Below, piece by piece: positions 1 through 64,000 of a stretch of 64,000 nt of DNA. The notes under the pieces were generated by a model, which made no database searches, was not told where the DNA came from, and saw only the letters and a program-made list of their open reading frames with translations. Origin of the DNA: Bacteroidota bacterium (GTDB taxonomy: Bacteria; Bacteroidota; Bacteroidia; NS11-12g; UBA955); NCBI GenBank assembly GCA_024103355.1, contig JAGFIU010000014.1, forward strand, positions 1-64,000, written 5' to 3'. Positions within the stretch are counted from its first letter, which is position 1; every line of letters starts with the position of its first letter. Made by a program: the position numbers and the translations under genes.

Positions 1-1192
1 CTCCAATGGCATTGCAAACATCTGGGTGTTCACCGAATTTTTCAGCTAATTTCATTCCCAACAAAGCGTGTGGTGTTTCAGCATCATCTTCAGGGACCTT
101 TCCTATATCATGCAACAAGCCGGCTCTTTTGGCAAGTTTAACATTCAAGCCCATTTCGGCAGCCATTGTCGCACAAAGATTTGCAACTTCGCGAGAGTGT
201 TTTAACAAATTCTGACCATAAGAAGAACGGTATCTCATTCTGCCTACCATTCGGACAAGTTCAGGATGCAAACCGCTGATTCCCAAATCTACCACAGTTC
301 TTTGGCCGATCTCTATAACTTCTTGTTCAATGTCTTTGCGTGTTTTTTCAACTACTTCTTCAATTCTTGCCGGGTGCATTCTACCGTCAGCTACTAATCT
401 GTGCAATGCAAGACGAGCAATTTCTCTTCGGATTGGGTCAAAACCGGATAGGATAACTGCTTCAGGAGTGTCATCCACAATGATTTCTATACCGGTTGCT
501 GCTTCCAATGCCCTGATATTTCTGCCTTCTCTACCAATAATCCTTCCTTTTACTTCATCATTTTCAAGGTTGAATACAGTAATGGTGTTTTCGATAGCTT
601 GTTCTGCTGCGGTTCGTTGAATTGTTTGAAGTACAATCCTTTTTGCTTCTTTAGAAGCATTTAACTTGGCTTCTTCTACAATGATTCTACTTTGTGCAAT
701 GGCGTCCGTGTGTGCTTCTGCTTTCACAGCTTCAAGCATCTGTGCTTTTGCTTCTGAGATACTTAATCCTGCAATGGTTTCAAGTTGTTTGAGTTGGTTC
801 TTTCTCAGTTTTTCAATCTCCTGATTTTTTACCTTGACTGCTTCGATTTGTTCGTCAAGTTCAACTTTTGCACGGGTGAGTTCTTCTTCTTTTCTTTTGT
901 TGTTGTTGATTTTTGAGTCTAGAGATTGCTCTTTTTGTCTGAGTCGATTCTCATTTTGTGAAATTTCTTGATTTCGTCTTGAAACCTCTTTGTCATGTTC
1001 AGATTTGAGTTGGAGAAATTTTTCTTTTGCTTCTAAAATTCTTTGTTGTTTAATTGATTCTCCTTTGTTTTGGGCTTCCTCCAAGATTCTTTCTGCTTCT
1101 TTCTGTGTGGCCTTTTTTAACACATTTTGTGCAACAAAATAGCCACCGACCAAACCGACAACTATTCCTACCACGATAAATACTACTTCCAT
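1..1192 (-). CDS. rny: Ribonuclease Y (3' end outside the window)
   Basis: Membrane-anchored endoribonuclease that starts mRNA decay. Read from the complement, the protein starts at the ATG at 1192-1190 with one hydrophobic helix (residues about 3-20, rich in V, I and G). A long charged coiled coil follows to about residue 190, then a KH RNA-binding domain with [12 protein letters not shown] near residue 216, then the HD domain with [12 protein letters not shown] near residue 360. The HD pair is the metal-binding catalytic motif of the family. About 397 residues are visible; RNase Y is usually near 520, so the C-terminal HD part lies beyond the left edge. It sits 43 bases downstream of zapA on the same strand and is probably transcribed with it. 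Identification is firm. Confidence 0.96.
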
Positions 1193-1235
1193 TTTAATTT
1201 CTATTTTTATTATCTATGAAAAGTAGCTTTTTGAA

Positions 1236-1571
1236 CTAAATGGCTTTAGGGTTGAGACAAAGAGTGTGTTCCAATGTTGAGATTTCTGAAATGACTTGGT
1301 TCAGTAAATTGTCAACTTCGATCTTGGAATTTTTTTCCTCTGTTGCTGAATGACTTTGTTTTATATATAAAGTTGCATATTCCAATGCCACTATTGAAAT
1401 TAAATCCTGATTATCTCTCACAGACAAATCTGCAGATATCTTTTTTACTTTTTCTGATATCTCTTTTGCTGCTTTTCTAACAATCTCCTCATCTGTACTG
1501 TTAATAGTGAGCGGATAGCTGCGATCGGCTATTTGGACTTTAATTTTTATACTCCCTAAGTTATTCGCCAT
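1236..1571 (-). CDS. zapA: Cell division protein ZapA
   Basis: Small cytoplasmic protein that binds FtsZ and bundles its filaments at the division site. The 111-residue product has the usual ZapA layout: a short N-terminal beta region beginning with IKIKVQIADRSYPL, a middle segment with RKAAKEISEKV, and a helical C-terminal half with ISIVALEYATLYIK that forms the dimerising coiled coil. The order zapA then rny is common in Bacteroidota. A well-formed promoter lies 29 bases upstream, so the two genes probably form one transcript. The start ATG at 1571 is the only sensible one. Confidence 0.9.
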   Translation of the reverse strand: MANNLGSIKIKVQIADRSYPLTINSTDEEIVRKAAKEISEKVKKISADLSVRDNQDLISIVALEYATLYIKQSHSATEEKNSKIEVDNLLNQVISEISTLEHTLCLNPKAI

Positions 1572-1600
1572 ATTGTTTTTAGGCTAATTTTCTTTGTTTG

Positions 1601-1631
1601 CAAAAGTATGCAAAAAACAAAGATTCACAAA
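1601..1631 (-). promoter_or_regulatory. Promoter of zapA-rny
   Basis: On the complement, TTTG at 1631-1628 is followed after 19 bases by TACTTTTG at 1608-1601. This matches the Bacteroidota primary-sigma consensus TTTG-N19-TAnnTTTG. The zapA ATG lies 29 bases further on. It is the best -33/-7 pair noticed in the window. Confidence 0.75.
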
Positions 1632-1801
1632 TGTGTTTTGAGGATTAAATTATTGAATGGTTAGGGATTATTCTTTGACGTAAAATTTGAAAAAGAGAGT
1701 GTCTTTGGTTGTAGATTATTCGAGATAATTTGTTTTGCTTTAAACCAAAAAAGAGGTATTGGTATGAAAAAAAACAAGATTTTTTTAATGAATTACTTTA
1801 T

Positions 1802-1809
1802 TACTTTTG
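1802..1809 (+). promoter_or_regulatory. -7 promoter box of the DUF2795 gene
   Basis: TACTTTTG matches the Bacteroidota -7 consensus TAnnTTTG and lies 24 bases before the ATG. A T-run near 1780 sits where the -33 element should be, but it is not a clean TTTG. Confidence 0.55.
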
Positions 1810-1833
1810 CGAAACCAAAAAACGTAGAGAAAA

Positions 1834-2055
1834 ATGTATTGGACATTAGAATTAGTTTCCTATTTAGATGATGCTCCTTGGCCTGCAACCAAGGACGAAT
1901 TAATTGATTATGCAATCCGTTCCGGTGCTCCTTTGGAGGTGGTAGAGAATCTTCAAGAACTTGAAGATGATGGTGAACCGTATGAGAGTATTGAAGAAAT
2001 TTGGAGTGATTATCCTACTCAAGATGATTATTTCTTTAATGAGGATGAGTTGTAA
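1834..2055 (+). CDS. DUF2795 domain-containing protein
   Basis: Small acidic protein of 73 residues of unknown function, widespread and strongly conserved in Bacteroidota. Recognisable segments are MYWTLELVSYLDDAPWPATK at the N-terminus, then DELIDYAIRSGAPLEVVENL, and an acidic tail ending in FNEDEL. The helix-turn-helix-like predicted fold has been suggested for the family, but nothing here demonstrates DNA binding. It has its own promoter and is monocistronic, with the converging gene ending at 2121. Family assignment is firm and function is unknown. Confidence 0.85.
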   Translation: MYWTLELVSYLDDAPWPATKDELIDYAIRSGAPLEVVENLQELEDDGEPYESIEEIWSDYPTQDDYFFNEDEL

Positions 2056-2120
2056 TACATCAGTTTTTGCATGATTACTCTTCTTAACTTTTATTTTTTA
2101 AGTTAATCTGAGTTAATAAT

Positions 2121-3377
2121 TCATTGTGCAAAAAGATTATGCATTGTTGGTTTAAATTCAGTAACAACACTATTTTCTAAAGAGTTTTTAATCATACTTT
2201 CTTCCTTGATATCATTGCTCTCATTTTCCTTTTGTGAAACAAGCGCCAATGATAAATTATTATATTTACTGAATTTTAAGGGCTTTGAATTGTATGATAT
2301 ATTGATAACCCATTCTATGTTGCTGTCTTGACTTTTTGTAATAAAACTCTCTGCTTCTAACAACTCAGCTAATAGAAGTGCGCCTTCTTTTTTCAAATCA
2401 TCCTTTCTCAACCCACCATGGATACACAAAGATTTAAGTAGAGCGTTTGATTTTGAAAAACCATTTTCATAAATCTTGTTGGGAAGTCTAAATTCCCTGT
2501 CTATCAGAAAGTTAACCCTGATTTTTGATTCAATGTCTAAAGATTCAAAATGAATCTGTTTTTTGAAGTATGTTACCAAATTTTGGGTATTTCCCTCTAT
2601 AAGTTTTATGGCAGTTTCCAAAAAAATCTCGCGTGTTATTTCTTCAAAACCCGTTATTGGTGTGCGCCTTCCACTGTATGTTTTTTCTTTGTGTACTTTT
2701 GTATTATTATACGCTTCCCACAATAACAAAGGAAAGTTTAGTAAGTTCCTTTCATCATCTTTTAAGATATATTCAGCAAACATACAACCGTGCTTTTTCA
2801 AACCCGACTTGCTTTCAGTTAGTTGTTTAAATACCAAAAAAGAAGACCAGATTTTGTCAGCAATGTCTGTTTGTTCTTTTAATTGATTTTCTATTTCTCT
2901 GATTGTTATGATGTCTTTTTCTTTGAGATGAAAACTGTTTTCTTCTTTGGAAACACTAAACAAGTTCAGTGTAGAGGCCATATTGCTTTTTTTGCCGAGT
3001 GTAAGAAATTCAACAAAAGAGGCGTGTTTGTTTTGGTTGATAAATGTATTAAGATTTCCCAAAATAGTTTCAAAGGACTGACTTTCTCTACTTACCGGGA
3101 GCGTTTCTTCTTGATTTGTGTTAAAAGTATATTTTTGGAGACTTTCTCTCAAACCCGGATTATGTAAGGCAATCAGCGACAGAATTTTCTTATCTCTTCT
3201 AAGCTCAACCCATTTAGCCTTTTCTTTTTCACTCAAAGGCAAATTTACAAACAAGCGTTTAAGATGTTCAAAGCGTTTGCTGAGTTCTGTATTTGTAGCC
3301 GATTCTTGTGCCAAGCCTGAATTTATTTTTTCAGGTAGCGAAAATAATACGGAAAACAATGGTAAGTTTAGAGTCAA
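2121..3377 (-). CDS. Hypothetical protein, no family recognised
   Basis: A 418-residue protein that I do not recognise. It is rich in Lys, Glu, Ser and Leu, with predicted alpha-helical character and no obvious signal peptide, transmembrane helix or catalytic motif. A central segment with KHGCMFAEYILKDDERNL and a later one with CIHGGLRKDDLKKEGALLLA look like ordered helical regions; the last 40 residues look disordered. The first available start is the TTG at 3377; no ATG occurs near the N-terminus, so the start is uncertain. Codon choice resembles the neighbours. It stands alone between DUF2795 and hflX with no operon link. Confidence 0.6.
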   Translation of the reverse strand: MTLNLPLFSVLFSLPEKINSGLAQESATNTELSKRFEHLKRLFVNLPLSEKEKAKWVELRRDKKILSLIALHNPGLRESLQKYTFNTNQEETLPVSRESQSFETILGNLNTFINQNKHASFVEFLTLGKKSNMASTLNLFSVSKEENSFHLKEKDIITIREIENQLKEQTDIADKIWSSFLVFKQLTESKSGLKKHGCMFAEYILKDDERNLLNFPLLLWEAYNNTKVHKEKTYSGRRTPITGFEEITREIFLETAIKLIEGNTQNLVTYFKKQIHFESLDIESKIRVNFLIDREFRLPNKIYENGFSKSNALLKSLCIHGGLRKDDLKKEGALLLAELLEAESFITKSQDSNIEWVINISYNSKPLKFSKYNNLSLALVSQKENESNDIKEESMIKNSLENSVVTEFKPTMHNLFAQ

Positions 3378-3523
3378 TCAAGGACTCTGTTAATAGAGTT
3401 GTGTTAATAGCAAATAGACGATAAAGGGGTGAAACAAAAATTAATTGATAATCAACAACTTATCTATTTAATAAGGTGTTCTAAATACTATACAATCAAT
3501 GAATAAACGATGTAAAAGTCAGG

Positions 3524-4708
3524 TTAAAGAAAGGAATAGATGCGCTCCTTCAGTTCTGCTATATTTTCTTTTTCTGTTGCAGAGATAAGGACAACGGGAG
3601 TGTTTTCTTTTGCAATCCAGATTTTTTTGAGTTTTTCTAAATCCATAGGGGGATCAAAGTTCTTATCTCTTGTTTTTTCATATTCGAGAAGAAACTTGTC
3701 AACCTTATTGAATACCAAAATAGTGGGTTTGTTTCCCATTCCTATTTCGAGTAAGGTGTTTTTTACAATCTGAATATGCTCAGCGAGTTGAGGGTGAGAA
3801 AAATCAGCAACATGAATCAATACATCGGCTTCAACTGCTTCTGCCAAAGTTGATTTGAAACTTTCAATCAACAGTGTAGGCAGTTTTCGGATAAAACCAA
3901 CGGTATCTGAAAGAAGAAAAGTTTTGCCGTGCAAGTTTTCATCGGAGTTTGGCAGATAGACTTTTCTAACCGTTGCATCAAGTGTAGCAAACAATTTATC
4001 TTCAGCAAGAAGTTTCTCTCCTGACAATAGGTTCATTATTGTTGATTTGCCGGCATTAGTGTAACCAACCAATGCAAAACGCTTGAGCGCACCTCTGTTT
4101 TTTCTTTGTACAATACCTTGCTTTTCAATGTCCTTGAGTTTTGCTGTTAGTCTTGTAATATTATCACGAATAACCCTTCTGTCAGTTTCAATTTCTTTTT
4201 CTCCCGGTCCGCGCATACCCACTCCGCCCTTTTGTTTCTGTAAGTGAGTCCACATTCTTGTTAAGCGTGGTAATAAGTATTTGCATTGTGCCAAATCAAC
4301 CTGCATCTTAGCTTGTGCAGTTTTTGCATTTTTTGCAAAAATGTCAAGTATCAGTGCACTGCGGTCGATGATTTTGACATCCTTTAATTCATCGCCTAAA
4401 TTGCGAATTTGAGAAGGAGTTAGTTCTTCATCAAACACAATCATATCGGGTTCATAGATGTCTTTTAGGTTTTTTAATTCTTCTAATTTTCCTTTTCCGA
4501 TAAAAGTTCTAGGGTCGGGATATTCTAGTTTTTGTTGCACTTTTTCTACTGTCCGCGCACCGGCAGTCATAACCAAAGATTCTAATTCATCAAGATAATT
4601 ATCACTAAACTGAACTTTCTCACCTATTCCGGTTGGGATTTTATATGAAACACCCACCAATATTGCGGTTTCTTGTTTGGTTGCAGTTGAAAATGTTTTT
4701 GATTTCAA
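3524..4708 (-). CDS. hflX: GTPase HflX
   Basis: Ribosome-associated GTPase that in other bacteria splits or rescues stalled 70S ribosomes, mainly under stress. The 394-residue product has the HflX N-terminal domain (about 12-120), the glycine-rich linker with GGVGMRGPGEKEIETDRR (about 160-180), and the G domain with G1 GYTNAGKST (about 214-222), G3 DTVGFI, G4 NKVD and a C-terminal SATE G5. The start is the TTG at 4708; it places the conserved KQETAILVGV segment at residue 11, as in relatives, and no ATG is available upstream. Length is normal for the family. Confidence 0.93.
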   Translation of the reverse strand: MKSKTFSTATKQETAILVGVSYKIPTGIGEKVQFSDNYLDELESLVMTAGARTVEKVQQKLEYPDPRTFIGKGKLEELKNLKDIYEPDMIVFDEELTPSQIRNLGDELKDVKIIDRSALILDIFAKNAKTAQAKMQVDLAQCKYLLPRLTRMWTHLQKQKGGVGMRGPGEKEIETDRRVIRDNITRLTAKLKDIEKQGIVQRKNRGALKRFALVGYTNAGKSTIMNLLSGEKLLAEDKLFATLDATVRKVYLPNSDENLHGKTFLLSDTVGFIRKLPTLLIESFKSTLAEAVEADVLIHVADFSHPQLAEHIQIVKNTLLEIGMGNKPTILVFNKVDKFLLEYEKTRDKNFDPPMDLEKLKKIWIAKENTPVVLISATEKENIAELKERIYSFL

Positions 4709-4785
4709 AGGAGATTTTTTGGGAGTGCAAAACTCGTTATTTCTTGCAAATAATGACCGGCTTTTGAAATAACATAAATATAAAA

Positions 4786-5151
4786 TCAGAATGCATTAGT
4801 ATGAAGCAATACAAGGGTGCAGGCTTCTTCGGTCTCAATTCCGTGATTGTTAAGCTTTTTCTCAAAATCAGGGTTTTCAGTTCCCGGATTAAAGATAACA
4901 CGCTCAGGTTTTAGAGCAATGATTTTATCGTAATACGGCTCTTGATTCTTTTCGGAAAGATAGAGCGTTACAGTATGAACAGATTCGTTTTCAGGAAAAT
5001 TCTTACGAATAATTGTGCCGTTAACTTCTCCTTCCCGATTTCCAACCGCTATGATGGGGATATTGTGTTTTTGTAACAAACGTATTGCTTTGTTTGAATA
5101 GCGTTCTTCTTTGGTACTGGCTCCCAACACCAATGTCCTTTTTTCTTTCAT
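4786..5151 (-). CDS. CoA-binding protein (YccU-like, CoA_binding_2)
   Basis: Small Rossmann-fold protein of 121 residues related to the CoA-binding domain of succinyl-CoA synthetase alpha. The nucleotide-binding start is VLGASTKEERYSNKA, with later blocks VIFNPGTENPDFEKKL and EEACTLVLL typical of the family. The true substrate and role are unknown. The frame stays open upstream to 5247, but the ATG at 5151 is chosen because the family begins here and because a TATCTTTG box lies only four bases before it. This implies that the mRNA has essentially no leader. It is divergent from the methyltransferase gene at 5318. Confidence 0.82.
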   Translation of the reverse strand: MKEKRTLVLGASTKEERYSNKAIRLLQKHNIPIIAVGNREGEVNGTIIRKNFPENESVHTVTLYLSEKNQEPYYDKIIALKPERVIFNPGTENPDFEKKLNNHGIETEEACTLVLLHTNAF

Positions 5152-5155
5152 ACAA

Positions 5156-5163
5156 CAAAGATA
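5156..5163 (-). promoter_or_regulatory. -7 box placed four bases before the start codon
   Basis: On the complement, TATCTTTG is followed by TTGT and then the ATG at 5151. Transcription normally begins a few bases after this box, so the transcript would start at or beside the AUG. No clean -33 TTTG is seen at the usual distance. Confidence 0.55.
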
Positions 5164-5317
5164 GGATAATATATTACTTGAAAGGGTAATCATTAATAAA
5201 GAAAAGGCTCTTATGCGACAAGAATATAAAAGATATGGGACAATCAAAATAACTTTTGGAGTTTTTATGAATTAAGATAAGTTTGTTGCCTGATTGCTGA
5301 GGTTGTATTGTAAGAGT

Positions 5318-6139
5318 ATGAAAAGAAAAATCCTTCGATTTTTGAAAAGAATACCATTGTTGCATTTTTTAAGAAGGGTATTTGTGGCATTAAAATATCC
5401 ATGCAGACAATTTAAAGAAGTTATTAAATGGGGTTTTACTTCTCGAGAAGACACGAATTATACCTACGATTTGTCTGCTGACAACATATTGTATATGGCT
5501 CATTTTATTGCAACTGTAACCGGGAAATCTCATAAAGAAATCCTGAATTATTTTGATGAAATTCAGAACAACCAAGAACTCAAAGAGCATATCCAAAAAG
5601 AAACTGCCAAGAGTCCTTTGGGAAGATTTGCAGACAAGAAAGTACGTTTTGGAAGAAGATTAGGTTGGTATGCCTTCGTTCGCGTATTAAAACCTAAGGT
5701 AGTAATAGAAACCGGAATTGACAAAGGTTTGGGGTCTGTTTTGCTTTGTTCGGCTTTGTTAAAAAATAAAGAAGAAGGTTTCGTAGGGAAATACTACGGA
5801 ACAGACATTAACCCACAAGCAGGGTATTTGCTGACCGGAAAGTACAAGGAATCGGGTGAAATTCTTTACGGTGATTCTATTGAGAGTCTTAGAAAATTTA
5901 ATGAACCCATTGATTTGTTTATTAATGACAGCGACCATTCACACGAGTATGAATATCAAGAATACAAGACAATCTTGCCTCTGCTCAACGACCAATCTGT
6001 TTTGCTGAGTGATAATGCCGAAATCTCAAATAAATTGGCTTTGTTTTCTCAAGAAACCAATCGTAAATTTTTGTTCTTTAAAGAAGAACCAATCAAACAC
6101 TGGTACCCCGGTAGCGGAATTGGTGTATCTTTCAAATAA
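5318..6139 (+). CDS. Class I SAM-dependent methyltransferase-like protein
   Basis: Probable methyltransferase of 273 residues, substrate unknown. The core shows motif I as VIETGIDKGLGSVLL near residue 129, then YGTDINPQAG, and an acidic motif DLFINDSDHSHEYE near residue 205, the pattern of the Methyltransf_24 group, which often acts on sugars or surface metabolites. The basic N-terminus (MKRKILRFLKRI) could be a membrane-association segment. The ATG at 5318 is preferred to a TTG eight codons upstream. A second gene of the same broad family lies at 50694. It is not in an obvious operon. Confidence 0.7.
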   Translation: MKRKILRFLKRIPLLHFLRRVFVALKYPCRQFKEVIKWGFTSREDTNYTYDLSADNILYMAHFIATVTGKSHKEILNYFDEIQNNQELKEHIQKETAKSPLGRFADKKVRFGRRLGWYAFVRVLKPKVVIETGIDKGLGSVLLCSALLKNKEEGFVGKYYGTDINPQAGYLLTGKYKESGEILYGDSIESLRKFNEPIDLFINDSDHSHEYEYQEYKTILPLLNDQSVLLSDNAEISNKLALFSQETNRKFLFFKEEPIKHWYPGSGIGVSFK

Positions 6140-6259
6140 ATCAATAAAGCACACCGGTTTTACACAATATTTTTGCTTTAAACTTCAAAAAAGGTGAGGC
6201 AAGAATTCATTATATCCAACACAAGTTGAGAGAGGAAATTTTGTTAAAAAGAAAAAATC

Positions 6260-6267
6260 TATATTTG
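6260..6267 (+). promoter_or_regulatory. -7 box overlapping the start region of the secreted protein gene
   Basis: TATATTTG lies one base before an ATG at 6269 and seven bases before the in-frame ATG at 6275. Transcription from it would make the second ATG the usable start. Another TAnnTTTG box (TATTTTTG, 6168-6175) lies about 100 bases upstream and could give a leadered transcript instead. Confidence 0.45.
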
Positions 6268-6274
6268 TATGACT

Positions 6275-7477
6275 ATGAAAACAACTAAAAAACTTTTTCT
6301 GTATTTACCGGTATTTCTGCTTTTAAGCATTTCTTCCGTGCAAGCACAGCCTTATGTAAAAATAGATACGGTATTAAATAATCAAATTGAATATACAGGA
6401 GATAATTCAATTGAAATTAGCTTGAAATTGGTTTCAAAAACATATAAAAATGATTTATATGTTGCTTATGTGAAAAATAAGAAACTGATAATTGAAAAAT
6501 TTACTAATGATAAGTCAATTGTTAAGAGCAATCTGTCTATTGTAAAGTTGAAAGGTAAATTTAAAAACTTGGGTAGTTATTCTTTAAAGGATATTGCAAT
6601 TGATATGGAGAACAATGAAGCCTATATTTTGACATTTGGTTATGTTATGGTTATTTCATTGACAGAGAACAGAGTAAAAGATTATTTCCCAATTTCAGAT
6701 TTTGGTTATTTATTTTCGGATAACGAACATTTATATCTTGGACGCTATTACGACTACCACCCAAATGATTCCAAAAACAAAGCAGGGTTGTTTAAATATA
6801 CAAAGCAGGGTAAGGTATTAGACTCCATCTTATTGGAAGTTCCGTTTATTGAATATACTCATTATATCCCCAATCAATTATTTACATTTAATGGTCAAAG
6901 TTTTGTTATGCCTCTTTTTGATTCATACACGCTTTTGGCTATCAATAAAGATTTTAAATCAATTGATACTTTCAGTTTTGCCAAAGAAAATTGGGTTTCT
7001 CCATCAATAGAGGTAAGCAATTCGTTTAAGGCAAACTTTGACCAGAAAGACCGGTTTTATAGAATTTTGGACAATGAAAACTATAAACGAATTTCGAGAA
7101 TAGAGTTTGTAGAGTTCACAGACAACAACGAACTTATGGTCAGATATTTTCAGTTTGATCCCTCAAATACACTTTCGTCAAATCAACGTTATATTGACAG
7201 ATACAAATTTACTAAAGGTAATTTTGTAAAACTCCAAGAAACACAGATAGAAACACCAAAATTAGACCCTAATCTGCCAATGAAGCAAGGGCATGTTAAT
7301 TTAAATTCTAATTCGATTGTGAGCCACTATTTCAATGATGGATTTATCTATTTTAGATTTGATGTACCGGTGGAGATAACTTCTGCAATGACAGAAGTAG
7401 AATATAAGGAGATAAAAAACGAACAAGTTGCAAAAAATAACCCTGCAATCAACATCTGGTTTTTTAGGTATGAGTAG
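6275..7477 (+). CDS. Secreted protein of unknown function, beta-propeller-like
   Basis: A 400-residue exported protein. A Sec signal peptide is clear (MKTTKKLFLYLPVFLLLSIS, then SVQAQ cleavage). The remainder is beta-rich, with repeated short blocks of the type DIAIDMENNEAYILTFG and DFGYLFSDNEHLYLGRYYD, which resemble the blades of the six-bladed propeller proteins common in Bacteroidota. I cannot name a family. There is no T9SS sorting domain and no lipobox. An upstream ATG at 6269 is possible but sits on the -7 box. A coding-looking fragment in another frame begins at its stop codon (see 7474-7710), so the C-terminus may be affected by a frameshift. Confidence 0.6.
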   Translation: MKTTKKLFLYLPVFLLLSISSVQAQPYVKIDTVLNNQIEYTGDNSIEISLKLVSKTYKNDLYVAYVKNKKLIIEKFTNDKSIVKSNLSIVKLKGKFKNLGSYSLKDIAIDMENNEAYILTFGYVMVISLTENRVKDYFPISDFGYLFSDNEHLYLGRYYDYHPNDSKNKAGLFKYTKQGKVLDSILLEVPFIEYTHYIPNQLFTFNGQSFVMPLFDSYTLLAINKDFKSIDTFSFAKENWVSPSIEVSNSFKANFDQKDRFYRILDNENYKRISRIEFVEFTDNNELMVRYFQFDPSNTLSSNQRYIDRYKFTKGNFVKLQETQIETPKLDPNLPMKQGHVNLNSNSIVSHYFNDGFIYFRFDVPVEITSAMTEVEYKEIKNEQVAKNNPAINIWFFRYE

Positions 7478-7710
7478 TATTCTGGTTCTCGGGAAAATAT
7501 AAAAAATATATAGAAGCTCATTCACTCAATTACGAGAACATTGTAATGAAAGTAGAAGGTAGTCTTGTCGAAATAAATAACAAGCAAAATCCGCAATTAC
7601 TACTGGTTAATAAAGGAAAAGTAAAATTGATTAAATATCAAGAACTCTTTAATGAAACAGCAGTAAATAAAGGAGTGAAAAAAACATTGAGAGAATTTGT
7701 CATTCATTGA
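7474..7710 (+). pseudogene. Orphan coding fragment, possible 3' remnant or frameshifted extension
   Basis: A frame opens at 7474, across the stop of the preceding gene, and stays open for 78 codons to the TGA at 7708-7710. The translation begins VVFWFSGKYKKYIEAHSLNY and continues with KVEGSLVEINNKQNPQLLLV, which has normal amino-acid composition and codon use. There is no start until an internal ATG at 7546, which would give 54 residues. Either it is the 3' end of a gene whose front has been lost, or the preceding gene is frameshifted by -1 near 7474, or it is a small gene from 7546. The family is not recognised. Confidence 0.4.
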
Positions 7711-7754
7711 GTTTCACATTGTTTTAAGCATATTTAAAAAACGGTAAAACAATT

Positions 7755-8873
7755 TCAATACTTTCTGCCTTTCCACTCAATTTTGGTGGGTAACATATAA
7801 AAGACCGCCATGATTGGTATGGCAAAATACAAGTATAGGTCATACAATAGCAGATTCAGAAATGAAGGAGGTTTCTGCTCCACAAGGTGGCTTGTTGTAA
7901 TTAGCTGCAAACTCTGCAAAATGAATTTTACAAACCAGACAGCAATCCATATTTTGGGAGCAAAAATAAGAAGCCAAATCATGGCAATGTAATAAACCGC
8001 CAACACCAACATAAGAGATTTCCAAACCAAAGGCAACTCCATTCCCCCACGCATCCAGCGTTTTCTTTGGTGCAACCAATCATAGAAAGTATGGATAGGG
8101 TCACAAGCCAAAAGTGTTTCCGAATTGATAGGATTCTTGATTTTGTAACCCATATTGTGAATAATCTTAAAAAGCTTGTAGTCTTCTGTTATTGAAAATG
8201 GCAGGTTTTCATAGCCACCGGAATTTTTATAAGCCTCAGCTGTGATTGCCATATTGTTGCCCACAGCAGTTACATTGGTTCCAATATTTGAGAAACTGTT
8301 ATTAAGACTCATAAAATACATCCAATCCAAGGAAAGCAGATTAGCAAAAAAACCTCCGCTTTCGCTCATAGTCATGCCGGAAACAATGGCTGTGTTTTTA
8401 TCAAATGCAGCCAACAATCCCTTCATCCACGACCGATTCATATTTATATCAGCATCTGTAATAAAAAAGTATTCGCCTTTTGCTTGATTTGCTAAAAATG
8501 CCAAAACCCTTGCTTTTCCTTTGGTTTGCGCATACTCACTCCCGTCAAGGTGGAAAACCCTGATGTGGGAATGCTCGGCTGCAAAACGCTCTGCAATCTC
8601 ACCCGTACGGTCCTCTGAACAATCGTTGCCAACCAAAATCTCAAGTTTCTCCTTGGGATAATCAAGCTCAACAAGACTTTCCAAACAACGGAGAAGGTTT
8701 TTTTCTTCATTTCTCACAGCCAACAACAGACTGACAAATGGCAATGCTTCTTCTTCAGGGTCTTCTGTCTCTCGTACAGGAGTTTTAAAGAGTGCATAAT
8801 AACCCACAAGCTGAACGGCAATATGTGCAATTGCAACAAGGAGAAAAAAGACAGTAATGGCTTGGATAAGCAT
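7755..8873 (-). CDS. Family 2 glycosyltransferase, membrane-bound
   Basis: Inner-membrane glycosyltransferase of 372 residues that probably moves a sugar from a nucleotide sugar to an envelope glycan or lipid. It has an N-terminal helix (about 5-25), then a GT-A domain with SLLLAVRNEE, VGNDCSEDRT, the DxD metal site ITDADIN, the acceptor-site TEDYKLF and the processive-type QRKRWMRGG, followed by three or four C-terminal hydrophobic helices. The reading frame is open upstream to 8942, but the ATG at 8873 is chosen because a TATTTTTG -7 box lies 12 bases before it, inside the longer frame. The acceptor is unknown. Confidence 0.88.
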   Translation of the reverse strand: MLIQAITVFFLLVAIAHIAVQLVGYYALFKTPVRETEDPEEEALPFVSLLLAVRNEEKNLLRCLESLVELDYPKEKLEILVGNDCSEDRTGEIAERFAAEHSHIRVFHLDGSEYAQTKGKARVLAFLANQAKGEYFFITDADINMNRSWMKGLLAAFDKNTAIVSGMTMSESGGFFANLLSLDWMYFMSLNNSFSNIGTNVTAVGNNMAITAEAYKNSGGYENLPFSITEDYKLFKIIHNMGYKIKNPINSETLLACDPIHTFYDWLHQRKRWMRGGMELPLVWKSLMLVLAVYYIAMIWLLIFAPKIWIAVWFVKFILQSLQLITTSHLVEQKPPSFLNLLLYDLYLYFAIPIMAVFYMLPTKIEWKGRKY

Positions 8874-8885
8874 TTGGTTTGGCTG

Positions 8886-8893
8886 CAAAAATA
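8886..8893 (-). promoter_or_regulatory. -7 box of the glycosyltransferase gene
   Basis: TATTTTTG on the complement, 12 bases before the ATG at 8873. It lies within the longer open frame and so argues for the shorter start. Confidence 0.5.
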
Positions 8894-9065
8894 GGGTTAT
8901 AAATGGATAAAATTTGCTGTGCAAAATGACCGCTACCCACACTTTTAATGGCGCAGAACAAAGCTAATGTTCATTAATATTTAAGCGTGGTATTAGTGCT
9001 AAGCAAACAATTTTTCCGAACTTTGAAACCATTCAATGGCTGCTTTAAAACTGCATAACGGCAAT

Positions 9066-9485
9066 ATGATTGATATCTTTTCCGCAGATACAGAGACAGA
9101 ACTCAAACTGCCTTTTGTAGATAGTGGAATCAGTGCAGGTTTCCCTTCTCCGGCACTTGATTTTATTGATGTATCCATTGATTTGAATCGCCATTTGATA
9201 AAACACCCTTCTGCCACTTTTTACGGTAGAGTCAAAGGTGATTCACTCAAGAATGCGGGTATTAGTAACGGTGATTTGCTCGTTATTGACCGAAGTTTAG
9301 AACCAAAAAACGGCAAAATCGCAGTGTGTTTCATTGACGGAGAATTTACCGCTAAAAGAATACAAATAGCCAAAGATGAAATATGGCTCATCCCGGAAAA
9401 TGAAGCTTACAAACCAATAAGAGTAACAGAAGAAAATAATTTTTTGGTTTGGGGAATTGTAACACACGTCATTAAAGATGTTTGA
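9066..9485 (+). CDS. umuD: UmuD-type SOS translesion protein (S24 peptidase fold)
   Basis: Self-cleaving subunit of DNA polymerase V: RecA filaments trigger removal of its N-terminus, and the processed form joins UmuC for lesion bypass. The 139-residue product has the cleavage site Ala-Gly in SAGFPSPA (about residues 23-30), the nucleophile Ser in VKGDSLKNAGI, and the general-base Lys in GEFTAKRI. Length and spacing are those of UmuD, without the LexA DNA-binding domain. The ATG at 9066 is preferred to one ten codons upstream because UmuD proteins begin just before this point. It is solitary: the umuC homologue lies at 32070-33335. No SOS box could be recognised. Confidence 0.88.
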   Translation: MIDIFSADTETELKLPFVDSGISAGFPSPALDFIDVSIDLNRHLIKHPSATFYGRVKGDSLKNAGISNGDLLVIDRSLEPKNGKIAVCFIDGEFTAKRIQIAKDEIWLIPENEAYKPIRVTEENNFLVWGIVTHVIKDV

Positions 9486-9749
9486 AAACTCCGGCAAAAG
9501 GTTGAGTATATTATAAGTTTATTATTAGGAATTAAGCACTATTTTAAGGTTTGGTTTTGAGTGTTTTTTGTGCGAAGTCTAATTACAGAACCAATTTATA
9601 AAGCCGCCAAAAGCAATTTGTAATTTACAACAGAATTTTTTCAAAACATCATGGTTTGTTGCAGAAAGAGAATAGATAAAAGGCACAAGGTTTATATATA
9701 TTGTTCTTCATATTTATCAAGATATTATTTTCATCTCTTACTCTATCTG

Positions 9750-12221
9750 CTAAAATGGTACGATTACTTTCATTACAAAATTTCTTCCCATATTGTATAT
9801 TCCATATTGTTCGTTGGGTGATTGTTCGTAATATTCAAAGTATTTCAAACGGTTAAGGTGTGATTGATAGGCATTGTCAAACAGATTATTTATTTGAAAT
9901 ACAACTTGAATGTTTTTATCTTCCGAATAATTGATTTCAGCAGTTAAGCCAAGATTAAAAAGAGTGTAAGATGGCGTTACAGTTTCAGTTCCGTTTAAAC
10001 CTAAGTACCTGTTTTGGGTAGCAGCGTATTCCACCTCAAATTTTGGAGTTATGGAGATGAACCATTTGGATTTTGGTTCAAATTTTTGAGATAAGCTACT
10101 ATTGAGGGTCATTGGTGGAATGAGCGGTAAATATTCTCCTTGCGTTCCTTTCTCTTTTAAATCTGATTTTCGATTAAAGCCATAAACCATGCTCATGCTG
10201 TTATCCCATCGAAAACCTTTCCATTTTCTCGGATGAACAGCCAACCAAAATTCGCCACCATATAATTGGGCTTTTGACTGTTGGTATTGATATGTTCGGT
10301 TGCCTTGAGCATCTAAAATCGGATTTCCTTGAGGGTCAGCTAAAGCAGTCATAAAAATAAAATTCTGAATGTTGTTGTTGAATACACTCACTTCTCCTGA
10401 AACATCATTAAATTTCAGGTTAATGCCCAAATCTTCCTGCAATGAAAATTCCGGTTTAAAAGTTCTGTTTCCTAAATAAATAATATGCGCCCCGGGGTCT
10501 AATCCATTACTTCCAATTTCTGTAATATTAGGAGAACGGTAAGCCCGACCAATATTGGCTTTTAGGCTGATATTTTTATTTGCTTGAAAAGTCGCTCCAA
10601 TACTTCCGCTTATTCCGTGATAGGTTTTCTTAAAAGCCTCAAATTGTAAATCGGCATCGGGATTATTTGCATCGGTTTGTTTATTAAAACCTGATAAAAC
10701 ATCTTCGGCTACATAAAAATCGTTCCATTGAACATGCCTTATATCGTAGCGAAAACCACCGCTGATGCTCCATTTGTCTTTTTTCCATTTTCCATATAAA
10801 TAAATTCCACCATCGTATAAATTGTAGTCAGGAATAGGGAAATCGGTAGCGTCTTTGTTTTTATTGTTTTGAAACATTCCGTTGATACCAATAGATGTTT
10901 CTATATTAGCAAATCGGGGCGCATTGTATCTAATTCCATAATTCAAAGTATTCAATCTCATATACATTCCTGCCTGTTTAGGAGCAGTGGGGTGTGTAAA
11001 CTCACGTCTAATATTTTGTTGACCTCCTAATAGAATATCAATATCTCCTTCCCCTACTTCATAAAAGCTGTGGAGATAAGCTCTGTAATGTTGAATATGT
11101 TGAGCTAAATCAGGGATTTTATAAGAATGTAATCCTTTATCCGAAACGATTGGACGGTTTTTTATATCATCCTCATCTTCCTCATAAATTTGTTGGGTAA
11201 ATTTTCTGGTTAGAGAATCCCGGCTACCATCAGGTATTCCCTGATGATTATCGTAAAGAGTTAAGTTTAAGTGAGTATATCCTTTTGAAGATTTAAAGCC
11301 TGCCAAAGCCGCAATATTTTTTTCATTAAAGTTGGTTAGATAAACTCTTCCGTCAATCGGATTGCGATAGTTTTTTGCTATTCGGTAAGAACCATTCAGG
11401 GCAAATAAAAATCGTTCATTAGAATAATCCAAACGCAATCCGTTACCTATAAGATTGTTGTTGCTTTGGTATTCAGTTAAATATTTTCCGTGTAATTTAC
11501 CATCATTGTTTTTAGGGATATAGGGGAATAGACTAATAACCCCTGCAATAGCATCTGAGCCATACAAAAGGCTTGCAGGACCTTTGATGATTTCAGCTCG
11601 CTCCATATTATAATTGTCAATTTCAATACCATGTTCATCACCATATTGTTGTCCTTCTTGTCGGATACCATCGTATAATGTCAGAACTCGGTTGTAGCCC
11701 AAACCATGAATGAATGGCTTGGAAATATTAGGACCCGTTTTAACTGCTTTTAATCCCGGAACATTTTTTACCAAAACATCAATAATGTTGCTTTCGGCAG
11801 TTCTATCAATTTGTTTGGCAGAAACCGGACTTATAGCAATTGGATTTTCTTTAAGTAAAGTTGCTCTTGTGGTTCCTGTAATTACTATTTCTTCCAGATT
11901 AGTGGAATTTGGCTTTAAATAAAAAATGTAGCTATTTTGATTAGGAAGAATTTTCAAAGTGTCTGTATCATATCCCATACTTTGAAAAATGAGTTTACTA
12001 CTACCATTACTTTGAACAAGTATAATCTTAAAATTACCTTTCCCGTCTGTTAAAGTGCCATTCTCTGTATTTTCTTGAAGGACAGCACAGAACTCAATGG
12101 GCTGTTTGGTGTCATAATCCTTTACAAAACCTTTAATAGTGCGTTGCTGTGCATGAGAGAATATTGCAATTGTCATTAATAAAGCTGTACTGACTAATCT
12201 TTTCATCTTCAAATATTTCAT
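9750..12221 (-). CDS. TonB-dependent outer-membrane receptor, probably for a metal chelate
   Basis: Outer-membrane beta-barrel that imports a ligand using TonB energy. The 823-residue protein has a signal peptide ending in FSHAQ, a carboxypeptidase-regulatory-like beta domain (about 25-110, beginning RTIKGFVKDYDTKQPIEF), a plug domain (about 115-225, with ISPVSAKQIDRT, VPGLKAVKTGP and IIKGPASLLYGSDAIAGVI), and a barrel ending in NFVMKVIVPF with a terminal aromatic residue. The Asp-rich TDFPIPDYNLYDGG is in the barrel. It is divergent from a DtxR/MntR-type regulator and its promoter contains a 16-bp palindrome, so iron or manganese is the likely cargo. The start at 12221 lies three bases after a -7 box; an ATG five codons further in is also possible. 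Confidence 0.92.
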   Translation of the reverse strand: MKYLKMKRLVSTALLMTIAIFSHAQQRTIKGFVKDYDTKQPIEFCAVLQENTENGTLTDGKGNFKIILVQSNGSSKLIFQSMGYDTDTLKILPNQNSYIFYLKPNSTNLEEIVITGTTRATLLKENPIAISPVSAKQIDRTAESNIIDVLVKNVPGLKAVKTGPNISKPFIHGLGYNRVLTLYDGIRQEGQQYGDEHGIEIDNYNMERAEIIKGPASLLYGSDAIAGVISLFPYIPKNNDGKLHGKYLTEYQSNNNLIGNGLRLDYSNERFLFALNGSYRIAKNYRNPIDGRVYLTNFNEKNIAALAGFKSSKGYTHLNLTLYDNHQGIPDGSRDSLTRKFTQQIYEEDEDDIKNRPIVSDKGLHSYKIPDLAQHIQHYRAYLHSFYEVGEGDIDILLGGQQNIRREFTHPTAPKQAGMYMRLNTLNYGIRYNAPRFANIETSIGINGMFQNNKNKDATDFPIPDYNLYDGGIYLYGKWKKDKWSISGGFRYDIRHVQWNDFYVAEDVLSGFNKQTDANNPDADLQFEAFKKTYHGISGSIGATFQANKNISLKANIGRAYRSPNITEIGSNGLDPGAHIIYLGNRTFKPEFSLQEDLGINLKFNDVSGEVSVFNNNIQNFIFMTALADPQGNPILDAQGNRTYQYQQSKAQLYGGEFWLAVHPRKWKGFRWDNSMSMVYGFNRKSDLKEKGTQGEYLPLIPPMTLNSSLSQKFEPKSKWFISITPKFEVEYAATQNRYLGLNGTETVTPSYTLFNLGLTAEINYSEDKNIQVVFQINNLFDNAYQSHLNRLKYFEYYEQSPNEQYGIYNMGRNFVMKVIVPF

Positions 12222-12224
12222 TTG

Positions 12225-12256
12225 CAAAACTAACGAAGTTAGATTAATCTAACAAA
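12225..12256 (-). promoter_or_regulatory. Promoter of the TonB-dependent receptor
   Basis: On the complement, TTTG at 12256-12253 is followed after 20 bases by TAGTTTTG at 12232-12225, close to the Bacteroidota consensus. The spacer contains the perfect palindrome 12238-12253. The ATG at 12221 is three bases after the -7 box, so the transcript would have almost no leader. Confidence 0.7.
12238..12253. promoter_or_regulatory. Probable operator for the DtxR/MntR-type regulator
   Basis: GTTAGATTAATCTAAC is a perfect 16-base palindrome. It occupies most of the spacer between the -33 and -7 elements of the receptor promoter and lies 24 bases before the -7 box of the divergent regulator gene. DtxR and MntR family proteins bind such TTAG..CTAA palindromes. 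Binding by metal-loaded repressor would occlude the receptor promoter directly and could also affect the regulator's own promoter. The protein-site pairing is inferred from position and symmetry. Confidence 0.7.
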
Positions 12257-12276
12257 TTTTATTTGACAAATCATTT

Positions 12277-12284
12277 TATATTTG
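12277..12284 (+). promoter_or_regulatory. -7 box of the DtxR/MntR-type gene
   Basis: TATATTTG lies four bases before the ATG at 12289, predicting a leaderless transcript. The -33 element is not clear. Confidence 0.6.
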
Positions 12285-12288
12285 CAAT

Positions 12289-12945
12289 ATGATTTCGCAA
12301 GCAGAAGAAAATTATTTAAAAGCCTTGTTTCATTTAACCAATGAAATGCAGGGAAAAATAGAAGCTGGAACTAATGAATTAGCAGAAATTTTAGATGTTA
12401 AGCCAGCTACAGCGAATAATATGCTTAAAAAACTCAAGGAAAAAGAATGGGTATCTTATGAAAAATATGGGAAAATAACATTGACCGATAAAGGAAAAAG
12501 TCTTGCTGTAGAAACGGTGAGGAAACACCGTCTTTGGGAAACATTTTTGTATGAAAAGCTAAACTTTACCTGGGACGAAGTTCACGAAGTTGCAGAACAA
12601 TTAGAACATATCAAGTCGGATAAATTGGTACAACAGTTAGAACGTTTTTTAGATTTTCCTGAAACAGATCCACATGGCGACCCAATACCCAATGCCAAAG
12701 GCGAAATTAAATTTGTAAATCGAAAAACTTTAGCAGAAGTTGAAGTGGGAAAAACATGTAAATTAATTTCAGTAAAAGACAATAGTTCTTCATTTCTACA
12801 GTATGTTGTCAAACTTGGTTTAGGTTTAAGTAGTAAAATAAAAATTATCAGCCGTCAGGATTTTGATGGGTCAATGGAAATCGAAGTTAACAAAGTGCGT
12901 TCTTCTATCAGTAAAAAAGTTGCTCAAAATTTGTTTGTAGTTTGA
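12289..12945 (+). CDS. Metal-dependent transcriptional regulator, DtxR/MntR family
   Basis: Cytoplasmic repressor activated by Mn(II) or Fe(II). The 218-residue product has the three family domains: a winged helix (1-60, with NELAEILDVKPATANNMLKK), a metal-binding and dimerisation domain (about 65-135, with RKHRLWETFL, VHEVAEQLEHI and the signature DPHGDPIP), and a C-terminal FeoA/SH3-like domain (about 145-218). His and Glu residues in HRLWE and EHI match the usual metal ligands. It is divergent from the TonB-dependent receptor, with a palindrome between them. Metal preference cannot be decided from sequence; MntR-like proteins of this length in Bacteroidota may respond to either metal. Confidence 0.92.
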   Translation: MISQAEENYLKALFHLTNEMQGKIEAGTNELAEILDVKPATANNMLKKLKEKEWVSYEKYGKITLTDKGKSLAVETVRKHRLWETFLYEKLNFTWDEVHEVAEQLEHIKSDKLVQQLERFLDFPETDPHGDPIPNAKGEIKFVNRKTLAEVEVGKTCKLISVKDNSSSFLQYVVKLGLGLSSKIKIISRQDFDGSMEIEVNKVRSSISKKVAQNLFVV

Positions 12946-12983
12946 TGGATAAATTATTACACTAAGATTCTGAGAGGGTCTTG

Positions 12984-13400
12984 TTAAACTCTATCAAAAT
13001 TTAGCATTGCATTATGAGCTCGTGTCGAAAGTTTTATTAAGATTTTGGATGCTTGTTCAATGTATTTTTGCTCTTTGGTTTTGTTGACTTGCATAAACAA
13101 ATTCGAAACCACTGAACACAGAATTACAATAACAATAAATTCTATTTGAGCTTGCTTAATAATTTTAATCTTAGAAAGCTCATAACTCTTTTGGAGAAAA
13201 TCTCAGTATAAATTTCTAAATAGTGCTCCACCGGTTCTTGCATTTTCCATCAGCATTGCACTTGTTTCACAATGTTGCCCAATAAATGGTTTTGAATCCT
13301 CATTATTTTTACTTCTTGGGTTTGGAAGTGTTTTCCCCAAATGGGATAGTGTGATTTATAGAATTGTTCAAGATTTTGAAACCTTAATTACGGTTTTCCG
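12984..13400 (-). pseudogene. Decayed reading frame in the 650-base gap before the DPP III gene
   Basis: No intact gene lies between 12945 and 13600, but the complement carries protein-like sequence broken by stops. From about 13400 one frame reads NLEQFYKSHYPIWGKHFQTQ; another continues with KPFIGQHCETSAMLMENART, GGALFRNLY, an in-frame TGA near 13225, then DFLQKSYELSKIKIIKQAQI and a tail with NLFMQVNKTKEQKYIEQASK, ending at the TAA at 12986-12984. This looks like one old gene with a frameshift and a nonsense codon. The tail has the helical look of a TetR-type ligand domain, but the family is not established. Chance open frames cannot be excluded. Confidence 0.4.
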
Positions 13401-13566
13401 TGCTTAAAATCTTTTTAATAATAACCCAAATATTTTTCTATTCAGACTCCTAACTCTCAGCGTCAAACTGAATTTAAGGGTAAACATTCAATGAAAGATA
13501 ATTAAATTTAATAGTGATAAATCCTTTCTCCATAAAATCATCTTTCAAATTCAACTCCATATCACT

Positions 13567-13574
13567 TAGATTTG
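13567..13574 (+). promoter_or_regulatory. -7 box of the dipeptidyl peptidase III gene
   Basis: TAGATTTG matches TAnnTTTG and is 25 bases before the ATG at 13600. Confidence 0.5.
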
Positions 13575-13599
13575 CGCTTCGAAACATAAAAATTATACT

Positions 13600-15690
13600 A
13601 TGAAAAAAACTAAGAAAGCCGGCATGATATTACTTTCGGGTTCTTTGATTGGGCTTGGAGTTTGGTCAGGTTGCACAGGAAACAAAACACAAAAGAAAAT
13701 GGAAGAAAAGACAGAAACAACAATGAAGGACAGCACTTTTAATGTGAATGCTGAATCCTTCGCAGACTTACAATTATTGCGTTATCAAGTTCCGGGATGG
13801 GAACAGCTTACTCTAAAACAAAAAGAATTTGCATATTATCTTTATGAAGCAGCACTTTGTGGTAGAGACATTATCTATGACCAAAGAGGAAAATATAATT
13901 TGACCGTAAGAAAAGTAATCGAAGCAATTTGGGCTAACGATAAAATTAACAAACAAGGTGAAGATTGGGATAACTTCAGAACCTATGCAGGGCAAGTATG
14001 GTTCAGCAATGGTATTTATCACCATTATTCAAATGACAAATTTATTCCTGCCTTTTCTTTTGAATATCTCAAAAGCCTTGTTGAATCCTGCGACTCGAGC
14101 AAACTTCCTTTGGCTGAAGGGCAAACCGTAGAAAACCTTCTTACACTTCTAAATCAAGTAATTTTTGACCCATCATTTATGCCTAAAATGGTTAATCTGA
14201 AAGAGGGAATAGACCATGTAACAGGCTCTGCAAATAATTTTTATGAGGGAGTTACTGAAAAAGAAGTTGAGCAATTTTACAATAAATTTCCTCATACAGG
14301 AAAAGACCCCGAATGGGGATTGAACAGCAAAACCACAAAAGAAAATGGCAAAGTGGTTGAAATCGTTTGGAAATCCGGAGGAATGTATGGTGCAGCCATT
14401 GATAAGATGATTTATTGGATTGAAAAAGCAATTCCGCTTTCTGAGAATGAACATCAGAAAAAAGCACTTGAAACATTGGTAGAATATTACAAAACCGGTG
14501 ATTTAAAACTATGGGATAAATATAGTATTGAATGGGCTGCCAACACAGAGAGCATCATTGACTTTACAACCGGATTTATTGAAGTTTATGGTGATGCTCT
14601 TGGCAAAAAAGGAAGTTTCGAATCTGTGCTTTCACTCAAGGATTTTGAAGCAACCAAGAGAATTAAAGCTATATCTGACCAAGCTCAATGGTTTGAAGAC
14701 AACTCACCATTAATGCCTGAACATAAGAAAAAAGAAGTAAAAGGAATCAGTGCAAAAGTAATTACAACCATTGTTGAATCAGGAGATGCTGCACCCAGCA
14801 CACCTATTGGAATCAACCTTCCTAACTCCGATTGGATTAGAAAGGATTATGGGTCAAAATCTGTTTCCTTAGGTAATATCGTTGATGCGTATGATTTGAG
14901 CAGCAAAAGCAGTGGTTTTCTAGAGGAATTTGTGATTGATACAGCAGAAATTGCCAGAGCAAAAAAATGGGGAACATTGGCAAGCAATCTCCATACTGAC
15001 ATGCACGAGTGTATAGGACATGCTTCAGGACAAATCAATCCCGGTGTTGGAACCCCCGACAAAACATTGAAGAGCTATGCCTCAACATTGGAAGAAGCGC
15101 GTGCTGACTTGGTTGGGCTATATTATGCTATTGACCCAAAACTGGTTGAAATCGGTGTGATGGAAAGTACTGAAGTCGGCAAAGCAGAATATGATTCTTA
15201 CATGAGAAATGGATTGATGACTCAACTTACCCGAATCAAATTAGGAGATGATATTGAAGAAGCTCACATGCGTAACAGAGCATTAGTTGCTTATTGGTGT
15301 TACGAAAAAGGAAAAGCCGATAATGTTGTCGAAATGTACAAGCAAAACGGAAAGACTTATGTGAGAATCAATGATTACAACAAACTCAGAGATTTGTTCG
15401 GACAATTGTTGCGTGAAATCCAAAGAATAAAATCAGAAGGCGACTATATCGCAGGAAAAAATCTTGTTGAAACATACGGGGTTAAAGTAAACCAAGAATT
15501 GCATAAAGAAGTTTTGGAAAGATATGCAAAGCTTAACCTTAAACCTTACAAAGGATTCATACAACCCAGATTGGTTCCTGTTATGGAAAACGGGAAAATC
15601 ATTGATGTAAAAGTTGAATATCCTGAGTCATTCTTTGAACAGATGATGGAATATGGTAAAAACTATTCTATTTTGCCAACAATAAACTAA
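13600..15690 (+). CDS. Dipeptidyl peptidase III (family M49), lipoprotein
   Basis: Zinc exopeptidase that removes dipeptides from the N-terminus of short peptides. The 696-residue product has a lipoprotein signal (hydrophobic 8-22, lipobox VWSGC), so it is probably anchored facing the periplasm. The M49 zinc site is HECIGH at 469-474, with the second motif EEARAD at about 498-503 supplying the third ligand. The first motif has four residues spanning the two His, which distinguishes M49 from ordinary HEXXH enzymes. Length fits the bacterial DPP III group. It is followed by a strong terminator and is the first of several zinc peptidases in the next 10 kb. Confidence 0.92.
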   Translation: MKKTKKAGMILLSGSLIGLGVWSGCTGNKTQKKMEEKTETTMKDSTFNVNAESFADLQLLRYQVPGWEQLTLKQKEFAYYLYEAALCGRDIIYDQRGKYNLTVRKVIEAIWANDKINKQGEDWDNFRTYAGQVWFSNGIYHHYSNDKFIPAFSFEYLKSLVESCDSSKLPLAEGQTVENLLTLLNQVIFDPSFMPKMVNLKEGIDHVTGSANNFYEGVTEKEVEQFYNKFPHTGKDPEWGLNSKTTKENGKVVEIVWKSGGMYGAAIDKMIYWIEKAIPLSENEHQKKALETLVEYYKTGDLKLWDKYSIEWAANTESIIDFTTGFIEVYGDALGKKGSFESVLSLKDFEATKRIKAISDQAQWFEDNSPLMPEHKKKEVKGISAKVITTIVESGDAAPSTPIGINLPNSDWIRKDYGSKSVSLGNIVDAYDLSSKSSGFLEEFVIDTAEIARAKKWGTLASNLHTDMHECIGHASGQINPGVGTPDKTLKSYASTLEEARADLVGLYYAIDPKLVEIGVMESTEVGKAEYDSYMRNGLMTQLTRIKLGDDIEEAHMRNRALVAYWCYEKGKADNVVEMYKQNGKTYVRINDYNKLRDLFGQLLREIQRIKSEGDYIAGKNLVETYGVKVNQELHKEVLERYAKLNLKPYKGFIQPRLVPVMENGKIIDVKVEYPESFFEQMMEYGKNYSILPTIN

Positions 15691-15710
15691 GTACTAAGAA
15701 CATGATATAG

Positions 15711-15750
15711 AAAGGGTTTTCAATGGTTTTGAAAACCCTTTTTTATTTTT
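15711..15750. terminator. Bidirectional intrinsic terminator
   Basis: A perfect 13-base stem (15711-15723 with 15729-15741) encloses the five-base loop TGGTT and is followed by a T-run. The A-run before it makes it work for the opposite strand too. It serves the DPP III gene and the converging DUF486 gene, whose stop codon overlaps its edge. Confidence 0.88.
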
Positions 15751-16111
15751 TGAAGATGAAATAAACTGCCAATACCAAAAAAACAAAGCCAATCAAATGA
15801 TTGATTCGCAACGTCTCTCCTTTGAAAACCAATAATGTAAAACCTGTAAAAACAAGCAGTGTAATCACTTCCTGAATAACCTTGAGTTGCCAAATTGAAA
15901 AAGGTCCTCCATTACCGTTAAAACCAATTCTATTTGCCGGTATTTGTGCAGAATACTCAAACAATGCAATCATCCAGCTAAAAAGAATTACCTTGACCAA
16001 ACCCATATTGGCAAACCATGAATACTCCTTTAATTTCAAATGCCCATACCAAGCAATTGTCATAAAGATATTGGATAGTATTAACAGCAGAATTGTATAA
16101 AGACCTCGCAT
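15743..16111 (-). CDS. DMT family membrane protein, DUF486
   Basis: Small inner-membrane protein of 122 residues with four predicted helices, related to the drug/metabolite transporter superfamily; substrate unknown. Recognisable family segments are LLLILSNIFMTIAWYGHLKL, SWMIALFEYSAQIPANRIG and GPFSIWQLKVIQEVITLLVF. The start at 16111 matches the usual beginning (M-x-x-L-x-T-I-L-L-L); an ATG three codons upstream at 16120 is equally possible. A TATTTTTG box lies 12-21 bases before these. It is divergent from the Crp/Fnr gene and converges on the DPP III gene. Confidence 0.85.
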   Translation of the reverse strand: MRGLYTILLLILSNIFMTIAWYGHLKLKEYSWFANMGLVKVILFSWMIALFEYSAQIPANRIGFNGNGGPFSIWQLKVIQEVITLLVFTGFTLLVFKGETLRINHLIGFVFLVLAVYFIFKK

Positions 16112-16132
16112 AACTATCATTATTATTTTCGG

Positions 16133-16140
16133 CAAAAATA
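16133..16140 (-). promoter_or_regulatory. -7 box of the DUF486 gene
   Basis: TATTTTTG on the complement, 12 bases before the ATG at 16120 and 21 bases before the ATG at 16111. Confidence 0.5.
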
Positions 16141-16197
16141 TCAGATTATTAAATGCTTTATAAGTTACTGAATCCAATTAATAAAGCTGTCAAATAC

Positions 16198-16205
16198 TAT
16201 CTTTG
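16198..16205 (+). promoter_or_regulatory. -7 box of the Crp/Fnr gene, four bases before the start
   Basis: TATCTTTG, then CCCT, then the ATG at 16210. It predicts a leaderless transcript and decides the start, because the longer frame from 16153 would begin upstream of the promoter. Confidence 0.6.
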
Positions 16206-16209
16206 CCCT

Positions 16210-16836
16210 ATGCAAAATCTTGAGAATACGGCTGAATTCAAGACCTCTCCTCAGTTGGTTGAAAAACTATATCAATACGGAATTATCAAAACATACAAAG
16301 CAGGGGAAGTGGTTTTGAATGAAAATTCACATATTAATTCTATTCCTATTGTAACAAAGGGTATTTTGAAGGTATTTCGTGAGGAAGAAGACGGAAGAGA
16401 GATTTTGCTTTATTATATCAAAGCAGGAGAAAGTTGCATTATGTCCTTTTTGGGAGGGTTGCACAATGAGACAAGTAAAGTACGTGCCGAGGTAGAAGAA
16501 GATGCGGAAATTTTGTTTGTGCCCATAGAGAAAATATCTTTCTTTATCAGAGAATATCCTCAATGGTTAGACTATATTTTCAGGCTATACCACAAGCGTT
16601 TTGAAGAACTACTCGAAGTTGTCAATGACATTGCTTTTAAGAAGGTGGATGAGAGGTTGTTGGATTTACTGAAAAAAACTTCAGATGTTACCGGTTCAAA
16701 AACAATCACAATTACACATGAACAATTAGCAAACAAATTAGGTACGGCAAGGGTTGTAGTTTCTAGGCTTTTGAAACAACTCGAAGATTCCGGAAAGGTT
16801 AAATTGGGAAGAAATAAAATAGAATTACTCGCTTAG
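16210..16836 (+). CDS. Crp/Fnr family transcriptional regulator
   Basis: One-component regulator of 208 residues. It has an N-terminal cyclic-nucleotide-binding fold (about 15-125, with GEVVLNENSHINSIPIVTKG and FREEEDGREILLYYIKAGES), a long dimerisation helix, and a C-terminal winged helix with THEQLANKLGTARVVVSRLL (about 170-190). It has no Fnr-type Cys cluster at the N-terminus. Residues around GESCIMSF do not match the cAMP-binding motif well, so the effector is unknown. It is divergent from the DUF486 gene, which is a candidate target. Confidence 0.88.
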   Translation: MQNLENTAEFKTSPQLVEKLYQYGIIKTYKAGEVVLNENSHINSIPIVTKGILKVFREEEDGREILLYYIKAGESCIMSFLGGLHNETSKVRAEVEEDAEILFVPIEKISFFIREYPQWLDYIFRLYHKRFEELLEVVNDIAFKKVDERLLDLLKKTSDVTGSKTITITHEQLANKLGTARVVVSRLLKQLEDSGKVKLGRNKIELLA

Positions 16837-16939
16837 TTTTCAAAAGAAAATCATGTTGAAATGATAAACAGAGAGCACTAAAAGGGTTATCAATTGACCA
16901 TCAACAAATTATTTAAGAAACAAATTGATAAAACGCTTC

Positions 16940-18685
16940 TTACAACATCTCTTCTTTGATATATTTAACCGGGGCATTGCCAAAGCTCAGGAATTTTTCA
17001 TGAAATGATTTCAAATCAAATTGGCTTCCTAACTTTTGTTTGATTTGTTCACGCAGGTCGTGGATTTCTTTATAACCGGTGTAATAACTCATTAACTGTA
17101 CACTGCTGACACTCACGCGAGTCCATTTACCAAGGGCTTCAGCTTTTTGCTGAAAAGCTTCATCCATAAGCAAATGCAGAGCTTCATCTTCTGTCATTCC
17201 ATTCACATGGACACTATAATCCAAAATGGTATTACAAACCGTTCTCAAATGCCATTTATACCACATAAGCCACATTTCGGGCTCATTATTTCCATACCCA
17301 TTTTCCAACATCATTTGTTCGGTATAAACCGCCCAACCTTCAATCATTGCACCATTGGCAAAAATACTCTTAACAAGACTCGGATTTTGGTTGGCATAAA
17401 CCAATTGTGTGTAATGGCCGGGAATGGCTTCGTGTATGTTGAGTATTTGCATAATATAGTGGTTGTATTCTCTCAAATGGCTTTCAGCTAATTCTGCCGT
17501 TAAATTTTCAATATTACCCACATTATAATAGGTATTCCCGGATTTGTCATAAGGTCCGGGAGCACTGATGGACGCAATAGAGACTCCGGCCATATATGCC
17601 GGCTCTCTTCTGACAATCAATGGTTTGGATTCATCTATATACAACAAATTCTTTTTCTTGATAAATGCAATCAGTTGGGGCAACTGTGCTGCAATTGCAT
17701 CTTGATACTCTGCCGGTGTAACATGATTTACGGAAAGGGTATCTATCATCTCTCTAATGGCTTTGAGTTTGTCATCGGGAATAGGCTTACTGCCAAAATA
17801 TTGAGGCCACAATTGTGTTGTTATCTTATACATCTGCTCATGCAAATAGGATTTTCTTGCCAATGCTGAATCATAAATCTGCTGAGCCGTATAGATTGAC
17901 TGAATATCAAATTCAAATTTCTTTTCATACAAATCAGAACCTAAACGAAAATCTCGAGGTGTTGGATTGGATAATGTATCTAAAAATTTGACATAATCTT
18001 GAATCGCTGCTACAGTATTGCTTATTTCAAGCAATATTTCCTGTTTTTTCTCCGGTAAAAGGTTGGAATTTTGAATGGAATCTTTCAAATCTTTTTCAAA
18101 GGTTGTCAAGCCACCAATGTTTTGATTTTTGGCAAGATCAGTTAGGATAACCACAGGGTTTTTAATATTCTGTTTTGCGGCTTCATAATAGGATGGAATT
18201 TTTTTCATCCTCAGATGAATGTCATGCAGTCTTTTTTCAATAGGCGCATAATTTTCAGAGAGCATAACAGCAATAAGCCCGCTAACATTGTATTGGGATG
18301 GATCCCATTGATATGATTTTTCTTCATCAATCATCCAAAGGATTTTGTTAAGTTGATTTTCTATAAGGTGATAATCGATTTTTTGAGAGTTATTAAGAGA
18401 TTTGAACTCAAAAAGATGCAGTTTATTCAAACTGTTAATGGCAAACTCTTTTTGAGCATTACGCGCTTCATCATTCGGTATTATCATCATCGAATCATTT
18501 TTATGATATCCGATATTGGTAGCCCAATCAGGATAATAAGACCAAAGTTGCTCAATAAACTGGTTTTGGTAGGTATCAAAATCTTGATTATTCATTTTTA
18601 CCTGCTTTGAAGATTTATTATTACATGCACTAAGTATGCATATGCAAAAGATAATGAGTATTTTGAATGATATATCCTTTTCCAT
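16940..18685 (-). CDS. DUF885 family zinc-peptidase-like lipoprotein
   Basis: Probable exported metallopeptidase of 581 residues. The N-terminus is a lipoprotein signal with lipobox LSAC, then a Lys/Ser/Asn linker. The family motif HEAIPGH, a HEXXXGH-type zinc site as in DPP III and carboxypeptidase relatives, is at about residue 418, followed by EGWAVYTEQMM, which supplies the distal Glu ligand. DUF885 proteins are widespread in Bacteroidota, and substrates are largely unknown. A -7 box lies five bases before the ATG. It is divergent from the DUF2490 gene. Assignment to family is firm; the activity is inferred from the motif. Confidence 0.88.
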   Translation of the reverse strand: MEKDISFKILIIFCICILSACNNKSSKQVKMNNQDFDTYQNQFIEQLWSYYPDWATNIGYHKNDSMMIIPNDEARNAQKEFAINSLNKLHLFEFKSLNNSQKIDYHLIENQLNKILWMIDEEKSYQWDPSQYNVSGLIAVMLSENYAPIEKRLHDIHLRMKKIPSYYEAAKQNIKNPVVILTDLAKNQNIGGLTTFEKDLKDSIQNSNLLPEKKQEILLEISNTVAAIQDYVKFLDTLSNPTPRDFRLGSDLYEKKFEFDIQSIYTAQQIYDSALARKSYLHEQMYKITTQLWPQYFGSKPIPDDKLKAIREMIDTLSVNHVTPAEYQDAIAAQLPQLIAFIKKKNLLYIDESKPLIVRREPAYMAGVSIASISAPGPYDKSGNTYYNVGNIENLTAELAESHLREYNHYIMQILNIHEAIPGHYTQLVYANQNPSLVKSIFANGAMIEGWAVYTEQMMLENGYGNNEPEMWLMWYKWHLRTVCNTILDYSVHVNGMTEDEALHLLMDEAFQQKAEALGKWTRVSVSSVQLMSYYTGYKEIHDLREQIKQKLGSQFDLKSFHEKFLSFGNAPVKYIKEEML

Positions 18686-18690
18686 GCTGA

Positions 18691-18698
18691 CAAAACTA
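18691..18698 (-). promoter_or_regulatory. -7 box of the DUF885 gene, five bases before the start
   Basis: On the complement, TAGTTTTG is followed by TCAGC and then the ATG at 18685. It is one of the short-spacing cases. Confidence 0.55.
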
Positions 18699-18762
18699 TT
18701 AAAATATAATTAATGAGTCATAGTGATACTTGAAATACTGTGATAATCATACCAACATATTT

Positions 18763-18770
18763 TAAATTTG
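18763..18770 (+). promoter_or_regulatory. -7 box of the DUF2490 gene
   Basis: TAAATTTG lies 20 bases before the TTG start at 18791. An ATG at 18772 immediately after the box is out of frame. Confidence 0.5.
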
Positions 18771-18790
18771 CATGATTATATTAACCACTA

Positions 18791-19492
18791 TTGAAAAAAG
18801 CCATATTCTCATTATACTGTTTTTTAACTATTGGAATATCGCACGCACAATACAACAATGATGCATGGTTTAAAGTTATTGTTTCAAAGCCTATAACCAA
18901 ACAATGGGGTTTAGATGCAGAATTTCAGAACAGGCGACAAAACGGTTGGGATAATAAAAATCCATTGGATAAAAATTTGGTTCTTTCATCACGGCTTTGG
19001 GTTCATTATCAAAAAAGCCAGCATTTGAAGTTTTCTTTAGCACCATTTGCATACTATACAAACTATAAAACTATCAGAACTATTGCAGATGAAACAGCAA
19101 ATCCAACCGGAGAGTATCGGTTTTCTTTTGCAGCAGAACTCAAATACAAAATAAAGGTGAAAATTATTTTATTCAATCGCTCTGCCCTTGAATATCGTTT
19201 TTTTGACACACCAAAGCCCAATTTTTTTCGGGTTCGTGACCGTCTTACTGCTAAATATGTTTTTTCAAACAAACTCAAGTTTTCGGTATTTGATGAATTA
19301 TTTGTTCATTTGGTCAAAAACAAAGACTATAAATCCATAGAACACAATCGTTTAGGCGGGGGTATGGAATATTATATTTTACCCAAGCTCAAATCAGAGC
19401 TTGGGTATATCTATATTGTCAGACTTCCTTTCTCTCAAGCAAAGAAATCTAAGGAACATATAGTGTTCTTGAACTTAGGTTATGAATTATAA
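18791..19492 (+). CDS. DUF2490 outer-membrane protein
   Basis: Exported protein of 233 residues, predicted to form an outer-membrane beta-barrel; function unknown. A signal peptide ends at SHAQ. Family blocks are AEFQNRRQNGWDN, SSRLWVHYQ and LEYRFFDTP, and the last strand ends in a short aromatic-rich segment. The start appears to be the TTG at 18791, since no ATG in frame precedes the signal peptide. It lies between the DUF885 gene (divergent) and the DUF5117-type peptidase gene, which follows after 94 bases on the same strand. Confidence 0.82.
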   Translation: MKKAIFSLYCFLTIGISHAQYNNDAWFKVIVSKPITKQWGLDAEFQNRRQNGWDNKNPLDKNLVLSSRLWVHYQKSQHLKFSLAPFAYYTNYKTIRTIADETANPTGEYRFSFAAELKYKIKVKIILFNRSALEYRFFDTPKPNFFRVRDRLTAKYVFSNKLKFSVFDELFVHLVKNKDYKSIEHNRLGGGMEYYILPKLKSELGYIYIVRLPFSQAKKSKEHIVFLNLGYEL

Positions 19493-19586
19493 AGAAATTC
19501 AATATCAGTTTATCTGTTGTATATGACCTCCTGAGAGACATTCGATTAATTTGTGCATTTTTGCCCAAAATTAAAAATCATTGCAA

Positions 19587-22220
19587 ATGAACTTACGTTT
19601 TTCACATCGAATGACATTGAGTATTGCAATAGCATTGAATATGCTGATTGCATCAAATTCACAAGCTCAGTTTTTCAAAAAGAAAAAACCAAAACCAACA
19701 ACAGAGGCTCCTTCACCTACCCGACCCGGTTATGAAGACTATGACAAAAAGGTTAAGGGAATGAAAAGAATCGAAGGATTATTTACCTTCTATACAGATA
19801 CAACTACCGGCTCTATGTATTTATCAATCAACAAGAATCAGATTGGAGAAAAGTATATCTATTTTAGTTATACAGAAAATGGTCTTGCAAGTATAGGAGC
19901 AATAAGAGGTATGTATAGGGAAACAAAGGTTTTTAAGATTGAGCAATACTATAATAAGATTGAATTTAATACACAAAACAACTCTTTTTACTTTGATACC
20001 TTATCTGCTCTTAGTCACGCTAGAAATGCCAATGTGGTTCCCGGAATGATGTTGAGTGAGAAAATTATAGCTGCCAACAAGGATTTTAGCAAGTTTCTAA
20101 TTTCTGCCGACAATATATTTTTGAAAGAAACCCTACAGCAAATCAAATCCACACCCGGAGCGGGCTATTCACTCGGTTCACTGAATCCATCTAAAACACG
20201 TTATGTAAACATTAAAAGCTATCCTGAGAACAGCGATGTAATTGTGAAATATGTCTATGATGACCCGTTTCCAAAATACTCAGGTGGAGCAGGGTCAACT
20301 GAAAGAAGGTTTGTTGAAGTTGAGATTCAACACAGCTTTATTCAAGTTCCAAAAAATAATTTCAAACCACGCAGAGATGACCAAAGAGTTGGCTATTTTA
20401 CAACCCAAACCAATGACATGACTACTTTTGAGGCAGTCAATTACCGCGATTTTATTCATCGTTGGAATTTAGAGAAAAAGAATCCGGAAGAAGCACTTTC
20501 AGAGCCTGTAAAACCTATTGTATGGTGGATTGAGAATACCACTCCGGTTGAATACAGAGAAACCATCAAAGAAGCTATTTTGCAATGGAATATTGCATTT
20601 GAAGCAGCCGGGTTTAAAAACGCAGTAGAAGTATATGAGCAGCCGGATACAGCAAGTTGGGATGCAGGCGATATTCGCTACAATGTTATGCGTTGGACAA
20701 GTTCGCCAAGCCCTGCCTTTGGAGGCTATGGACCTAGTTTTGTAAATCCTTTGACAGGTGAAATCTTGGGTGCTGATATCATGTTTGAATTTGTATTTAT
20801 GACCAATAGACTCAGCAATGAAAAATTGTTTAAACTAACGGCAATGCCGAATAACAACCCTACCGAGTATCTGGAAATACTCATGGACTCATTGCATGAT
20901 ACCTATCATGTTCATAATCACGGAAATACTAATTGTAATCTTGGTGCTGAGTTGCAACAACAAACTTTGTTTGGTATTACTGCTCTCAGAGCCTTGGGTG
21001 GTACACAAGCTCAGGTGGACCGATTTACCAAAGAAGCGTTGTATTATCTTGTTCTTCATGAAGTTGGGCACACGCTTGGTTTGACACATAATATGAGGGC
21101 TTCTCAAATGTTGTCACCGGAAGAATTGCAAAACATCAATATCACAAGTGTAAAAGGAACGGCAGCTTCTGTAATGGATTATCCTTCCATGAATTTTGCC
21201 AATATAAAAGGTTTGGAGGTTCAACAGTATAATACCAAGCCCGGACCTTATGATATTTGGGCAATTACCTATGGTTATTCAGAAGCATTGGCTGATGAAG
21301 TTGCAGAAGAAGCCAGATTAGAGAAAATCCTTTCACGCTCAGTAGAAAAAGAACTTGCTTATGGCAATGATGCCGATGATATGCGCTCTCCCGGCAAAGG
21401 GATTGACCCCCGTGTCAATATTTTTGACCAAAGCAATGATGCCATGTTGTATGCAGAAAACAGGATGAAATTGGTGAATAAAGTTTTTGAAAATGTAAAA
21501 CAAAAGTATGTGTCAGATGGCAAGAGTTATCAGGAGTTGCGCAATGCTTATTTGTTGCTGACAGGTGAATATGCACGCCAAGGAGATGTGATTTCAAGAT
21601 ATATTGGAGGAGTTTATGCAGAAAGATTTATGGCAGGTCAAAAACCCGGAGTGAAACCCTTGACACCAGTATCGTTGCAAGACCAAAAACGCGCAATGAA
21701 ACTTCTCACTGATTATGTATTTGCTCCCAATGCGATGTATGTTCCGGATTCTTTGTTACCATTTTTACAACCCCAAAGACGCGGATTTGGTTTCTTCTCT
21801 AACACTGAAGACCCAAAACTATTGGACAGACAACTTACCATGCAGGCACTACCTTTACAACATCTTCTCGCTTTTACTACCCTCAAAAGAATTTCCGACT
21901 CAAAGCTTTATGGCAACGAATACTCTCTTAATGACTTATTCAATGATTTGAACAATGCTATTTTCAAAGCTGATATCAATGGGAATGTCAATGCTCAAAG
22001 ACAAAACCTTCAGATTTATTATATTAATTTGATTGACAGAAATCTAAATTCGCCCTTCAAAATGTTTTATGACAATCTTGCGATTGCACGAATGACCGTA
22101 GCTTTACAAGATATCAAAAAAATGGTTCAGGCCGGACTTAATTCAGGCAATGAAGAGAGTAAAAATCACAAAAAATATTTGTTGTTTAGGATTGACCAAA
22201 TACAAACATACAACAAGTAG
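19587..22220 (+). CDS. Zinc-dependent metalloprotease, DUF5117/DUF4953 type
   Basis: Large exported metzincin-like protease of 877 residues. It has a signal peptide ending near SQAQ, an N-terminal DUF5118/DUF5117-type region (about 45-390), and the catalytic segment HEVGHTLGLTHN at about 491-502, the extended HEXXHXXGXXH zinc site. SVMDYPSMNF about 35 residues later is the Met-turn equivalent. The C-terminal 350 residues are helical and family-specific. The ATG at 19587 is chosen over a TTG two codons upstream. Its stop is one base before the start of the M61 gene, so the two are co-transcribed. Substrates are unknown. Confidence 0.9.
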   Translation: MNLRFSHRMTLSIAIALNMLIASNSQAQFFKKKKPKPTTEAPSPTRPGYEDYDKKVKGMKRIEGLFTFYTDTTTGSMYLSINKNQIGEKYIYFSYTENGLASIGAIRGMYRETKVFKIEQYYNKIEFNTQNNSFYFDTLSALSHARNANVVPGMMLSEKIIAANKDFSKFLISADNIFLKETLQQIKSTPGAGYSLGSLNPSKTRYVNIKSYPENSDVIVKYVYDDPFPKYSGGAGSTERRFVEVEIQHSFIQVPKNNFKPRRDDQRVGYFTTQTNDMTTFEAVNYRDFIHRWNLEKKNPEEALSEPVKPIVWWIENTTPVEYRETIKEAILQWNIAFEAAGFKNAVEVYEQPDTASWDAGDIRYNVMRWTSSPSPAFGGYGPSFVNPLTGEILGADIMFEFVFMTNRLSNEKLFKLTAMPNNNPTEYLEILMDSLHDTYHVHNHGNTNCNLGAELQQQTLFGITALRALGGTQAQVDRFTKEALYYLVLHEVGHTLGLTHNMRASQMLSPEELQNINITSVKGTAASVMDYPSMNFANIKGLEVQQYNTKPGPYDIWAITYGYSEALADEVAEEARLEKILSRSVEKELAYGNDADDMRSPGKGIDPRVNIFDQSNDAMLYAENRMKLVNKVFENVKQKYVSDGKSYQELRNAYLLLTGEYARQGDVISRYIGGVYAERFMAGQKPGVKPLTPVSLQDQKRAMKLLTDYVFAPNAMYVPDSLLPFLQPQRRGFGFFSNTEDPKLLDRQLTMQALPLQHLLAFTTLKRISDSKLYGNEYSLNDLFNDLNNAIFKADINGNVNAQRQNLQIYYINLIDRNLNSPFKMFYDNLAIARMTVALQDIKKMVQAGLNSGNEESKNHKKYLLFRIDQIQTYNK

Positions 22221-22221
22221 A

Positions 22222-24003
22222 ATGAAACATTTTCTGTTTTTATTTTCTGTTTTTTTATCTGCAAATCCAATGACATCCTTGGCACAAGAGATTATCTATC
22301 GTGTTACTATCGAAAATCCTCAGACACATTATGCTAATGTTGAAATAGAAGTTAAAAACTGCAATAGCAACGAAACTCATATCAAAATGCCGGTATGGAC
22401 ACCCGGCTCATACATGGTAAGAGAGTTTTCGAGAAATGTAGAGAGCTTTGAAGTCTATGATAACAAAGGGAATAAAATGCCTTGGCAGAAAGATAGAAAA
22501 AATGCATGGTTGGTAAAAAATGGTAAAAACAAGAATTATGTAGTGCGATACAGTGTTTATGCAAATGAAGTGACCGTTAGAACTTCCTTTATTAATAGCG
22601 AAACTGCTTTTTTGCTTGGTACCAGTCTTCTGATGTCAGTTGAAGGATATGAAAAAACAGAAGGGAAAATCATTGTTACAGCACCAAAAAAATGGAAAAG
22701 TATCGCCAGTGGTTTGGGTGAGATAAAAGGAGAACCCTTTAGCTTTTCATTTTCAGACTATGATGAATTAGCAGATTGTCCAATTCAGATTGGAGATTTT
22801 GATACATTGCAATTTGATGTTCATGGGATACCGCATTATGTAGCCATGGTAGGAGCAAACAATGCAGAAAAGAAAATCCTAAAGAGGGATATGCAACGTA
22901 TTTGCAACTCAGCTTATGATGTAGTCGATAAGTCTGATATGAAAAAGTATTGGTTTTTTGTTCAACATGTAGACAATGCCGGAGGCGGATTGGAACATAG
23001 AAATTCAGTATCGGTGGGGATGTCGCCTAATAATTACTCGGATTCTGTTAAATACAAAGGCTTTTTGGGCTTGGTTGCACACGAATATTTTCATGTTTGG
23101 AATGTAAAAAGAATACGCCCCATTGAGCTGGGACCTTTTGATTATGATAATGAAGTATATACCCGTATGCTTTGGGTGGCAGAAGGATTCACAACTTACT
23201 ATGATAAACTTCTTCCGTACAGAGCAGGCTTTTTGAACCAAGAAGAGTTTTTAGGCCGTATCTCTAGTATGATTTCATATTCAGAAAATACACCGGGCGC
23301 TAAGTATCAATCCATAGCAGAATCTTCTTTTGATGCATGGATAAAAGCATACAGACCCGATGAAAACAGCATTAACTCTTCTATTTCTTATTATACCAAA
23401 GGTTCTCTTGCAGGAGCATTATTGGATTTAATTATCATCAAAGCTACCAATGGTCAGAAAAACCTGGATGATTTGTTTAAATACTTATATAACGAATATT
23501 ATCTGAACAAAAGAAGAGGTTATACAGAAACAGAATTCAAACAAGCATCCGAAATGATTGCCGGTATTTCGCTGGATTCTTATTTCCAACAAATTGTTTA
23601 TGGTACATCAAGCTTTGATTATACAACATTGTTTGCTTCTTTTGGAATTGATTATAGTGCAACACCAAGCAGCGACCCCTATATTGGTTTGGTAGTTTCA
23701 AAAAAAGGAAACAAAACCGTTATCAGTAGTATTCTGAGAGATTCAAAATCTTCTCTCTCCGGTTTGGATGCAGGCGATGTTATTGTATCGATCAATGAAC
23801 TTGAACCAACAGAAAACTTTTCTGAGTTTCTAAAATCATTTCCTTCCAATAAATCTCTGACAATAAAGGTAAACAGAGATGGAAAAGAATTGGAGTTTAA
23901 GACAGAAATTGAAAGAAATCCAAACAATGTATTTAAACTTACACCTTCGGCACAACTCAATCCATCGCAACAAAAGCTGTTTGATAAATGGCTCTTTCGT
24001 TAG
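22222..24003 (+). CDS. M61 family aminopeptidase with PDZ domain
   Basis: Exported metallopeptidase of 593 residues related to glycyl aminopeptidase. After a signal peptide ending SLAQ comes an N-terminal beta domain with MPVWTPGSYMVREFSRN, the zinc site HEYFHVWNVKR at 287-297, and the third ligand in WVAEGFTTYYDK. A PDZ domain occupies about 490-570 (SSLSGLDAGDVIVSINELEP). The frame is open upstream to 22150 but the ATG at 22222 begins a clean signal peptide and lies one base after the previous stop. M61 enzymes with PDZ domains are typical of Bacteroidota; they are thought to process peptides in the periplasm. Confidence 0.92.
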   Translation: MKHFLFLFSVFLSANPMTSLAQEIIYRVTIENPQTHYANVEIEVKNCNSNETHIKMPVWTPGSYMVREFSRNVESFEVYDNKGNKMPWQKDRKNAWLVKNGKNKNYVVRYSVYANEVTVRTSFINSETAFLLGTSLLMSVEGYEKTEGKIIVTAPKKWKSIASGLGEIKGEPFSFSFSDYDELADCPIQIGDFDTLQFDVHGIPHYVAMVGANNAEKKILKRDMQRICNSAYDVVDKSDMKKYWFFVQHVDNAGGGLEHRNSVSVGMSPNNYSDSVKYKGFLGLVAHEYFHVWNVKRIRPIELGPFDYDNEVYTRMLWVAEGFTTYYDKLLPYRAGFLNQEEFLGRISSMISYSENTPGAKYQSIAESSFDAWIKAYRPDENSINSSISYYTKGSLAGALLDLIIIKATNGQKNLDDLFKYLYNEYYLNKRRGYTETEFKQASEMIAGISLDSYFQQIVYGTSSFDYTTLFASFGIDYSATPSSDPYIGLVVSKKGNKTVISSILRDSKSSLSGLDAGDVIVSINELEPTENFSEFLKSFPSNKSLTIKVNRDGKELEFKTEIERNPNNVFKLTPSAQLNPSQQKLFDKWLFR

Positions 24004-24182
24004 CTCTCTGGTCGCTAAATAGAACAGAAATACATTCTTCTCCTTGTATATTTTCAATAAGAGTAAAAAATTACTTTATAATTAGTTGAATATCAGAGTT
24101 ATTAAAGATTTTATTATCTGTTTGTAACCTTCCGTATTCATGTTTACTCTATTCGGATACAAAACAAAAAATTAAATTAAAA

Positions 24183-24875
24183 ATGAAAAAGACAGTAATT
24201 ATCTTGAGTTTGATTGCAGCAATAGCAACCATAAGTTTTTGGACAGTAAAAAATGTAAAAGCCGAAAGCAAAACAGAAAGTCATGTTAATATGATTAACC
24301 ATTCTGTTACTATTCCTGCTGATTTGATGAAAAATCACAAGTTCACGCAATTTAACAAAGCAATGCGTGATTTGTGGTATGCGCACATGTACTGGACATT
24401 AATCACAGTAGATGCATACTATAATGACCCTAAAGGCTTAGAAGCAAAATTAACCCGTCTTCTACAAAACCAAAAAGACATAGGAGCTGCAATTGTACCA
24501 TACTACGGACAAGCTGCCGGAGATACATTGGCCAAATTGTTGACAGAACACATTCAAGAAGCAGTTCCCGTTTTGCAAGCTGCAAAAGAAAATAACAGCA
24601 AAAATTTGGATAAAGCAGTGAAAGATTGGTATGCAAATGCAAAAGAAATCGGAGTCTTCTTGCACAATGCCAACCCTAATAACTGGACTGCAGAACAAAC
24701 CGGAGGTGCTTTGGAAATGCATATTACCCATACTATAGATTATTCTGTTAGTATCTTAAAAGGAAATTACTCTCAATCTTTTGGCGGATTTGAAGAAGCT
24801 CTTCACCACATGGTTACTCTTGCAGATGTTTTATCTGTGGGTATTGCAAGACAATTTCCTAATCAGTTTAAGTAA
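24183..24875 (+). CDS. Exported helical protein of unknown function
   Basis: A 230-residue exported protein. A Sec signal or anchor occupies residues 4-24 with VKNVKAES at the likely cleavage point. The mature part is alpha-helical, with MRDLWYAHMYWTLITVDAYY, LEAKLTRLLQNQKDIGAAIV and a final block HHMVTLADVLSVGIARQFP. These blocks resemble proteins in Gram-positive bacteria that databases often mislabel as acetylglutamate kinase (pattern LW..H..WT, then LL.N..D.G, and G...QFP at the end); no kinase features are present. It may be transcribed with the sigma factor gene 85 bases downstream, unless the hairpin between them terminates. Confidence 0.6.
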   Translation: MKKTVIILSLIAAIATISFWTVKNVKAESKTESHVNMINHSVTIPADLMKNHKFTQFNKAMRDLWYAHMYWTLITVDAYYNDPKGLEAKLTRLLQNQKDIGAAIVPYYGQAAGDTLAKLLTEHIQEAVPVLQAAKENNSKNLDKAVKDWYANAKEIGVFLHNANPNNWTAEQTGGALEMHITHTIDYSVSILKGNYSQSFGGFEEALHHMVTLADVLSVGIARQFPNQFK

Positions 24876-24912
24876 AAATTAAATATTAGTTATTTATTTT
24901 GCGGTTAATCAA

Positions 24913-24941
24913 GATGTCGTCTCAAAATCTGAGGCGACATC
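24913..24941. repeat. Inverted repeat between the helical protein and sigma factor genes
   Basis: Twelve-base arms (24913-24924 and 24930-24941) with one G-T wobble enclose a five-base loop. The right arm is followed by only a few T residues, so it is a weak terminator at best. It lies 20 bases before the sigma factor ATG and could instead be an RNA hairpin in the leader of that gene. Confidence 0.6.
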
Positions 24942-24960
24942 CGTTTGTAATAAAAAAATA

Positions 24961-25614
24961 ATGACAAACAAAGCAGAAAAATTTGACGATATTCAAGTAA
25001 TTGAACGTGTTGTAAAAGGTGAAAGAGCACTCTATGAAGTTTTGGTTAGAAAATACAATCCGTATCTTTATAAAGTAGGGATGTCTTACGGTTATAATCA
25101 TGATGACACCCAAGATCTAATGCAAGACACCTATATTGATGCGTTCAAGAGTTTATCGCAATTTGAAAACAAAGCCAATTTCAAAACCTGGTTAGTAAGG
25201 ATAATGTTAAACAACTGTTACAGAAAGAAACAAAAACTCAGTTTTCAGAATGAAATTGCAAAAGATGAAATAAAAGAAGGAGCAACACCTATGTTTGAAT
25301 ATCAAAATCATGACACCTATTCTAAAGTTCACAATCGTGAATTAGGCTACATTATTGACAAAGCCCTGCATAGTATTCCTGAGGAGTATCGCATGGTATT
25401 TTCATTAAGAGAAATGAATCAGTTTAATGTAGCAGAGACTGCAGAACTTTTAGGATTGAGCGAAGCCAACGTAAAAGTAAGACTGAACAGAGCCAAAACA
25501 ATGCTCAAAGCTCATTTACTCAAATCACACAATGTGCAAGAGCTTTATGCATTCCATGCAGTTTATTGCGACCCTTTTACTGAAAAATTAATGAAAAAAA
25601 TCAACGCGCTTTAA
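24961..25614 (+). CDS. ECF-type RNA polymerase sigma factor
   Basis: Sigma-70 family extracytoplasmic-function sigma factor of 217 residues. Region 2 (about 20-85) contains YNPYLYKVGMSYGYNHDDTQ, DLMQDTYIDAFKSLSQF and the promoter-melting segment FKTWLVRIMLNNC. Region 4 (about 135-185) contains IPEEYRMVFSLREM and the helix-turn-helix VAETAELLGLSEANVKVRLN. A C-terminal extension of 30 residues with CDPFTEKLM follows, which is common in Bacteroidota members. No anti-sigma gene is adjacent. Its stop codon overlaps the ATG of the SUI1 gene (TAATG), indicating translational coupling. Confidence 0.92.
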   Translation: MTNKAEKFDDIQVIERVVKGERALYEVLVRKYNPYLYKVGMSYGYNHDDTQDLMQDTYIDAFKSLSQFENKANFKTWLVRIMLNNCYRKKQKLSFQNEIAKDEIKEGATPMFEYQNHDTYSKVHNRELGYIIDKALHSIPEEYRMVFSLREMNQFNVAETAELLGLSEANVKVRLNRAKTMLKAHLLKSHNVQELYAFHAVYCDPFTEKLMKKINAL

Positions 25615-25970
25615 TGTCAAAACCTAAGAAAATAAAGCGTGATACCGATGGAATTGTTTATTCCACCGAGCCAAATTTTGCTTTTGAAAATCTATTTGAA
25701 AAATTAGATTTGGATAATGCCCTCAAACCAAATCAGCAGAAACTCAATATACGCATGGAAAACAAAGGTCGTGGAGGCAAGACCGCTACATTGATAGAAG
25801 GCTTCCATGGTAGTGAAGAGGAACTGAAAGATTTAGAGAAAAAACTTAAAACCCATTGCGGAACCGGTGGCAGTATTGTAGATGGTGAGATTCTGATACA
25901 AGGAGACCAAAGAAAAAAAGTAATGGATTTTCTTCAAAAACTCGGATACAAAACAAACAAGGCTATTTGA
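25614..25970 (+). CDS. SUI1/eIF1-like translation factor (YciH type)
   Basis: Small protein of 118 residues with the SUI1 fold of eukaryotic eIF1. The N-terminal third is a flexible linker with IVYSTEPNFAFENLFEKLD; the SUI1 domain covers about 40-115 and holds the signature RMENKGRGGKTATLIEGF, LKTHCGTGGSIVDGEILIQG and VMDFLQKLGYKTN. Bacterial members are thought to bind the ribosome and influence start-site fidelity, mostly under stress. Its ATG overlaps the stop of the sigma factor gene, so the two are coupled. The role with an ECF sigma factor is inference. Confidence 0.9.
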   Translation: MSKPKKIKRDTDGIVYSTEPNFAFENLFEKLDLDNALKPNQQKLNIRMENKGRGGKTATLIEGFHGSEEELKDLEKKLKTHCGTGGSIVDGEILIQGDQRKKVMDFLQKLGYKTNKAI

Positions 25971-25978
25971 GAATTTTT

Positions 25979-28063
25979 TTACTTTTCTCTAATAAGAGTA
26001 ATAACACCGGACTCCCTATAATTTTTGCCGTTGGCAGGGTCAGAATAAAATAACAAAAAATAATATGTGCCATCCGGACATGGTTGGTTTGGATCGTTGG
26101 AAACACAGCCATTCCAAGGTTTATCTACTTTGGGATTATAGTTATATAATTCCAGTCCCCAACGATTGTAGATAACGCATTTTGCTTTCTCATAAACATC
26201 TATCGTTATTTCAAAAAAATCATTAACACCATCCTTTCCCGGAGTAAATACATTGGGAAATTCTATTTTCTTTTTCAGACATTCATCAAATGTAATAAAG
26301 ATGGAATCTGTTGCTTTGCAACCATTTTCATCGGTAACGGTTAGTTTTACAAGTTCGTTTTGAGAACTGAGATAATTTTTGGCATGAGAGCCATTTTGCC
26401 ATTCAAACTCATAATCAGGATTGGTTTTTGGAACAACCAAATAATCCGGCTTTTTACAGATAACGGTATCATTACCTAAATCCACTTCGGGCGGGGTAAA
26501 AAGTGTAATAAATTTGGAAACAGTATCCTTAGGACAATCACTATCTGCTTTTGTTCCAATCAATTTAACCTCAAACCTGCCTGATTTAGTAAAAGTATGA
26601 GATGTGCTATTTCCAACAGCATTGTTTCCGTCATCAAAATCCCATTTTAGATTTGAGTATCCTTTGTTAATTGCGGTAAAGTCAAATTTCTGATTTGTGT
26701 TGCAATAGCTAAAATCGCTTGGAATGAGTGTATAATTGAGTTCCAAATTCTCATAAGCAGAACCCATTGATAATGTATAGCTCTCAGAATTTCCATAACC
26801 GTACATATATGCAGTAAACGGGTTTTTAGATTCCAAAAAATGATATTGAGACAAAACCGGAACAGTCACAACCTGTTTACCGGTACATGCAGGGGTAATT
26901 GTAGCTCCGGATATTGTGTTAATTGCCACTCCATCTAAAAGCACATCTGATGGCAGAGTGCAAACAATACTGAGAAAAGCAAAAGAAATATTGGTGGTTA
27001 GCGGTACTCTGAAATAGCTGGATTTTACTTCCTGCCCTTCCGGAATAAGCCTGAACATTGATGGGTCAGAGAGGTTTTGTGGATGACCATTACACTCACC
27101 CGATTTGATTAGTTGAACAACAGAAATAGGCTTATCTGCTTTAATACATCTGATATTGTTGTTGTTGTTGTTTTGTGTAACATGTTGTCCTGCGTTTAAT
27201 AAAAACGCAGGTACTCCATCTATGCTGATAGAGGTATTGTTTTCTTTTGCAACAAAACTGAGAACAAACCCGGAATTCATCCCGATCAAAGGGACACTGT
27301 AAAAGTCCGTACCCCAAAAAGTAATGGGCAATTCTTGCTCCCACAAGTGGTCACAACCGGAGCAACCTACATTGTAATTGACCTGAGAGCATCTGGAACC
27401 GGAAAAAACAACAATCTTTTTACAGCCATTATCAACCCTTACCTTGCTTCCTGCCATGCTAACACTGTCTTTGCTTTGTACCTGATAAACCTGACCACGT
27501 TGCAGCATTACACTGAATGGTGTTCCGGCAGCTTTTCCCAAGCGGGTATCATGTGCAGGGGTGATCTCAACGGAAGTATTGTTTTCTGTTGCAATTATCA
27601 TAAACTCAGAAGAAAATGAATTTGAACCTCTGAATGTATTGATAATATATCTCCCACCTTTGGGTAAATATTCCAATGGTACAAGGCTGATTGCATCAGT
27701 ACTAAACGGAGAGTTATTCATGGCAAGTACACCAATGGCTGTATCGGCACTGATAAAAATTCCCTTGTCTTGTGCATTCTCTGAGCCTGTAACATAGACC
27801 AATGCTGTGGGTATAGTAATCAAAGTGTCTTTGCCGGCTCCAAGTGAAAAATTGATATTTCCAAAAACCGGTACTTCAATGTTAATCTTTGCCGGATAGC
27901 GACTTGCAAAATGTAGATTCAAGGCTAGAGGAGTAGATGAATTTTCCATAAAACCAACCCAAAAAGTCTTGCCGGTATTTGATGTCTGATTTTGAGCAAC
28001 TATAATATTGCTTGTCAATAAGAAAAGCGAGGTAAGATAGAAATATCTTAATGTTTCAAACAC
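25979..28063 (-). CDS. T9SS type B surface protein with IgGFc-binding-like domain and PKD domain
   Basis: Large secreted surface protein of 694 residues. The signal peptide ends at IVAQ. The N-terminal two thirds carry IgGFc-binding-like sequence (FSGSRCSQVNYNVGCSGC, DHLWEQELPITFWGTDFYSV), a PKD-like segment at about 460-530 (LKWDFDDGNNAVGNS, HTFTKSGRFEVKLIG), and the gliding-motility C-terminal domain (FPNVFTPGKDGVNDFFEITI to the end), the type B sorting signal of the type IX system. The start is the GTG at 28063, four bases after a TATCTTTG box. A (TTG)5 tract near 27161-27175 codes for an Asn run. It is likely an adhesin; the ligand is unknown. Confidence 0.88.
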   Translation of the reverse strand: MFETLRYFYLTSLFLLTSNIIVAQNQTSNTGKTFWVGFMENSSTPLALNLHFASRYPAKINIEVPVFGNINFSLGAGKDTLITIPTALVYVTGSENAQDKGIFISADTAIGVLAMNNSPFSTDAISLVPLEYLPKGGRYIINTFRGSNSFSSEFMIIATENNTSVEITPAHDTRLGKAAGTPFSVMLQRGQVYQVQSKDSVSMAGSKVRVDNGCKKIVVFSGSRCSQVNYNVGCSGCDHLWEQELPITFWGTDFYSVPLIGMNSGFVLSFVAKENNTSISIDGVPAFLLNAGQHVTQNNNNNNIRCIKADKPISVVQLIKSGECNGHPQNLSDPSMFRLIPEGQEVKSSYFRVPLTTNISFAFLSIVCTLPSDVLLDGVAINTISGATITPACTGKQVVTVPVLSQYHFLESKNPFTAYMYGYGNSESYTLSMGSAYENLELNYTLIPSDFSYCNTNQKFDFTAINKGYSNLKWDFDDGNNAVGNSTSHTFTKSGRFEVKLIGTKADSDCPKDTVSKFITLFTPPEVDLGNDTVICKKPDYLVVPKTNPDYEFEWQNGSHAKNYLSSQNELVKLTVTDENGCKATDSIFITFDECLKKKIEFPNVFTPGKDGVNDFFEITIDVYEKAKCVIYNRWGLELYNYNPKVDKPWNGCVSNDPNQPCPDGTYYFLLFYSDPANGKNYRESGVITLIREK

Positions 28064-28067
28064 GTTG

Positions 28068-28075
28068 CAAAGATA
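28068..28075 (-). promoter_or_regulatory. -7 box four bases before a GTG start
   Basis: On the complement, TATCTTTG is followed by CAAC and then the GTG at 28063. A GTG at exactly this spacing supports both the start choice and the leaderless interpretation. Confidence 0.6.
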
Positions 28076-28098
28076 ATCTGCTAAAATCTTTTTTAAAT

Positions 28099-28719
28099 TT
28101 ATTTATAAATTTTCTCTCCGGCTTCTACAGCAATCTGCAAGTAATTTTCTTTAGGAACTATAGGACATGAATAACCTGTATCATAATGACAGTATGGGTT
28201 ATATGCAGTATTAAAATCCAGCCAAACAGAGTCTTTGCCTTGTTCCAAATCAATATCCATATACCTGCCACCACCGTATGTAGTAGTTCCATTGGTGAAA
28301 TCTTTAAATGGAACAAAAATCCTATTCGGTGATTTATTATTGATATAGCCCCACAACGAATCCCTATGCCCGGAAAGAGTAAAGTCAAATAGGTATTTTT
28401 TTAAATAAACAGGCATTCTTTCAGTGTTGGTTTGAAACTGAATTATTTCAGGATCGATTTGCGATGCGACCTTTACCAATACACGATACTGAGAATTTGG
28501 CTCAAAATAGTTGAGCTTTGTAAAATTCTTATGCTTATAAAAAGGAGATTCTTTGCTTATTCTAAATAAGGAGTCCTGAGTATTTCTGAAAGACTGTATT
28601 GATTGAATATAATTAATATCTTCGGTACTTAGTCCAAATTGTGAACTTGATTGACTGCACGAGCCAAAAGCAAATCCTAAAAAAATAAAGAAAACATAAG
28701 AGCCGAAAATATTTTTCAT
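28099..28719 (-). CDS. DUF1684 lipoprotein
   Basis: Exported lipoprotein of 206 residues with a signal ending in FGSC (Cys at about 20). The DUF1684 core is recognised by YGGGRYMDIDLEQGKDSVWL, DFNTAYNPYCHYD and the ending CPIVPKENYLQIAVEAGEK. The function of the family is unknown. The gene starts eight bases after the stop of the transglycosylase-like gene on the same strand and is likely in the same transcript, with the type-B T9SS gene after it having its own promoter. Confidence 0.87.
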   Translation of the reverse strand: MKNIFGSYVFFIFLGFAFGSCSQSSSQFGLSTEDINYIQSIQSFRNTQDSLFRISKESPFYKHKNFTKLNYFEPNSQYRVLVKVASQIDPEIIQFQTNTERMPVYLKKYLFDFTLSGHRDSLWGYINNKSPNRIFVPFKDFTNGTTTYGGGRYMDIDLEQGKDSVWLDFNTAYNPYCHYDTGYSCPIVPKENYLQIAVEAGEKIYK

Positions 28720-28726
28720 AAGAACT

Positions 28727-29968
28727 TTATTTGCGTCTGGCTAGTGCCTGTTTCTGAGAAGCAGACATAGAATTAATTCTCTTATACTCAGCAATTTTAT
28801 CACCGGGAACATAGAACTTTATGCGAGTACCGGCATAGATTACATTCCCTCTCAGATGATTCCATTTTTTGATTTCACTTATTGTACAATCAAATAGTTT
28901 TGAGAGTAATCCAAGATTGTCTCCACTTTTTATTGTATAATAAATAATTTTAGGCTCCGAAGAAACATCCGAATTAATTGGTACTCCGGTTGGTGTTTTG
29001 ATAGTACCCGGTGTAATTATTGGAATAGAATCATGTACTGTTGAATCTTGAGATAATGCTTTCACCTCGATACTATCACGCATCTCCCTATAAGTTTGAA
29101 TCTGATTCGAAGGAAGTCTAAAGCATGTACAATTAGGAATTTCGGGTACAATCCCCTCAATAAAATCAGGATTAAGAGTTGAAATAATGCTCTTTTTTAT
29201 TTCAAGTTTGTCTGCAACATAATCCAGGCTTAAGGCAACAGCTGTACAAACCGTATCACTCTGAGGAATAGAAAAAGTAGTCACATTGAGTTTATGCTCA
29301 TTATGATAATTATAAATATACCAAAGTGCAAAGAACTTCTCCAAACATTGTCTTTGATTGGGCTCTAGAGCCTCGTGTACCAATGAGTAGTCGAGCGTAT
29401 TACCTGCTTTTCGAATAGCCATATTCAAATTAATTGGTCCGGCTGAAAAGGCAGAAATTACAAAGTGCCAATCTTGATAAATTTGTTCAAGGTCGTAGAT
29501 ATAGTTGGCAGCCGCTCTGCTCGAAAGCCACATATTTCTTCTCTGATCAACATAAGAATTGGTAATAAGTCGATAGCGTTTTGCAGTAGAATATGTGAGT
29601 GGCCAAATACCGGATGCTCCGGTTGACGGATCTATATAATTAGTATTAAATCTACTGGTAACCACAGATAATAATGCAAGTTGAGGTGGTAATCCCATGC
29701 TGTCAAAATATGGCCCTAAGTTTTTGATAGCATAAGATGCTTTCCCTAATAATTCTGAGGTCTTATGACCTTGGTTCCTTAATAAATCTAATATCTCGGC
29801 TCGAACAGTATTGTTAAAAAATACAGGAATTTCAGAATCAAGTTTTGCGAGCTTAATATAATAAGCGTCTTTAGAATATATATTGTTACTTGTGTCAGAT
29901 TGTGATTTTAAAGCACCTGCTGCAAAAAAGAGCAAGAGAAACAGAAAGAAAGAAATAGACTTTTGCAT
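28727..29968 (-). CDS. Transglycosylase-like LysM protein lacking the catalytic glutamate
   Basis: Exported protein of 413 residues with the layout of MltD-type lytic transglycosylases: signal peptide, an SLT-like fold (about 45-220) and a C-terminal LysM domain (about 340-390, IKSGDNLGLLSKLFDC). In active enzymes the motif is P-x-V-E-S-x-F-N with Glu as catalyst; here the residue is Thr104 (SVVTSRFN), and the following GLWQFM block is GIWPLT. The remaining fold markers TAKRYRL and ISAFSAGPINLN are retained. It is therefore probably a non-catalytic peptidoglycan-binding protein rather than an enzyme. It is co-transcribed with the DUF1684 gene. An undetected catalytic substitute elsewhere is possible. 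Confidence 0.85.
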   Translation of the reverse strand: MQKSISFFLFLLLFFAAGALKSQSDTSNNIYSKDAYYIKLAKLDSEIPVFFNNTVRAEILDLLRNQGHKTSELLGKASYAIKNLGPYFDSMGLPPQLALLSVVTSRFNTNYIDPSTGASGIWPLTYSTAKRYRLITNSYVDQRRNMWLSSRAAANYIYDLEQIYQDWHFVISAFSAGPINLNMAIRKAGNTLDYSLVHEALEPNQRQCLEKFFALWYIYNYHNEHKLNVTTFSIPQSDTVCTAVALSLDYVADKLEIKKSIISTLNPDFIEGIVPEIPNCTCFRLPSNQIQTYREMRDSIEVKALSQDSTVHDSIPIITPGTIKTPTGVPINSDVSSEPKIIYYTIKSGDNLGLLSKLFDCTISEIKKWNHLRGNVIYAGTRIKFYVPGDKIAEYKRINSMSASQKQALARRK

Positions 29969-30234
29969 GGTGTGGGTTTACAACGCACAAAACAAATGAT
30001 TTATTGAGTTAATAACAACATACATCAATAGAGTTTTCAACGAAGTTTACCATAAGTTTAAGATAGACACCACAAAGTACAAGTGCTACGAATGTAAGAA
30101 TGAGGGATGATTGTTATTGAGAAAAGGGCTCTTAGGAACAATTAATAATTATGACAAGAGTGCGAGTGTCCTTTGAATCAAATTTAACCGTTTTCATTCG
30201 TGTATTAGTGGCAACCAACCTAAAAGGTCTGAAA

Positions 30235-30819
30235 TTATTTTTTGAGTTCTTTGAGTGCAATCATTTTGCCGTTATTGAAACATACGTAAATCAAGCCATA
30301 ACCCTTGGCAAATTTGATTTCTTTAAAATCTCCGTTGCGCTTGGTCTTGAGTTGCCATACTTCTTCATAAGCAATACCATTCAAGGTGTCTGCACCTAAA
30401 TTTTTGATTTCATCATTATTTTCTGCATAGAACCTATGTGATTGTGACCATAAAAAAGCAGAAACCGTTTTCTGACTGCCTTCTTCAACAGTAAATGCAA
30501 TTCTGTCTGCAAATTGAGAGGGACCTACCTCACATCTGACATTAATCTTGTATTCGTTGTTGAGTACAAGGTCATACGAAACAAATTCGGAGTTTTCATC
30601 ATCTCGAATACCTCTGATTTTGTTTTTTAAAGTATAGGTCTCGCTTAATTTTGTTGAATCTGAAATGACATCATAGATCCATTGTGTGTTTTCGGTAAAA
30701 CTAAAGAATTGGTTAGTTCTCGGAATCAGTAAGGCTGCATCTTGTTCTTTGTCTTTACATCCGCTAAATGCAATAAATCCGAGTAAGATTACCCCAAAAA
30801 AGTACTTCGAAAAAGTCAT
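30235..30819 (-). CDS. Lipoprotein of unknown function
   Basis: A 194-residue protein with a lipoprotein signal (MTFSKYFFGVILLGFIAFSGC, Cys at about 21). The mature part is beta-rich, with ISDSTKLSETYTLKNKIRGI and YEEVWQLKTKRNGDFKEIKF, and ends in KMIALKELKK. No family is recognised. The frame is open upstream to 30879, but only the ATG at 30819 gives a proper lipobox. A near-consensus -7 sequence (GACTTTTG) lies upstream. It is divergent from the M20 amidohydrolase gene. Confidence 0.6.
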   Translation of the reverse strand: MTFSKYFFGVILLGFIAFSGCKDKEQDAALLIPRTNQFFSFTENTQWIYDVISDSTKLSETYTLKNKIRGIRDDENSEFVSYDLVLNNEYKINVRCEVGPSQFADRIAFTVEEGSQKTVSAFLWSQSHRFYAENNDEIKNLGADTLNGIAYEEVWQLKTKRNGDFKEIKFAKGYGLIYVCFNNGKMIALKELKK

Positions 30820-30890
30820 AAGATTTTTAGTGCAACAAAAGTCGTTATTTTGTCGCAAATAAAAAGACAAAGATTTCAAGGCTGTTTTTT

Positions 30891-32078
30891 ATGATAATAG
30901 AACAAATAAAATCTGAATCAGATGCTCTGTTTGAGCGTTTGGTCAGTATCAGAAGACATATACACTCCAATCCCGAGTTGTCTTTTGAAGAATACAATAC
31001 CGCAAAGTTTGTAGAGTCCTTTCTCAATGAATGGGGCATACCAAACCAAAGAATGGCAACAACCGGTGTAATCGGTTTGATTGAAGGAGGTCAACCGGGC
31101 AAAACCATTGCACTTAGAGCAGATTTGGACGCATTGCCGATTATTGAAAAAAACAATGTTTCTTACAAATCACAAAATGAAGGTGTGATGCATGCTTGCG
31201 GACATGATGTGCATACTACTTGTTTGCTTGGTGCCGCTTATATTCTCAACCAAAATAGAGATAAAATCAAAGGTAGAATCAAATTGGTTTTCCAACCCGG
31301 AGAAGAAAAACTACCGGGAGGTGCCAGTCTGTTGATTAAAGAAGGTGTTTTAGAAAACCCCAAAGTCGATATGATTGTGGGGCAGCACGTGATGCCTTTG
31401 ATTGATGTAGGCGGAGTTGGTTTCAGAGAAGGGTTGTACATGGCAAGTACTGATGAAATCTATCTCACCATCAAAGGAAAAGGAGGACATGGTGCAATGC
31501 CTCACATGGGAATAGACCCCATTACCATTGCAGCAACCTTGATTGTGGAGTTACAGCAAGTTGTAAGCAGATTCTGTCCCCCGCATATACCTTGTGTGCT
31601 GTCTTTTGGAAAAATACAGGCAAATGGGGCTACCAATGTAATTCCGGATGAGGTTTATCTCGAAGGTACTTTTAGAACGCTTGATGAAGAATGGCGAGCA
31701 AAAGCACACGAACTTATCAGCAACTTTATTAAGAGTACTGTGGAAGCTCGTGGTGCCGGTTGTGACTTGGATATTAAACATGGTTATCCGTTTCTAAAAA
31801 ATAATCCCGAACTTACCCGAAAATGTAGGAATTCAGCTCTCAAATACATGGGGGAAAACAAAGTTGAAGAGTTGGGAATCTGGATGGCTGCCGAGGACTT
31901 TGCTTGGTATTCTCATCAGGTGCCGGCTTGTTTTTACCGCTTAGGTATCCGCAATACAGAAAAGGGGATTGTAAACAACGTGCACAACCCTCAATTTGAT
32001 ATAGATGAACAAGCCATAAAAACCGGAGCAGGACTTATGGCATTTATTGCAATGGATGTGTTGGAAGCATCAATGTAA
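30891..32078 (+). CDS. M20D amidohydrolase (N-acyl-amino-acid hydrolase type)
   Basis: Cytoplasmic zinc or manganese-dependent amidohydrolase of 395 residues related to hippurate hydrolase, N-acetyl-L,L-diaminopimelate deacetylase and IAA-amino-acid hydrolases. Metal-site motifs are [11 protein letters not shown] (about 104-114), [13 protein letters not shown] (about 138-150) and [10 protein letters not shown]; the dimerisation domain starts at [18 protein letters not shown] late [19 protein letters not shown] matches the last ligand block. The substrate is not decided. Its last nine bases overlap the end of umuC on the other strand. Confidence 0.92.
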
Positions 32079-33335
32079 TTGTATCGTAATGATATCATCC
32101 AACTTAGTTGTATAGCGAGGAGACAATCTCTCTTGCTTCATTTTCCAAACCCTTTTTAAGTCTTGTGACGCAAGCCTAACTTTCTGCTGACCATAAGTTT
32201 TATTGATAAAATCAACAGCTTTCATCAGTGGAATATGTCTTAAATCTCTGTTGTCAAATAGTGATAACTGCTCCTCTCCTTCGGGCACAAAATCCTGAAT
32301 AATCACACCCGCTTTTTTGTATCTATATCCGTGTCTGAAAATCTGCCTGAGCGCAAGCAACGCAAAGTTTGAAAGCTCTATGCCTGAATTGGATGCAAAA
32401 GGCATCTGTATTACAATACTTCTATGGTACTGCGGTAAATTGTCTTTGTGGATATTGCTTCTGACAAAAACCATCAAAGATTTGCAACACGAGCCCTGCT
32501 TTCGCAGTTTTTCTGAACACGTAAAGGCAAATGTGCTTATCCGCTCCGAGAGTTGTTCTAATTCTGTATAATCTTCTTCGAAAGTTCTTGTGGTTGCAAT
32601 ACTTTTCTTTGATTGTACTTCTTCTAAGTCGAGGGTCGGGATTCCCTGCAAATCATGTTTCAAACGCAAACCGATAACAGACATGTGCTTTTTCACCCAT
32701 TCATCAGGAAGCATAGTAAAATCATAAGCTGTACTTACTTTCTGTGCAAACAGTCTTTTTGCATGCTGTCTGCCTATACCCCACACATCTTCAATCTTGA
32801 GCCATTTCAATGCTTTGATGCGTTTTTCCTCTGAGTCAATTACATAAGCACCTTGGGTTTGTTTGGGAAATTTCTTGGCGATTCTATTTGCCACCTTTGC
32901 AAGAGCTTTTGTAGGAGCAATCCCCACACTGATTGGAATCCCCGTCCATTTCTTCACTTTTTTACCCATACCCTCCCCGTATTCTTGCAGGTTAAAATAT
33001 CTGTCAAAACCTTCCAATTTCAAAAAAGCTTCATCAATGCTGTAAATCTCAATTTCAGGAGAATATTCTCCCAAGATTGACATTACACGGTGCGACATAT
33101 CACCATACAAAGAAAAGTTGGCAGAAAACACCTGCACCCCGTGTTCCATAAAGAGTTTTTCAAATTGAAAAGCCGGTGCCCCCATTGGAATTCCAAGAGT
33201 TTTTGCCTCATTGCTCCTGGCTATAACACAACCGTCATTGTTTGACAAAACAACAATGGGAACTCCGTTCAAATCAGGACGAAAAACCCTTTCGCAAGAA
33301 GCATAAAAATTATTGCAGTCGATAAGAGCAAACAT
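32070..33335 (-). CDS. umuC: DNA polymerase V catalytic subunit UmuC
   Basis: Y-family translesion DNA polymerase of 421 residues. The palm motif is at the N-terminus ([20 protein letters not shown]), with the second acidic site in [14 protein letters not shown]. Fingers and helix-hairpin-helix segments follow ([30 protein letters not shown]). The little-finger and UmuC-specific C-terminal region runs to the end. Polymerase V needs processed UmuD; that homologue is 22 kb away at 9066. A TATCTTTG -7 box lies 26 bases before the ATG. No SOS operator was recognised. Confidence 0.93.
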
Positions 33336-33663
33336 GTTAAATCCACGGTTACAAATCTGAGCAAAGATAAAAAAGCAATGCGGTTCTATAAGGTTAAATG
33401 ATGTAATTTTTATTGGATGAAAGGCTTATGATTGAATTGTGTGTATAACTCCGAAATTTTGTATTGTTTTTGAAATAATGAGGGGAAAGGATGTTGTAGG
33501 GTAAGTATGTTTAACACTTACTAATATTCCGGCTGTTTCCTCTTCACCTAAGCCATTCTGCTTTTATTTAGAAAAACGTAGAATATAGTTTAATATACAA
33601 TTCAACTTTCTTCGCTCAGATTAAGTACAAAGGGTGGTGGGCGGTTCTTTAGTAGAATTTTAT
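33336..33663. other. Intergenic region, 328 bases, umuC promoter only
   Basis: Apart from the umuC -7 box at 33362-33369, no gene, RNA or strong hairpin was seen here. The dnaG gene ends at its right edge on the same strand as umuC. Confidence 0.5.
33362..33369 (-). promoter_or_regulatory. -7 box of umuC
   Basis: TATCTTTG on the complement, 26 bases before the umuC ATG. No clear -33 element. Confidence 0.5.
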
Positions 33664-35580
33664 TTACAGCACCGCAATTTTCAATATAGAGCCAAAGGTA
33701 TCTCTGAGGCGGTTGAGTTCCATGATTTGTTGCACTATTATGCGCTTTTCATCTATATCTGATTTGTCTTTCAGGGTTTCTAAATTTTGTTGCGAAAGGA
33801 TTTTCAATCGCATGATTTTCAGGTGCATGGCAGTTTCATAAGCTGCTGCTTTATAACCTTCTTCTTCACGCGGAACATAGATTTCCTCTTCTTCCCATTT
33901 AACACTGAGCGAATATTGGTCTTCCAAGCTGTCAGCAATAAAACTCGAGATATCAGGATTTGATTTTAGCATCAGTTCCTTAAAGTTTATCTCTTCTCCG
34001 GTTTCAATACAATTTAAAACGTAGTTGTATATAAATTTGTATTTGGGAATCTGAAATGGAAAATCATCTTTTTCAAGTTGCTCGATGATAAACGCAGCAA
34101 CAGATTTGTTGTCTTCATAATCATGGTTGCCGTATTTAATTAACATTCTTGCAACTCCTTCCTCTTTAAATTCTGTGCTCAATTGGATTTTTTCTTGCCG
34201 GACTGAGGGTAATTGCTTTTGCAGCATCGCCAACTCTTCATTGAGGTCCTTGAGGTTTTTGCCTATCTCTTGGTTTCTGGCTTTGATAACCTCTGCCTGA
34301 ATGATATCATCTTGGAGTTGGGATATTTTGGCAAATTCCTGAACATATTGGGCGCGTTTTAGCGGGTCAGGGATGATGGCAATGGATCTGATAATTTCGG
34401 CATTGGCTTCCGCTTTTTTGATGGGGTCTGTGCCGGCATCTTTGTACAAGAGGTTTGATTTGAAAATAATAAAATCCTCAACATGTTCTTCCAGGTAATG
34501 CTTGATTTCTTCCAAAGAGTGAGTTGAAGCAAATGAATCAGGGTCTTCGCCTTCGTCCAACAATACCACGCGCACATTGAGACCTTGTTCCAACAGAATA
34601 TTAATACCTCTGAGCGAGGCTTTAACCCCGGCCGCGTCTCCGTCATAAAGCAGGGTTACGTTTTGAGAAAACCGGGCTATCAGTCGCGCTTGTTCTACTG
34701 TCAGCGAGGTTCCGGATGATGCAACAACATTTTCTATTCCCGATTGATGCATTGAGATTACATCTGCATAACCTTCTACCAAATAGCATGAATCTGCTTT
34801 TTTGATGGCATTTTTTGCCTGAAAAATACCATACAAAATGTTGGATTTTATATAAACCAATGATTCAGGACTGTTCAGGTATTTGGGTGCTTTCAGGTCT
34901 TTCTTTAGAATTCTGCCGCCAAAGGCTATGATTTTTCCTGCTACGTTATAAAACGGGAATATTACCCTCTCTCTGAAAAAATCGTAGTAGCCGCCCTTGT
35001 CAGAGGTTTTTATCAAGCCAACTTCGGTCAATATTTCTTCTTTAAATCCGGTTTTAATTGCAAGGTCGCTGAATGTGGAATAAGAGGTTGGGGCATAACC
35101 CAAACCAAATTTTTCTATGGTTTCTGTTGTAAAACCTCTTTCTTTCAAATAACTCAAACCGGCTATTTTGCCTTCTTCGGTTTGGAGTTGGTCTTTAAAG
35201 AAGTGTTGTGCAAAATCAATGGCAGCGTATAAAGACTCTTTTTTCCGGCTGATTTCGTCATATTCTTCGCTTTTTTGAGAACTATCCTCAATCACGGTAA
35301 TACTGTATTTCTTTGCTAAATAACGAATGGCATCGGGAAAGCTCATCCCTTCATGTTCCATAACAAATTGAACAGCTCCACCTGCCTTACCACAACCAAA
35401 ACATTTGTACAGACCTTTCACAGGATTCACTTTGAATGATGGAGTTTTTTCATTGTGAAAAGGGCAGAGACCTTCATAATTAGCCCCCTTTTTTTTCAAT
35501 GTCATGAAATCAGAAATAACCTCATCCACTTGAGCAATTGCATAGACATCATCAATTGTTTTTCTGGAGATTATTGCCAT
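33664..35580 (-). CDS. dnaG: DNA primase DnaG
   Basis: Primase that makes RNA primers at the replication fork. The 638-residue product has the N-terminal CHC2 zinc domain (CPFHNEKTPSF and KCFGCGKAGGAVQFV, about 39-75), the catalytic core with GGRILKKDLKAPKYLNS, and the TOPRIM domain (about 260-340) with VEGYADVISMHQSGI and the acidic LLYDGDAAGVKA. The C-terminal helical domain (about 480-638) would bind DnaB. A TATATTTG box precedes the ATG by 21 bases. Length is normal for Bacteroidota primases. Confidence 0.96.
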   Translation of the reverse strand: MAIISRKTIDDVYAIAQVDEVISDFMTLKKKGANYEGLCPFHNEKTPSFKVNPVKGLYKCFGCGKAGGAVQFVMEHEGMSFPDAIRYLAKKYSITVIEDSSQKSEEYDEISRKKESLYAAIDFAQHFFKDQLQTEEGKIAGLSYLKERGFTTETIEKFGLGYAPTSYSTFSDLAIKTGFKEEILTEVGLIKTSDKGGYYDFFRERVIFPFYNVAGKIIAFGGRILKKDLKAPKYLNSPESLVYIKSNILYGIFQAKNAIKKADSCYLVEGYADVISMHQSGIENVVASSGTSLTVEQARLIARFSQNVTLLYDGDAAGVKASLRGINILLEQGLNVRVVLLDEGEDPDSFASTHSLEEIKHYLEEHVEDFIIFKSNLLYKDAGTDPIKKAEANAEIIRSIAIIPDPLKRAQYVQEFAKISQLQDDIIQAEVIKARNQEIGKNLKDLNEELAMLQKQLPSVRQEKIQLSTEFKEEGVARMLIKYGNHDYEDNKSVAAFIIEQLEKDDFPFQIPKYKFIYNYVLNCIETGEEINFKELMLKSNPDISSFIADSLEDQYSLSVKWEEEEIYVPREEEGYKAAAYETAMHLKIMRLKILSQQNLETLKDKSDIDEKRIIVQQIMELNRLRDTFGSILKIAVL

Positions 35581-35601
35581 GACAATTTATTTTTGGGATT
35601 G

Positions 35602-35609
35602 CAAATATA
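35602..35609 (-). promoter_or_regulatory. -7 box of dnaG
   Basis: TATATTTG on the complement, 21 bases before the dnaG ATG. Confidence 0.5.
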
Positions 35610-35743
35610 GAATTTAGTGTTGAGTTAAGATGTTCTATCTTCTGATATCTATATCAGGATGATTTGGGTGAGACTTTGGATATTTCATGTATTAATCTCG
35701 TTCTACAAACATCCGATTGGTTCGGAAAATTCAAAACCAAAAG

Positions 35744-35751
35744 TAATTTTG
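35744..35751 (+). promoter_or_regulatory. -7 box of the RND efflux operon
   Basis: TAATTTTG, 23 bases before the ATG at 35775. It supports that start over the longer frame from 35664, which would begin upstream of it. Confidence 0.55.
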
Positions 35752-35774
35752 CAGCCATATTTCGGAAGGTGAGT

Positions 35775-36257
35775 ATGCTATCTCAAGAATTAAAGGAAGA
35801 AAAGGAAAGATTAGTGGAGTTGCTGGGAGTCTATTTTGAGAATGACAAACAAACGCCTCCTCTTGCAGGCAGAATAAAAGCTACTTTGGTTATCAATGGT
35901 GAAGGAGGGACAACATTTGAGCAACTTGTTAAAGATTTAGGTGCTGGTAAGAGTACGGTTTCTACCCATTTGAATAGTTTGATAGCTCAAGGAGATGTGT
36001 ATTATTTTACTAAAAGTGGAGATCGAAAACGATATTTTGCAATGACTCCCGGATATATTTCGCGCAAAATCCAATCGTTTATCTGTGTTTGGAAAAATGA
36101 AATCCAATTACACAATCAAATTTTGGAATTTAAAACCAAGTTCAACAAAGCCTTTCCCGATGAACGGAAATCATTGAAAAAACATGAGCAGTCAGTCAAA
36201 TTTCTGACCGATTCCATTGTGTTTTTTGAAAAAGAAAACACGAAGTATACAGAATAA
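35775..36257 (+). CDS. GbsR/MarR-type transcriptional regulator of the efflux operon
   Basis: Winged-helix regulator of 160 residues. The DNA-binding segment is GGTTFEQLVKDLGAGKSTVS followed by THLNSLIAQGDVYYFTKSGD (about 45-85), and a helical C-terminal part forms the dimer. GbsR-like proteins stand at the head of many Bacteroidota RND operons and are presumed local repressors that sense a pump substrate. Its stop overlaps the ATG of the adaptor gene (ATAATGA), so it is translationally coupled to the pump genes. The effector is unknown. The start at 35775 is chosen by the -7 box at 35744. Confidence 0.85.
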   Translation: MLSQELKEEKERLVELLGVYFENDKQTPPLAGRIKATLVINGEGGTTFEQLVKDLGAGKSTVSTHLNSLIAQGDVYYFTKSGDRKRYFAMTPGYISRKIQSFICVWKNEIQLHNQILEFKTKFNKAFPDERKSLKKHEQSVKFLTDSIVFFEKENTKYTE

Positions 36258-37393
36258 TGAAAATTAAAGAAATGAAAATAACATATTCAGCATTTTTGTC
36301 GCTCTCAGTCTTGTTAGTAGCAGCATGTAGCAATCCCAAAGAACAACATCAATCTAAGGGAAATCAATTACACACTTTGCCTGTGATTGAAGTTCCGAGT
36401 AAAAATATTGAAGGAATAAGTTCATATCCTGTAAGTTTAGAGGGCATTGTAAATGCTGAGATAAGAGCAAAAATATCAGGATATATCACGGAGGTATTGG
36501 TAGATGAGGGTCAATTTGTAAATCAGGGACAGAACCTATTTCGATTAGAGACAGATGCATTAACAGAAGATGCACAAGCTGCAAAGGCAAATATGGAAGC
36601 AGCACAAGTTGGAGTTGACCAACTAAAGCCCTTGGTAGATAAGCAAATTGTAAGTCCTATTCAATTACAAACAGCAGAAGCAAAGCTTGCTCAAGCTAGA
36701 GCGACCTACAAAAGTATTGTTGCCAATATCGGTTATGCTAATATTAGTAGTCCTGTTTCAGGATATGTGGGCAGAATTACCTATCGACAAGGTTCTTTAG
36801 TCAACCCTTCAAGCCCCTCGCCATTAACAGTTGTGTCTAATACAAAAGAAGTGTATGCATATTTTGCAATGAATGAATCTGATTATCTTAATTTTTTGCA
36901 AAAAACCAAAGGGAAAACACTACAAGAAAAAATTGCTCATTTTCCTAAAGTAAGACTTAAAATGGCGAATGGAGAGTTTTATGCTCATGAAGGAAGTATT
37001 CAAACAGTTACAGCACAAGTGGACCCTTTGACCGGTTCTGTTAATTTTAGAGCGGTTTTTCCTAATCCAGAACACCTATTGGCTAATGGGAGCAGCGGTA
37101 CGATTATAATTCCCAGAGAATACACAAATGTTATTTTGGTACCGGAAGAAGCAACATTTGAAATGCAAGGGTTAACCTATATTTTCACCGTAAAAGAAGA
37201 CAACACTGTCGAACAACATATTATTGAGATTCAGGATAAAATTGGCAATATTTTAGTAGTAAAGTCAGGGATTAAAAACGGAGATAAGATTGTTGGTCAA
37301 GGTGCGGACAAACTTCAACACGGAATGAAAATCAATCCAGTAAACAAATCCTTTGAATCTCTAATTGAAGAACTCAAGCCCACCTTCAGATAA
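36257..37393 (+). CDS. RND efflux periplasmic adaptor (HlyD/AcrA type) lipoprotein
   Basis: Membrane-fusion subunit that links the inner-membrane pump to the outer-membrane channel. The 378-residue product has a lipoprotein signal with lipobox VAAC (Cys at about 24). It then shows the lipoyl/barrel-sandwich halves ISGYITEVLVDEGQFVNQGQ (about 74-93) and SSPVSGYVGRITYRQGSLVN, separated by a coiled-coil hairpin with MEAAQVGVDQLKPLVDKQIV, and a C-terminal membrane-proximal domain. It is second in the operon after the regulator, overlapping by one base, and precedes the pump by 19 bases. Confidence 0.93.
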   Translation: MKIKEMKITYSAFLSLSVLLVAACSNPKEQHQSKGNQLHTLPVIEVPSKNIEGISSYPVSLEGIVNAEIRAKISGYITEVLVDEGQFVNQGQNLFRLETDALTEDAQAAKANMEAAQVGVDQLKPLVDKQIVSPIQLQTAEAKLAQARATYKSIVANIGYANISSPVSGYVGRITYRQGSLVNPSSPSPLTVVSNTKEVYAYFAMNESDYLNFLQKTKGKTLQEKIAHFPKVRLKMANGEFYAHEGSIQTVTAQVDPLTGSVNFRAVFPNPEHLLANGSSGTIIIPREYTNVILVPEEATFEMQGLTYIFTVKEDNTVEQHIIEIQDKIGNILVVKSGIKNGDKIVGQGADKLQHGMKINPVNKSFESLIEELKPTFR

Positions 37394-37412
37394 CCATTAA
37401 GATAGAAGAGAG

Positions 37413-40400
37413 ATGTTTAAGAATTTTATTGAAAGGCCTGTATTATCAACGGTTATATCAATTATAATAACCATACTTGGAATTTTGGGAATTTTTGTAT
37501 TACCAATAGCCCAATATCCCGACATAGCCCCACCAACTGTACAAATCTCAGCAAATTTTCCCGGAGCAAATGCCCAAACTGTTTTGGAAAGCGTAATAAT
37601 ACCAATTGAAGAGCAAGTAAACGGGGTTGAACACATGAAATATATTACATCAACCGCGAGCAACAACGGGAGCGCATCAATCCAAGTTTTCTTTGACCAA
37701 GGGGTCGACCCTGACATAGCAGCGGTACATGTACAGAACAGAGTATCACGTGCGCTACCCTTGCTGCCTGCTGATGTAACTCGTTCGGGTGTAACCACAC
37801 AGAAACAATCTACAGACGCTTTAATGTGGATTTCATTTTACTCTACAAACCCGGACTATAATGCGACTTTTATTCAAAACTATTTGAATATTAATATTAT
37901 ACCTGAGGTCAAAAGAATTTCAGGTGTAGGAGATGTTAGGTCTGCGGCTGTAAGAAATTACGCTATGAGGATTTGGATTGATCCGGTTAAATTAGCTTCT
38001 TACAAACTCGAACCGGCAGATGTTGTAGCAGCAATTAACGAACAAAGCCAAGAGGCAGCAGCCGGAACATTGGGACAAAACGATGCCAATGCTTTTGAAT
38101 ACGTAATCAGATATAGCGGTCGATATAGAACTCCTGAGGAATACAAATCAATTGTGATTAAAGCACTTGGAGATGGAAGATATTTGAAGTTAGGAGATGT
38201 TGCAAATATTGAAATGGATGCACAAGGATATGATGTAGTTTCAACTGCAAATGGAAATCCGGCAGTAAGCATGGGTGTTTTTCAAACACCGGGATCCAAT
38301 GCAAGAGAGATTATTCAGAACATTCATAAAAATCTTGAAGAACTCAGACAATCCTTCCCTCCGGGTATTGACTATCTGGTTAATTATGATACAAACCTTT
38401 TTCTTGATGCCTCTATTTCTAAAGTAATAACCACTCTTATAGAAGCTTTTGTGCTTGTTTTCATTGTTGTTTTTATATTTCTTCAAGATTTTCGTTCAAC
38501 GTTAATTCCGGCAATAGCCGTACCTGTCTCAATCATTGGGACATTCTTTTTTATTAGTTTGTTTGGATTTTCTATCAATCTATTGACACTCTTTGCATTG
38601 GTATTAGCTATTGGGATTGTGGTGGATGATGCTATTGTTGTTGTAGAAGCAGTTCATGCAAAACTGGAAGGAGGCGCCAAATCAGGGGTAGAGGCCAGCT
38701 ATTCTGCCATGAACGAAATTACCGGTGCAATCATCTCTATTACCCTTGTGATGGCATCTGTGTTTATCCCCATTACATTTATTTCTGGTCCTGCAGGTGT
38801 ATTTTACAAACAATTTGGTGTTACATTGATTGTAGCAATTGCAATATCTGCACTCAATGCACTTACCCTAAGTCCTGCATTGTGTGCTTTGGTTCTAAAA
38901 CCTCATCAGAACGATAAGAATAGTAACAACAGCTTTGTACAACGATTCTATACCGCGTTTAATATTGGATTTAAGCATCTTACAAATAGATATGTTGCCG
39001 GGCTTAAATTTTTATTTAGATACAAATGGATAACTGCGTTCATTCTGATATCTTCAATAGGCTTAATCTTGTGGGCAGCAAACACAACCTCAAAAGGATT
39101 TGTTCCCAAAGAAGATAGAGCGGTGATTATGACCAACATTGAGCTTCCGGCTGGTGCATCACTTGACCGAACTACAGCCATCATTGATAAACTGAGTGCG
39201 GAAGTTAAGAAAATCAAAGGGATAAAGGGGATGTCGTTTACTGCTGGTTCTAGCCTATTGGGTGGTGCAGGCAGCAACTTTGGGTTGGGTTTTATTATAC
39301 TTGATGAATGGGGAAAACGAAAAGCAGATTCTCTTTCATCCGGAGCAATTATTGGTAAACTATTTAGGACGGCAGCTACCATACCCGGAGCAAAAATGCT
39401 CTTCTTTGAACCGCCTAGTATTAGAGGATATGGAGTAGCTGAAGGCTTTCAACTAGAGTTACTCGATAAGTTTGGAGGAAGTTTTGAAGACTTAGATGCA
39501 CAAGCGAAAGAATATTTGGACGAACTTTCCAAAAAACCGGAGATACTTTATGCACAGACATCATTCAATACTGAATATCCTCAGTATCAATTGGACATAA
39601 ACGTACCAAGAGCCAAAGAGGCTGGGGTTTCTATCAACAGTATTTTTTCCACTCTTCAAGGATACATAGGAGGAATTTATGCTGCTGATTTTTCTCGTTT
39701 CGGTAAACAGTATAGGGTATTTGTGCAGTCTCTTCCTGACACTAGAGCAGATAAGGATGATCTGAACTCAATATTTGTAAAAAATAAGAACGGAGATATG
39801 GCGCCAATAACTGAATTTATTGAATTAAGAAGAATTTATGGTCCTCAGTCTGTAAATAGATTTAACTTATTTAATTCAGTTCGCGTAACCGGAGCAACAA
39901 ACCCAGGTTACTCAACAGGTGACGCAATTAAGGCGGTTTTGGAAGTAACTAAAAATTTACCGGCAAACTATGATATAGCTTTTTCTGGATTAACCAAAGA
40001 AGAAATTGAAGCAGGGAATCAAACATTGTTTATACTATTCCTTGTTATCTTGTTTGTATATTTTATTTTAGCAGGACAATACGAAAGTTATTTGTTGCCC
40101 TTGGCTGTTATGCTGTCACTCCCCGTTGGAATGATGGGTGCTTATCTTACCACCAAGTTTGCAGGCTTAGAAATTAATATATATTTCCAAATAGCTTTGA
40201 TAATGCTGATTGGCTTATTAGCTAAAAATGCTATCTTGATTGTAGAGTTATCTATCCAGAAAAGAAGAGCAGGGGAAACAATATTAAAAGCTGCCATTGA
40301 TGGGGCAAAAGTCCGTTTCAGACCCATTTTAATGACTTCATTTGCTTTCGTTTTCGGCTTACTTCCATTGGTGTTTGCAAATGGTGTTGGTGCTGTTGGT

Positions 40401-40544
40401 GACCGCTCGATAGGTACTGCCGCTGTAGGGGGATTATTTGTTGGGACTGTTTTGGGAGTTTTTGTTGTTCCTCCACTATTTATATTTTTTGAATGGTTGC
40501 AGGAGAAAGTTAGTAGAAAGAAAATTATTACTAAAGATTTTTGA
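37413..40544 (+). CDS. RND efflux pump, HAE1 (AcrB) family
   Basis: Inner-membrane proton-driven multidrug exporter of 1043 residues, twelve transmembrane helices in two repeats with two large periplasmic loops. The N-terminus MFKNFIERPVLSTVISIIIT is typical. The proton relay is visible as the paired Asp in IGIVVDDAIVVVEAVH (TM4) and the Lys in LIGLLAKNAILIVELSIQK (TM10). AcrB-type porter markers include NFPGANAQTVLESV and VQNRVSRALPLLPADV. The substrate range cannot be inferred. The start of the outer-membrane factor gene overlaps the end region, so all four genes are one operon. Confidence 0.96.
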   Translation: MFKNFIERPVLSTVISIIITILGILGIFVLPIAQYPDIAPPTVQISANFPGANAQTVLESVIIPIEEQVNGVEHMKYITSTASNNGSASIQVFFDQGVDPDIAAVHVQNRVSRALPLLPADVTRSGVTTQKQSTDALMWISFYSTNPDYNATFIQNYLNINIIPEVKRISGVGDVRSAAVRNYAMRIWIDPVKLASYKLEPADVVAAINEQSQEAAAGTLGQNDANAFEYVIRYSGRYRTPEEYKSIVIKALGDGRYLKLGDVANIEMDAQGYDVVSTANGNPAVSMGVFQTPGSNAREIIQNIHKNLEELRQSFPPGIDYLVNYDTNLFLDASISKVITTLIEAFVLVFIVVFIFLQDFRSTLIPAIAVPVSIIGTFFFISLFGFSINLLTLFALVLAIGIVVDDAIVVVEAVHAKLEGGAKSGVEASYSAMNEITGAIISITLVMASVFIPITFISGPAGVFYKQFGVTLIVAIAISALNALTLSPALCALVLKPHQNDKNSNNSFVQRFYTAFNIGFKHLTNRYVAGLKFLFRYKWITAFILISSIGLILWAANTTSKGFVPKEDRAVIMTNIELPAGASLDRTTAIIDKLSAEVKKIKGIKGMSFTAGSSLLGGAGSNFGLGFIILDEWGKRKADSLSSGAIIGKLFRTAATIPGAKMLFFEPPSIRGYGVAEGFQLELLDKFGGSFEDLDAQAKEYLDELSKKPEILYAQTSFNTEYPQYQLDINVPRAKEAGVSINSIFSTLQGYIGGIYAADFSRFGKQYRVFVQSLPDTRADKDDLNSIFVKNKNGDMAPITEFIELRRIYGPQSVNRFNLFNSVRVTGATNPGYSTGDAIKAVLEVTKNLPANYDIAFSGLTKEEIEAGNQTLFILFLVILFVYFILAGQYESYLLPLAVMLSLPVGMMGAYLTTKFAGLEINIYFQIALIMLIGLLAKNAILIVELSIQKRRAGETILKAAIDGAKVRFRPILMTSFAFVFGLLPLVFANGVGAVGDRSIGTAAVGGLFVGTVLGVFVVPPLFIFFEWLQEKVSRKKIITKDF

Positions 40545-40552
40545 GAAATACG

Positions 40553-41962
40553 ATGTTTAAGATAATAAAAATACACCGGTTTGGACTTTTTTTGATGACA
40601 GTTGTGTTGTCCTCTTGTATGGTAATAAAAAAGTATGAAACTCCTGAAGTAAAGACAGACAATCTCTTCAGAACAGATTATATTCATGACAACTCCTTTG
40701 ATGGGATGGATACTTCTTCGATTGCAGAAGTTTCGTGGAAGAATTTTTTCTCTGATGAGTTACTCAAAGGATATATCCAAACAGCTTTGGATAATAATTT
40801 AGATATAAGAATTGCTGTGCAAAACATTGAAGCAGCTGAAGCATATGTTAAACAAAGTAATGCAGGATTTTATCCATCAGTTGGAGCAAATCTGGAATAT
40901 GGTTTCTCCAAAACATCAGGCAGCAGCCGCTTTGGTGCATTGAGTTTTAATCAGTTTCAAATGGGAGCAAGCCTTAATTGGGAAGCAGATATTTGGGGGA
41001 GAATTAAAAGCCAAAAACGAGCCTATAACGCAAGTTATCTCATGTCGCTCGAAGCACACAAAGCCGTAAAAACTCATCTTGTTGCAGCAATCGCAACCTC
41101 ATATTATCAGTTGATGGCTTTAAGTGCACAAATCGAAATTGCTAGAAAAAGTGTTTTAACCAGAGACAGTAGCTTGACAACAACCAAAGCTCTCAAAGAA
41201 GCAGGACAGCTTACCGAAGTTGCAGTTCAACAGTCAGAATCTCAACTCTATGATGCCAAAATCATTTTATTAACCCTACAAAACCAAGAAAAATTCTTAG
41301 AAAATGCTTTTTGTTTACTGCTAAATGAACCACCACATACAATTAAACGAAACAAGTTCAAAGAGCAACAATTTATTCCAAAACTTAGTATTGGTGTACC
41401 GGCAAAATTATTGGCAAACCGCCCGGATGTGCGACAAGCGGAATTTGCATTTATGCAAGCATTCGAAATGACAAATATTGCTCGTACTAATTTTTATCCC
41501 GCATTTACAATAACGGCAACCGGAGGGCTTCAAAGCATGGAATTAGCAAAATGGTTTGACCCAAGTTCTGCTTTTGCCAATATAGCTGCCGGATTTCTAC
41601 AACCTGTTTTTAACCGTAGACAAATCAAAACTGCGTATGAAATAGCTAAGACAGTACAAGAAAAAGCTTATTTTGGATATCAACTTGCTATTCTGAATGC
41701 AGGAATTGATGTTTCAAATGCACTGATAAACTACCAAACGCAAACAGAAGCTATTGAACTTCAACAGAAAAAATTTGAAGCAAACCGCAATGCTGTGATA
41801 ATCTCAAACCAATTATTGCAAAATGGACTTGCTACCTATCTGGAAGTTCTTACTGCACAGCAAAACGAATTAACTGCGGAGTTGAGTGTTGTAAACGCAC
41901 AATTAGGCCAACTCACTGCAATTGTTAGCCTATATGAATCTTTAGGCGGAGGTTGGAGATAA
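40553..41962 (+). CDS. RND outer-membrane channel lipoprotein (TolC/NodT type)
   Basis: Outer-membrane efflux channel of 469 residues. A lipoprotein signal ends at LSSC; the two outer-membrane efflux repeats follow (about 60-250 and 265-460), with NLDIRIAVQNIEAAEAYVKQ, the barrel segment around SLNWEADIWGRIKSQKRAYN, and LANRPDVRQAEFAFMQAFEM beginning the second repeat. The last stretch has GLATYLEVLTAQQNELTAEL, the usual periplasmic coiled coil. The ATG at 40553 is preferred to the TTG at 40541 inside the end of the pump gene. It closes the operon. Confidence 0.93.
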   Translation: MFKIIKIHRFGLFLMTVVLSSCMVIKKYETPEVKTDNLFRTDYIHDNSFDGMDTSSIAEVSWKNFFSDELLKGYIQTALDNNLDIRIAVQNIEAAEAYVKQSNAGFYPSVGANLEYGFSKTSGSSRFGALSFNQFQMGASLNWEADIWGRIKSQKRAYNASYLMSLEAHKAVKTHLVAAIATSYYQLMALSAQIEIARKSVLTRDSSLTTTKALKEAGQLTEVAVQQSESQLYDAKIILLTLQNQEKFLENAFCLLLNEPPHTIKRNKFKEQQFIPKLSIGVPAKLLANRPDVRQAEFAFMQAFEMTNIARTNFYPAFTITATGGLQSMELAKWFDPSSAFANIAAGFLQPVFNRRQIKTAYEIAKTVQEKAYFGYQLAILNAGIDVSNALINYQTQTEAIELQQKKFEANRNAVIISNQLLQNGLATYLEVLTAQQNELTAELSVVNAQLGQLTAIVSLYESLGGGWR

Positions 41963-41973
41963 TATTTTTTAAG

Positions 41974-42010
41974 ATATTATTGCACAGCACTCTTCGTGCA
42001 GGAATAATAT
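41974..42010. repeat. Hairpin covering the start codon of the flavoprotein gene
   Basis: ATATTATT (41974-41981) pairs with AATAATAT (42003-42010), and GCAC (41982-41985) with GTGC (41996-41999), leaving a ten-base loop and a three-base bulge. The ATG of the next gene (42009) has two of its three bases in the stem. It might be a transcription stop for the efflux operon or a translational switch; no T-run follows. Confidence 0.55.
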
Positions 42011-43232
42011 GTTGCATTATGATACCATTATTGTAGGAGGCGGAGCAGCAGGCTTTTTTGCAGCAATCCGTTTAGCAGAACTTAAACCCAATGCTTCTAT
42101 TTTAATTCTTGAAAAAAGCAACAAACTCCTTTCCAAAGTCGAAATCTCAGGTGGCGGAAGGTGTAACGTTACCAATGCATGTTTTGACAATAAATTGTTG
42201 GCAGATAATTATCCGCGAGGAAACAAAGAATTGCTGGGATGTTTTCATCGTTTCAACCCTGCCGATACGGTCAAATGGTTTCAATCAAAAGGTGTCAGAC
42301 TCAAAACCGAAATTGATGGAAGAATGTTCCCGATTACGGATGATTCTCAAACTATCATCGATTGTTTTACCAAAGAAACAGAAAGACTTGGGATAGAAAT
42401 CAGTATCCGAACAAGGGTTGAAAAAATTGAAAAAACAGCAGACGGTTTTTTATTGCATTTGGATGAGTCTGACAAAGTAGCTTGCAAAACCTTGCTAATA
42501 GCCACCGGAGGACATCCTAAAAAAGAACACTTTTACTATCTCTCCGAATTAAAACATAAAATTGAAAATCCTGTACCGTCTCTATTTACCTTTAACCTCC
42601 ACCGTCATGCAATTTGTAAAATGCCGGGGGTTTCTGTTGCCGATACCATAGTCAGACTACCTGAACACAAAGAGCAATTCAGAGGTCCCTTGCTTATTAC
42701 CCACTGGGGATTGAGCGGTCCTGCTGTATTAAAGTTATCTGCTTTTGCCGCAAGAAAACTGAATGATTGCGGATATCGTTATTCGGTTGAGATAAACTGG
42801 TTACCTGATTTGTCCCTCAAGGAACTGACGGATTTACTCATAAATCAAAAAAACACTAAATCAAATATTAGAAAAAACCCTTTTGACCATATACCCCAAC
42901 GATTATGGGAATATTTTTTGGAAAACGTCAATATCAAACAAGAAGTCAAATGGGCGGATTGCCCTAACGGTAAATTGACAGAGCTTGCACAAAAACTACA
43001 TCAATCTATGTTTGAAGCACAAGGAAAAACCACCTTCAAAGAGGAATTTGTTACTTGTGGAGGTGTTAGCCGCAAAGAAATTGACTTCAGAACAATGGAA
43101 AGCAAGTTGCATCCCAACTTGTGCTTTGCAGGTGAAGTAATAGATATTGACGGAATCACCGGAGGGTTTAATTTTCAGGCAGCATGGACTTGTGCTTATA
43201 TTGCAGCCGAATCAATAGCAAATAAAATTTAA
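42009..43232 (+). CDS. FAD-dependent oxidoreductase, HI0933/YhiN (BaiN-like) family
   Basis: Flavoprotein of 407 residues of the HI0933-like group. The FAD-binding Rossmann motif is IIVGGGAAGFFAAIRLAELK at the N-terminus, followed by the family signature KVEISGGGRCNVTNACFD (about 44-61), LIATGGHPKKEHFY in the middle and FAGEVIDIDGITGGFNFQAA near the C-terminus. The family name BaiN comes from a bile-acid reductase role in gut clostridia, which should not be carried over to this organism; the physiological substrate is unknown. It follows the efflux operon after 46 bases with a hairpin over its start codon. Confidence 0.88.
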   Translation: MLHYDTIIVGGGAAGFFAAIRLAELKPNASILILEKSNKLLSKVEISGGGRCNVTNACFDNKLLADNYPRGNKELLGCFHRFNPADTVKWFQSKGVRLKTEIDGRMFPITDDSQTIIDCFTKETERLGIEISIRTRVEKIEKTADGFLLHLDESDKVACKTLLIATGGHPKKEHFYYLSELKHKIENPVPSLFTFNLHRHAICKMPGVSVADTIVRLPEHKEQFRGPLLITHWGLSGPAVLKLSAFAARKLNDCGYRYSVEINWLPDLSLKELTDLLINQKNTKSNIRKNPFDHIPQRLWEYFLENVNIKQEVKWADCPNGKLTELAQKLHQSMFEAQGKTTFKEEFVTCGGVSRKEIDFRTMESKLHPNLCFAGEVIDIDGITGGFNFQAAWTCAYIAAESIANKI

Positions 43233-43306
43233 GAAAATAAGTCTCTTATAGAAAGAGGTGCTCGAAGGACAACCGCTTTTGTACCTGATTTCTTCTCTAT
43301 TTTTTT

Positions 43307-43314
43307 TACCTTTG
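43307..43314 (+). promoter_or_regulatory. -7 box of metK-glmS
   Basis: TACCTTTG, 24 bases before the metK ATG. The preceding T-rich stretch does not give a clean -33 TTTG at the normal distance. Confidence 0.5.
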
Positions 43315-43338
43315 CGCAACTTTTAATAAAACAAAAAA

Positions 43339-44637
43339 ATGCCGTATTTATTTACCTCAGAGTCCGTTTCAGAAGGACATCCGGACAAAGTAGCCGATCA
43401 GATTTCTGATGCTCTACTTGATAATTTTCTTGCCTGGGACCCAAAATCCAAGGTAGCATGTGAAACCTTAGTAACTACCGGTCAAGTTGTTCTAGCCGGA
43501 GAAGTAAAATCTGATACTTATATTGATGTTCAAAAAATATCGAGAGATGTGATTGCAAAAATTGGATACACAAAGTCAGAATATATGTTTGAAGCAAATG
43601 GCTGTGGGGTTTTTTCTTCAATCCATGAACAGTCTCCCGATATCAATAGGGGAGTCGATACAAAAAAGCCCGAAGACCAAGGTGCAGGTGATCAAGGAAT
43701 TATGTTTGGGTATGCTACCAACGAAACTGAGCACTATATGCCATTGAGTCTGGATTTGTCTCATTGTTTGTTGATAGAACTTGCAGCTATCAGAAAAGAA
43801 GGAAAGAAAATGACATATTTACGCCCTGATTCCAAGTCTCAGGTAACGGTAGAGTATGGTGATGACAACAAGCCAAAACGCATTGAAACCATTGTTCTTT
43901 CTACCCAGCATGATGAATTCGTTCAGTCAAAGTCCGATAAAGCTGCCGATATTGCAAAAGCTGAAAAAGAAATGCAAAACAAAATCAAAGATGATGTTAT
44001 CAATATTCTGATTCCAAGAGTTCTTAAAAAGCATCCTTATTTTAAACCTTTCTTTGATAAAAATATAAAATACCTTGTAAACCCTACGGGAAAGTTTGTA
44101 ATTGGCGGACCTCACGGAGATACCGGTTTGACCGGAAGAAAAATAATTGTAGATACTTATGGGGGCAAAGGTGCTCACGGTGGTGGTGCATTTAGTGGTA
44201 AAGATCCTTCAAAAGTTGATAGATCCGCTGCTTATGCTATGAGATATATTGCCAAGAATATGGTTGCTGCAGGAATTGCTGATGAAATCCTGGTACAAGT
44301 AGGATATGCCATTGGTGAAAAAGACCCTGTAGGATTGTATGTGAATACTTATGGAACTGCAAAAGTGAAAATGAGTGACGGAAAGATTGCTGAAAAAATT
44401 ATGAAAATCATGGATTTGAGACCCTATAGTATTGAAAAAATGTTCAACCTCAGAACTCCTATCTATTCTGAAACAGCATCATACGGACATATGGGAAGAG
44501 AAACACAAATAGTAGAAAAAGTATTTGAACGTCCGGCATTTGGAAAAATAGAAACGAAAAAGGTGAAAGTAAAACTTTTTCCATGGGAGGAACTGAACCA
44601 CGTTAAGATTTTCAAAAAAGAATTTAATATAAAATAA
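43339..44637 (+). CDS. metK: S-adenosylmethionine synthetase
   Basis: Cytoplasmic enzyme that makes S-adenosylmethionine from methionine and ATP. The 432-residue product has [20 protein letters not shown] near the N-terminus, the hexapeptide [10 protein letters not shown], and the P-loop-like [20 protein letters not shown] (about 255-275), all characteristic of the family. It is longer than the E. coli enzyme (384), as usual in Bacteroidota, with the extra length in the middle region. Its stop is seven bases before glmS, suggesting an operon. Confidence 0.96.
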
Positions 44638-44644
44638 AAATATC

Positions 44645-46480
44645 ATGTGTGGAATTGTTGGATACTACGGACATAGAGAAGCCCTCCCAATTATTATAAA
44701 AGGACTTAAACGCCTTGAATACAGAGGATATGACAGTGCCGGAGTTGCATTGTTGGGTAACAAACTTGAAGTGTTTAAAACTAAAGGAAAAGTATCTGAC
44801 CTTGAAAATATTATTCCTCAAAGAATGCCTCAAAATGTTGGGATGGGACACACTCGTTGGGCAACACATGGTGAACCGAATGATGTCAATGCACACCCAC
44901 ATTTGAGTCAAAGCGGTAATTTGGCAGTTATTCATAATGGCATTATTGAAAATTACGGTTCGCTCAAAGAAGCTTTGATTCAAAATGGTCATGTCTTTAC
45001 GAGTGATACGGATTCCGAAGTACTGATTCATTTGGTTGAGGAAATCAAAAACATAGAAGGTTGTTCATTGGAGGAAGCGGTTAGATTAGCTCTCAATCAG
45101 GTTGTGGGTGCTTATGCTATCGTAATTCTTTCAAGAGATGAACCCAGCAAATTGATAGCTGCCAGAAAAGGTAGTCCATTGGTGGTTGGATTTGGAGAAA
45201 AAGGCGAATATTTCTTAGCTTCTGATGCAACTCCCATCGTAGAGTACACACGGAAAGTAACTTATCTTGATGATGGCGAGATGGTTTTTATTAAAGATGG
45301 AATTCTCACAATTAAAACCATTGAAGATGTTGAAAAGTCTCCCTATATTCAAAACTTGGAAATCAGTTTGGATGCAATAGAAAAAGGTGGATTTGAGCAT
45401 TTTATGTTAAAAGAAATCTTTGAACAACCCAAATCCATTTTAGATTCATTCAGAGGAAGAATCAATTCAACAACCGGTGCTTTCATGATGCGAAGCCTTG
45501 AGGAATATGAAGAAAAACTCAGAAACATCAGGAGAATCGTAATGTTGGGATGCGGAACAAGTTGGCATGCCGGTCTTGTAGGTGAATATTTATTTGAGGA
45601 ATTAGCACGCATTCAGGTTGAAGTTGAGTATGCTTCAGAATTTAGATATAGAAATCCTGTTATCAGCGAAGATGATTTGTATATTGCAATTTCCCAGAGT
45701 GGAGAAACAGCGGATACATTGGCAGCTATGTCATTGGCAAAAGAACATAAAGCAACCGTCTTTGGTATATGTAATGTGGTAGGCTCGTCTATCCCCAGAA
45801 TGAGTGATGCCGGTGCTTATACACATGCCGGACCCGAAATAGGAGTAGCTTCTACCAAGGCATTTACTTCACAAGTTACAGTGTTGTCTTTATTAGCATT
45901 AGCTTTGGCTAAAATCAGAGGTACCATCAGCAATTCGCAGTTGAAATTCTATATGGCCGAGTTGGAAAATATTCCGGATAAGGTTGAAAAAACACTTAAA
46001 TTAGATAAGCAAATCATTGAACTGTCAGAGAGGTTCAAAGACTCTAAAAATTTTCTCTATCTTGGAAGAGGCGTAAACTTTCCTGTAGCATTGGAAGGTG
46101 CTCTTAAGCTAAAAGAAATTTCATACATACATGCTGAAGGTTATCCTGCTGCGGAAATGAAGCACGGTCCTATTGCTTTGATAGATGAACAAATGCCCGT
46201 TGTATTCATTGCCACAAGAAGTCCGCATTACGAAAAAGTTATCAGTAATATTCAGGAAGTTAAAGCACGAAAAGGAATTGTGATTGCAATTGTTACGGAA
46301 GGGGATGCTCAAGTTAAAAAAATGGCTGATTACATCATAGAAGTTCCTGATACCGAAGAAATATTCTCCCCTTTGCTGACAACGATTCCGCTCCAACTGC
46401 TTTCTTATCATATAGCTGTTCTGCGCGGTTGCAATGTTGACCAGCCCAGAAACTTGGCTAAAAGTGTTACAGTTGAATAA
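44645..46480 (+). CDS. glmS: Glutamine--fructose-6-phosphate aminotransferase
   Basis: First enzyme of the hexosamine pathway to UDP-GlcNAc for peptidoglycan and lipid A. The 611-residue protein starts MCGIVGYYG, with Cys2 as the glutaminase nucleophile after Met removal. The amidotransferase domain (about 2-230) contains GMGHTRWATHGEP and HNGIIENY; two SIS sugar-isomerase domains follow, with GCGTSWHAGLVGEY and SQSGETADTLAAM, then LGRGVNFPVALEGALKLKEI. It ends in the conserved QPRNLAKSVTVE. The seven-base spacing to metK implies co-transcription. No glmS ribozyme is expected or seen. Confidence 0.97.
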   Translation: MCGIVGYYGHREALPIIIKGLKRLEYRGYDSAGVALLGNKLEVFKTKGKVSDLENIIPQRMPQNVGMGHTRWATHGEPNDVNAHPHLSQSGNLAVIHNGIIENYGSLKEALIQNGHVFTSDTDSEVLIHLVEEIKNIEGCSLEEAVRLALNQVVGAYAIVILSRDEPSKLIAARKGSPLVVGFGEKGEYFLASDATPIVEYTRKVTYLDDGEMVFIKDGILTIKTIEDVEKSPYIQNLEISLDAIEKGGFEHFMLKEIFEQPKSILDSFRGRINSTTGAFMMRSLEEYEEKLRNIRRIVMLGCGTSWHAGLVGEYLFEELARIQVEVEYASEFRYRNPVISEDDLYIAISQSGETADTLAAMSLAKEHKATVFGICNVVGSSIPRMSDAGAYTHAGPEIGVASTKAFTSQVTVLSLLALALAKIRGTISNSQLKFYMAELENIPDKVEKTLKLDKQIIELSERFKDSKNFLYLGRGVNFPVALEGALKLKEISYIHAEGYPAAEMKHGPIALIDEQMPVVFIATRSPHYEKVISNIQEVKARKGIVIAIVTEGDAQVKKMADYIIEVPDTEEIFSPLLTTIPLQLLSYHIAVLRGCNVDQPRNLAKSVTVE

Positions 46481-46560
46481 ATTAAATATTGTACAAATCA
46501 TTTCTCTCAAACACTCCTTTAAGTTCGATAATATTAAATTTACATACAATAAAAAATCAT

Positions 46561-48801
46561 ATGAAAAATCAAATTATTACCCTCATTTTGTTCATTGGAT
46601 TATTCCATATCTCATACTCACAACCAATATGCCATCAGTTTGAAAAAACAATTAATGCCGGAGGTACAGGGAATGATATTGCTCACAAAATAACTTTAGA
46701 TAAGGATGGGAATACCTATATGATAGGGGCATTTACCAGTCCTATTGCTTATTTTGGAAATAAGTCGGTTAGTAATACTGGTAATTTTGATGTGTTTATT
46801 GCCAAGTTTGATAATGATGGAAATTGTAAATGGGTAACAAAAGCAGGTGGAAAATTAGAGGATATTGGAAATGGAATCGCGGTTGATGGAAATGGCAATA
46901 GCTTTGTTACAGGTTATTTTAGAGATACAGCGATTTTTGGTTCTACAACATTGATTAGCAAAGGCGATGAAGATATTTTTATTGCAAAATTGGACAGCTT
47001 GGGGAACTTTGTTTGGGCAAAGCAGTTAGGAAGCAAAAAGAGTGATATTGGTTTGAAAATATCTTCGGACCCTGAAGGAAACAGCTTTATTGTTGGAAGA
47101 TTTATGGATACGATATCCTTAGGTTCAAAAACCTATATAAGTAATGGAAATTCAGATGCTCTTTTTGCTAAGATAAACAGTTCTGGAAATTTTATATGGG
47201 TAGAAACAGTTGGTGGAATTGGAAGTGATAATGCAGAAGATATCGTTATGGATGAGGAAGGAAACAATTATGCAATTGGAACGGTCGTTGGAACTGTTTC
47301 GTTTGGAAATATATTATTAAACCAAACAGGCAGTCATTTTTTTATATCTAAATTTGATTCACTAGGAAATTTTTTATGGGTGAGAACCAATGATTCTGGC
47401 CTTGTTATTTCTTCGAGTAATACTTCCTCTTCTTCAATCAGCTTGGATAGTGAGAGTAATTGCTATATTTCAGGTACTTATGTAGGAAAGATACGATTTG
47501 GTTCATTTTCTTATAGTGGTTATGGAAACTTTGATATATTTATTATCAAAATGGATAGTTCCGGAAACCCTATTTGGGTAAATCGTGCAGGTGGAATAAA
47601 AAGAGATAGAGCATTTGGGGTTGCAACAAATTCAAGAGGAGAAAGTTATATTGCCGGTTCCTTTGAAGAAAACTCAATATTTGATTCTTTGTCGTTATCA
47701 TCAGGACCTAATAATTATAATATTTTTATTGCAAAACTTGATGCTTCCGGGAAGTTTTTATGGGCGAGACAAGCAGGCAGTAATATTACAATTGATGAGG
47801 CACGTTCACTAACTTCTGATTCGGTCGGAAATTGCTTCGTAACCGGTTCCTTTTCTAATACTGTTACCGTTGATGATACTACTATTACAACTTTCGGTAG
47901 TTATGATGCTTTTATAATCAAAATAAGCGATCAATACGTTAGACTAAGCCCAATCAGTGATACTACTATCCATTGTGGTAATACCATTCATTTAACTCCT
48001 TCAGCAAAATTTGAAACCTCTGCTAAGTGGACTCCTTCATTGGGAGTTAGTATCGATACGGTATTGAACCCCGAATTTTCTCCAAAAGAAACCACTACTT
48101 ATACCCTTACACTGAAAGATAAATGCAATTTTTCTGTTTCCGAACAAGTTACAATATCTGTTCAATATGAAGTTACAACGCAAGATATCAATATATGTCA
48201 AGGCGATAGTCTGATTATGGGAAGCAATGTCTATAAGGTTGCAGGTACATATACAGATACTGTTTCTAATATTATCGGATGTGACAGTATTGTTATTACA
48301 AATTTATCAATTGTAGTTGACAGCTCATTGAATAATGTGGTTGTGGTTGATGCAAATTCACTAACTGCTTCTGAATCAGGTAACGTTTCATACCAATGGA
48401 TTGACTGCGATAATAATAATAGCCCAATCTCAGGTGAAACAAACCGCATTTTTTCACCCTCAACAACCGGAAATTATGCTGTTATAATAACTTCAAAGGA
48501 TTGTCCGGGTATTTCAACTACCTCTGACTGCGTTCATTTTGAGCATAGTACTATTCAAAACAATCCGGTTAATTCTTTTCTCGTTTATCCTAATCCTTCT
48601 TCTTCAATAGTTTCTATTAGCGGTAATGTCCTCATCCTTTCCGTTCGCGTTATTAGTCATTTTGGTCAAACTGTCTTGCAACATAGAGTGGATTCAAATT
48701 ATACGGATATCAATATGTCAACCTTTGCAAACGGCTTTTACACTGTACTTATTGAAACTACACAAGGTACTGTAAGTAAGAAGGTGGCTCTGATAAAATA
48801 A
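46561..48801 (+). CDS. SBBP-repeat protein with T9SS type A sorting domain
   Basis: Secreted surface protein of 746 residues. A signal peptide ends at HISYSQ. About seven beta-propeller (SBBP) repeats fill residues about 35-450, with blades such as DIGNGIAVDGNGNSFVTGYF, EDIVMDEEGNNYAIGTV and EARSLTSDSVGNCFVTGSF. An Ig-like/PKD-like middle with pairs of Cys follows, then the type A sorting domain (NSFLVYPNPSSSIVSISGN to the terminal Lys), which sends it through the type IX system. The ATG at 46561 is chosen over the earlier open frame because it begins the signal peptide. Function is unknown; such proteins usually sit on the cell surface. Confidence 0.88.
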   Translation: MKNQIITLILFIGLFHISYSQPICHQFEKTINAGGTGNDIAHKITLDKDGNTYMIGAFTSPIAYFGNKSVSNTGNFDVFIAKFDNDGNCKWVTKAGGKLEDIGNGIAVDGNGNSFVTGYFRDTAIFGSTTLISKGDEDIFIAKLDSLGNFVWAKQLGSKKSDIGLKISSDPEGNSFIVGRFMDTISLGSKTYISNGNSDALFAKINSSGNFIWVETVGGIGSDNAEDIVMDEEGNNYAIGTVVGTVSFGNILLNQTGSHFFISKFDSLGNFLWVRTNDSGLVISSSNTSSSSISLDSESNCYISGTYVGKIRFGSFSYSGYGNFDIFIIKMDSSGNPIWVNRAGGIKRDRAFGVATNSRGESYIAGSFEENSIFDSLSLSSGPNNYNIFIAKLDASGKFLWARQAGSNITIDEARSLTSDSVGNCFVTGSFSNTVTVDDTTITTFGSYDAFIIKISDQYVRLSPISDTTIHCGNTIHLTPSAKFETSAKWTPSLGVSIDTVLNPEFSPKETTTYTLTLKDKCNFSVSEQVTISVQYEVTTQDINICQGDSLIMGSNVYKVAGTYTDTVSNIIGCDSIVITNLSIVVDSSLNNVVVVDANSLTASESGNVSYQWIDCDNNNSPISGETNRIFSPSTTGNYAVIITSKDCPGISTTSDCVHFEHSTIQNNPVNSFLVYPNPSSSIVSISGNVLILSVRVISHFGQTVLQHRVDSNYTDINMSTFANGFYTVLIETTQGTVSKKVALIK

Positions 48802-48898
48802 TTTGTTAGACAATTGTTAGCAGTATTGATGATTTTAATTCTCGAGTGAAACGAGGTCTTAATTGTTCAGCTTTATATGCAGTTATTTTTTTAAAGTA

Positions 48899-48906
48899 TA
48901 TTTTTG
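48899..48906 (+). promoter_or_regulatory. -7 box of the Omp28-type gene, four bases before the start
   Basis: TATTTTTG, then TGCC, then the ATG at 48911. It decides the start against the longer frame from 48863. Confidence 0.6.
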
Positions 48907-48910
48907 TGCC

Positions 48911-49774
48911 ATGCAAACAAGAATCATTGCACTGCTTTTTACTGCTTCAATATTCTTCTTCTCATGCAAAGAAGAGGACCACGGTATTCTAAACACAAAA
49001 GACAAACCGGTTGCACTCAAAGATACTTCTTATATATCATCTGATAATATCCCTTCTGTTTATAAGAAGATACTTCTTGAAGACATCACCGGAGTTAGAT
49101 GTGTAAATTGTCCAAAAGCTGCGGAGGAATCCGTTAGACTAAAGGCAAAGTATGGAGATACCATTGTTCCTATGGCAATTTATATCCGTTCACTTCCTTT
49201 TAATTCTGACCCTTGGGCAGGCTATGCTGATTTGAGAACAGATGTGGCAGAAGAAGTAGCAAATGCAATCGGAATGCCCGTTGGACTGCCCGGAGGATAT
49301 GTTGACAGGTATAAGTTCGGTGCTAATGCAGCTTTGGTTATCAACCAATGGGAAAATTCATATAAACAAAGAAGAGGTGTTTCGCCAGTCAGCATTGCAC
49401 TTAGCTTTGAAAACAGCAGTAACAACAAAATAATTATCAGAACAAAACTCACCTACACCGAAGACAAGAGTAATGAAAGCCATAAATTGGCACTATACAT
49501 TATAGAAGATGGTATAGTTGGCAAACAATCTACTAATGGAGCAGGTGCGCCTTATATTGAGAATTATGAATTTAACCATGTTTTGAGGGGTTCAATTGGA
49601 AATGCATTGGGTAGCAGGTTAGGAGAACCTTTGGTTAAAGGCAGAATTTTTGAAAAAGATTTTGAGTTTGACTGGAATAACGAATGGATCCAAAATTCTT
49701 GCAGTTTGATTGCTGTTGTTTTGGATGAGAGCGACAATTCTGTTGTTCAGGTTGAAGAAATACCACTTCATTAA
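48911..49774 (+). CDS. Omp28-type outer-membrane lipoprotein
   Basis: Exported lipoprotein of 287 residues related to Porphyromonas Omp28. The signal is MQTRIIALLFTASIFFFSC with Cys19 as the lipidated residue. A thioredoxin-like CxxC is visible in DITGVRCVNCPKAAEESVRL (about 63-75), which the family keeps, with a later segment GMPVGLPGGYVDRYKFG. The C-terminal half is beta-rich. The role is not established: an adhesin has been proposed for Omp28, while the CxxC suggests a redox or binding role. It lies six bases before xerD, so readthrough is likely. Confidence 0.85.
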   Translation: MQTRIIALLFTASIFFFSCKEEDHGILNTKDKPVALKDTSYISSDNIPSVYKKILLEDITGVRCVNCPKAAEESVRLKAKYGDTIVPMAIYIRSLPFNSDPWAGYADLRTDVAEEVANAIGMPVGLPGGYVDRYKFGANAALVINQWENSYKQRRGVSPVSIALSFENSSNNKIIIRTKLTYTEDKSNESHKLALYIIEDGIVGKQSTNGAGAPYIENYEFNHVLRGSIGNALGSRLGEPLVKGRIFEKDFEFDWNNEWIQNSCSLIAVVLDESDNSVVQVEEIPLH

Positions 49775-49779
49775 TTAAC

Positions 49780-50682
49780 ATGAGTTGGGCTTCGCTCCAT
49801 AAAGGCTTTTCGCATTATCTAACATTAGAAAAATCGCTTTCAAAAAATTCAGTTGAGGCTTATTTGCAGGATGTAAACAAATTGATTCAGTTTGTTGACG
49901 AACGCAAGAGTGCAGAAAAACTTACAGCAAAAGATCTCAAGGATTTCATTTCCTTTTTAAATGAAATAGGGATAAGTGGAACAAGCCAGTCGCGTATAAT
50001 CTCCGGTCTCAGGCAATTCTATAAATATTTGCTTTTGGAAAATCTTGTTACGATAAATCCTATGGACAGTATTGAATTGCCCAAAAATCCCAGAAAACTT
50101 CCTACAGTGCTTTCCTATGAAGAAATAGTAAGCATGTTGGATTGGATTGACAGAAGCAAAAAAGACGGGGAACGCAATCTGGCAATGATTGAAACGCTGT
50201 ATGCCTGCGGATTAAGGGTTAGTGAATTGACCGGACTCAAAATCTCTGATATTTTCTTTACGGATGAATTTATTCGTGTCAGAGGAAAAGGCAACAAGGA
50301 AAGATTGGTTCCTATTGATCCGCATACCCTCGAACAGATTTCCTTTTTCATTCACCATGACAGAACTCATTGGAAAGTGGCAAAAGAAGCAGAAGATATT
50401 GTATTTATAAATCAAGGCAGAGGTACTCAAATAAGCAGAGTAGCTGTTTTTTCTTTAATAAAAGACCTTGCTGCAAAAGCCGGAATAAAAAAAAATATAA
50501 GCCCACACACTTTTAGACATTCATTTGCTACTCATTTGGTAGAAAACGGTGCTGATTTAAGAGCAGTGCAGCAAATGCTCGGTCATGAAAGTATTACCAC
50601 TACCGAGATTTATACTCACTTGGACCGCTCATTTTTGCGAAAAACCATCGAAGAATTTCACCCGCGCGCTAAAAGAAAGTAA
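49780..50682 (+). CDS. xerD: Tyrosine recombinase XerD/XerC type
   Basis: Site-specific recombinase of 300 residues that resolves chromosome dimers at dif. The N-terminal core-binding domain covers about 1-95; the catalytic domain has Arg in ACGLRVSELTG, Lys in GKGNKERLVP, HTFRHSFATHL with the H-x-x-R pair, LGHESITTTEIYTHLD with the second His and the tyrosine nucleophile. The order and spacing are those of chromosomal XerD rather than an integrase. No att sites or integrated element flank it, so it is a housekeeping copy. Whether it is XerC or XerD cannot be settled with certainty. Confidence 0.92.
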   Translation: MSWASLHKGFSHYLTLEKSLSKNSVEAYLQDVNKLIQFVDERKSAEKLTAKDLKDFISFLNEIGISGTSQSRIISGLRQFYKYLLLENLVTINPMDSIELPKNPRKLPTVLSYEEIVSMLDWIDRSKKDGERNLAMIETLYACGLRVSELTGLKISDIFFTDEFIRVRGKGNKERLVPIDPHTLEQISFFIHHDRTHWKVAKEAEDIVFINQGRGTQISRVAVFSLIKDLAAKAGIKKNISPHTFRHSFATHLVENGADLRAVQQMLGHESITTTEIYTHLDRSFLRKTIEEFHPRAKRK

Positions 50683-50693
50683 CTTCGCCCCAA

Positions 50694-51509
50694 ATGAAAC
50701 GGCTGTTTCTTATACTCAAAACCATTATTTCCAATCCCAAAACACTGTTGAGGGTTCTAAACCCCAATGATGATGAAGCGAAAGAAACGGTAATTAAAAA
50801 GTATAATCTCCCCAATGGCTTGCCAATTGTACTTTTACAGGATTTTATCACAAACCCTGAGCATCAGGTTTCACCCTACTTCTTTTTGGAAGGAGGTTCT
50901 TTGCCGACCGATTTGTTTCTTTTAGCTCAATTAGCTCAACGACCGGAGGTTAAAACTTATTTTGAAATCGGAACTTGGCGCGGAGAAAGTGTAATGAATG
51001 TTGCTCCCTTTGTGGACAAGGCTTTTACTATGAATTTATCTAATGAAGAATTGCAAAGAAGAGGAGCAAATCCTGAATATATCAGGCAGTCCGGCATGTT
51101 GTTGCCCAAAGAACAAAGTAAAATTATACAACTCTATGGTGACAGTTTGCATTTTGATTTCTCAGAGTGGAGTAGAAAATGTGATTTAATATTTGTGGAC
51201 GGAGATCATCATTATTCCAATGTTGTGTCGGACAGCACAAATGCACTTGCAATGCGAAGGGATGAAAATAGTATCATTGTGTGGCATGACTACGGCTACT
51301 CACCCGAGGAAATCCGTTGGGAGATATTACAGGCGATTTTAGATGCCGTTCCGGCAAATGAACACAAGCATTTATATCATGTTGCCAATACCAAATGTGT
51401 CATTTATACAAAAAAACAGCTCAATGCAAAGTACCATCCAAGACCTACAAAACCCGAATCAGTTTTTGAAATAGGTCTGAAAATAAAGAAATTACACTAT
51501 GATAAATAA
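50694..51509 (+). CDS. Class I methyltransferase-like protein (Methyltransf_24)
   Basis: A 271-residue probable methyltransferase of unknown substrate. The motif I equivalent is YFEIGTWRGESVMNVAPFVD (about 90-110), followed by YGDSLHFDFSEW and the acidic block CDLIFVDGDHHYSNVVSD (about 160-178), then IIVWHDYGYSPEE. This is the same broad group as the gene at 5318. It follows xerD by 11 bases and overlaps the start of the chorismate mutase gene by one base (TAATG), so it belongs to that transcript. No link to aromatic biosynthesis is evident in its own sequence. Confidence 0.7.
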   Translation: MKRLFLILKTIISNPKTLLRVLNPNDDEAKETVIKKYNLPNGLPIVLLQDFITNPEHQVSPYFFLEGGSLPTDLFLLAQLAQRPEVKTYFEIGTWRGESVMNVAPFVDKAFTMNLSNEELQRRGANPEYIRQSGMLLPKEQSKIIQLYGDSLHFDFSEWSRKCDLIFVDGDHHYSNVVSDSTNALAMRRDENSIIVWHDYGYSPEEIRWEILQAILDAVPANEHKHLYHVANTKCVIYTKKQLNAKYHPRPTKPESVFEIGLKIKKLHYDK

Positions 51510-52126
51510 TGATGAAACCTACAAATAAGAATACCCCGACTTTTTCAATTGCACAAAACGCTGATGCACTTGAACTTGCTCATAAGATTAGCAAGGAAAC
51601 CCCGGGTCCATTCGATATTGTTTTGAGTGGAGATAACCCTGATTGGCTGATTAGTTCTTTTATTAATCTCAAGACACATTTTCAGAACATGAAGGTCTTT
51701 TATCTATCTTCCAATACAAACAATAAGAAACTGATTGACAGTCTTATAAAAGCGGGTATTGATGGGATTGTCTTTAATGAAAGTATCTCAGAAAAAGAAA
51801 TGGAAGAAATTGCGCTCAAGATATCCAAGAGAGATGAAACTGTTCTTCCCAAAAATGAAGAAGAATTAATTCAGTCACTGAGAACACAAATAGATATTTT
51901 GGACAACAAACTGATGACTCTTGCTTGTGAACGTCTTGAAATTGTAACTCAAATCAATAAAATCAAAAGTAAATATAATCTGCCTGTATTTCAGCCTCAG
52001 CGATATCATGAAATTGAAAAATCAGTATCAAACTTTGCAACGGAAAACCACAGCGACAACAAATACCTCCAAAAACTAATAAATGCGCTTCATTCCGCCT
52101 CTGTAATTGCTCAGGTAAACGAATGA
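51509..52126 (+). CDS. Chorismate mutase (AroQ) with an N-terminal receiver-like domain
   Basis: Two-part protein of 205 residues. The C-terminal half (about 115-205) is an AroQ-type chorismate mutase with LRTQIDILDNKLMTLACERL, then IVTQINKIKSKYNLPVFQPQ and RYHEIEKSV, placing the usual Arg, Asp, Lys and Arg residues. The N-terminal half (about 20-105) resembles a response-regulator receiver fold (PFDIVLSGDNPDWL, MKVFYLSSNTNNKKLIDSLI, KAGIDGIVFNESISE). The phosphorylation-site Lys position is Asn (VFNES), so phosphorylation is unlikely. In many Bacteroidota the mutase is fused to DAHP synthase; here that enzyme is separate, 1.4 kb away. Two ATGs (51509, 51512) are possible starts. Confidence 0.82.
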   Translation: MMKPTNKNTPTFSIAQNADALELAHKISKETPGPFDIVLSGDNPDWLISSFINLKTHFQNMKVFYLSSNTNNKKLIDSLIKAGIDGIVFNESISEKEMEEIALKISKRDETVLPKNEEELIQSLRTQIDILDNKLMTLACERLEIVTQINKIKSKYNLPVFQPQRYHEIEKSVSNFATENHSDNKYLQKLINALHSASVIAQVNE

Positions 52127-52130
52127 ATTG

Positions 52131-53234
52131 TTATTCCCGGTTTAATACCAGGGCATAACCTACACCTCCGTTGCTGATTACTTGCACAACATAATAACCT
52201 GATTTGAGCACGCTTAAATCTATCTGATTGGTATTGTCTTGAGTTAAGACCAAGCGACCATGTGCATCATATAACGAAACAACATATTGATTCCAATACT
52301 GTGGAATATCAATGGTAATGATTCCTTTGTTGGCGGGGTTTGGATAAACATTCAGACTCAAGTTGCTATAAGGATTATTACTAATTGAAGTTATATGTCC
52401 TGTTGTGTCTTGATTATCGGGTTGTGTAGGAATGCTGTCTCTGTAGCGAATGTTGGAAATTATCTCATTGTTAGCGACAATATTGCCTGAAATCCAAACG
52501 GCAGGATAGTGTTCACCATTAACTAAAAATTTGTATTCTACTGTTTTTCTGGGAATTCCAATTTTAATAAATGTAGTAAGAAAAGAATCGATTTCAATTA
52601 CTTCACTTCTCACTCTAAGGCAATTAACGGGAGTTTTGAAATATGGAGTAGTAATATTGCCCCAACCATCTACTTTAGTAATTCTTGTTCCGGCCATTTT
52701 CAGGCTGCCAATGGAGGGGATGGGGACATTAAGATTGAAAGTGCTAAAAGAACTGTCGCCATAATTGAGAGGGAAGAAATAGATTTCATCTTCATCAGAG
52801 TAATTTATAGGAGTAGGAATTCCGGAAATCTTAGCTGCAAAACCCTCAATGATAAATCGTGAAGGAGAATTTTTCTTATTGAAAAAATTATAAATATCAT
52901 TAATGCTAACAGGCAAAACTCCTCCCATCCCGGGAATTGAATCACTCACTTTGTAACCATAAGCAGAGGGAGAAATGGTCAGTCCATAAATAATATTTAC
53001 TTTGGATGCTTTCTGATAAACATCGAATCCTGTGGTAATTTTATTAAGTCCGCTAAAATCCCATGTAACAGAAGCGCCACTGTCCCCCGCATTAAACCCA
53101 CTTCCGATAGGGTTTGCATTGGCAAAATACAGCGTGTCATCAGCAACCGGCATATCGGATGCAGTGATGGTAATTTGAGCTGAGATCCTTGTTGTTGTCA
53201 AACAAGCAATCGCGATAAATAGTAATTTTTTCAT
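52131..53234 (-). CDS. T9SS type A sorting-domain protein of unknown function
   Basis: Secreted protein of 367 residues with a signal peptide (MKKLLFIAIACLTTTRISAQ). The body is beta-rich with no recognised domain: DDTLYFANANPIGSGFNAGD and DSGASVTWDFSGLNKITTG near the N-terminus suggest a galactose-binding-like or DUF-type fold, but none is certain. The final 80 residues are the type A sorting domain (LSLNVYPNPANKGIITIDIP, GYYVVQVISNGGVGYALVLN), which targets it through the type IX system. It converges on the chorismate mutase gene with four bases between stops. Confidence 0.85.
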   Translation of the reverse strand: MKKLLFIAIACLTTTRISAQITITASDMPVADDTLYFANANPIGSGFNAGDSGASVTWDFSGLNKITTGFDVYQKASKVNIIYGLTISPSAYGYKVSDSIPGMGGVLPVSINDIYNFFNKKNSPSRFIIEGFAAKISGIPTPINYSDEDEIYFFPLNYGDSSFSTFNLNVPIPSIGSLKMAGTRITKVDGWGNITTPYFKTPVNCLRVRSEVIEIDSFLTTFIKIGIPRKTVEYKFLVNGEHYPAVWISGNIVANNEIISNIRYRDSIPTQPDNQDTTGHITSISNNPYSNLSLNVYPNPANKGIITIDIPQYWNQYVVSLYDAHGRLVLTQDNTNQIDLSVLKSGYYVVQVISNGGVGYALVLNRE

Positions 53235-53266
53235 TTGACTTTGGTTTTGTTAAGAAAAATCAGTTT

Positions 53267-53274
53267 CAAAAATA
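53267..53274 (-). promoter_or_regulatory. -7 box of the T9SS protein gene
   Basis: TATTTTTG on the complement, 32 bases before the ATG at 53234. It lies just beyond the terminator of tRNA-Asp. Confidence 0.5.
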
Positions 53275-53299
53275 GTTTAAATTAGAGAAAATAAATTTT

Positions 53300-53338
53300 A
53301 TAAATAAAAAAAGCCTTTCCCGCTTGGAGAAAGGCTTT
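53300..53338 (-). terminator. Terminator of tRNA-Asp
   Basis: On the complement, AAAGCCTTTC (53338-53329) pairs with GAAAGGCTTT (53319-53310) around a nine-base loop and runs into a long T tract. It begins six bases after the tRNA CCA. Confidence 0.88.
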
Positions 53339-53343
53339 GAGAG

Positions 53344-53420
53344 TGGCGGTCTGGACGGGACTCGAACCCGCGACCCCGTGCGTGACAGGCACGTATTCTA
53401 ACCAGCTGAACTACCAGACC
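53344..53420 (-). tRNA. tRNA-Asp (GTC)
   Basis: On the complement a full cloverleaf is seen: acceptor GGTCTGG paired with CCAGACC, D arm with GTTCAGCTGGTTAGAAT, anticodon stem CGTGC/GCACG around CTGTCAC (anticodon GTC), T arm GCGGG-TTCGAGT-CCCGT, discriminator G and an encoded CCA. It is 77 bases long and decodes Asp. It is flanked by a terminator and by a TATCTTTG box at 53455-53462. Confidence 0.97.
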
Positions 53421-53454
53421 TTTAATCTATAAGAACTACTCTTGTAAGAGGGCG

Positions 53455-53462
53455 CAAAGATA
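53455..53462 (-). promoter_or_regulatory. -7 box of tRNA-Asp
   Basis: TATCTTTG on the complement, 34 bases before the mature 5' end. Confidence 0.55.
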
Positions 53463-53509
53463 TGAATTGAATAAAACTATGCAACCCGGATTTTAAAATA
53501 TTTTTTAAA

Positions 53510-54364
53510 TCAGATTTTGACTGATTTTGCAAAGTCCGGACGTTTGCCAATAAGGCTTGACAAGGAATATATGTCTTCTGTGATTTTATCAAATTGGTCA
53601 AAATAGATAGATTGAACTCCGTCAGAAAGAGCTTCTTGAGGTTGATTATGCACTTCAACCATGATACCGTCTGCACCTGCTGCCATCGCAGCCAAACACA
53701 TCGGATGAACAATGTTTCGAACTCCTGTTGCTTGGCTTGGGTCAACAAAAACCGGCAAATGAGAAAGTGTTTTTACTAAGCCAACCGCATTCAAATCCAG
53801 AGTGTTTCGGGTAGAATTCTCAAATGTTCTGATTCCTCGTTCACAAAGAATAACATTGGAATTACCGCCTAATAAAAGGTATTCTGCTGCCAACAGCCAT
53901 TCTTCAATTGTGCTGCTCCAACCTCTTTTGAGCATAACAGGCTTGTCACTTTTTGACAATGCTTTTAGCAATTGAAAGTTTTGCATATTGCGTGTTCCAA
54001 CCTGAAAGATATCGGTGTATTCATATACCTTATCAACCAAATTAGTATCCATCACCTCTGTAATAACAGCCATATTATTCCGGTCTGCGGCTTCTTTCAA
54101 GTATTTAAGACCCTCTTCTTTTAAACCTTGAAAAGAGTATGGGGAAGTACGAGGTTTATATGCTCCTCCTCGAAGTATTTTAACTCCTTTTTTTGATAAG
54201 TATGAAGCGATGGTATGAATCTGTTCTTCGGTTTCTACTGCACAAGGTCCGGCAATTAAGTTAAAGTTATCTCCGCCAATTTCGACTCCTTTAACAGAAA
54301 ATACAGTTCGTTCCTGTTTCCAGTCCAAACTTACCAATTGATAAGGTTTACGGGTGTTTTCCAT
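53510..54364 (-). CDS. aroF: 3-deoxy-7-phosphoheptulonate synthase, type I beta
   Basis: First enzyme of the shikimate pathway (DAHP synthase), 284 residues, (beta/alpha)8 barrel. Conserved sites are LIAGPCAVETEEQ near residue 36, the substrate-site loop ILRGGAYKPRTSPYSFQG, QVGTRNMQNFQLL, VMLKRGW, ILCERGIRTFE and VFVDPSQATGVRN. This is the short form without an N-terminal regulatory domain; some Bacteroidota fuse it to a chorismate mutase, but here the mutase is a separate gene (51509). It is nine bases downstream of the DUF4270 gene and probably in the same transcript. The symbol reflects function and not a specific isozyme. Confidence 0.93.
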   Translation of the reverse strand: MENTRKPYQLVSLDWKQERTVFSVKGVEIGGDNFNLIAGPCAVETEEQIHTIASYLSKKGVKILRGGAYKPRTSPYSFQGLKEEGLKYLKEAADRNNMAVITEVMDTNLVDKVYEYTDIFQVGTRNMQNFQLLKALSKSDKPVMLKRGWSSTIEEWLLAAEYLLLGGNSNVILCERGIRTFENSTRNTLDLNAVGLVKTLSHLPVFVDPSQATGVRNIVHPMCLAAMAAGADGIMVEVHNQPQEALSDGVQSIYFDQFDKITEDIYSLSSLIGKRPDFAKSVKI

Positions 54365-54373
54365 GAGTCTTAT

Positions 54374-55720
54374 TTAGAGTTTTGAGTATATAATAACCAA
54401 TCTGAGTCTTTGTTCAATAGGATTTGATTTTCGTGTATCTATCAAAATACGAGAGGCAGTTATAGGCAGGTCAATGGTATTGGTTAGATACAAACCAAAA
54501 TTAAAGTTGTCTCCGTCATTAAGATATGAACTAAATAAATCTTGGATATGTCTGGTAATTGTAAACTTATACTGACCCAACGCCACATCATACTTTCCTC
54601 CGTATGTAGATTCAGAGGAAATTAAATCTATCAGGGGTAGGTTTCTGCCGGTAAGTTCGTCCGGTTGATTTAACAGCAAACGGGTGGGTGCTTTGTATTG
54701 GGAACTAATGACATCTTTGTATACCGGTATGATTAATTCTGCTTTGTGAATAAAGATTTTATTGTCTTTTGCCAAAGAAAAAAGATTGGGAAAACGGAAA
54801 AATGTTTTTGCACCGGTCAAAGCCTGAACATAAGTTGTATCAAAGTTTAGTAAAGGGTTGTTTTTTTGAATTGTAATATTAGCAGGCTGTTGAGAGAATT
54901 TATATTGAGAGAACTTAACAGCAGCAGAGTCAAGTAAGAAGTTAATATGTTTATCTCCATCATAATAAACATGAATTTGTGTAGAAACGGCTTTGAAATT
55001 AAATCCAACCACAGCACCTTCACCCGAAGCGGGATTTCCGGTTGGTTTAATGCACAATCCCTTTATATAGTTTGCAAAAGAAGACTGTGTATTCACATCA
55101 CCGGGACCTGCATTTATCAATTTATTAGCAAAATCTTTTGTAAGTGCAATCTTGATACCCGGAGCTGTATTGCTAAAGGTAGAATCCTTAACCCTGACAC
55201 TGTCAACAAGGTTAAAAGAACCGCTATAAGAACCAATTTCAGTTTGATTGTATGAGATACTGTCAGTTGAATAATAAGTTTTTGAAGCGTCTAAATCTGC
55301 ATTTAATTCATATACAGAGAAATGTTGAGTAGAATTGAGATTTCCATAAGAGGCAATTTCGGATGTGAATGTCAGATAAATAAATGCTGAATCTGCACCG
55401 GTAACGGGGCTTATAGGGTTGTTAAGTATTGCTAATCTCACTTGAGAAAAGATTGAGGATTCACTGATTCCAAACAAAAGGTCATTCATTTTGCCTGCAA
55501 GTTGCTGGTTGCTTGACATTCTGGTTGGGATTGAATCTTCTCTTACGGTTGAACTCAAGACCGTAATTGTGTCGGTATAAAACAAATCAGTTGGCTCAAT
55601 AGTGCCGGTATTCAGAGAGATAAGATCATCTCTTTTTTTACAACCTGATTGAAATACAATCAAAAAGGTCTGCAATAAGCAGACCCATAATAGTGATTGT
55701 TTACTAAAATATTGTTTCAA
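54374..55720 (-). CDS. DUF4270 lipoprotein
   Basis: Exported lipoprotein of 448 residues, lipobox FQSGC (Cys at about 27). The DUF4270 family is restricted to Bacteroidota and has unknown function; typical segments are DLFYTDTITVLSSTVREDSI and MNDLLFGISESSIFSQVRLA (about 45-90), with beta-strand content through the rest. The order glycogen-synthase-like, DUF4270 is a conserved neighbourhood in the phylum. The start is the TTG at 55720; no better ATG is available. It lies 14 bases after the preceding gene on the same strand. Confidence 0.88.
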   Translation of the reverse strand: MKQYFSKQSLLWVCLLQTFLIVFQSGCKKRDDLISLNTGTIEPTDLFYTDTITVLSSTVREDSIPTRMSSNQQLAGKMNDLLFGISESSIFSQVRLAILNNPISPVTGADSAFIYLTFTSEIASYGNLNSTQHFSVYELNADLDASKTYYSTDSISYNQTEIGSYSGSFNLVDSVRVKDSTFSNTAPGIKIALTKDFANKLINAGPGDVNTQSSFANYIKGLCIKPTGNPASGEGAVVGFNFKAVSTQIHVYYDGDKHINFLLDSAAVKFSQYKFSQQPANITIQKNNPLLNFDTTYVQALTGAKTFFRFPNLFSLAKDNKIFIHKAELIIPVYKDVISSQYKAPTRLLLNQPDELTGRNLPLIDLISSESTYGGKYDVALGQYKFTITRHIQDLFSSYLNDGDNFNFGLYLTNTIDLPITASRILIDTRKSNPIEQRLRLVIIYSKL

Positions 55721-55734
55721 AGTTCTCTGATTGA

Positions 55735-56553
55735 TTATGAGTTTTGAAGGACAGAATCATAAAATTCGACATACTTTTCTGTATAATGCTCTATATCCTC
55801 AGAGGGATGAGATATGTTAAGTTTGTCTTGAACATATTTATTAACTTCGGGGTCGAGACAATCGGAGCAAGTGATTACAGCATCTGAATAGTTGATACCG
55901 CCAATATGCATCCCTTTAAAATCAGCTTTTCCAAAGCATTCTAAGTGTTTGTCCTCCAACTCATTAAGGCTTGCCTTCTGTGCAAACTCTTCGCCTAAGC
56001 ATGCGTTGTCTGACTCTTTGAATACTGAATAAATCACTTTAGAGTTTTTGAATACAGGCTCATCTTTATAGATGGTTTTAACATATAAAGGAATGAGACT
56101 GGTCATCCATCCTTGACAGTGAATAATATCAGGAGCCCAACCTAATTTCTTTACAGTTTCCAATACCCCTTTACAGAAAAAGATGGTTCTCTCATCGTTG
56201 TCATCAAAGAACTCTCTGTTCTCATCATGGTACAGGTGTTTGCGATGGAAGAAATCTTCGTTGTCAAGAAAATATACTTGAATCCTTGTACCGGGGATAG
56301 AAGCTACTTTAATTACCAAAGGATTGTCATTATCTCCAATTGAGATATTGATACCGGAAAGTCTGACAACTTCATGAAGTCTGTTTCTTCTCTCATTGAT
56401 TAACCCAAACCGCGGAACCAATACCCTGATTTCGTTGTTATGCTCTTGGATCGCCTGTGGAAGACGTCTTGCGATTGTTGAAACGGGAGATTCTTCTAAG
56501 AATGGACTCATCTCCGATGATACAAATAAGATTTTTTTTCCTGTAATTGCCAT
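55735..56553 (-). CDS. Glycogen/starch synthase-like protein, N-terminal GT5 domain only
   Basis: Cytoplasmic protein of 272 residues that matches the N-terminal half of glycogen synthase (GT5): KILFVSSEMSPFLEESPVST at the start, then VRVLVPRFGLI-like and IIHCQGWMTSLIPLYVKTIY (about 155-175). The C-terminal GT-B half with the ADP-glucose-binding site is missing, yet the gene is a normal length for this Bacteroidota group. It is therefore unlikely to be an active glycogen synthase by itself. The ATG at 56553 is chosen over an upstream open frame. It is divergent from panC, which is the usual context; what it does is unknown. Confidence 0.85.
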   Translation of the reverse strand: MAITGKKILFVSSEMSPFLEESPVSTIARRLPQAIQEHNNEIRVLVPRFGLINERRNRLHEVVRLSGINISIGDNDNPLVIKVASIPGTRIQVYFLDNEDFFHRKHLYHDENREFFDDNDERTIFFCKGVLETVKKLGWAPDIIHCQGWMTSLIPLYVKTIYKDEPVFKNSKVIYSVFKESDNACLGEEFAQKASLNELEDKHLECFGKADFKGMHIGGINYSDAVITCSDCLDPEVNKYVQDKLNISHPSEDIEHYTEKYVEFYDSVLQNS

Positions 56554-56585
56554 ATTTATTTGTTTGGTTGTTTTTAAAAGCACTG

Positions 56586-56593
56586 CAAAGATA
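56586..56593 (-). promoter_or_regulatory. -7 box of the GT5-like/DUF4270/DAHP synthase transcript
   Basis: TATCTTTG on the complement, 32 bases before the ATG at 56553. Confidence 0.55.
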
Positions 56594-56669
56594 ATATATT
56601 TTTTCGGGTAATTTGCCAAATAACCTTTTAGAACTTTTCTTTGCCACTTCAAAAAATCATCCTGAAATT

Positions 56670-57506
56670 TTGAGAATTGCCAAGACAATCAATGAATTAT
56701 CACAATTTATTTCTGAGAATATCGGAAACAAAATCGGATTTGTTCCCACTATGGGCGCATTGCATCAAGGACATTTATCTTTAATCAAAGCTGCCGGCAA
56801 AAGCACCGATTTTGTTGTGGTATCACTTTTTGTTAACCCACTTCAGTTTAATAATCCTGAGGATTTAGAAAAGTATCCCAGAGATTTGGAAAATGATATA
56901 CTGCTTTTGGAAAAGTCAGGTTGTGATTTACTTTTTGCACCTTCTGTTGAAGAAATGTATCCTGAAAACACTCCTAAGATTGAACTTGATATCAAGAATT
57001 TAGATTCAATCATGGAAGGAAAGATGAGAAAAGGGCATTTTGATGGTGTTGTACAGGTGTTGTACAGATTGTTTTCTGTGGTTAAGCCCGATGAGGTTTT
57101 TTTCGGTCTGAAAGACTATCAGCAGTGCATGGTTGTTAAATGTGTTTTGAAAGCTTATTTTCCGGAAATCAAACTATCATTGGAGCCTACAGTTCGTGAA
57201 ACATCAGGACTAGCCATGAGCTCTCGCAATCAAAGACTCAGCAAAGAAGGACAGGAGAAAGCAGCTGAAATTTTTAAAACACTTTCCTATTGCAAGTCTT
57301 TGTATCCATTATATACTCCACAAGAGATTATTTCAAGAGGAAAGGAAATGTTCAAGAAGAGTAATATTGAAACAGAATATTTGGAAATTGCTGATTCAGA
57401 CAACTTAAATTTCCCTGTTTCGTGGGAAAAGAACAAAAACTATATTATTTTAGCTGCGGTATATATAGAGTCTGTGAGGCTCATCGACAATTTGTTTATT
57501 AACTGA
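56670..57506 (+). CDS. panC: Pantothenate synthetase
   Basis: Joins pantoate and beta-alanine using ATP, the last step of vitamin B5 synthesis. Motifs of the nucleotidyl-transferase fold are visible: GFVPTMGALHQGHLSLIKAA (HIGH-like, about 22-41), VSLFVNPLQFN, KGHFDGVVQVLYRLF, the FFGLKDYQQ block, and ETSGLAMSSRNQRLS (KMSKS-like). The frame is open from a TTG at 56613, but the TTG at 56670 gives 278 residues, the usual length, and the usual start (MRIAKTINEL). Start choice is therefore tentative. The following gene starts one base after the stop. Confidence 0.94.
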   Translation: MRIAKTINELSQFISENIGNKIGFVPTMGALHQGHLSLIKAAGKSTDFVVVSLFVNPLQFNNPEDLEKYPRDLENDILLLEKSGCDLLFAPSVEEMYPENTPKIELDIKNLDSIMEGKMRKGHFDGVVQVLYRLFSVVKPDEVFFGLKDYQQCMVVKCVLKAYFPEIKLSLEPTVRETSGLAMSSRNQRLSKEGQEKAAEIFKTLSYCKSLYPLYTPQEIISRGKEMFKKSNIETEYLEIADSDNLNFPVSWEKNKNYIILAAVYIESVRLIDNLFIN

Positions 57507-57507
57507 T

Positions 57508-58647
57508 TTGGAATTACGTCCGGAAATATTGCAAGAAGAGATTTTGACCTTTGAGGATTTCAAAGACAAGTTGCGATATGCGCTGAGTTATTTTGAAAAA
57601 CTCGAATTGGCTAAAAAGCGATTAAGTTTTTACCGTTGGAAAACAACAGAGGGACTTGAAAAAAATATTCTGGAATTTGAAAATGCAGTTAAAAGAACCG
57701 GTGGGAATATCTTGTGGGGAAATGAGGTTGAGGATTCAATCAATGCTATAAAATCAATTGTTGAGATTAATCCAAAGTCTGCATATGTCCCCTCTAAGAT
57801 TGCCTCTGAGATTGCTATTGACACTGAACTTAATATTCCGGCTCTGGAGAAATATCAAAAAAACACAAAAGGTGGTTTCCCTGACCTGATTATTGCACAA
57901 GCAAAGTTTTTAGTTTCAAACTCGGGGCATATATGTTATTGTACTAATAACCGCAACGCATTTGATTCATTGATAAATGCAAAAACAATCTTATTTGTTG
58001 CCGGAATTGAGAGCTTAGTGCACAATGGAGTGGAGTTGGAATTGGCAAAAAACCTTTACAGTACCTATGAACTGGGAGAGTTTGGTTATCCCTTGGAGTT
58101 GACACTAAAGCCCGGAAAACCTGACAATCGTATTGTTCAGCAAGTCTATTTACTTTTGGTTGACCACAAACGCTCTAATCTGCTTGGAAACAAACTGAAT
58201 AGAAGGTTTCTCCCTTTACTAAACTTTGATTTACCACGAGAAGTGGCTCAATTATTTTGGAAACAAAAAGTAAGCAACGCGGTTGAATATCCCTTTCAAG
58301 ACTTTATTATTGACCCTATGAGGAGCGATAGTAGTTTTAATAAAAAATTCCTTTTCTCAAATAATGGCTATAACCGTTTGTCTGAGTTCTTGCCCATACA
58401 ATTGGATATTCATGACTATTTTATCCAATCCAGATTGGCTCATTCTGGAATTAAGAAATCAAATTTATTGAGGAAAATTATAAATAAAGATTACGTCAAA
58501 CCTTTCTTACAGCCGAAAACGAAAATGACTACAAAGAAATTTGTGGCATTTATGAAAGACAAGATTATGACACAGAGTTATAATCCCAATCATGTACCTG
58601 AAATATCTTTTATTGAACAATACTGCTATAATAAGAGAAAGATTTAA
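57508..58647 (+). CDS. LUD-domain-like protein coupled to panC
   Basis: A 379-residue protein. The central part (about 65-195) resembles the LUD/LutB-C family: NILWGNEVEDSINAIKSIVE, KSAYVPSKIASEIAIDTELN, then IIAQAKFLVSNSGHICYCTN and TILFVAGIESLVHNGVELEL. In this family the Gly-x-Ile and Glu residues near IESL coordinate the ligand. The Fe-S cluster cysteines of LutB are absent. The C-terminal 180 residues are not recognised. It begins at the TTG at 57508, one base after the panC stop, so it is co-translated; the role beside pantothenate synthesis is unknown. Family assignment is moderate. Confidence 0.55.
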   Translation: MELRPEILQEEILTFEDFKDKLRYALSYFEKLELAKKRLSFYRWKTTEGLEKNILEFENAVKRTGGNILWGNEVEDSINAIKSIVEINPKSAYVPSKIASEIAIDTELNIPALEKYQKNTKGGFPDLIIAQAKFLVSNSGHICYCTNNRNAFDSLINAKTILFVAGIESLVHNGVELELAKNLYSTYELGEFGYPLELTLKPGKPDNRIVQQVYLLLVDHKRSNLLGNKLNRRFLPLLNFDLPREVAQLFWKQKVSNAVEYPFQDFIIDPMRSDSSFNKKFLFSNNGYNRLSEFLPIQLDIHDYFIQSRLAHSGIKKSNLLRKIINKDYVKPFLQPKTKMTTKKFVAFMKDKIMTQSYNPNHVPEISFIEQYCYNKRKI

Positions 58648-58661
58648 CTCTCTTATTTTTT
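58630..58661 (+). terminator. Terminator spanning the stops of converging genes
   Basis: AATAAGAGA (58630-58638) pairs with TCTCTTATT (58649-58657) around a ten-base loop and is followed by a T-run on the plus strand. It lies over the last codons of the LUD-like gene and the stop of aspS. In the opposite direction the T-run is weaker. Confidence 0.75.
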
Positions 58662-60407
58662 ATCGGTTATTGTAATGCTCAGACTCAATTCATTCAATTG
58701 CTCTTGAGAAATAGTAGAAGGTGCATCGATCATCATATCTCGACCTTTGTTGTTTTTAGGAAATGCAATGTAATCTCTGATTGAATCAGAACCGCCAAAG
58801 AGTGAACAAAGCCTGTCAAAACCAAAAGCAATGCCGGCATGAGGAGGTGCTCCATACTCAAATGCGTTCATCAGGAATCCGAATTGTTTTTGAGCCTCAT
58901 CGGGTGTGAAACCAAGTATTTTGAACATCTTTGATTGAAGTGATTTGTCAAATATTCTAACCGAACCGCCACCCACCTCCACTCCGTTAATTACAAGGTC
59001 GTATGCATTGGCATTGACACTCGCGGGGTTAGAATCCAGTTTTGAAATATCTTCAGGGTTGGGAGATGTAAACGGATGGTGCATAGCAAAGAAACGCTGT
59101 GCTTCCTCATCCCATTCCAACAAAGGAAAATCAATAACCCACAACGGACTATAAACGGAATTATCCCTTAAACCAAGCTGTGTCCCAAGGTATAAACGCA
59201 ATTCGTTCATCTGTTTTTGTGTTGCTGTTGTGTCACCGCTCAAAACCAATATTAAATCACCCACCTGTGCACTGCACTTTTCAGCCCATTTCTGCAAATC
59301 AGTTGTACTGAAAAATTTGTCAACGGATGATTTCAGACCGTCTTCTGCATAGCGGCACCAAATCAGACCTTTTGCCCCGATTTGAGGACGCTTTACATAG
59401 TCAGTCAGCTCGTCTATTTGTTTGCGGGTATAGTTTGCAGCTCCTTTTGCACAGATTGCTATAATGCTCTGTGAATTGTCAAAAATTCCAAATCCTTTGC
59501 CTTTGGCAATATCATCCAAATAGTGAAAAGTCATCCCAAAGCGAATGTCAGGTTTGTCTGAACCATAGTTGTACATTGCATCCGCGTAGGACATTCTCGG
59601 AATCTGTGTAATTTCAAGACCTTTTTCTTCTTTGAAAAGATGTTTAACCAAACCTTCAAAAGTCTGAAGCACATCTTCCCTTTCCACAAAAGACATTTCA
59701 CAATCAATTTGAGTAAACTCAGGCTGTCTGTCTGCCCTCAAATCCTCATCTCTAAAACATTTTACTATCTGAAAATACTTGTCAAAACCTGCCACCATTA
59801 ATAATTGCTTAAAGGTCTGAGGAGATTGTGGCAAAGCATAGAACTCTCCTTCATTCATCCTGCTTGGAACCACAAAATCCCTTGCTCCTTCGGGAGTTGA
59901 TTTAATCAATACAGGGGTTTCTACTTCTAAAAAGCCGTTTTTAGATAAATATTCGCGTGTAAATTGTGCTACACGGTGTCTCAATTCCAACTTTTTCCGC
60001 ACTGATTCTCTTCTCAAATCCAAATAACGGTACTGCATACGCAAATCTTCACCACCGTCAGTATTTTCTTCAATCGTAAAAGGAGGAATTTTAGAAACAT
60101 TCAACACCTTGATTTCATTTGCAATAATCTCAATGTCACCCGTAGGTATTTTTGTGTTTTTATTACTTCTTTCAGCGACTTTTCCTTTGACCTGTATCAC
60201 ATATTCTCGTCCCAATTCACGTGCTTGCAAAAGCAATTCTTTGTTTATCTCTTCATTAAAAGCAAGTTGGGTAATTCCATAACGGTCACGCAGGTCAACA
60301 AAAGTTAGTGAGCCGAAATCTCTCGAACCGGCAACCCAGCCGCTTAATATGACCTCTGTATTTACATCCGACAATCTCAACTCTCCGCAGGTATGTGTTC
60401 TGAACAT
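58653..60407 (-). CDS. aspS: Aspartyl-tRNA synthetase
   Basis: Charges tRNA-Asp. The 584-residue class II synthetase has the N-terminal OB-fold anticodon-binding domain (about 1-105), motif 2 in [20 protein letters not shown] (about 210-230), the bacterial insertion (GAD-like, about 290-420), and motif 3 in [20 protein letters not shown] near 525-545. Length and the insertion identify the bacterial-type enzyme. No gatB-type discriminating feature can be judged here. A T-rich region with no clear -7 box lies upstream. Confidence 0.96.
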
Positions 60408-60790
60408 GTTTTTTGTTTTGAATTTGGGCGTGCGAATTTAGTTCTTTTTAAACTATGAGAAAATCGGTTGAGTAGGATTGTTTTTGAGGAAGGGTAGAGG
60501 GAGAAAGGCTACTTTAAAAATATATTACCATAATTGTTGGAGTAAATCTGTATAAACAAATTAATTACCTTAGCAAAGGTATGGGTTTATTTTTTAGGTT
60601 CAAATCCTTTTCAAAATTATGGATAAGTATGCTCATTTTGGGAAAAAATGACCCACAAAATGTTTGGATGATTGATATCTCGATGAATCAATAGATTTAA
60701 TGCACTTTAATCCAAATTATAGAACACTCACTATGTGCTTTTAATACTTTTGCGGTGCTGAAAAAATCAGTATCAAAAAACGATTCAATT
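60408..60790. other. Intergenic region, 383 bases
   Basis: Contains the divergent upstream regions of aspS and the aldehyde dehydrogenase gene. Only the TACTTTTG box at 60745-60752 stands out. No RNA gene or strong hairpin was seen. Confidence 0.5.
60745..60752 (+). promoter_or_regulatory. -7 box of the aldehyde dehydrogenase gene
   Basis: TACTTTTG, 38 bases before the ATG at 60791. It lies upstream of the ATG and overlaps the start of the longer open frame. Confidence 0.5.
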
Positions 60791-62110
60791 ATGTCAATCA
60801 ATTATATTTCAACTCCGGAGGCCATTGGTAAAGTTGAAAGAGCGCATCATATCTATCAAAAAAACCTTAGTTCATATACTCAACAACCGGTAGAAAAAAT
60901 CAGAAAAGCAGGTGAAATCTTGCTTGCGAGAAAGGAAGAGTTTGCGAAGATAATTTCAACAGAAATGGGTAAGCCGGTTTCGGAATCAAGAGCAGAAATA
61001 GAAAAATGCGCTCTCAACTGCGATTATTATGCTGAAAACTGCAAGCAATTTCTGGCAGAAAGAAAATATTCTACCGAAAATTATGATGCCATTGTTCGCT
61101 ATGAACCACTTGGAGTAGTTTTGGGGATAATGCCATGGAATTTTCCCTTTTGGCAGGTTTTTCGTTTTGCGGTACCTACTATTCTTGCGGGAAATACTGT
61201 TTTGCTCAAACATGCGGACAATGTACCGCAATGCGCCTCAATTCTGGAAGAAGTTTTTCTGAAAGCAGGATTTGAGGAGGGGGTGTATCAAAATTTGCCT
61301 TTGCAAGAAAAGAATGTTGTGAAAATAATAGAACATCCGTTTGTCAAGGCTGTGTCTTTGACAGGGAGCGAGAAAGCAGGTTCTATTGTGGCTTCTCAGG
61401 CTGCCAAAGTAATCAAAAAATCTGTGTTGGAGTTAGGAGGCAGCAATGCCTTCATAGTGTTGGATGATGCGGATTTGGACAATACTATTGAAAAAGCTAT
61501 TAATGCCCGTTACCGAAATGCAGGACAAAGTTGTATTGCCGCCAAAAGGTTTTTGATTCAGCAAGGGATTTACAATACTTTTTTGGAAAAATTTACCCAA
61601 AAAGTAAAAGCACTCAAAATGGGCGATCCTCTCGACCCGGCAACGGATATAGGTCCTTTGGCAAGATTAGACCTTGCAGAAAAATTGGAAATGCAGGTCA
61701 ATCAATCAATCAAGATGGGAGGAAAAGTAATTTTGGGTGGCCACAGAGGTGACCGTTTTTATGAACCTACGGTTATCACAGAAGTTACACCGGATATGCC
61801 GATTTTCAAAGAAGAAGTGTTTGGACCTGTTGCTGCCGTGATGAAGTTTAGAAATTTTGATGATGCAGTAAAATTGAGTAATCAAACCAATTTCGGACTG
61901 GGTGTCTCTATTTTTACTAATAATGTGAAAGAAATCTCTTCAAAATCATATCTCTTTGAAGAAGGAGCCGTGTTTTTTAATCAGTTGGTGCGTTCAGACC
62001 CCAGACTGCCTTTTGGAGGAGTAAAACACTCAGGATATGGCAGGGAACTATCGGAGGATGGAATCAGAGAATTTGTCAATACAAAGACAATTTTTATTTC
62101 AAAAACATGA
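60791..62110 (+). CDS. NAD(P)-dependent aldehyde dehydrogenase (succinate-semialdehyde type)
   Basis: Cytoplasmic oxidoreductase of 439 residues that oxidises an aldehyde to an acid, probably succinate semialdehyde or a related short-chain substrate. The cofactor and catalytic elements are visible: MPWNFPFWQVFRFAVPTILA (about 117-136), SLTGSEKAGSIVASQAAKVI, the general-base Glu in VLELGGSNAFIVLDDADLD (about 220), and the nucleophilic Cys in NAGQSCIAAKR (about 255). EEVFGPVAAV and PFGGVKHSGYGREL close the fold. At 439 residues it is shorter than most members (about 480). The start at 60791 fits the family. Confidence 0.9.
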   Translation: MSINYISTPEAIGKVERAHHIYQKNLSSYTQQPVEKIRKAGEILLARKEEFAKIISTEMGKPVSESRAEIEKCALNCDYYAENCKQFLAERKYSTENYDAIVRYEPLGVVLGIMPWNFPFWQVFRFAVPTILAGNTVLLKHADNVPQCASILEEVFLKAGFEEGVYQNLPLQEKNVVKIIEHPFVKAVSLTGSEKAGSIVASQAAKVIKKSVLELGGSNAFIVLDDADLDNTIEKAINARYRNAGQSCIAAKRFLIQQGIYNTFLEKFTQKVKALKMGDPLDPATDIGPLARLDLAEKLEMQVNQSIKMGGKVILGGHRGDRFYEPTVITEVTPDMPIFKEEVFGPVAAVMKFRNFDDAVKLSNQTNFGLGVSIFTNNVKEISSKSYLFEEGAVFFNQLVRSDPRLPFGGVKHSGYGRELSEDGIREFVNTKTIFISKT

Positions 62111-62189
62111 ACTTAAAAAAATGACTATATAGAATCTTTTTAATTTATCATTACAACCAAATCAACCCTGCAAACACAACAAAATTCAA

Positions 62190-62197
62190 TACATTTG
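62190..62197 (+). promoter_or_regulatory. -7 box of the aconitase gene
   Basis: TACATTTG, 32 bases before the ATG at 62230. Confidence 0.5.
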
Positions 62198-62229
62198 CAC
62201 CCCTAAAAAGAAATTAAATCGTAAATGAA

Positions 62230-64000
62230 ATGAGTAATAATAAACCCCAATCAGTCAAAACAATCAGTATTAACGGGAAAAGTTATAACTATTGTTCGCT
62301 AAAGGATTTGCCCGGAGGTAAAAACATCGAGCATCTGCCTTTCAGCATTAGAATTCTTTTAGAAAACGCTCTCAGAAACCACGATGGTTTTACAATAACA
62401 GATGAGCATATCAATACCTTGATAAATTGGACACCCGAAGCGACAGACAAGGATATTCCTTTTATGCCGGCTCGTGTTCTCATGCAAGATTTCACCGGTG
62501 TTCCGGCAGTTGTGGATATGGCCTCTCTGCGTTCTGAGTTTATCAGACATGGCAAAGACGGTCAAAAAATAAATCCTGCTATACCTGTTGACCTTGTAAT
62601 TGACCACTCAGTTCAGGTTGATTACTATGGAACAGATTACTCTTATGACAAGAATGTGGAGCTTGAGTTTCACAGAAACAAAGAGAGATATGAGCTTTTG
62701 AAGTGGGCTCAAAAAGGTTTGAAAAATTTTACGGTAGTACCTCCCGGAATGGGAATTTGTCACCAAGTTAACCTTGAATACTTGTCCAAAGGAGTTATTT
62801 CCAGAGACGGATGGTTGTTCCCCGACACATTGGTTGGTACAGACTCTCATACTCCGATGGTAAATGGTATTGGTGTTATTGCATGGGGAGTTGGCGGTAT
62901 TGAGGCGGAAGCTGCAATGCTCGGACAACCCAGCTTTTTCACTTGTCCTGAAGTTATCGGTTTGAAACTTACCGGAAAAATTCCTGCTGCTTGTACCGCT
63001 ACAGACCTTGTGCTTTCTATTACCAGATTATTGAGAGACACCGGTGTAGTAGGCAAGTTTGTGGAAGTATTTGGTGACGGATTAAAAAATCTTTCTGTTA
63101 CAGACAGGGCAACTATCGGAAATATGTCTCCTGAGTTTGGATGTACTGTAACTTATTTCCCGATTGATGAGCGTACGCTTGAGTATATGCACAAGACAAA
63201 CAGAAGCGAAGAGCAAATCAGGATTGTTGAAGAATACAGCAAACAAAACCTTTTGTGGAGAACAGGAAATGAGAATATTAAATATTCCAAAGTTGTAGAA
63301 CTTGATTTGGCAACGCTTGAGCCTACTGTTGCAGGTCCAAAACGTCCGCAAGACAAGATTTTTGTGAAAGACCTTAAAACACAGTTCTCAAAATCATTGA
63401 AAGACGAATTTTCAAGAGACTATACTGAACTTGACCAAAGAAAAGAATGTGCATGGTTAGGTGAAGGAGGTTCAGGAACAGAATTTACATACAATGAAAT
63501 TCATGATCACAGTCACAAAGAGGTAATCAAAGATGGGCTGAAATCAATAAGAATTAAATTCAGAAACGAAGAATACCTGTTAAGTGACGGAAGCATTGTT
63601 ATTGCTGCTATCACCAGTTGTACCAATACCTCAAACCCTGCCGTAATGGTGGGAGCCGGTTTGTTGGCAAGAAATGCTATTGAAAAGGGATTGAGAACAA
63701 AACCATGGGTCAAAACTTCATTGGCACCCGGTTCAAAAGTGGTAACACACTATCTCGAGCGTTCCGGTTTGAACCAGTCATTGGATGCTTTGAGATTCCA
63801 TACCGTAGGATACGGATGTACATCTTGTATAGGAAACTCAGGTCCATTGCCTCCACATATTGCAGAAGCTGTTGACAAAGGCAATCTTGTTACTGCTTCT
63901 GTTTTGTCAGGAAACAGAAACTTTGAAGCCAGAGTTCACCCACAGGTTAAAATGAATTTCCTTATGTCTCCGATGCTTGTGGTTGCTTATGCATTGGTAG
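62230..64000 (+). CDS. acnA: Aconitate hydratase (3' end outside the window)
   Basis: Fe-S enzyme of the citric acid cycle that interconverts citrate and isocitrate. About 590 residues are visible of an expected 900 or more. The AcnA/IRP-type N-terminus begins with a 4Fe-4S fold: PARVLMQDFTGVPAVVDMAS near residue 85-105, the substrate loop in GTDSHTPMVNGIGVIAWGVG (about 205-225), and the cluster ligands in TSCTNTSNPA (about 462) and CTSCIGNSGPLPPH (about 535). The ATG at 62230 is chosen because an earlier ATG at 62224 meets an immediate stop. It continues past the right edge. Confidence 0.96.
   Translation, partial: MSNNKPQSVKTISINGKSYNYCSLKDLPGGKNIEHLPFSIRILLENALRNHDGFTITDEHINTLINWTPEATDKDIPFMPARVLMQDFTGVPAVVDMASLRSEFIRHGKDGQKINPAIPVDLVIDHSVQVDYYGTDYSYDKNVELEFHRNKERYELLKWAQKGLKNFTVVPPGMGICHQVNLEYLSKGVISRDGWLFPDTLVGTDSHTPMVNGIGVIAWGVGGIEAEAAMLGQPSFFTCPEVIGLKLTGKIPAACTATDLVLSITRLLRDTGVVGKFVEVFGDGLKNLSVTDRATIGNMSPEFGCTVTYFPIDERTLEYMHKTNRSEEQIRIVEEYSKQNLLWRTGNENIKYSKVVELDLATLEPTVAGPKRPQDKIFVKDLKTQFSKSLKDEFSRDYTELDQRKECAWLGEGGSGTEFTYNEIHDHSHKEVIKDGLKSIRIKFRNEEYLLSDGSIVIAAITSCTNTSNPAVMVGAGLLARNAIEKGLRTKPWVKTSLAPGSKVVTHYLERSGLNQSLDALRFHTVGYGCTSCIGNSGPLPPHIAEAVDKGNLVTASVLSGNRNFEARVHPQVKMNFLMSPMLVVAYALV

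Follow-up and report, generated by a model that had tools for sequence, protein, structure and literature searches.

A conserved 16-bp palindrome as the probable operator of a DtxR/MntR-type regulator in a TonB-dependent receptor promoter of Bacteroidota

The divergent regulator and receptor genes

The window analysed here, a 64-kb stretch of DNA from a Bacteroidota bacterium, contains a divergent pair of genes for a DtxR/MntR-type regulator and a TonB-dependent receptor. Both assignments had been made in a sequence-only reading of this DNA, and both are confirmed by domain matches. Between the two genes lies an exact 16-bp palindrome, GTTAGATTAATCTAAC. The features of the locus are:

Positions 12289 to 12945, plus strand: DtxR/MntR-family regulator of 218 amino acids, assigned from domain matches and structure-sequence matches
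Positions 9750 to 12206, minus strand: TonB-dependent receptor with CarboxypepD_reg-like, Plug, and beta-barrel domains
Positions 12238 to 12253, no strand: putative operator GTTAGATTAATCTAAC, an exact palindrome, conserved at orthologous loci and with the top profile score
Positions 12225 to 12232, minus strand: predicted receptor -7 box TAGTTTTG, from sequence, 5 bases from the operator, with TAnnTTTG similarly spaced in most related loci
Positions 12253 to 12256, minus strand: predicted receptor -33 element TTTG, from sequence, with CAAA at the same position, by a count made by eye, in 14 of the 24 order-level loci
Positions 12277 to 12284, plus strand: predicted regulator -7 box TATATTTG, from sequence, conserved spacing, and the rule derived for Flavobacterium psychrophilum (PMC9723704)

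The regulator comprises a winged helix, a metal-binding and dimerisation domain, and a C-terminal FeoA (SH3-like) domain, scoring 51.7 bits for PF01325 and 108.3 bits for PF02742 against curated cut-offs of 26 and 27. It clearly matches solved DtxR-family structures by sequence and is the sole PF02742 protein of the genome. The DtxR ligands His79, His98, Glu105, and His106 correspond to His80, His99, Glu106, and His107 here, and are kept in 109 to 110 of 110 orthologues. The position of DtxR Cys102 and Bacillus MntR Glu99 is occupied by Glu, the manganese-type residue, in 109 of the 110. The metal site of Bacillus-type MntR (Asp8, Glu11, Glu99) is nevertheless not reproduced as a whole: Lys stands in place of Glu11 in all 110 orthologues, and Asn in place of Asp8 in the window regulator and in 73 of the 110. 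The regulator also falls below the cut-off of the NCBIfam MntR models. The receptor scores above cut-off for PF07715 (80.2 bits) and PF00593 (125.6 bits); its closest NCBIfam models are heme/hemoglobin receptors, all matched far below their cut-offs, and its closest solved structure is PhuR.

No second perfect palindrome of at least 16 bp occurs in the 64 kb of the window, and GTTAGATTAATCTAAC has a single perfect copy across the 2.3-Mb genome. Palindromes of such length arise by chance at a mean of 2.0 per window (range 0-5) in first-order Markov sequences of the same dinucleotide make-up, so that the symmetry by itself is not significant. Within the palindrome lies a 14-bp core of DtxR type, TTAGA-N4-TCTAA (12239-12252). 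An overlapping inverted repeat at the left edge of the operator, CTAAC-GAA-GTTAG, was considered and rejected, its outer CTAAC being mostly CTAAT, CTACA, or similar in relatives.

Promoters and start codons

The promoter boxes on both sides are predictions. On the receptor side TTTG and TAGTTTTG are separated by 20 bases, and the palindrome falls inside this -33/-7 spacer, as had been claimed from the sequence, save for its final base, which is common to TTTG. On the regulator side the gap between the palindrome and TATATTTG is 23 bases (the 24 given previously is the offset), and 4 bases separate TATATTTG from the ATG; in the sequence before TATATTTG no TTTG is present at the normal -33 spacing. 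The -7 box of F. psychrophilum promoters occupies -12 to -5, and just 5.5% of the mRNAs there are leaderless (PMC9723704). Because this rule, applied to TATATTTG, places the start of transcription on the A of the ATG at 12289, the regulator mRNA is predicted to be leaderless; a box-ATG gap of 4-5 bases is found in 10 of the 21 order-level loci having a box, the window included. For the receptor the start by the same rule is 12220; as this position belongs to the first in-frame ATG (12221-12219), the second in-frame ATG (12206-12204), with a leader of about 14 nt, is the likelier start codon. The suggestion that both genes are leaderless is thus supported, by prediction from the box-ATG spacing, for the regulator, and is doubtful for the receptor.

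Conservation of the site at orthologous loci

Regulator orthologues were taken from 80 genomes, and the 250 bases upstream of each gene were searched for the pattern TTAG-N6-CTAA. The pattern is found upstream of the regulator in 76 of the 80, against an expectation of 0.009 per region from the 26 background sites counted across 800 kb of flanks; one of the four exceptions (L044) carries a one-base variant. While the four-base arms of these sites are set by the search pattern itself, the outer flanks and the bases adjacent to the arms are strongly preferred as well. The middle of the operator varies (ATTAAT, ATATAT, CTATGA, ATTAGT). The site is conserved over Flavobacteriaceae, Saprospiraceae, and Chitinophagaceae-type genomes, and it is present in 20 of 29 order-level relatives, whose regulators are 39-71% identical. 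The window site scores 20.0 bits on a profile made solely from the orthologues, and the runner-up among 63,979 positions in the 64 kb scores 8.0.

The distance from the site to the promoter boxes is also maintained. Toward the receptor, the gap to the start of a TAnnTTTG box is 4-5 bases in 16 of 24 order-level loci (a count that includes the window and its three closest relatives) and for 31 boxes among 33 Aquimarina-type loci, and 8-9 bases for 29 boxes among 40 other loci; in shuffled controls any TAnnTTTG box is found in about 1-3 loci per group. For the box on the regulator side the distance is 21-25 bases in most order-level loci and 24-28 bases in the majority of flavobacterial loci. 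These fixed distances place the site between the receptor -33 and -7 elements and just upstream of the regulator -33.

Two observations concern particular relatives. The same-genus genome (G064, locus L150) has a one-base variant of the site and a regulator just 42% identical to that of the window, as against 60-84% in other genera, and on this ground the regulator-receptor pair may have been transferred between lineages. In Aquimarina-type loci, such as L019 and L037 (4967-4982), there is overlap between the operator and the probable start codon of the regulator (GTTAGctATGACTAAC), so that binding there would cover the start of the gene too.

Sites away from the regulator gene

The motif is also found at a distance from its presumed regulator. 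In three genomes of the same family (G065-G067) the identical 16-mer GTTAGATTAATCTAAC lies 31-33 bases before a gene for a ZIP-family transporter (Pfam checked for two) and 4 bases from a TAGATTTG box:

Loci L173, L174, and L175 (genomes G065-G067), positions 1501 to 1516: exact 16-mer GTTAGATTAATCTAAC at the ZIP gene

The DtxR gene of G066 and of G067 lies on a different contig and has no site upstream. In the Flammeovirgaceae genome G120, where the regulator adjoins Nramp, a second site lies apart from the regulator gene: the variant TTTAGATTTGTCTAAA immediately precedes a TonB-dependent receptor ATG (L212, about 1532-1547). These trans sites link the motif to metal import independently of where the regulator gene stands.

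Whole-genome counts of the 16-mer, of TTAG-N6-CTAA, and of GTTAGA-N4-TCTAAC show no excess over reversed controls, and matches to the wider pattern in other genomes lie mostly within genes. In the genome of the window 29 distinct TTAG-N6-CTAA sites were examined, of which 25 are in coding frames; the other four are the window site, two scoring near zero, and one at the start of nqrA. This last, TTAGGCATGTCTAA at the nqrA start codon (G000:C1:108376; L107 4376-4389; 11.8-12.7 bits by profile), was set aside as a chance match, being absent in the same-genus genome, and a GTTAGCCATGTCTAAC match on contig C32 was rejected as lying within a coding frame. No operator site was found at this genome's own Nramp-Usp and ZIP genes, and the pattern and profile searches together yielded no convincing site in it beyond that of the window. 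Either the regulon here consists of this one promoter, or weaker sites were missed by the search. The proposal that the palindrome would provide a searchable Bacteroidota operator holds between genomes, at the orthologues and the G065-G067 ZIP genes, but within its own genome the search yields no other convincing target.

Resemblance to known metal-responsive operators

The operator of IdeR/DtxR is a 19-bp sequence, TTAGGTTAGSCTAACCTAA, with a single-dimer core, TTAGGNNNNCCTAA, and IdeR tolerates TCTAA arms in gel shifts (PMC8464063). The window site has similar TTAG...CTAA arms and the same 14-bp spacing as TTAGGNNNNCCTAA, and is associated with a three-domain regulator of the same family. 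Its arms are TCTAA where those of IdeR/DtxR are CCTAA, four of the five bases in each arm agreeing and the first being T. It differs further in offering one dimer site only, in lying within a Bacteroidota-type promoter, and in its association with a regulator that has the manganese-type Glu in place of DtxR Cys102.

Closer parallels for the regulator and for the layout are found elsewhere. DR2539 of Deinococcus radiodurans, which responds to Mn and Fe (PMC3327659), shares with the present regulator a Lys at the position of MntR Glu11, a conserved His (His98 in DR2539), and a C-terminal SH3-like domain. It represses a manganese importer and needs an inverted repeat in the promoter to do so, but its target is mntH rather than a TonB receptor, and both its phylum and its operator are different. 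PgMntR of Porphyromonas gingivalis (PMC4805248) is likewise a Bacteroidota DtxR-family protein with FeoA and with a manganese importer promoter as its target; it differs in its second FeoA domain, in its use of Cys108 as a metal ligand, and in its target, FeoB2. Binding by PgMntR was shown on a 385-bp promoter fragment, within which the operator was left unmapped (PMC4805248). The arrangement of the window is paralleled by the MntR-controlled TBDR-pTFP locus of Stenotrophomonas maltophilia, in which an MntR-box is situated in the -35/-10 spacer of a gene for a TonB receptor (PMC13217887, 2026); that receptor is near mntR and has been proposed to function in manganese uptake. The Stenotrophomonas box is 25 bp and belongs to the Gammaproteobacteria, whereas the window site is 16 bp and belongs to the Bacteroidota. 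The CQNC motif of the S. maltophilia receptor was not seen on reading the window receptor sequence, and, unlike in S. maltophilia, no thioredoxin-fold gene stands beside the window receptor.

A proposed metal-dependent switch

Phylogenetic footprinting, the fixed spacing to the promoter boxes, the trans sites at ZIP genes, and the likeness to a 14-bp single-dimer site together argue that the neighbouring DtxR/MntR-type repressor uses the palindrome as its operator, which would act as a metal-dependent switch of the receptor promoter, a reading to which we give a probability of roughly 0.85. The earlier prediction of an operator for this regulator inside the receptor promoter is strongly supported on the same grounds (76 of 80 loci, box spacing, trans ZIP sites, IdeR-like core). 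With ample Mn(II), and perhaps Fe(II), a single dimer loaded with metal would bind the two TCTAA half-sites and, in covering the -33/-7 spacer of the receptor, deny RNA polymerase access. Under metal shortage the dimer would leave, allowing synthesis of the TonB-dependent receptor, whose probable role is the passage of manganese or of a metal complex through the outer membrane. Since the site ends beside the regulator promoter, binding may also reduce expression of the regulator itself; such autoregulation, mentioned previously as a possibility, is weakly suggested by where the site ends, near -36 relative to the regulator promoter as predicted, and by the conservation of this spacing. Observed in the sequences are the site itself, its conservation, its constant position with respect to the predicted promoter boxes, the family of the regulator, and the manganese-importer surroundings of the orthologues; binding, repression, the identity of the metal, the substrate of the receptor, and autoregulation are all elements that we infer in this model. 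In outline it would constitute a new operator, well supported at the level of sequence, of a known kind of regulator, an earlier in silico description of the motif being possible.

That the palindrome is a functionless product of chance in AT-rich DNA is scarcely credible: chance alone would give each window about two perfect palindromes of 16 bp and the motif counts do not rise above reversed controls, but both arms and their position are conserved over strongly diverged regulators. This conservation also bears on whether the site is bound by some other regulator, such as Fur or a CRP-type protein, and stands beside the DtxR gene by accident. One Fur is encoded, and a gene for a CRP-type regulator lies 4 kb off (16153-16836); the site nevertheless tracks the DtxR gene phylum-wide and has DtxR-like arms and spacing, which makes this explanation very improbable. 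Only a little less improbable is that the site chiefly controls the regulator gene, control of the receptor being incidental. The site does stay with the regulator where the divergent gene is no receptor, yet its position, at fixed spacing, is within the promoter on the receptor side, and in G066 and G067 the site is gone from the regulator gene and present at the transporter.

Manganese, iron, and a possible wider circuit

Of the 80 loci, 50 have a TonB receptor as the divergent neighbour of the regulator, and 70 encode a TroA/ZnuA-type binding protein, Nramp, or ZIP at a distance of no more than 5 kb. Genes for a binding protein and then an ABC ATPase come after that of the receptor in many Flavobacteriaceae, a set that, from its gene order, resembles a manganese-type ABC importer operon provided with an outer-membrane receptor of its own. 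TroA/ZnuA-type binding proteins can also serve zinc, and the inference of manganese therefore leans on the regulator family. For the receptor, an MnoT-like function, transport of Mn across the outer membrane, is suggested by the genomic context of orthologues only. In the genome of the window, which encodes one DtxR-family protein and one Fur, no TroA/ZnuA-type protein was found. The operator overlaps the predicted promoter of the receptor, and importer genes stand at the orthologous loci; these neighbourhoods and the manganese-type Glu favour manganese as the probable signal, although a dual Mn/Fe response is possible since Lys11, the conserved His, and FeoA match DR2539.

The same operator and repressor might instead respond mainly to iron, or to Mn and Fe alike, with the receptor importing heme, a siderophore, or another iron compound. 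We consider this less likely. In its favour, besides the resemblance to the Mn/Fe-responsive DR2539 (PMC3327659) in the same three respects, the receptor is nearest to heme/hemoglobin models and to PhuR, and feoB lies within 5 kb in 20 of the 80 loci. Those receptor matches are all far below cut-offs, however, and feoB has its own promoter elsewhere where examined. Against iron also stand the importers near the regulator in most loci and the Glu in place of the Cys102 of iron-specific DtxR, and the Fur of this genome could handle iron.

Manganese-type control could extend well beyond this locus. We tentatively propose a Bacteroidota-wide circuit of MntR type, in which a single-dimer DtxR site in a TAnnTTTG promoter would control dedicated manganese-importing TonB receptors, the receptor promoter being the only target in the present genome. 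Bacteroidota have TonB receptors in great number, the majority without an assigned substrate, while outer-membrane manganese receptors are, to our knowledge, known from a few Proteobacteria only. An operator defined by its sequence allows metal-controlled Bacteroidota receptors to be chosen by sequence, provides a precise 16-bp probe, and has a testable consequence in the existence of a class of TonB receptors of this phylum that is subject to manganese-type control.

In some genomes a different gene is divergent from the regulator. At two loci, L169 (266-1474, minus strand) and L160 (276-1478, minus strand), it encodes a di-haem peroxidase (DHOR, PF06537), and the operator is kept. In 14 of the 80 loci, including L019 (4128-4922, minus strand) and L061 (4177-4920, minus strand), it encodes a small outer-membrane-type protein (PF13557), which stands where the receptor would be, with a metal-binding protein gene downstream of it, and is possibly another metal porin. 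In L020 a thioredoxin-fold gene (2171-2638, minus strand) lies between the genes for the TonB receptor and the metal-binding protein, an arrangement that recalls TBDR-pTFP of Stenotrophomonas.
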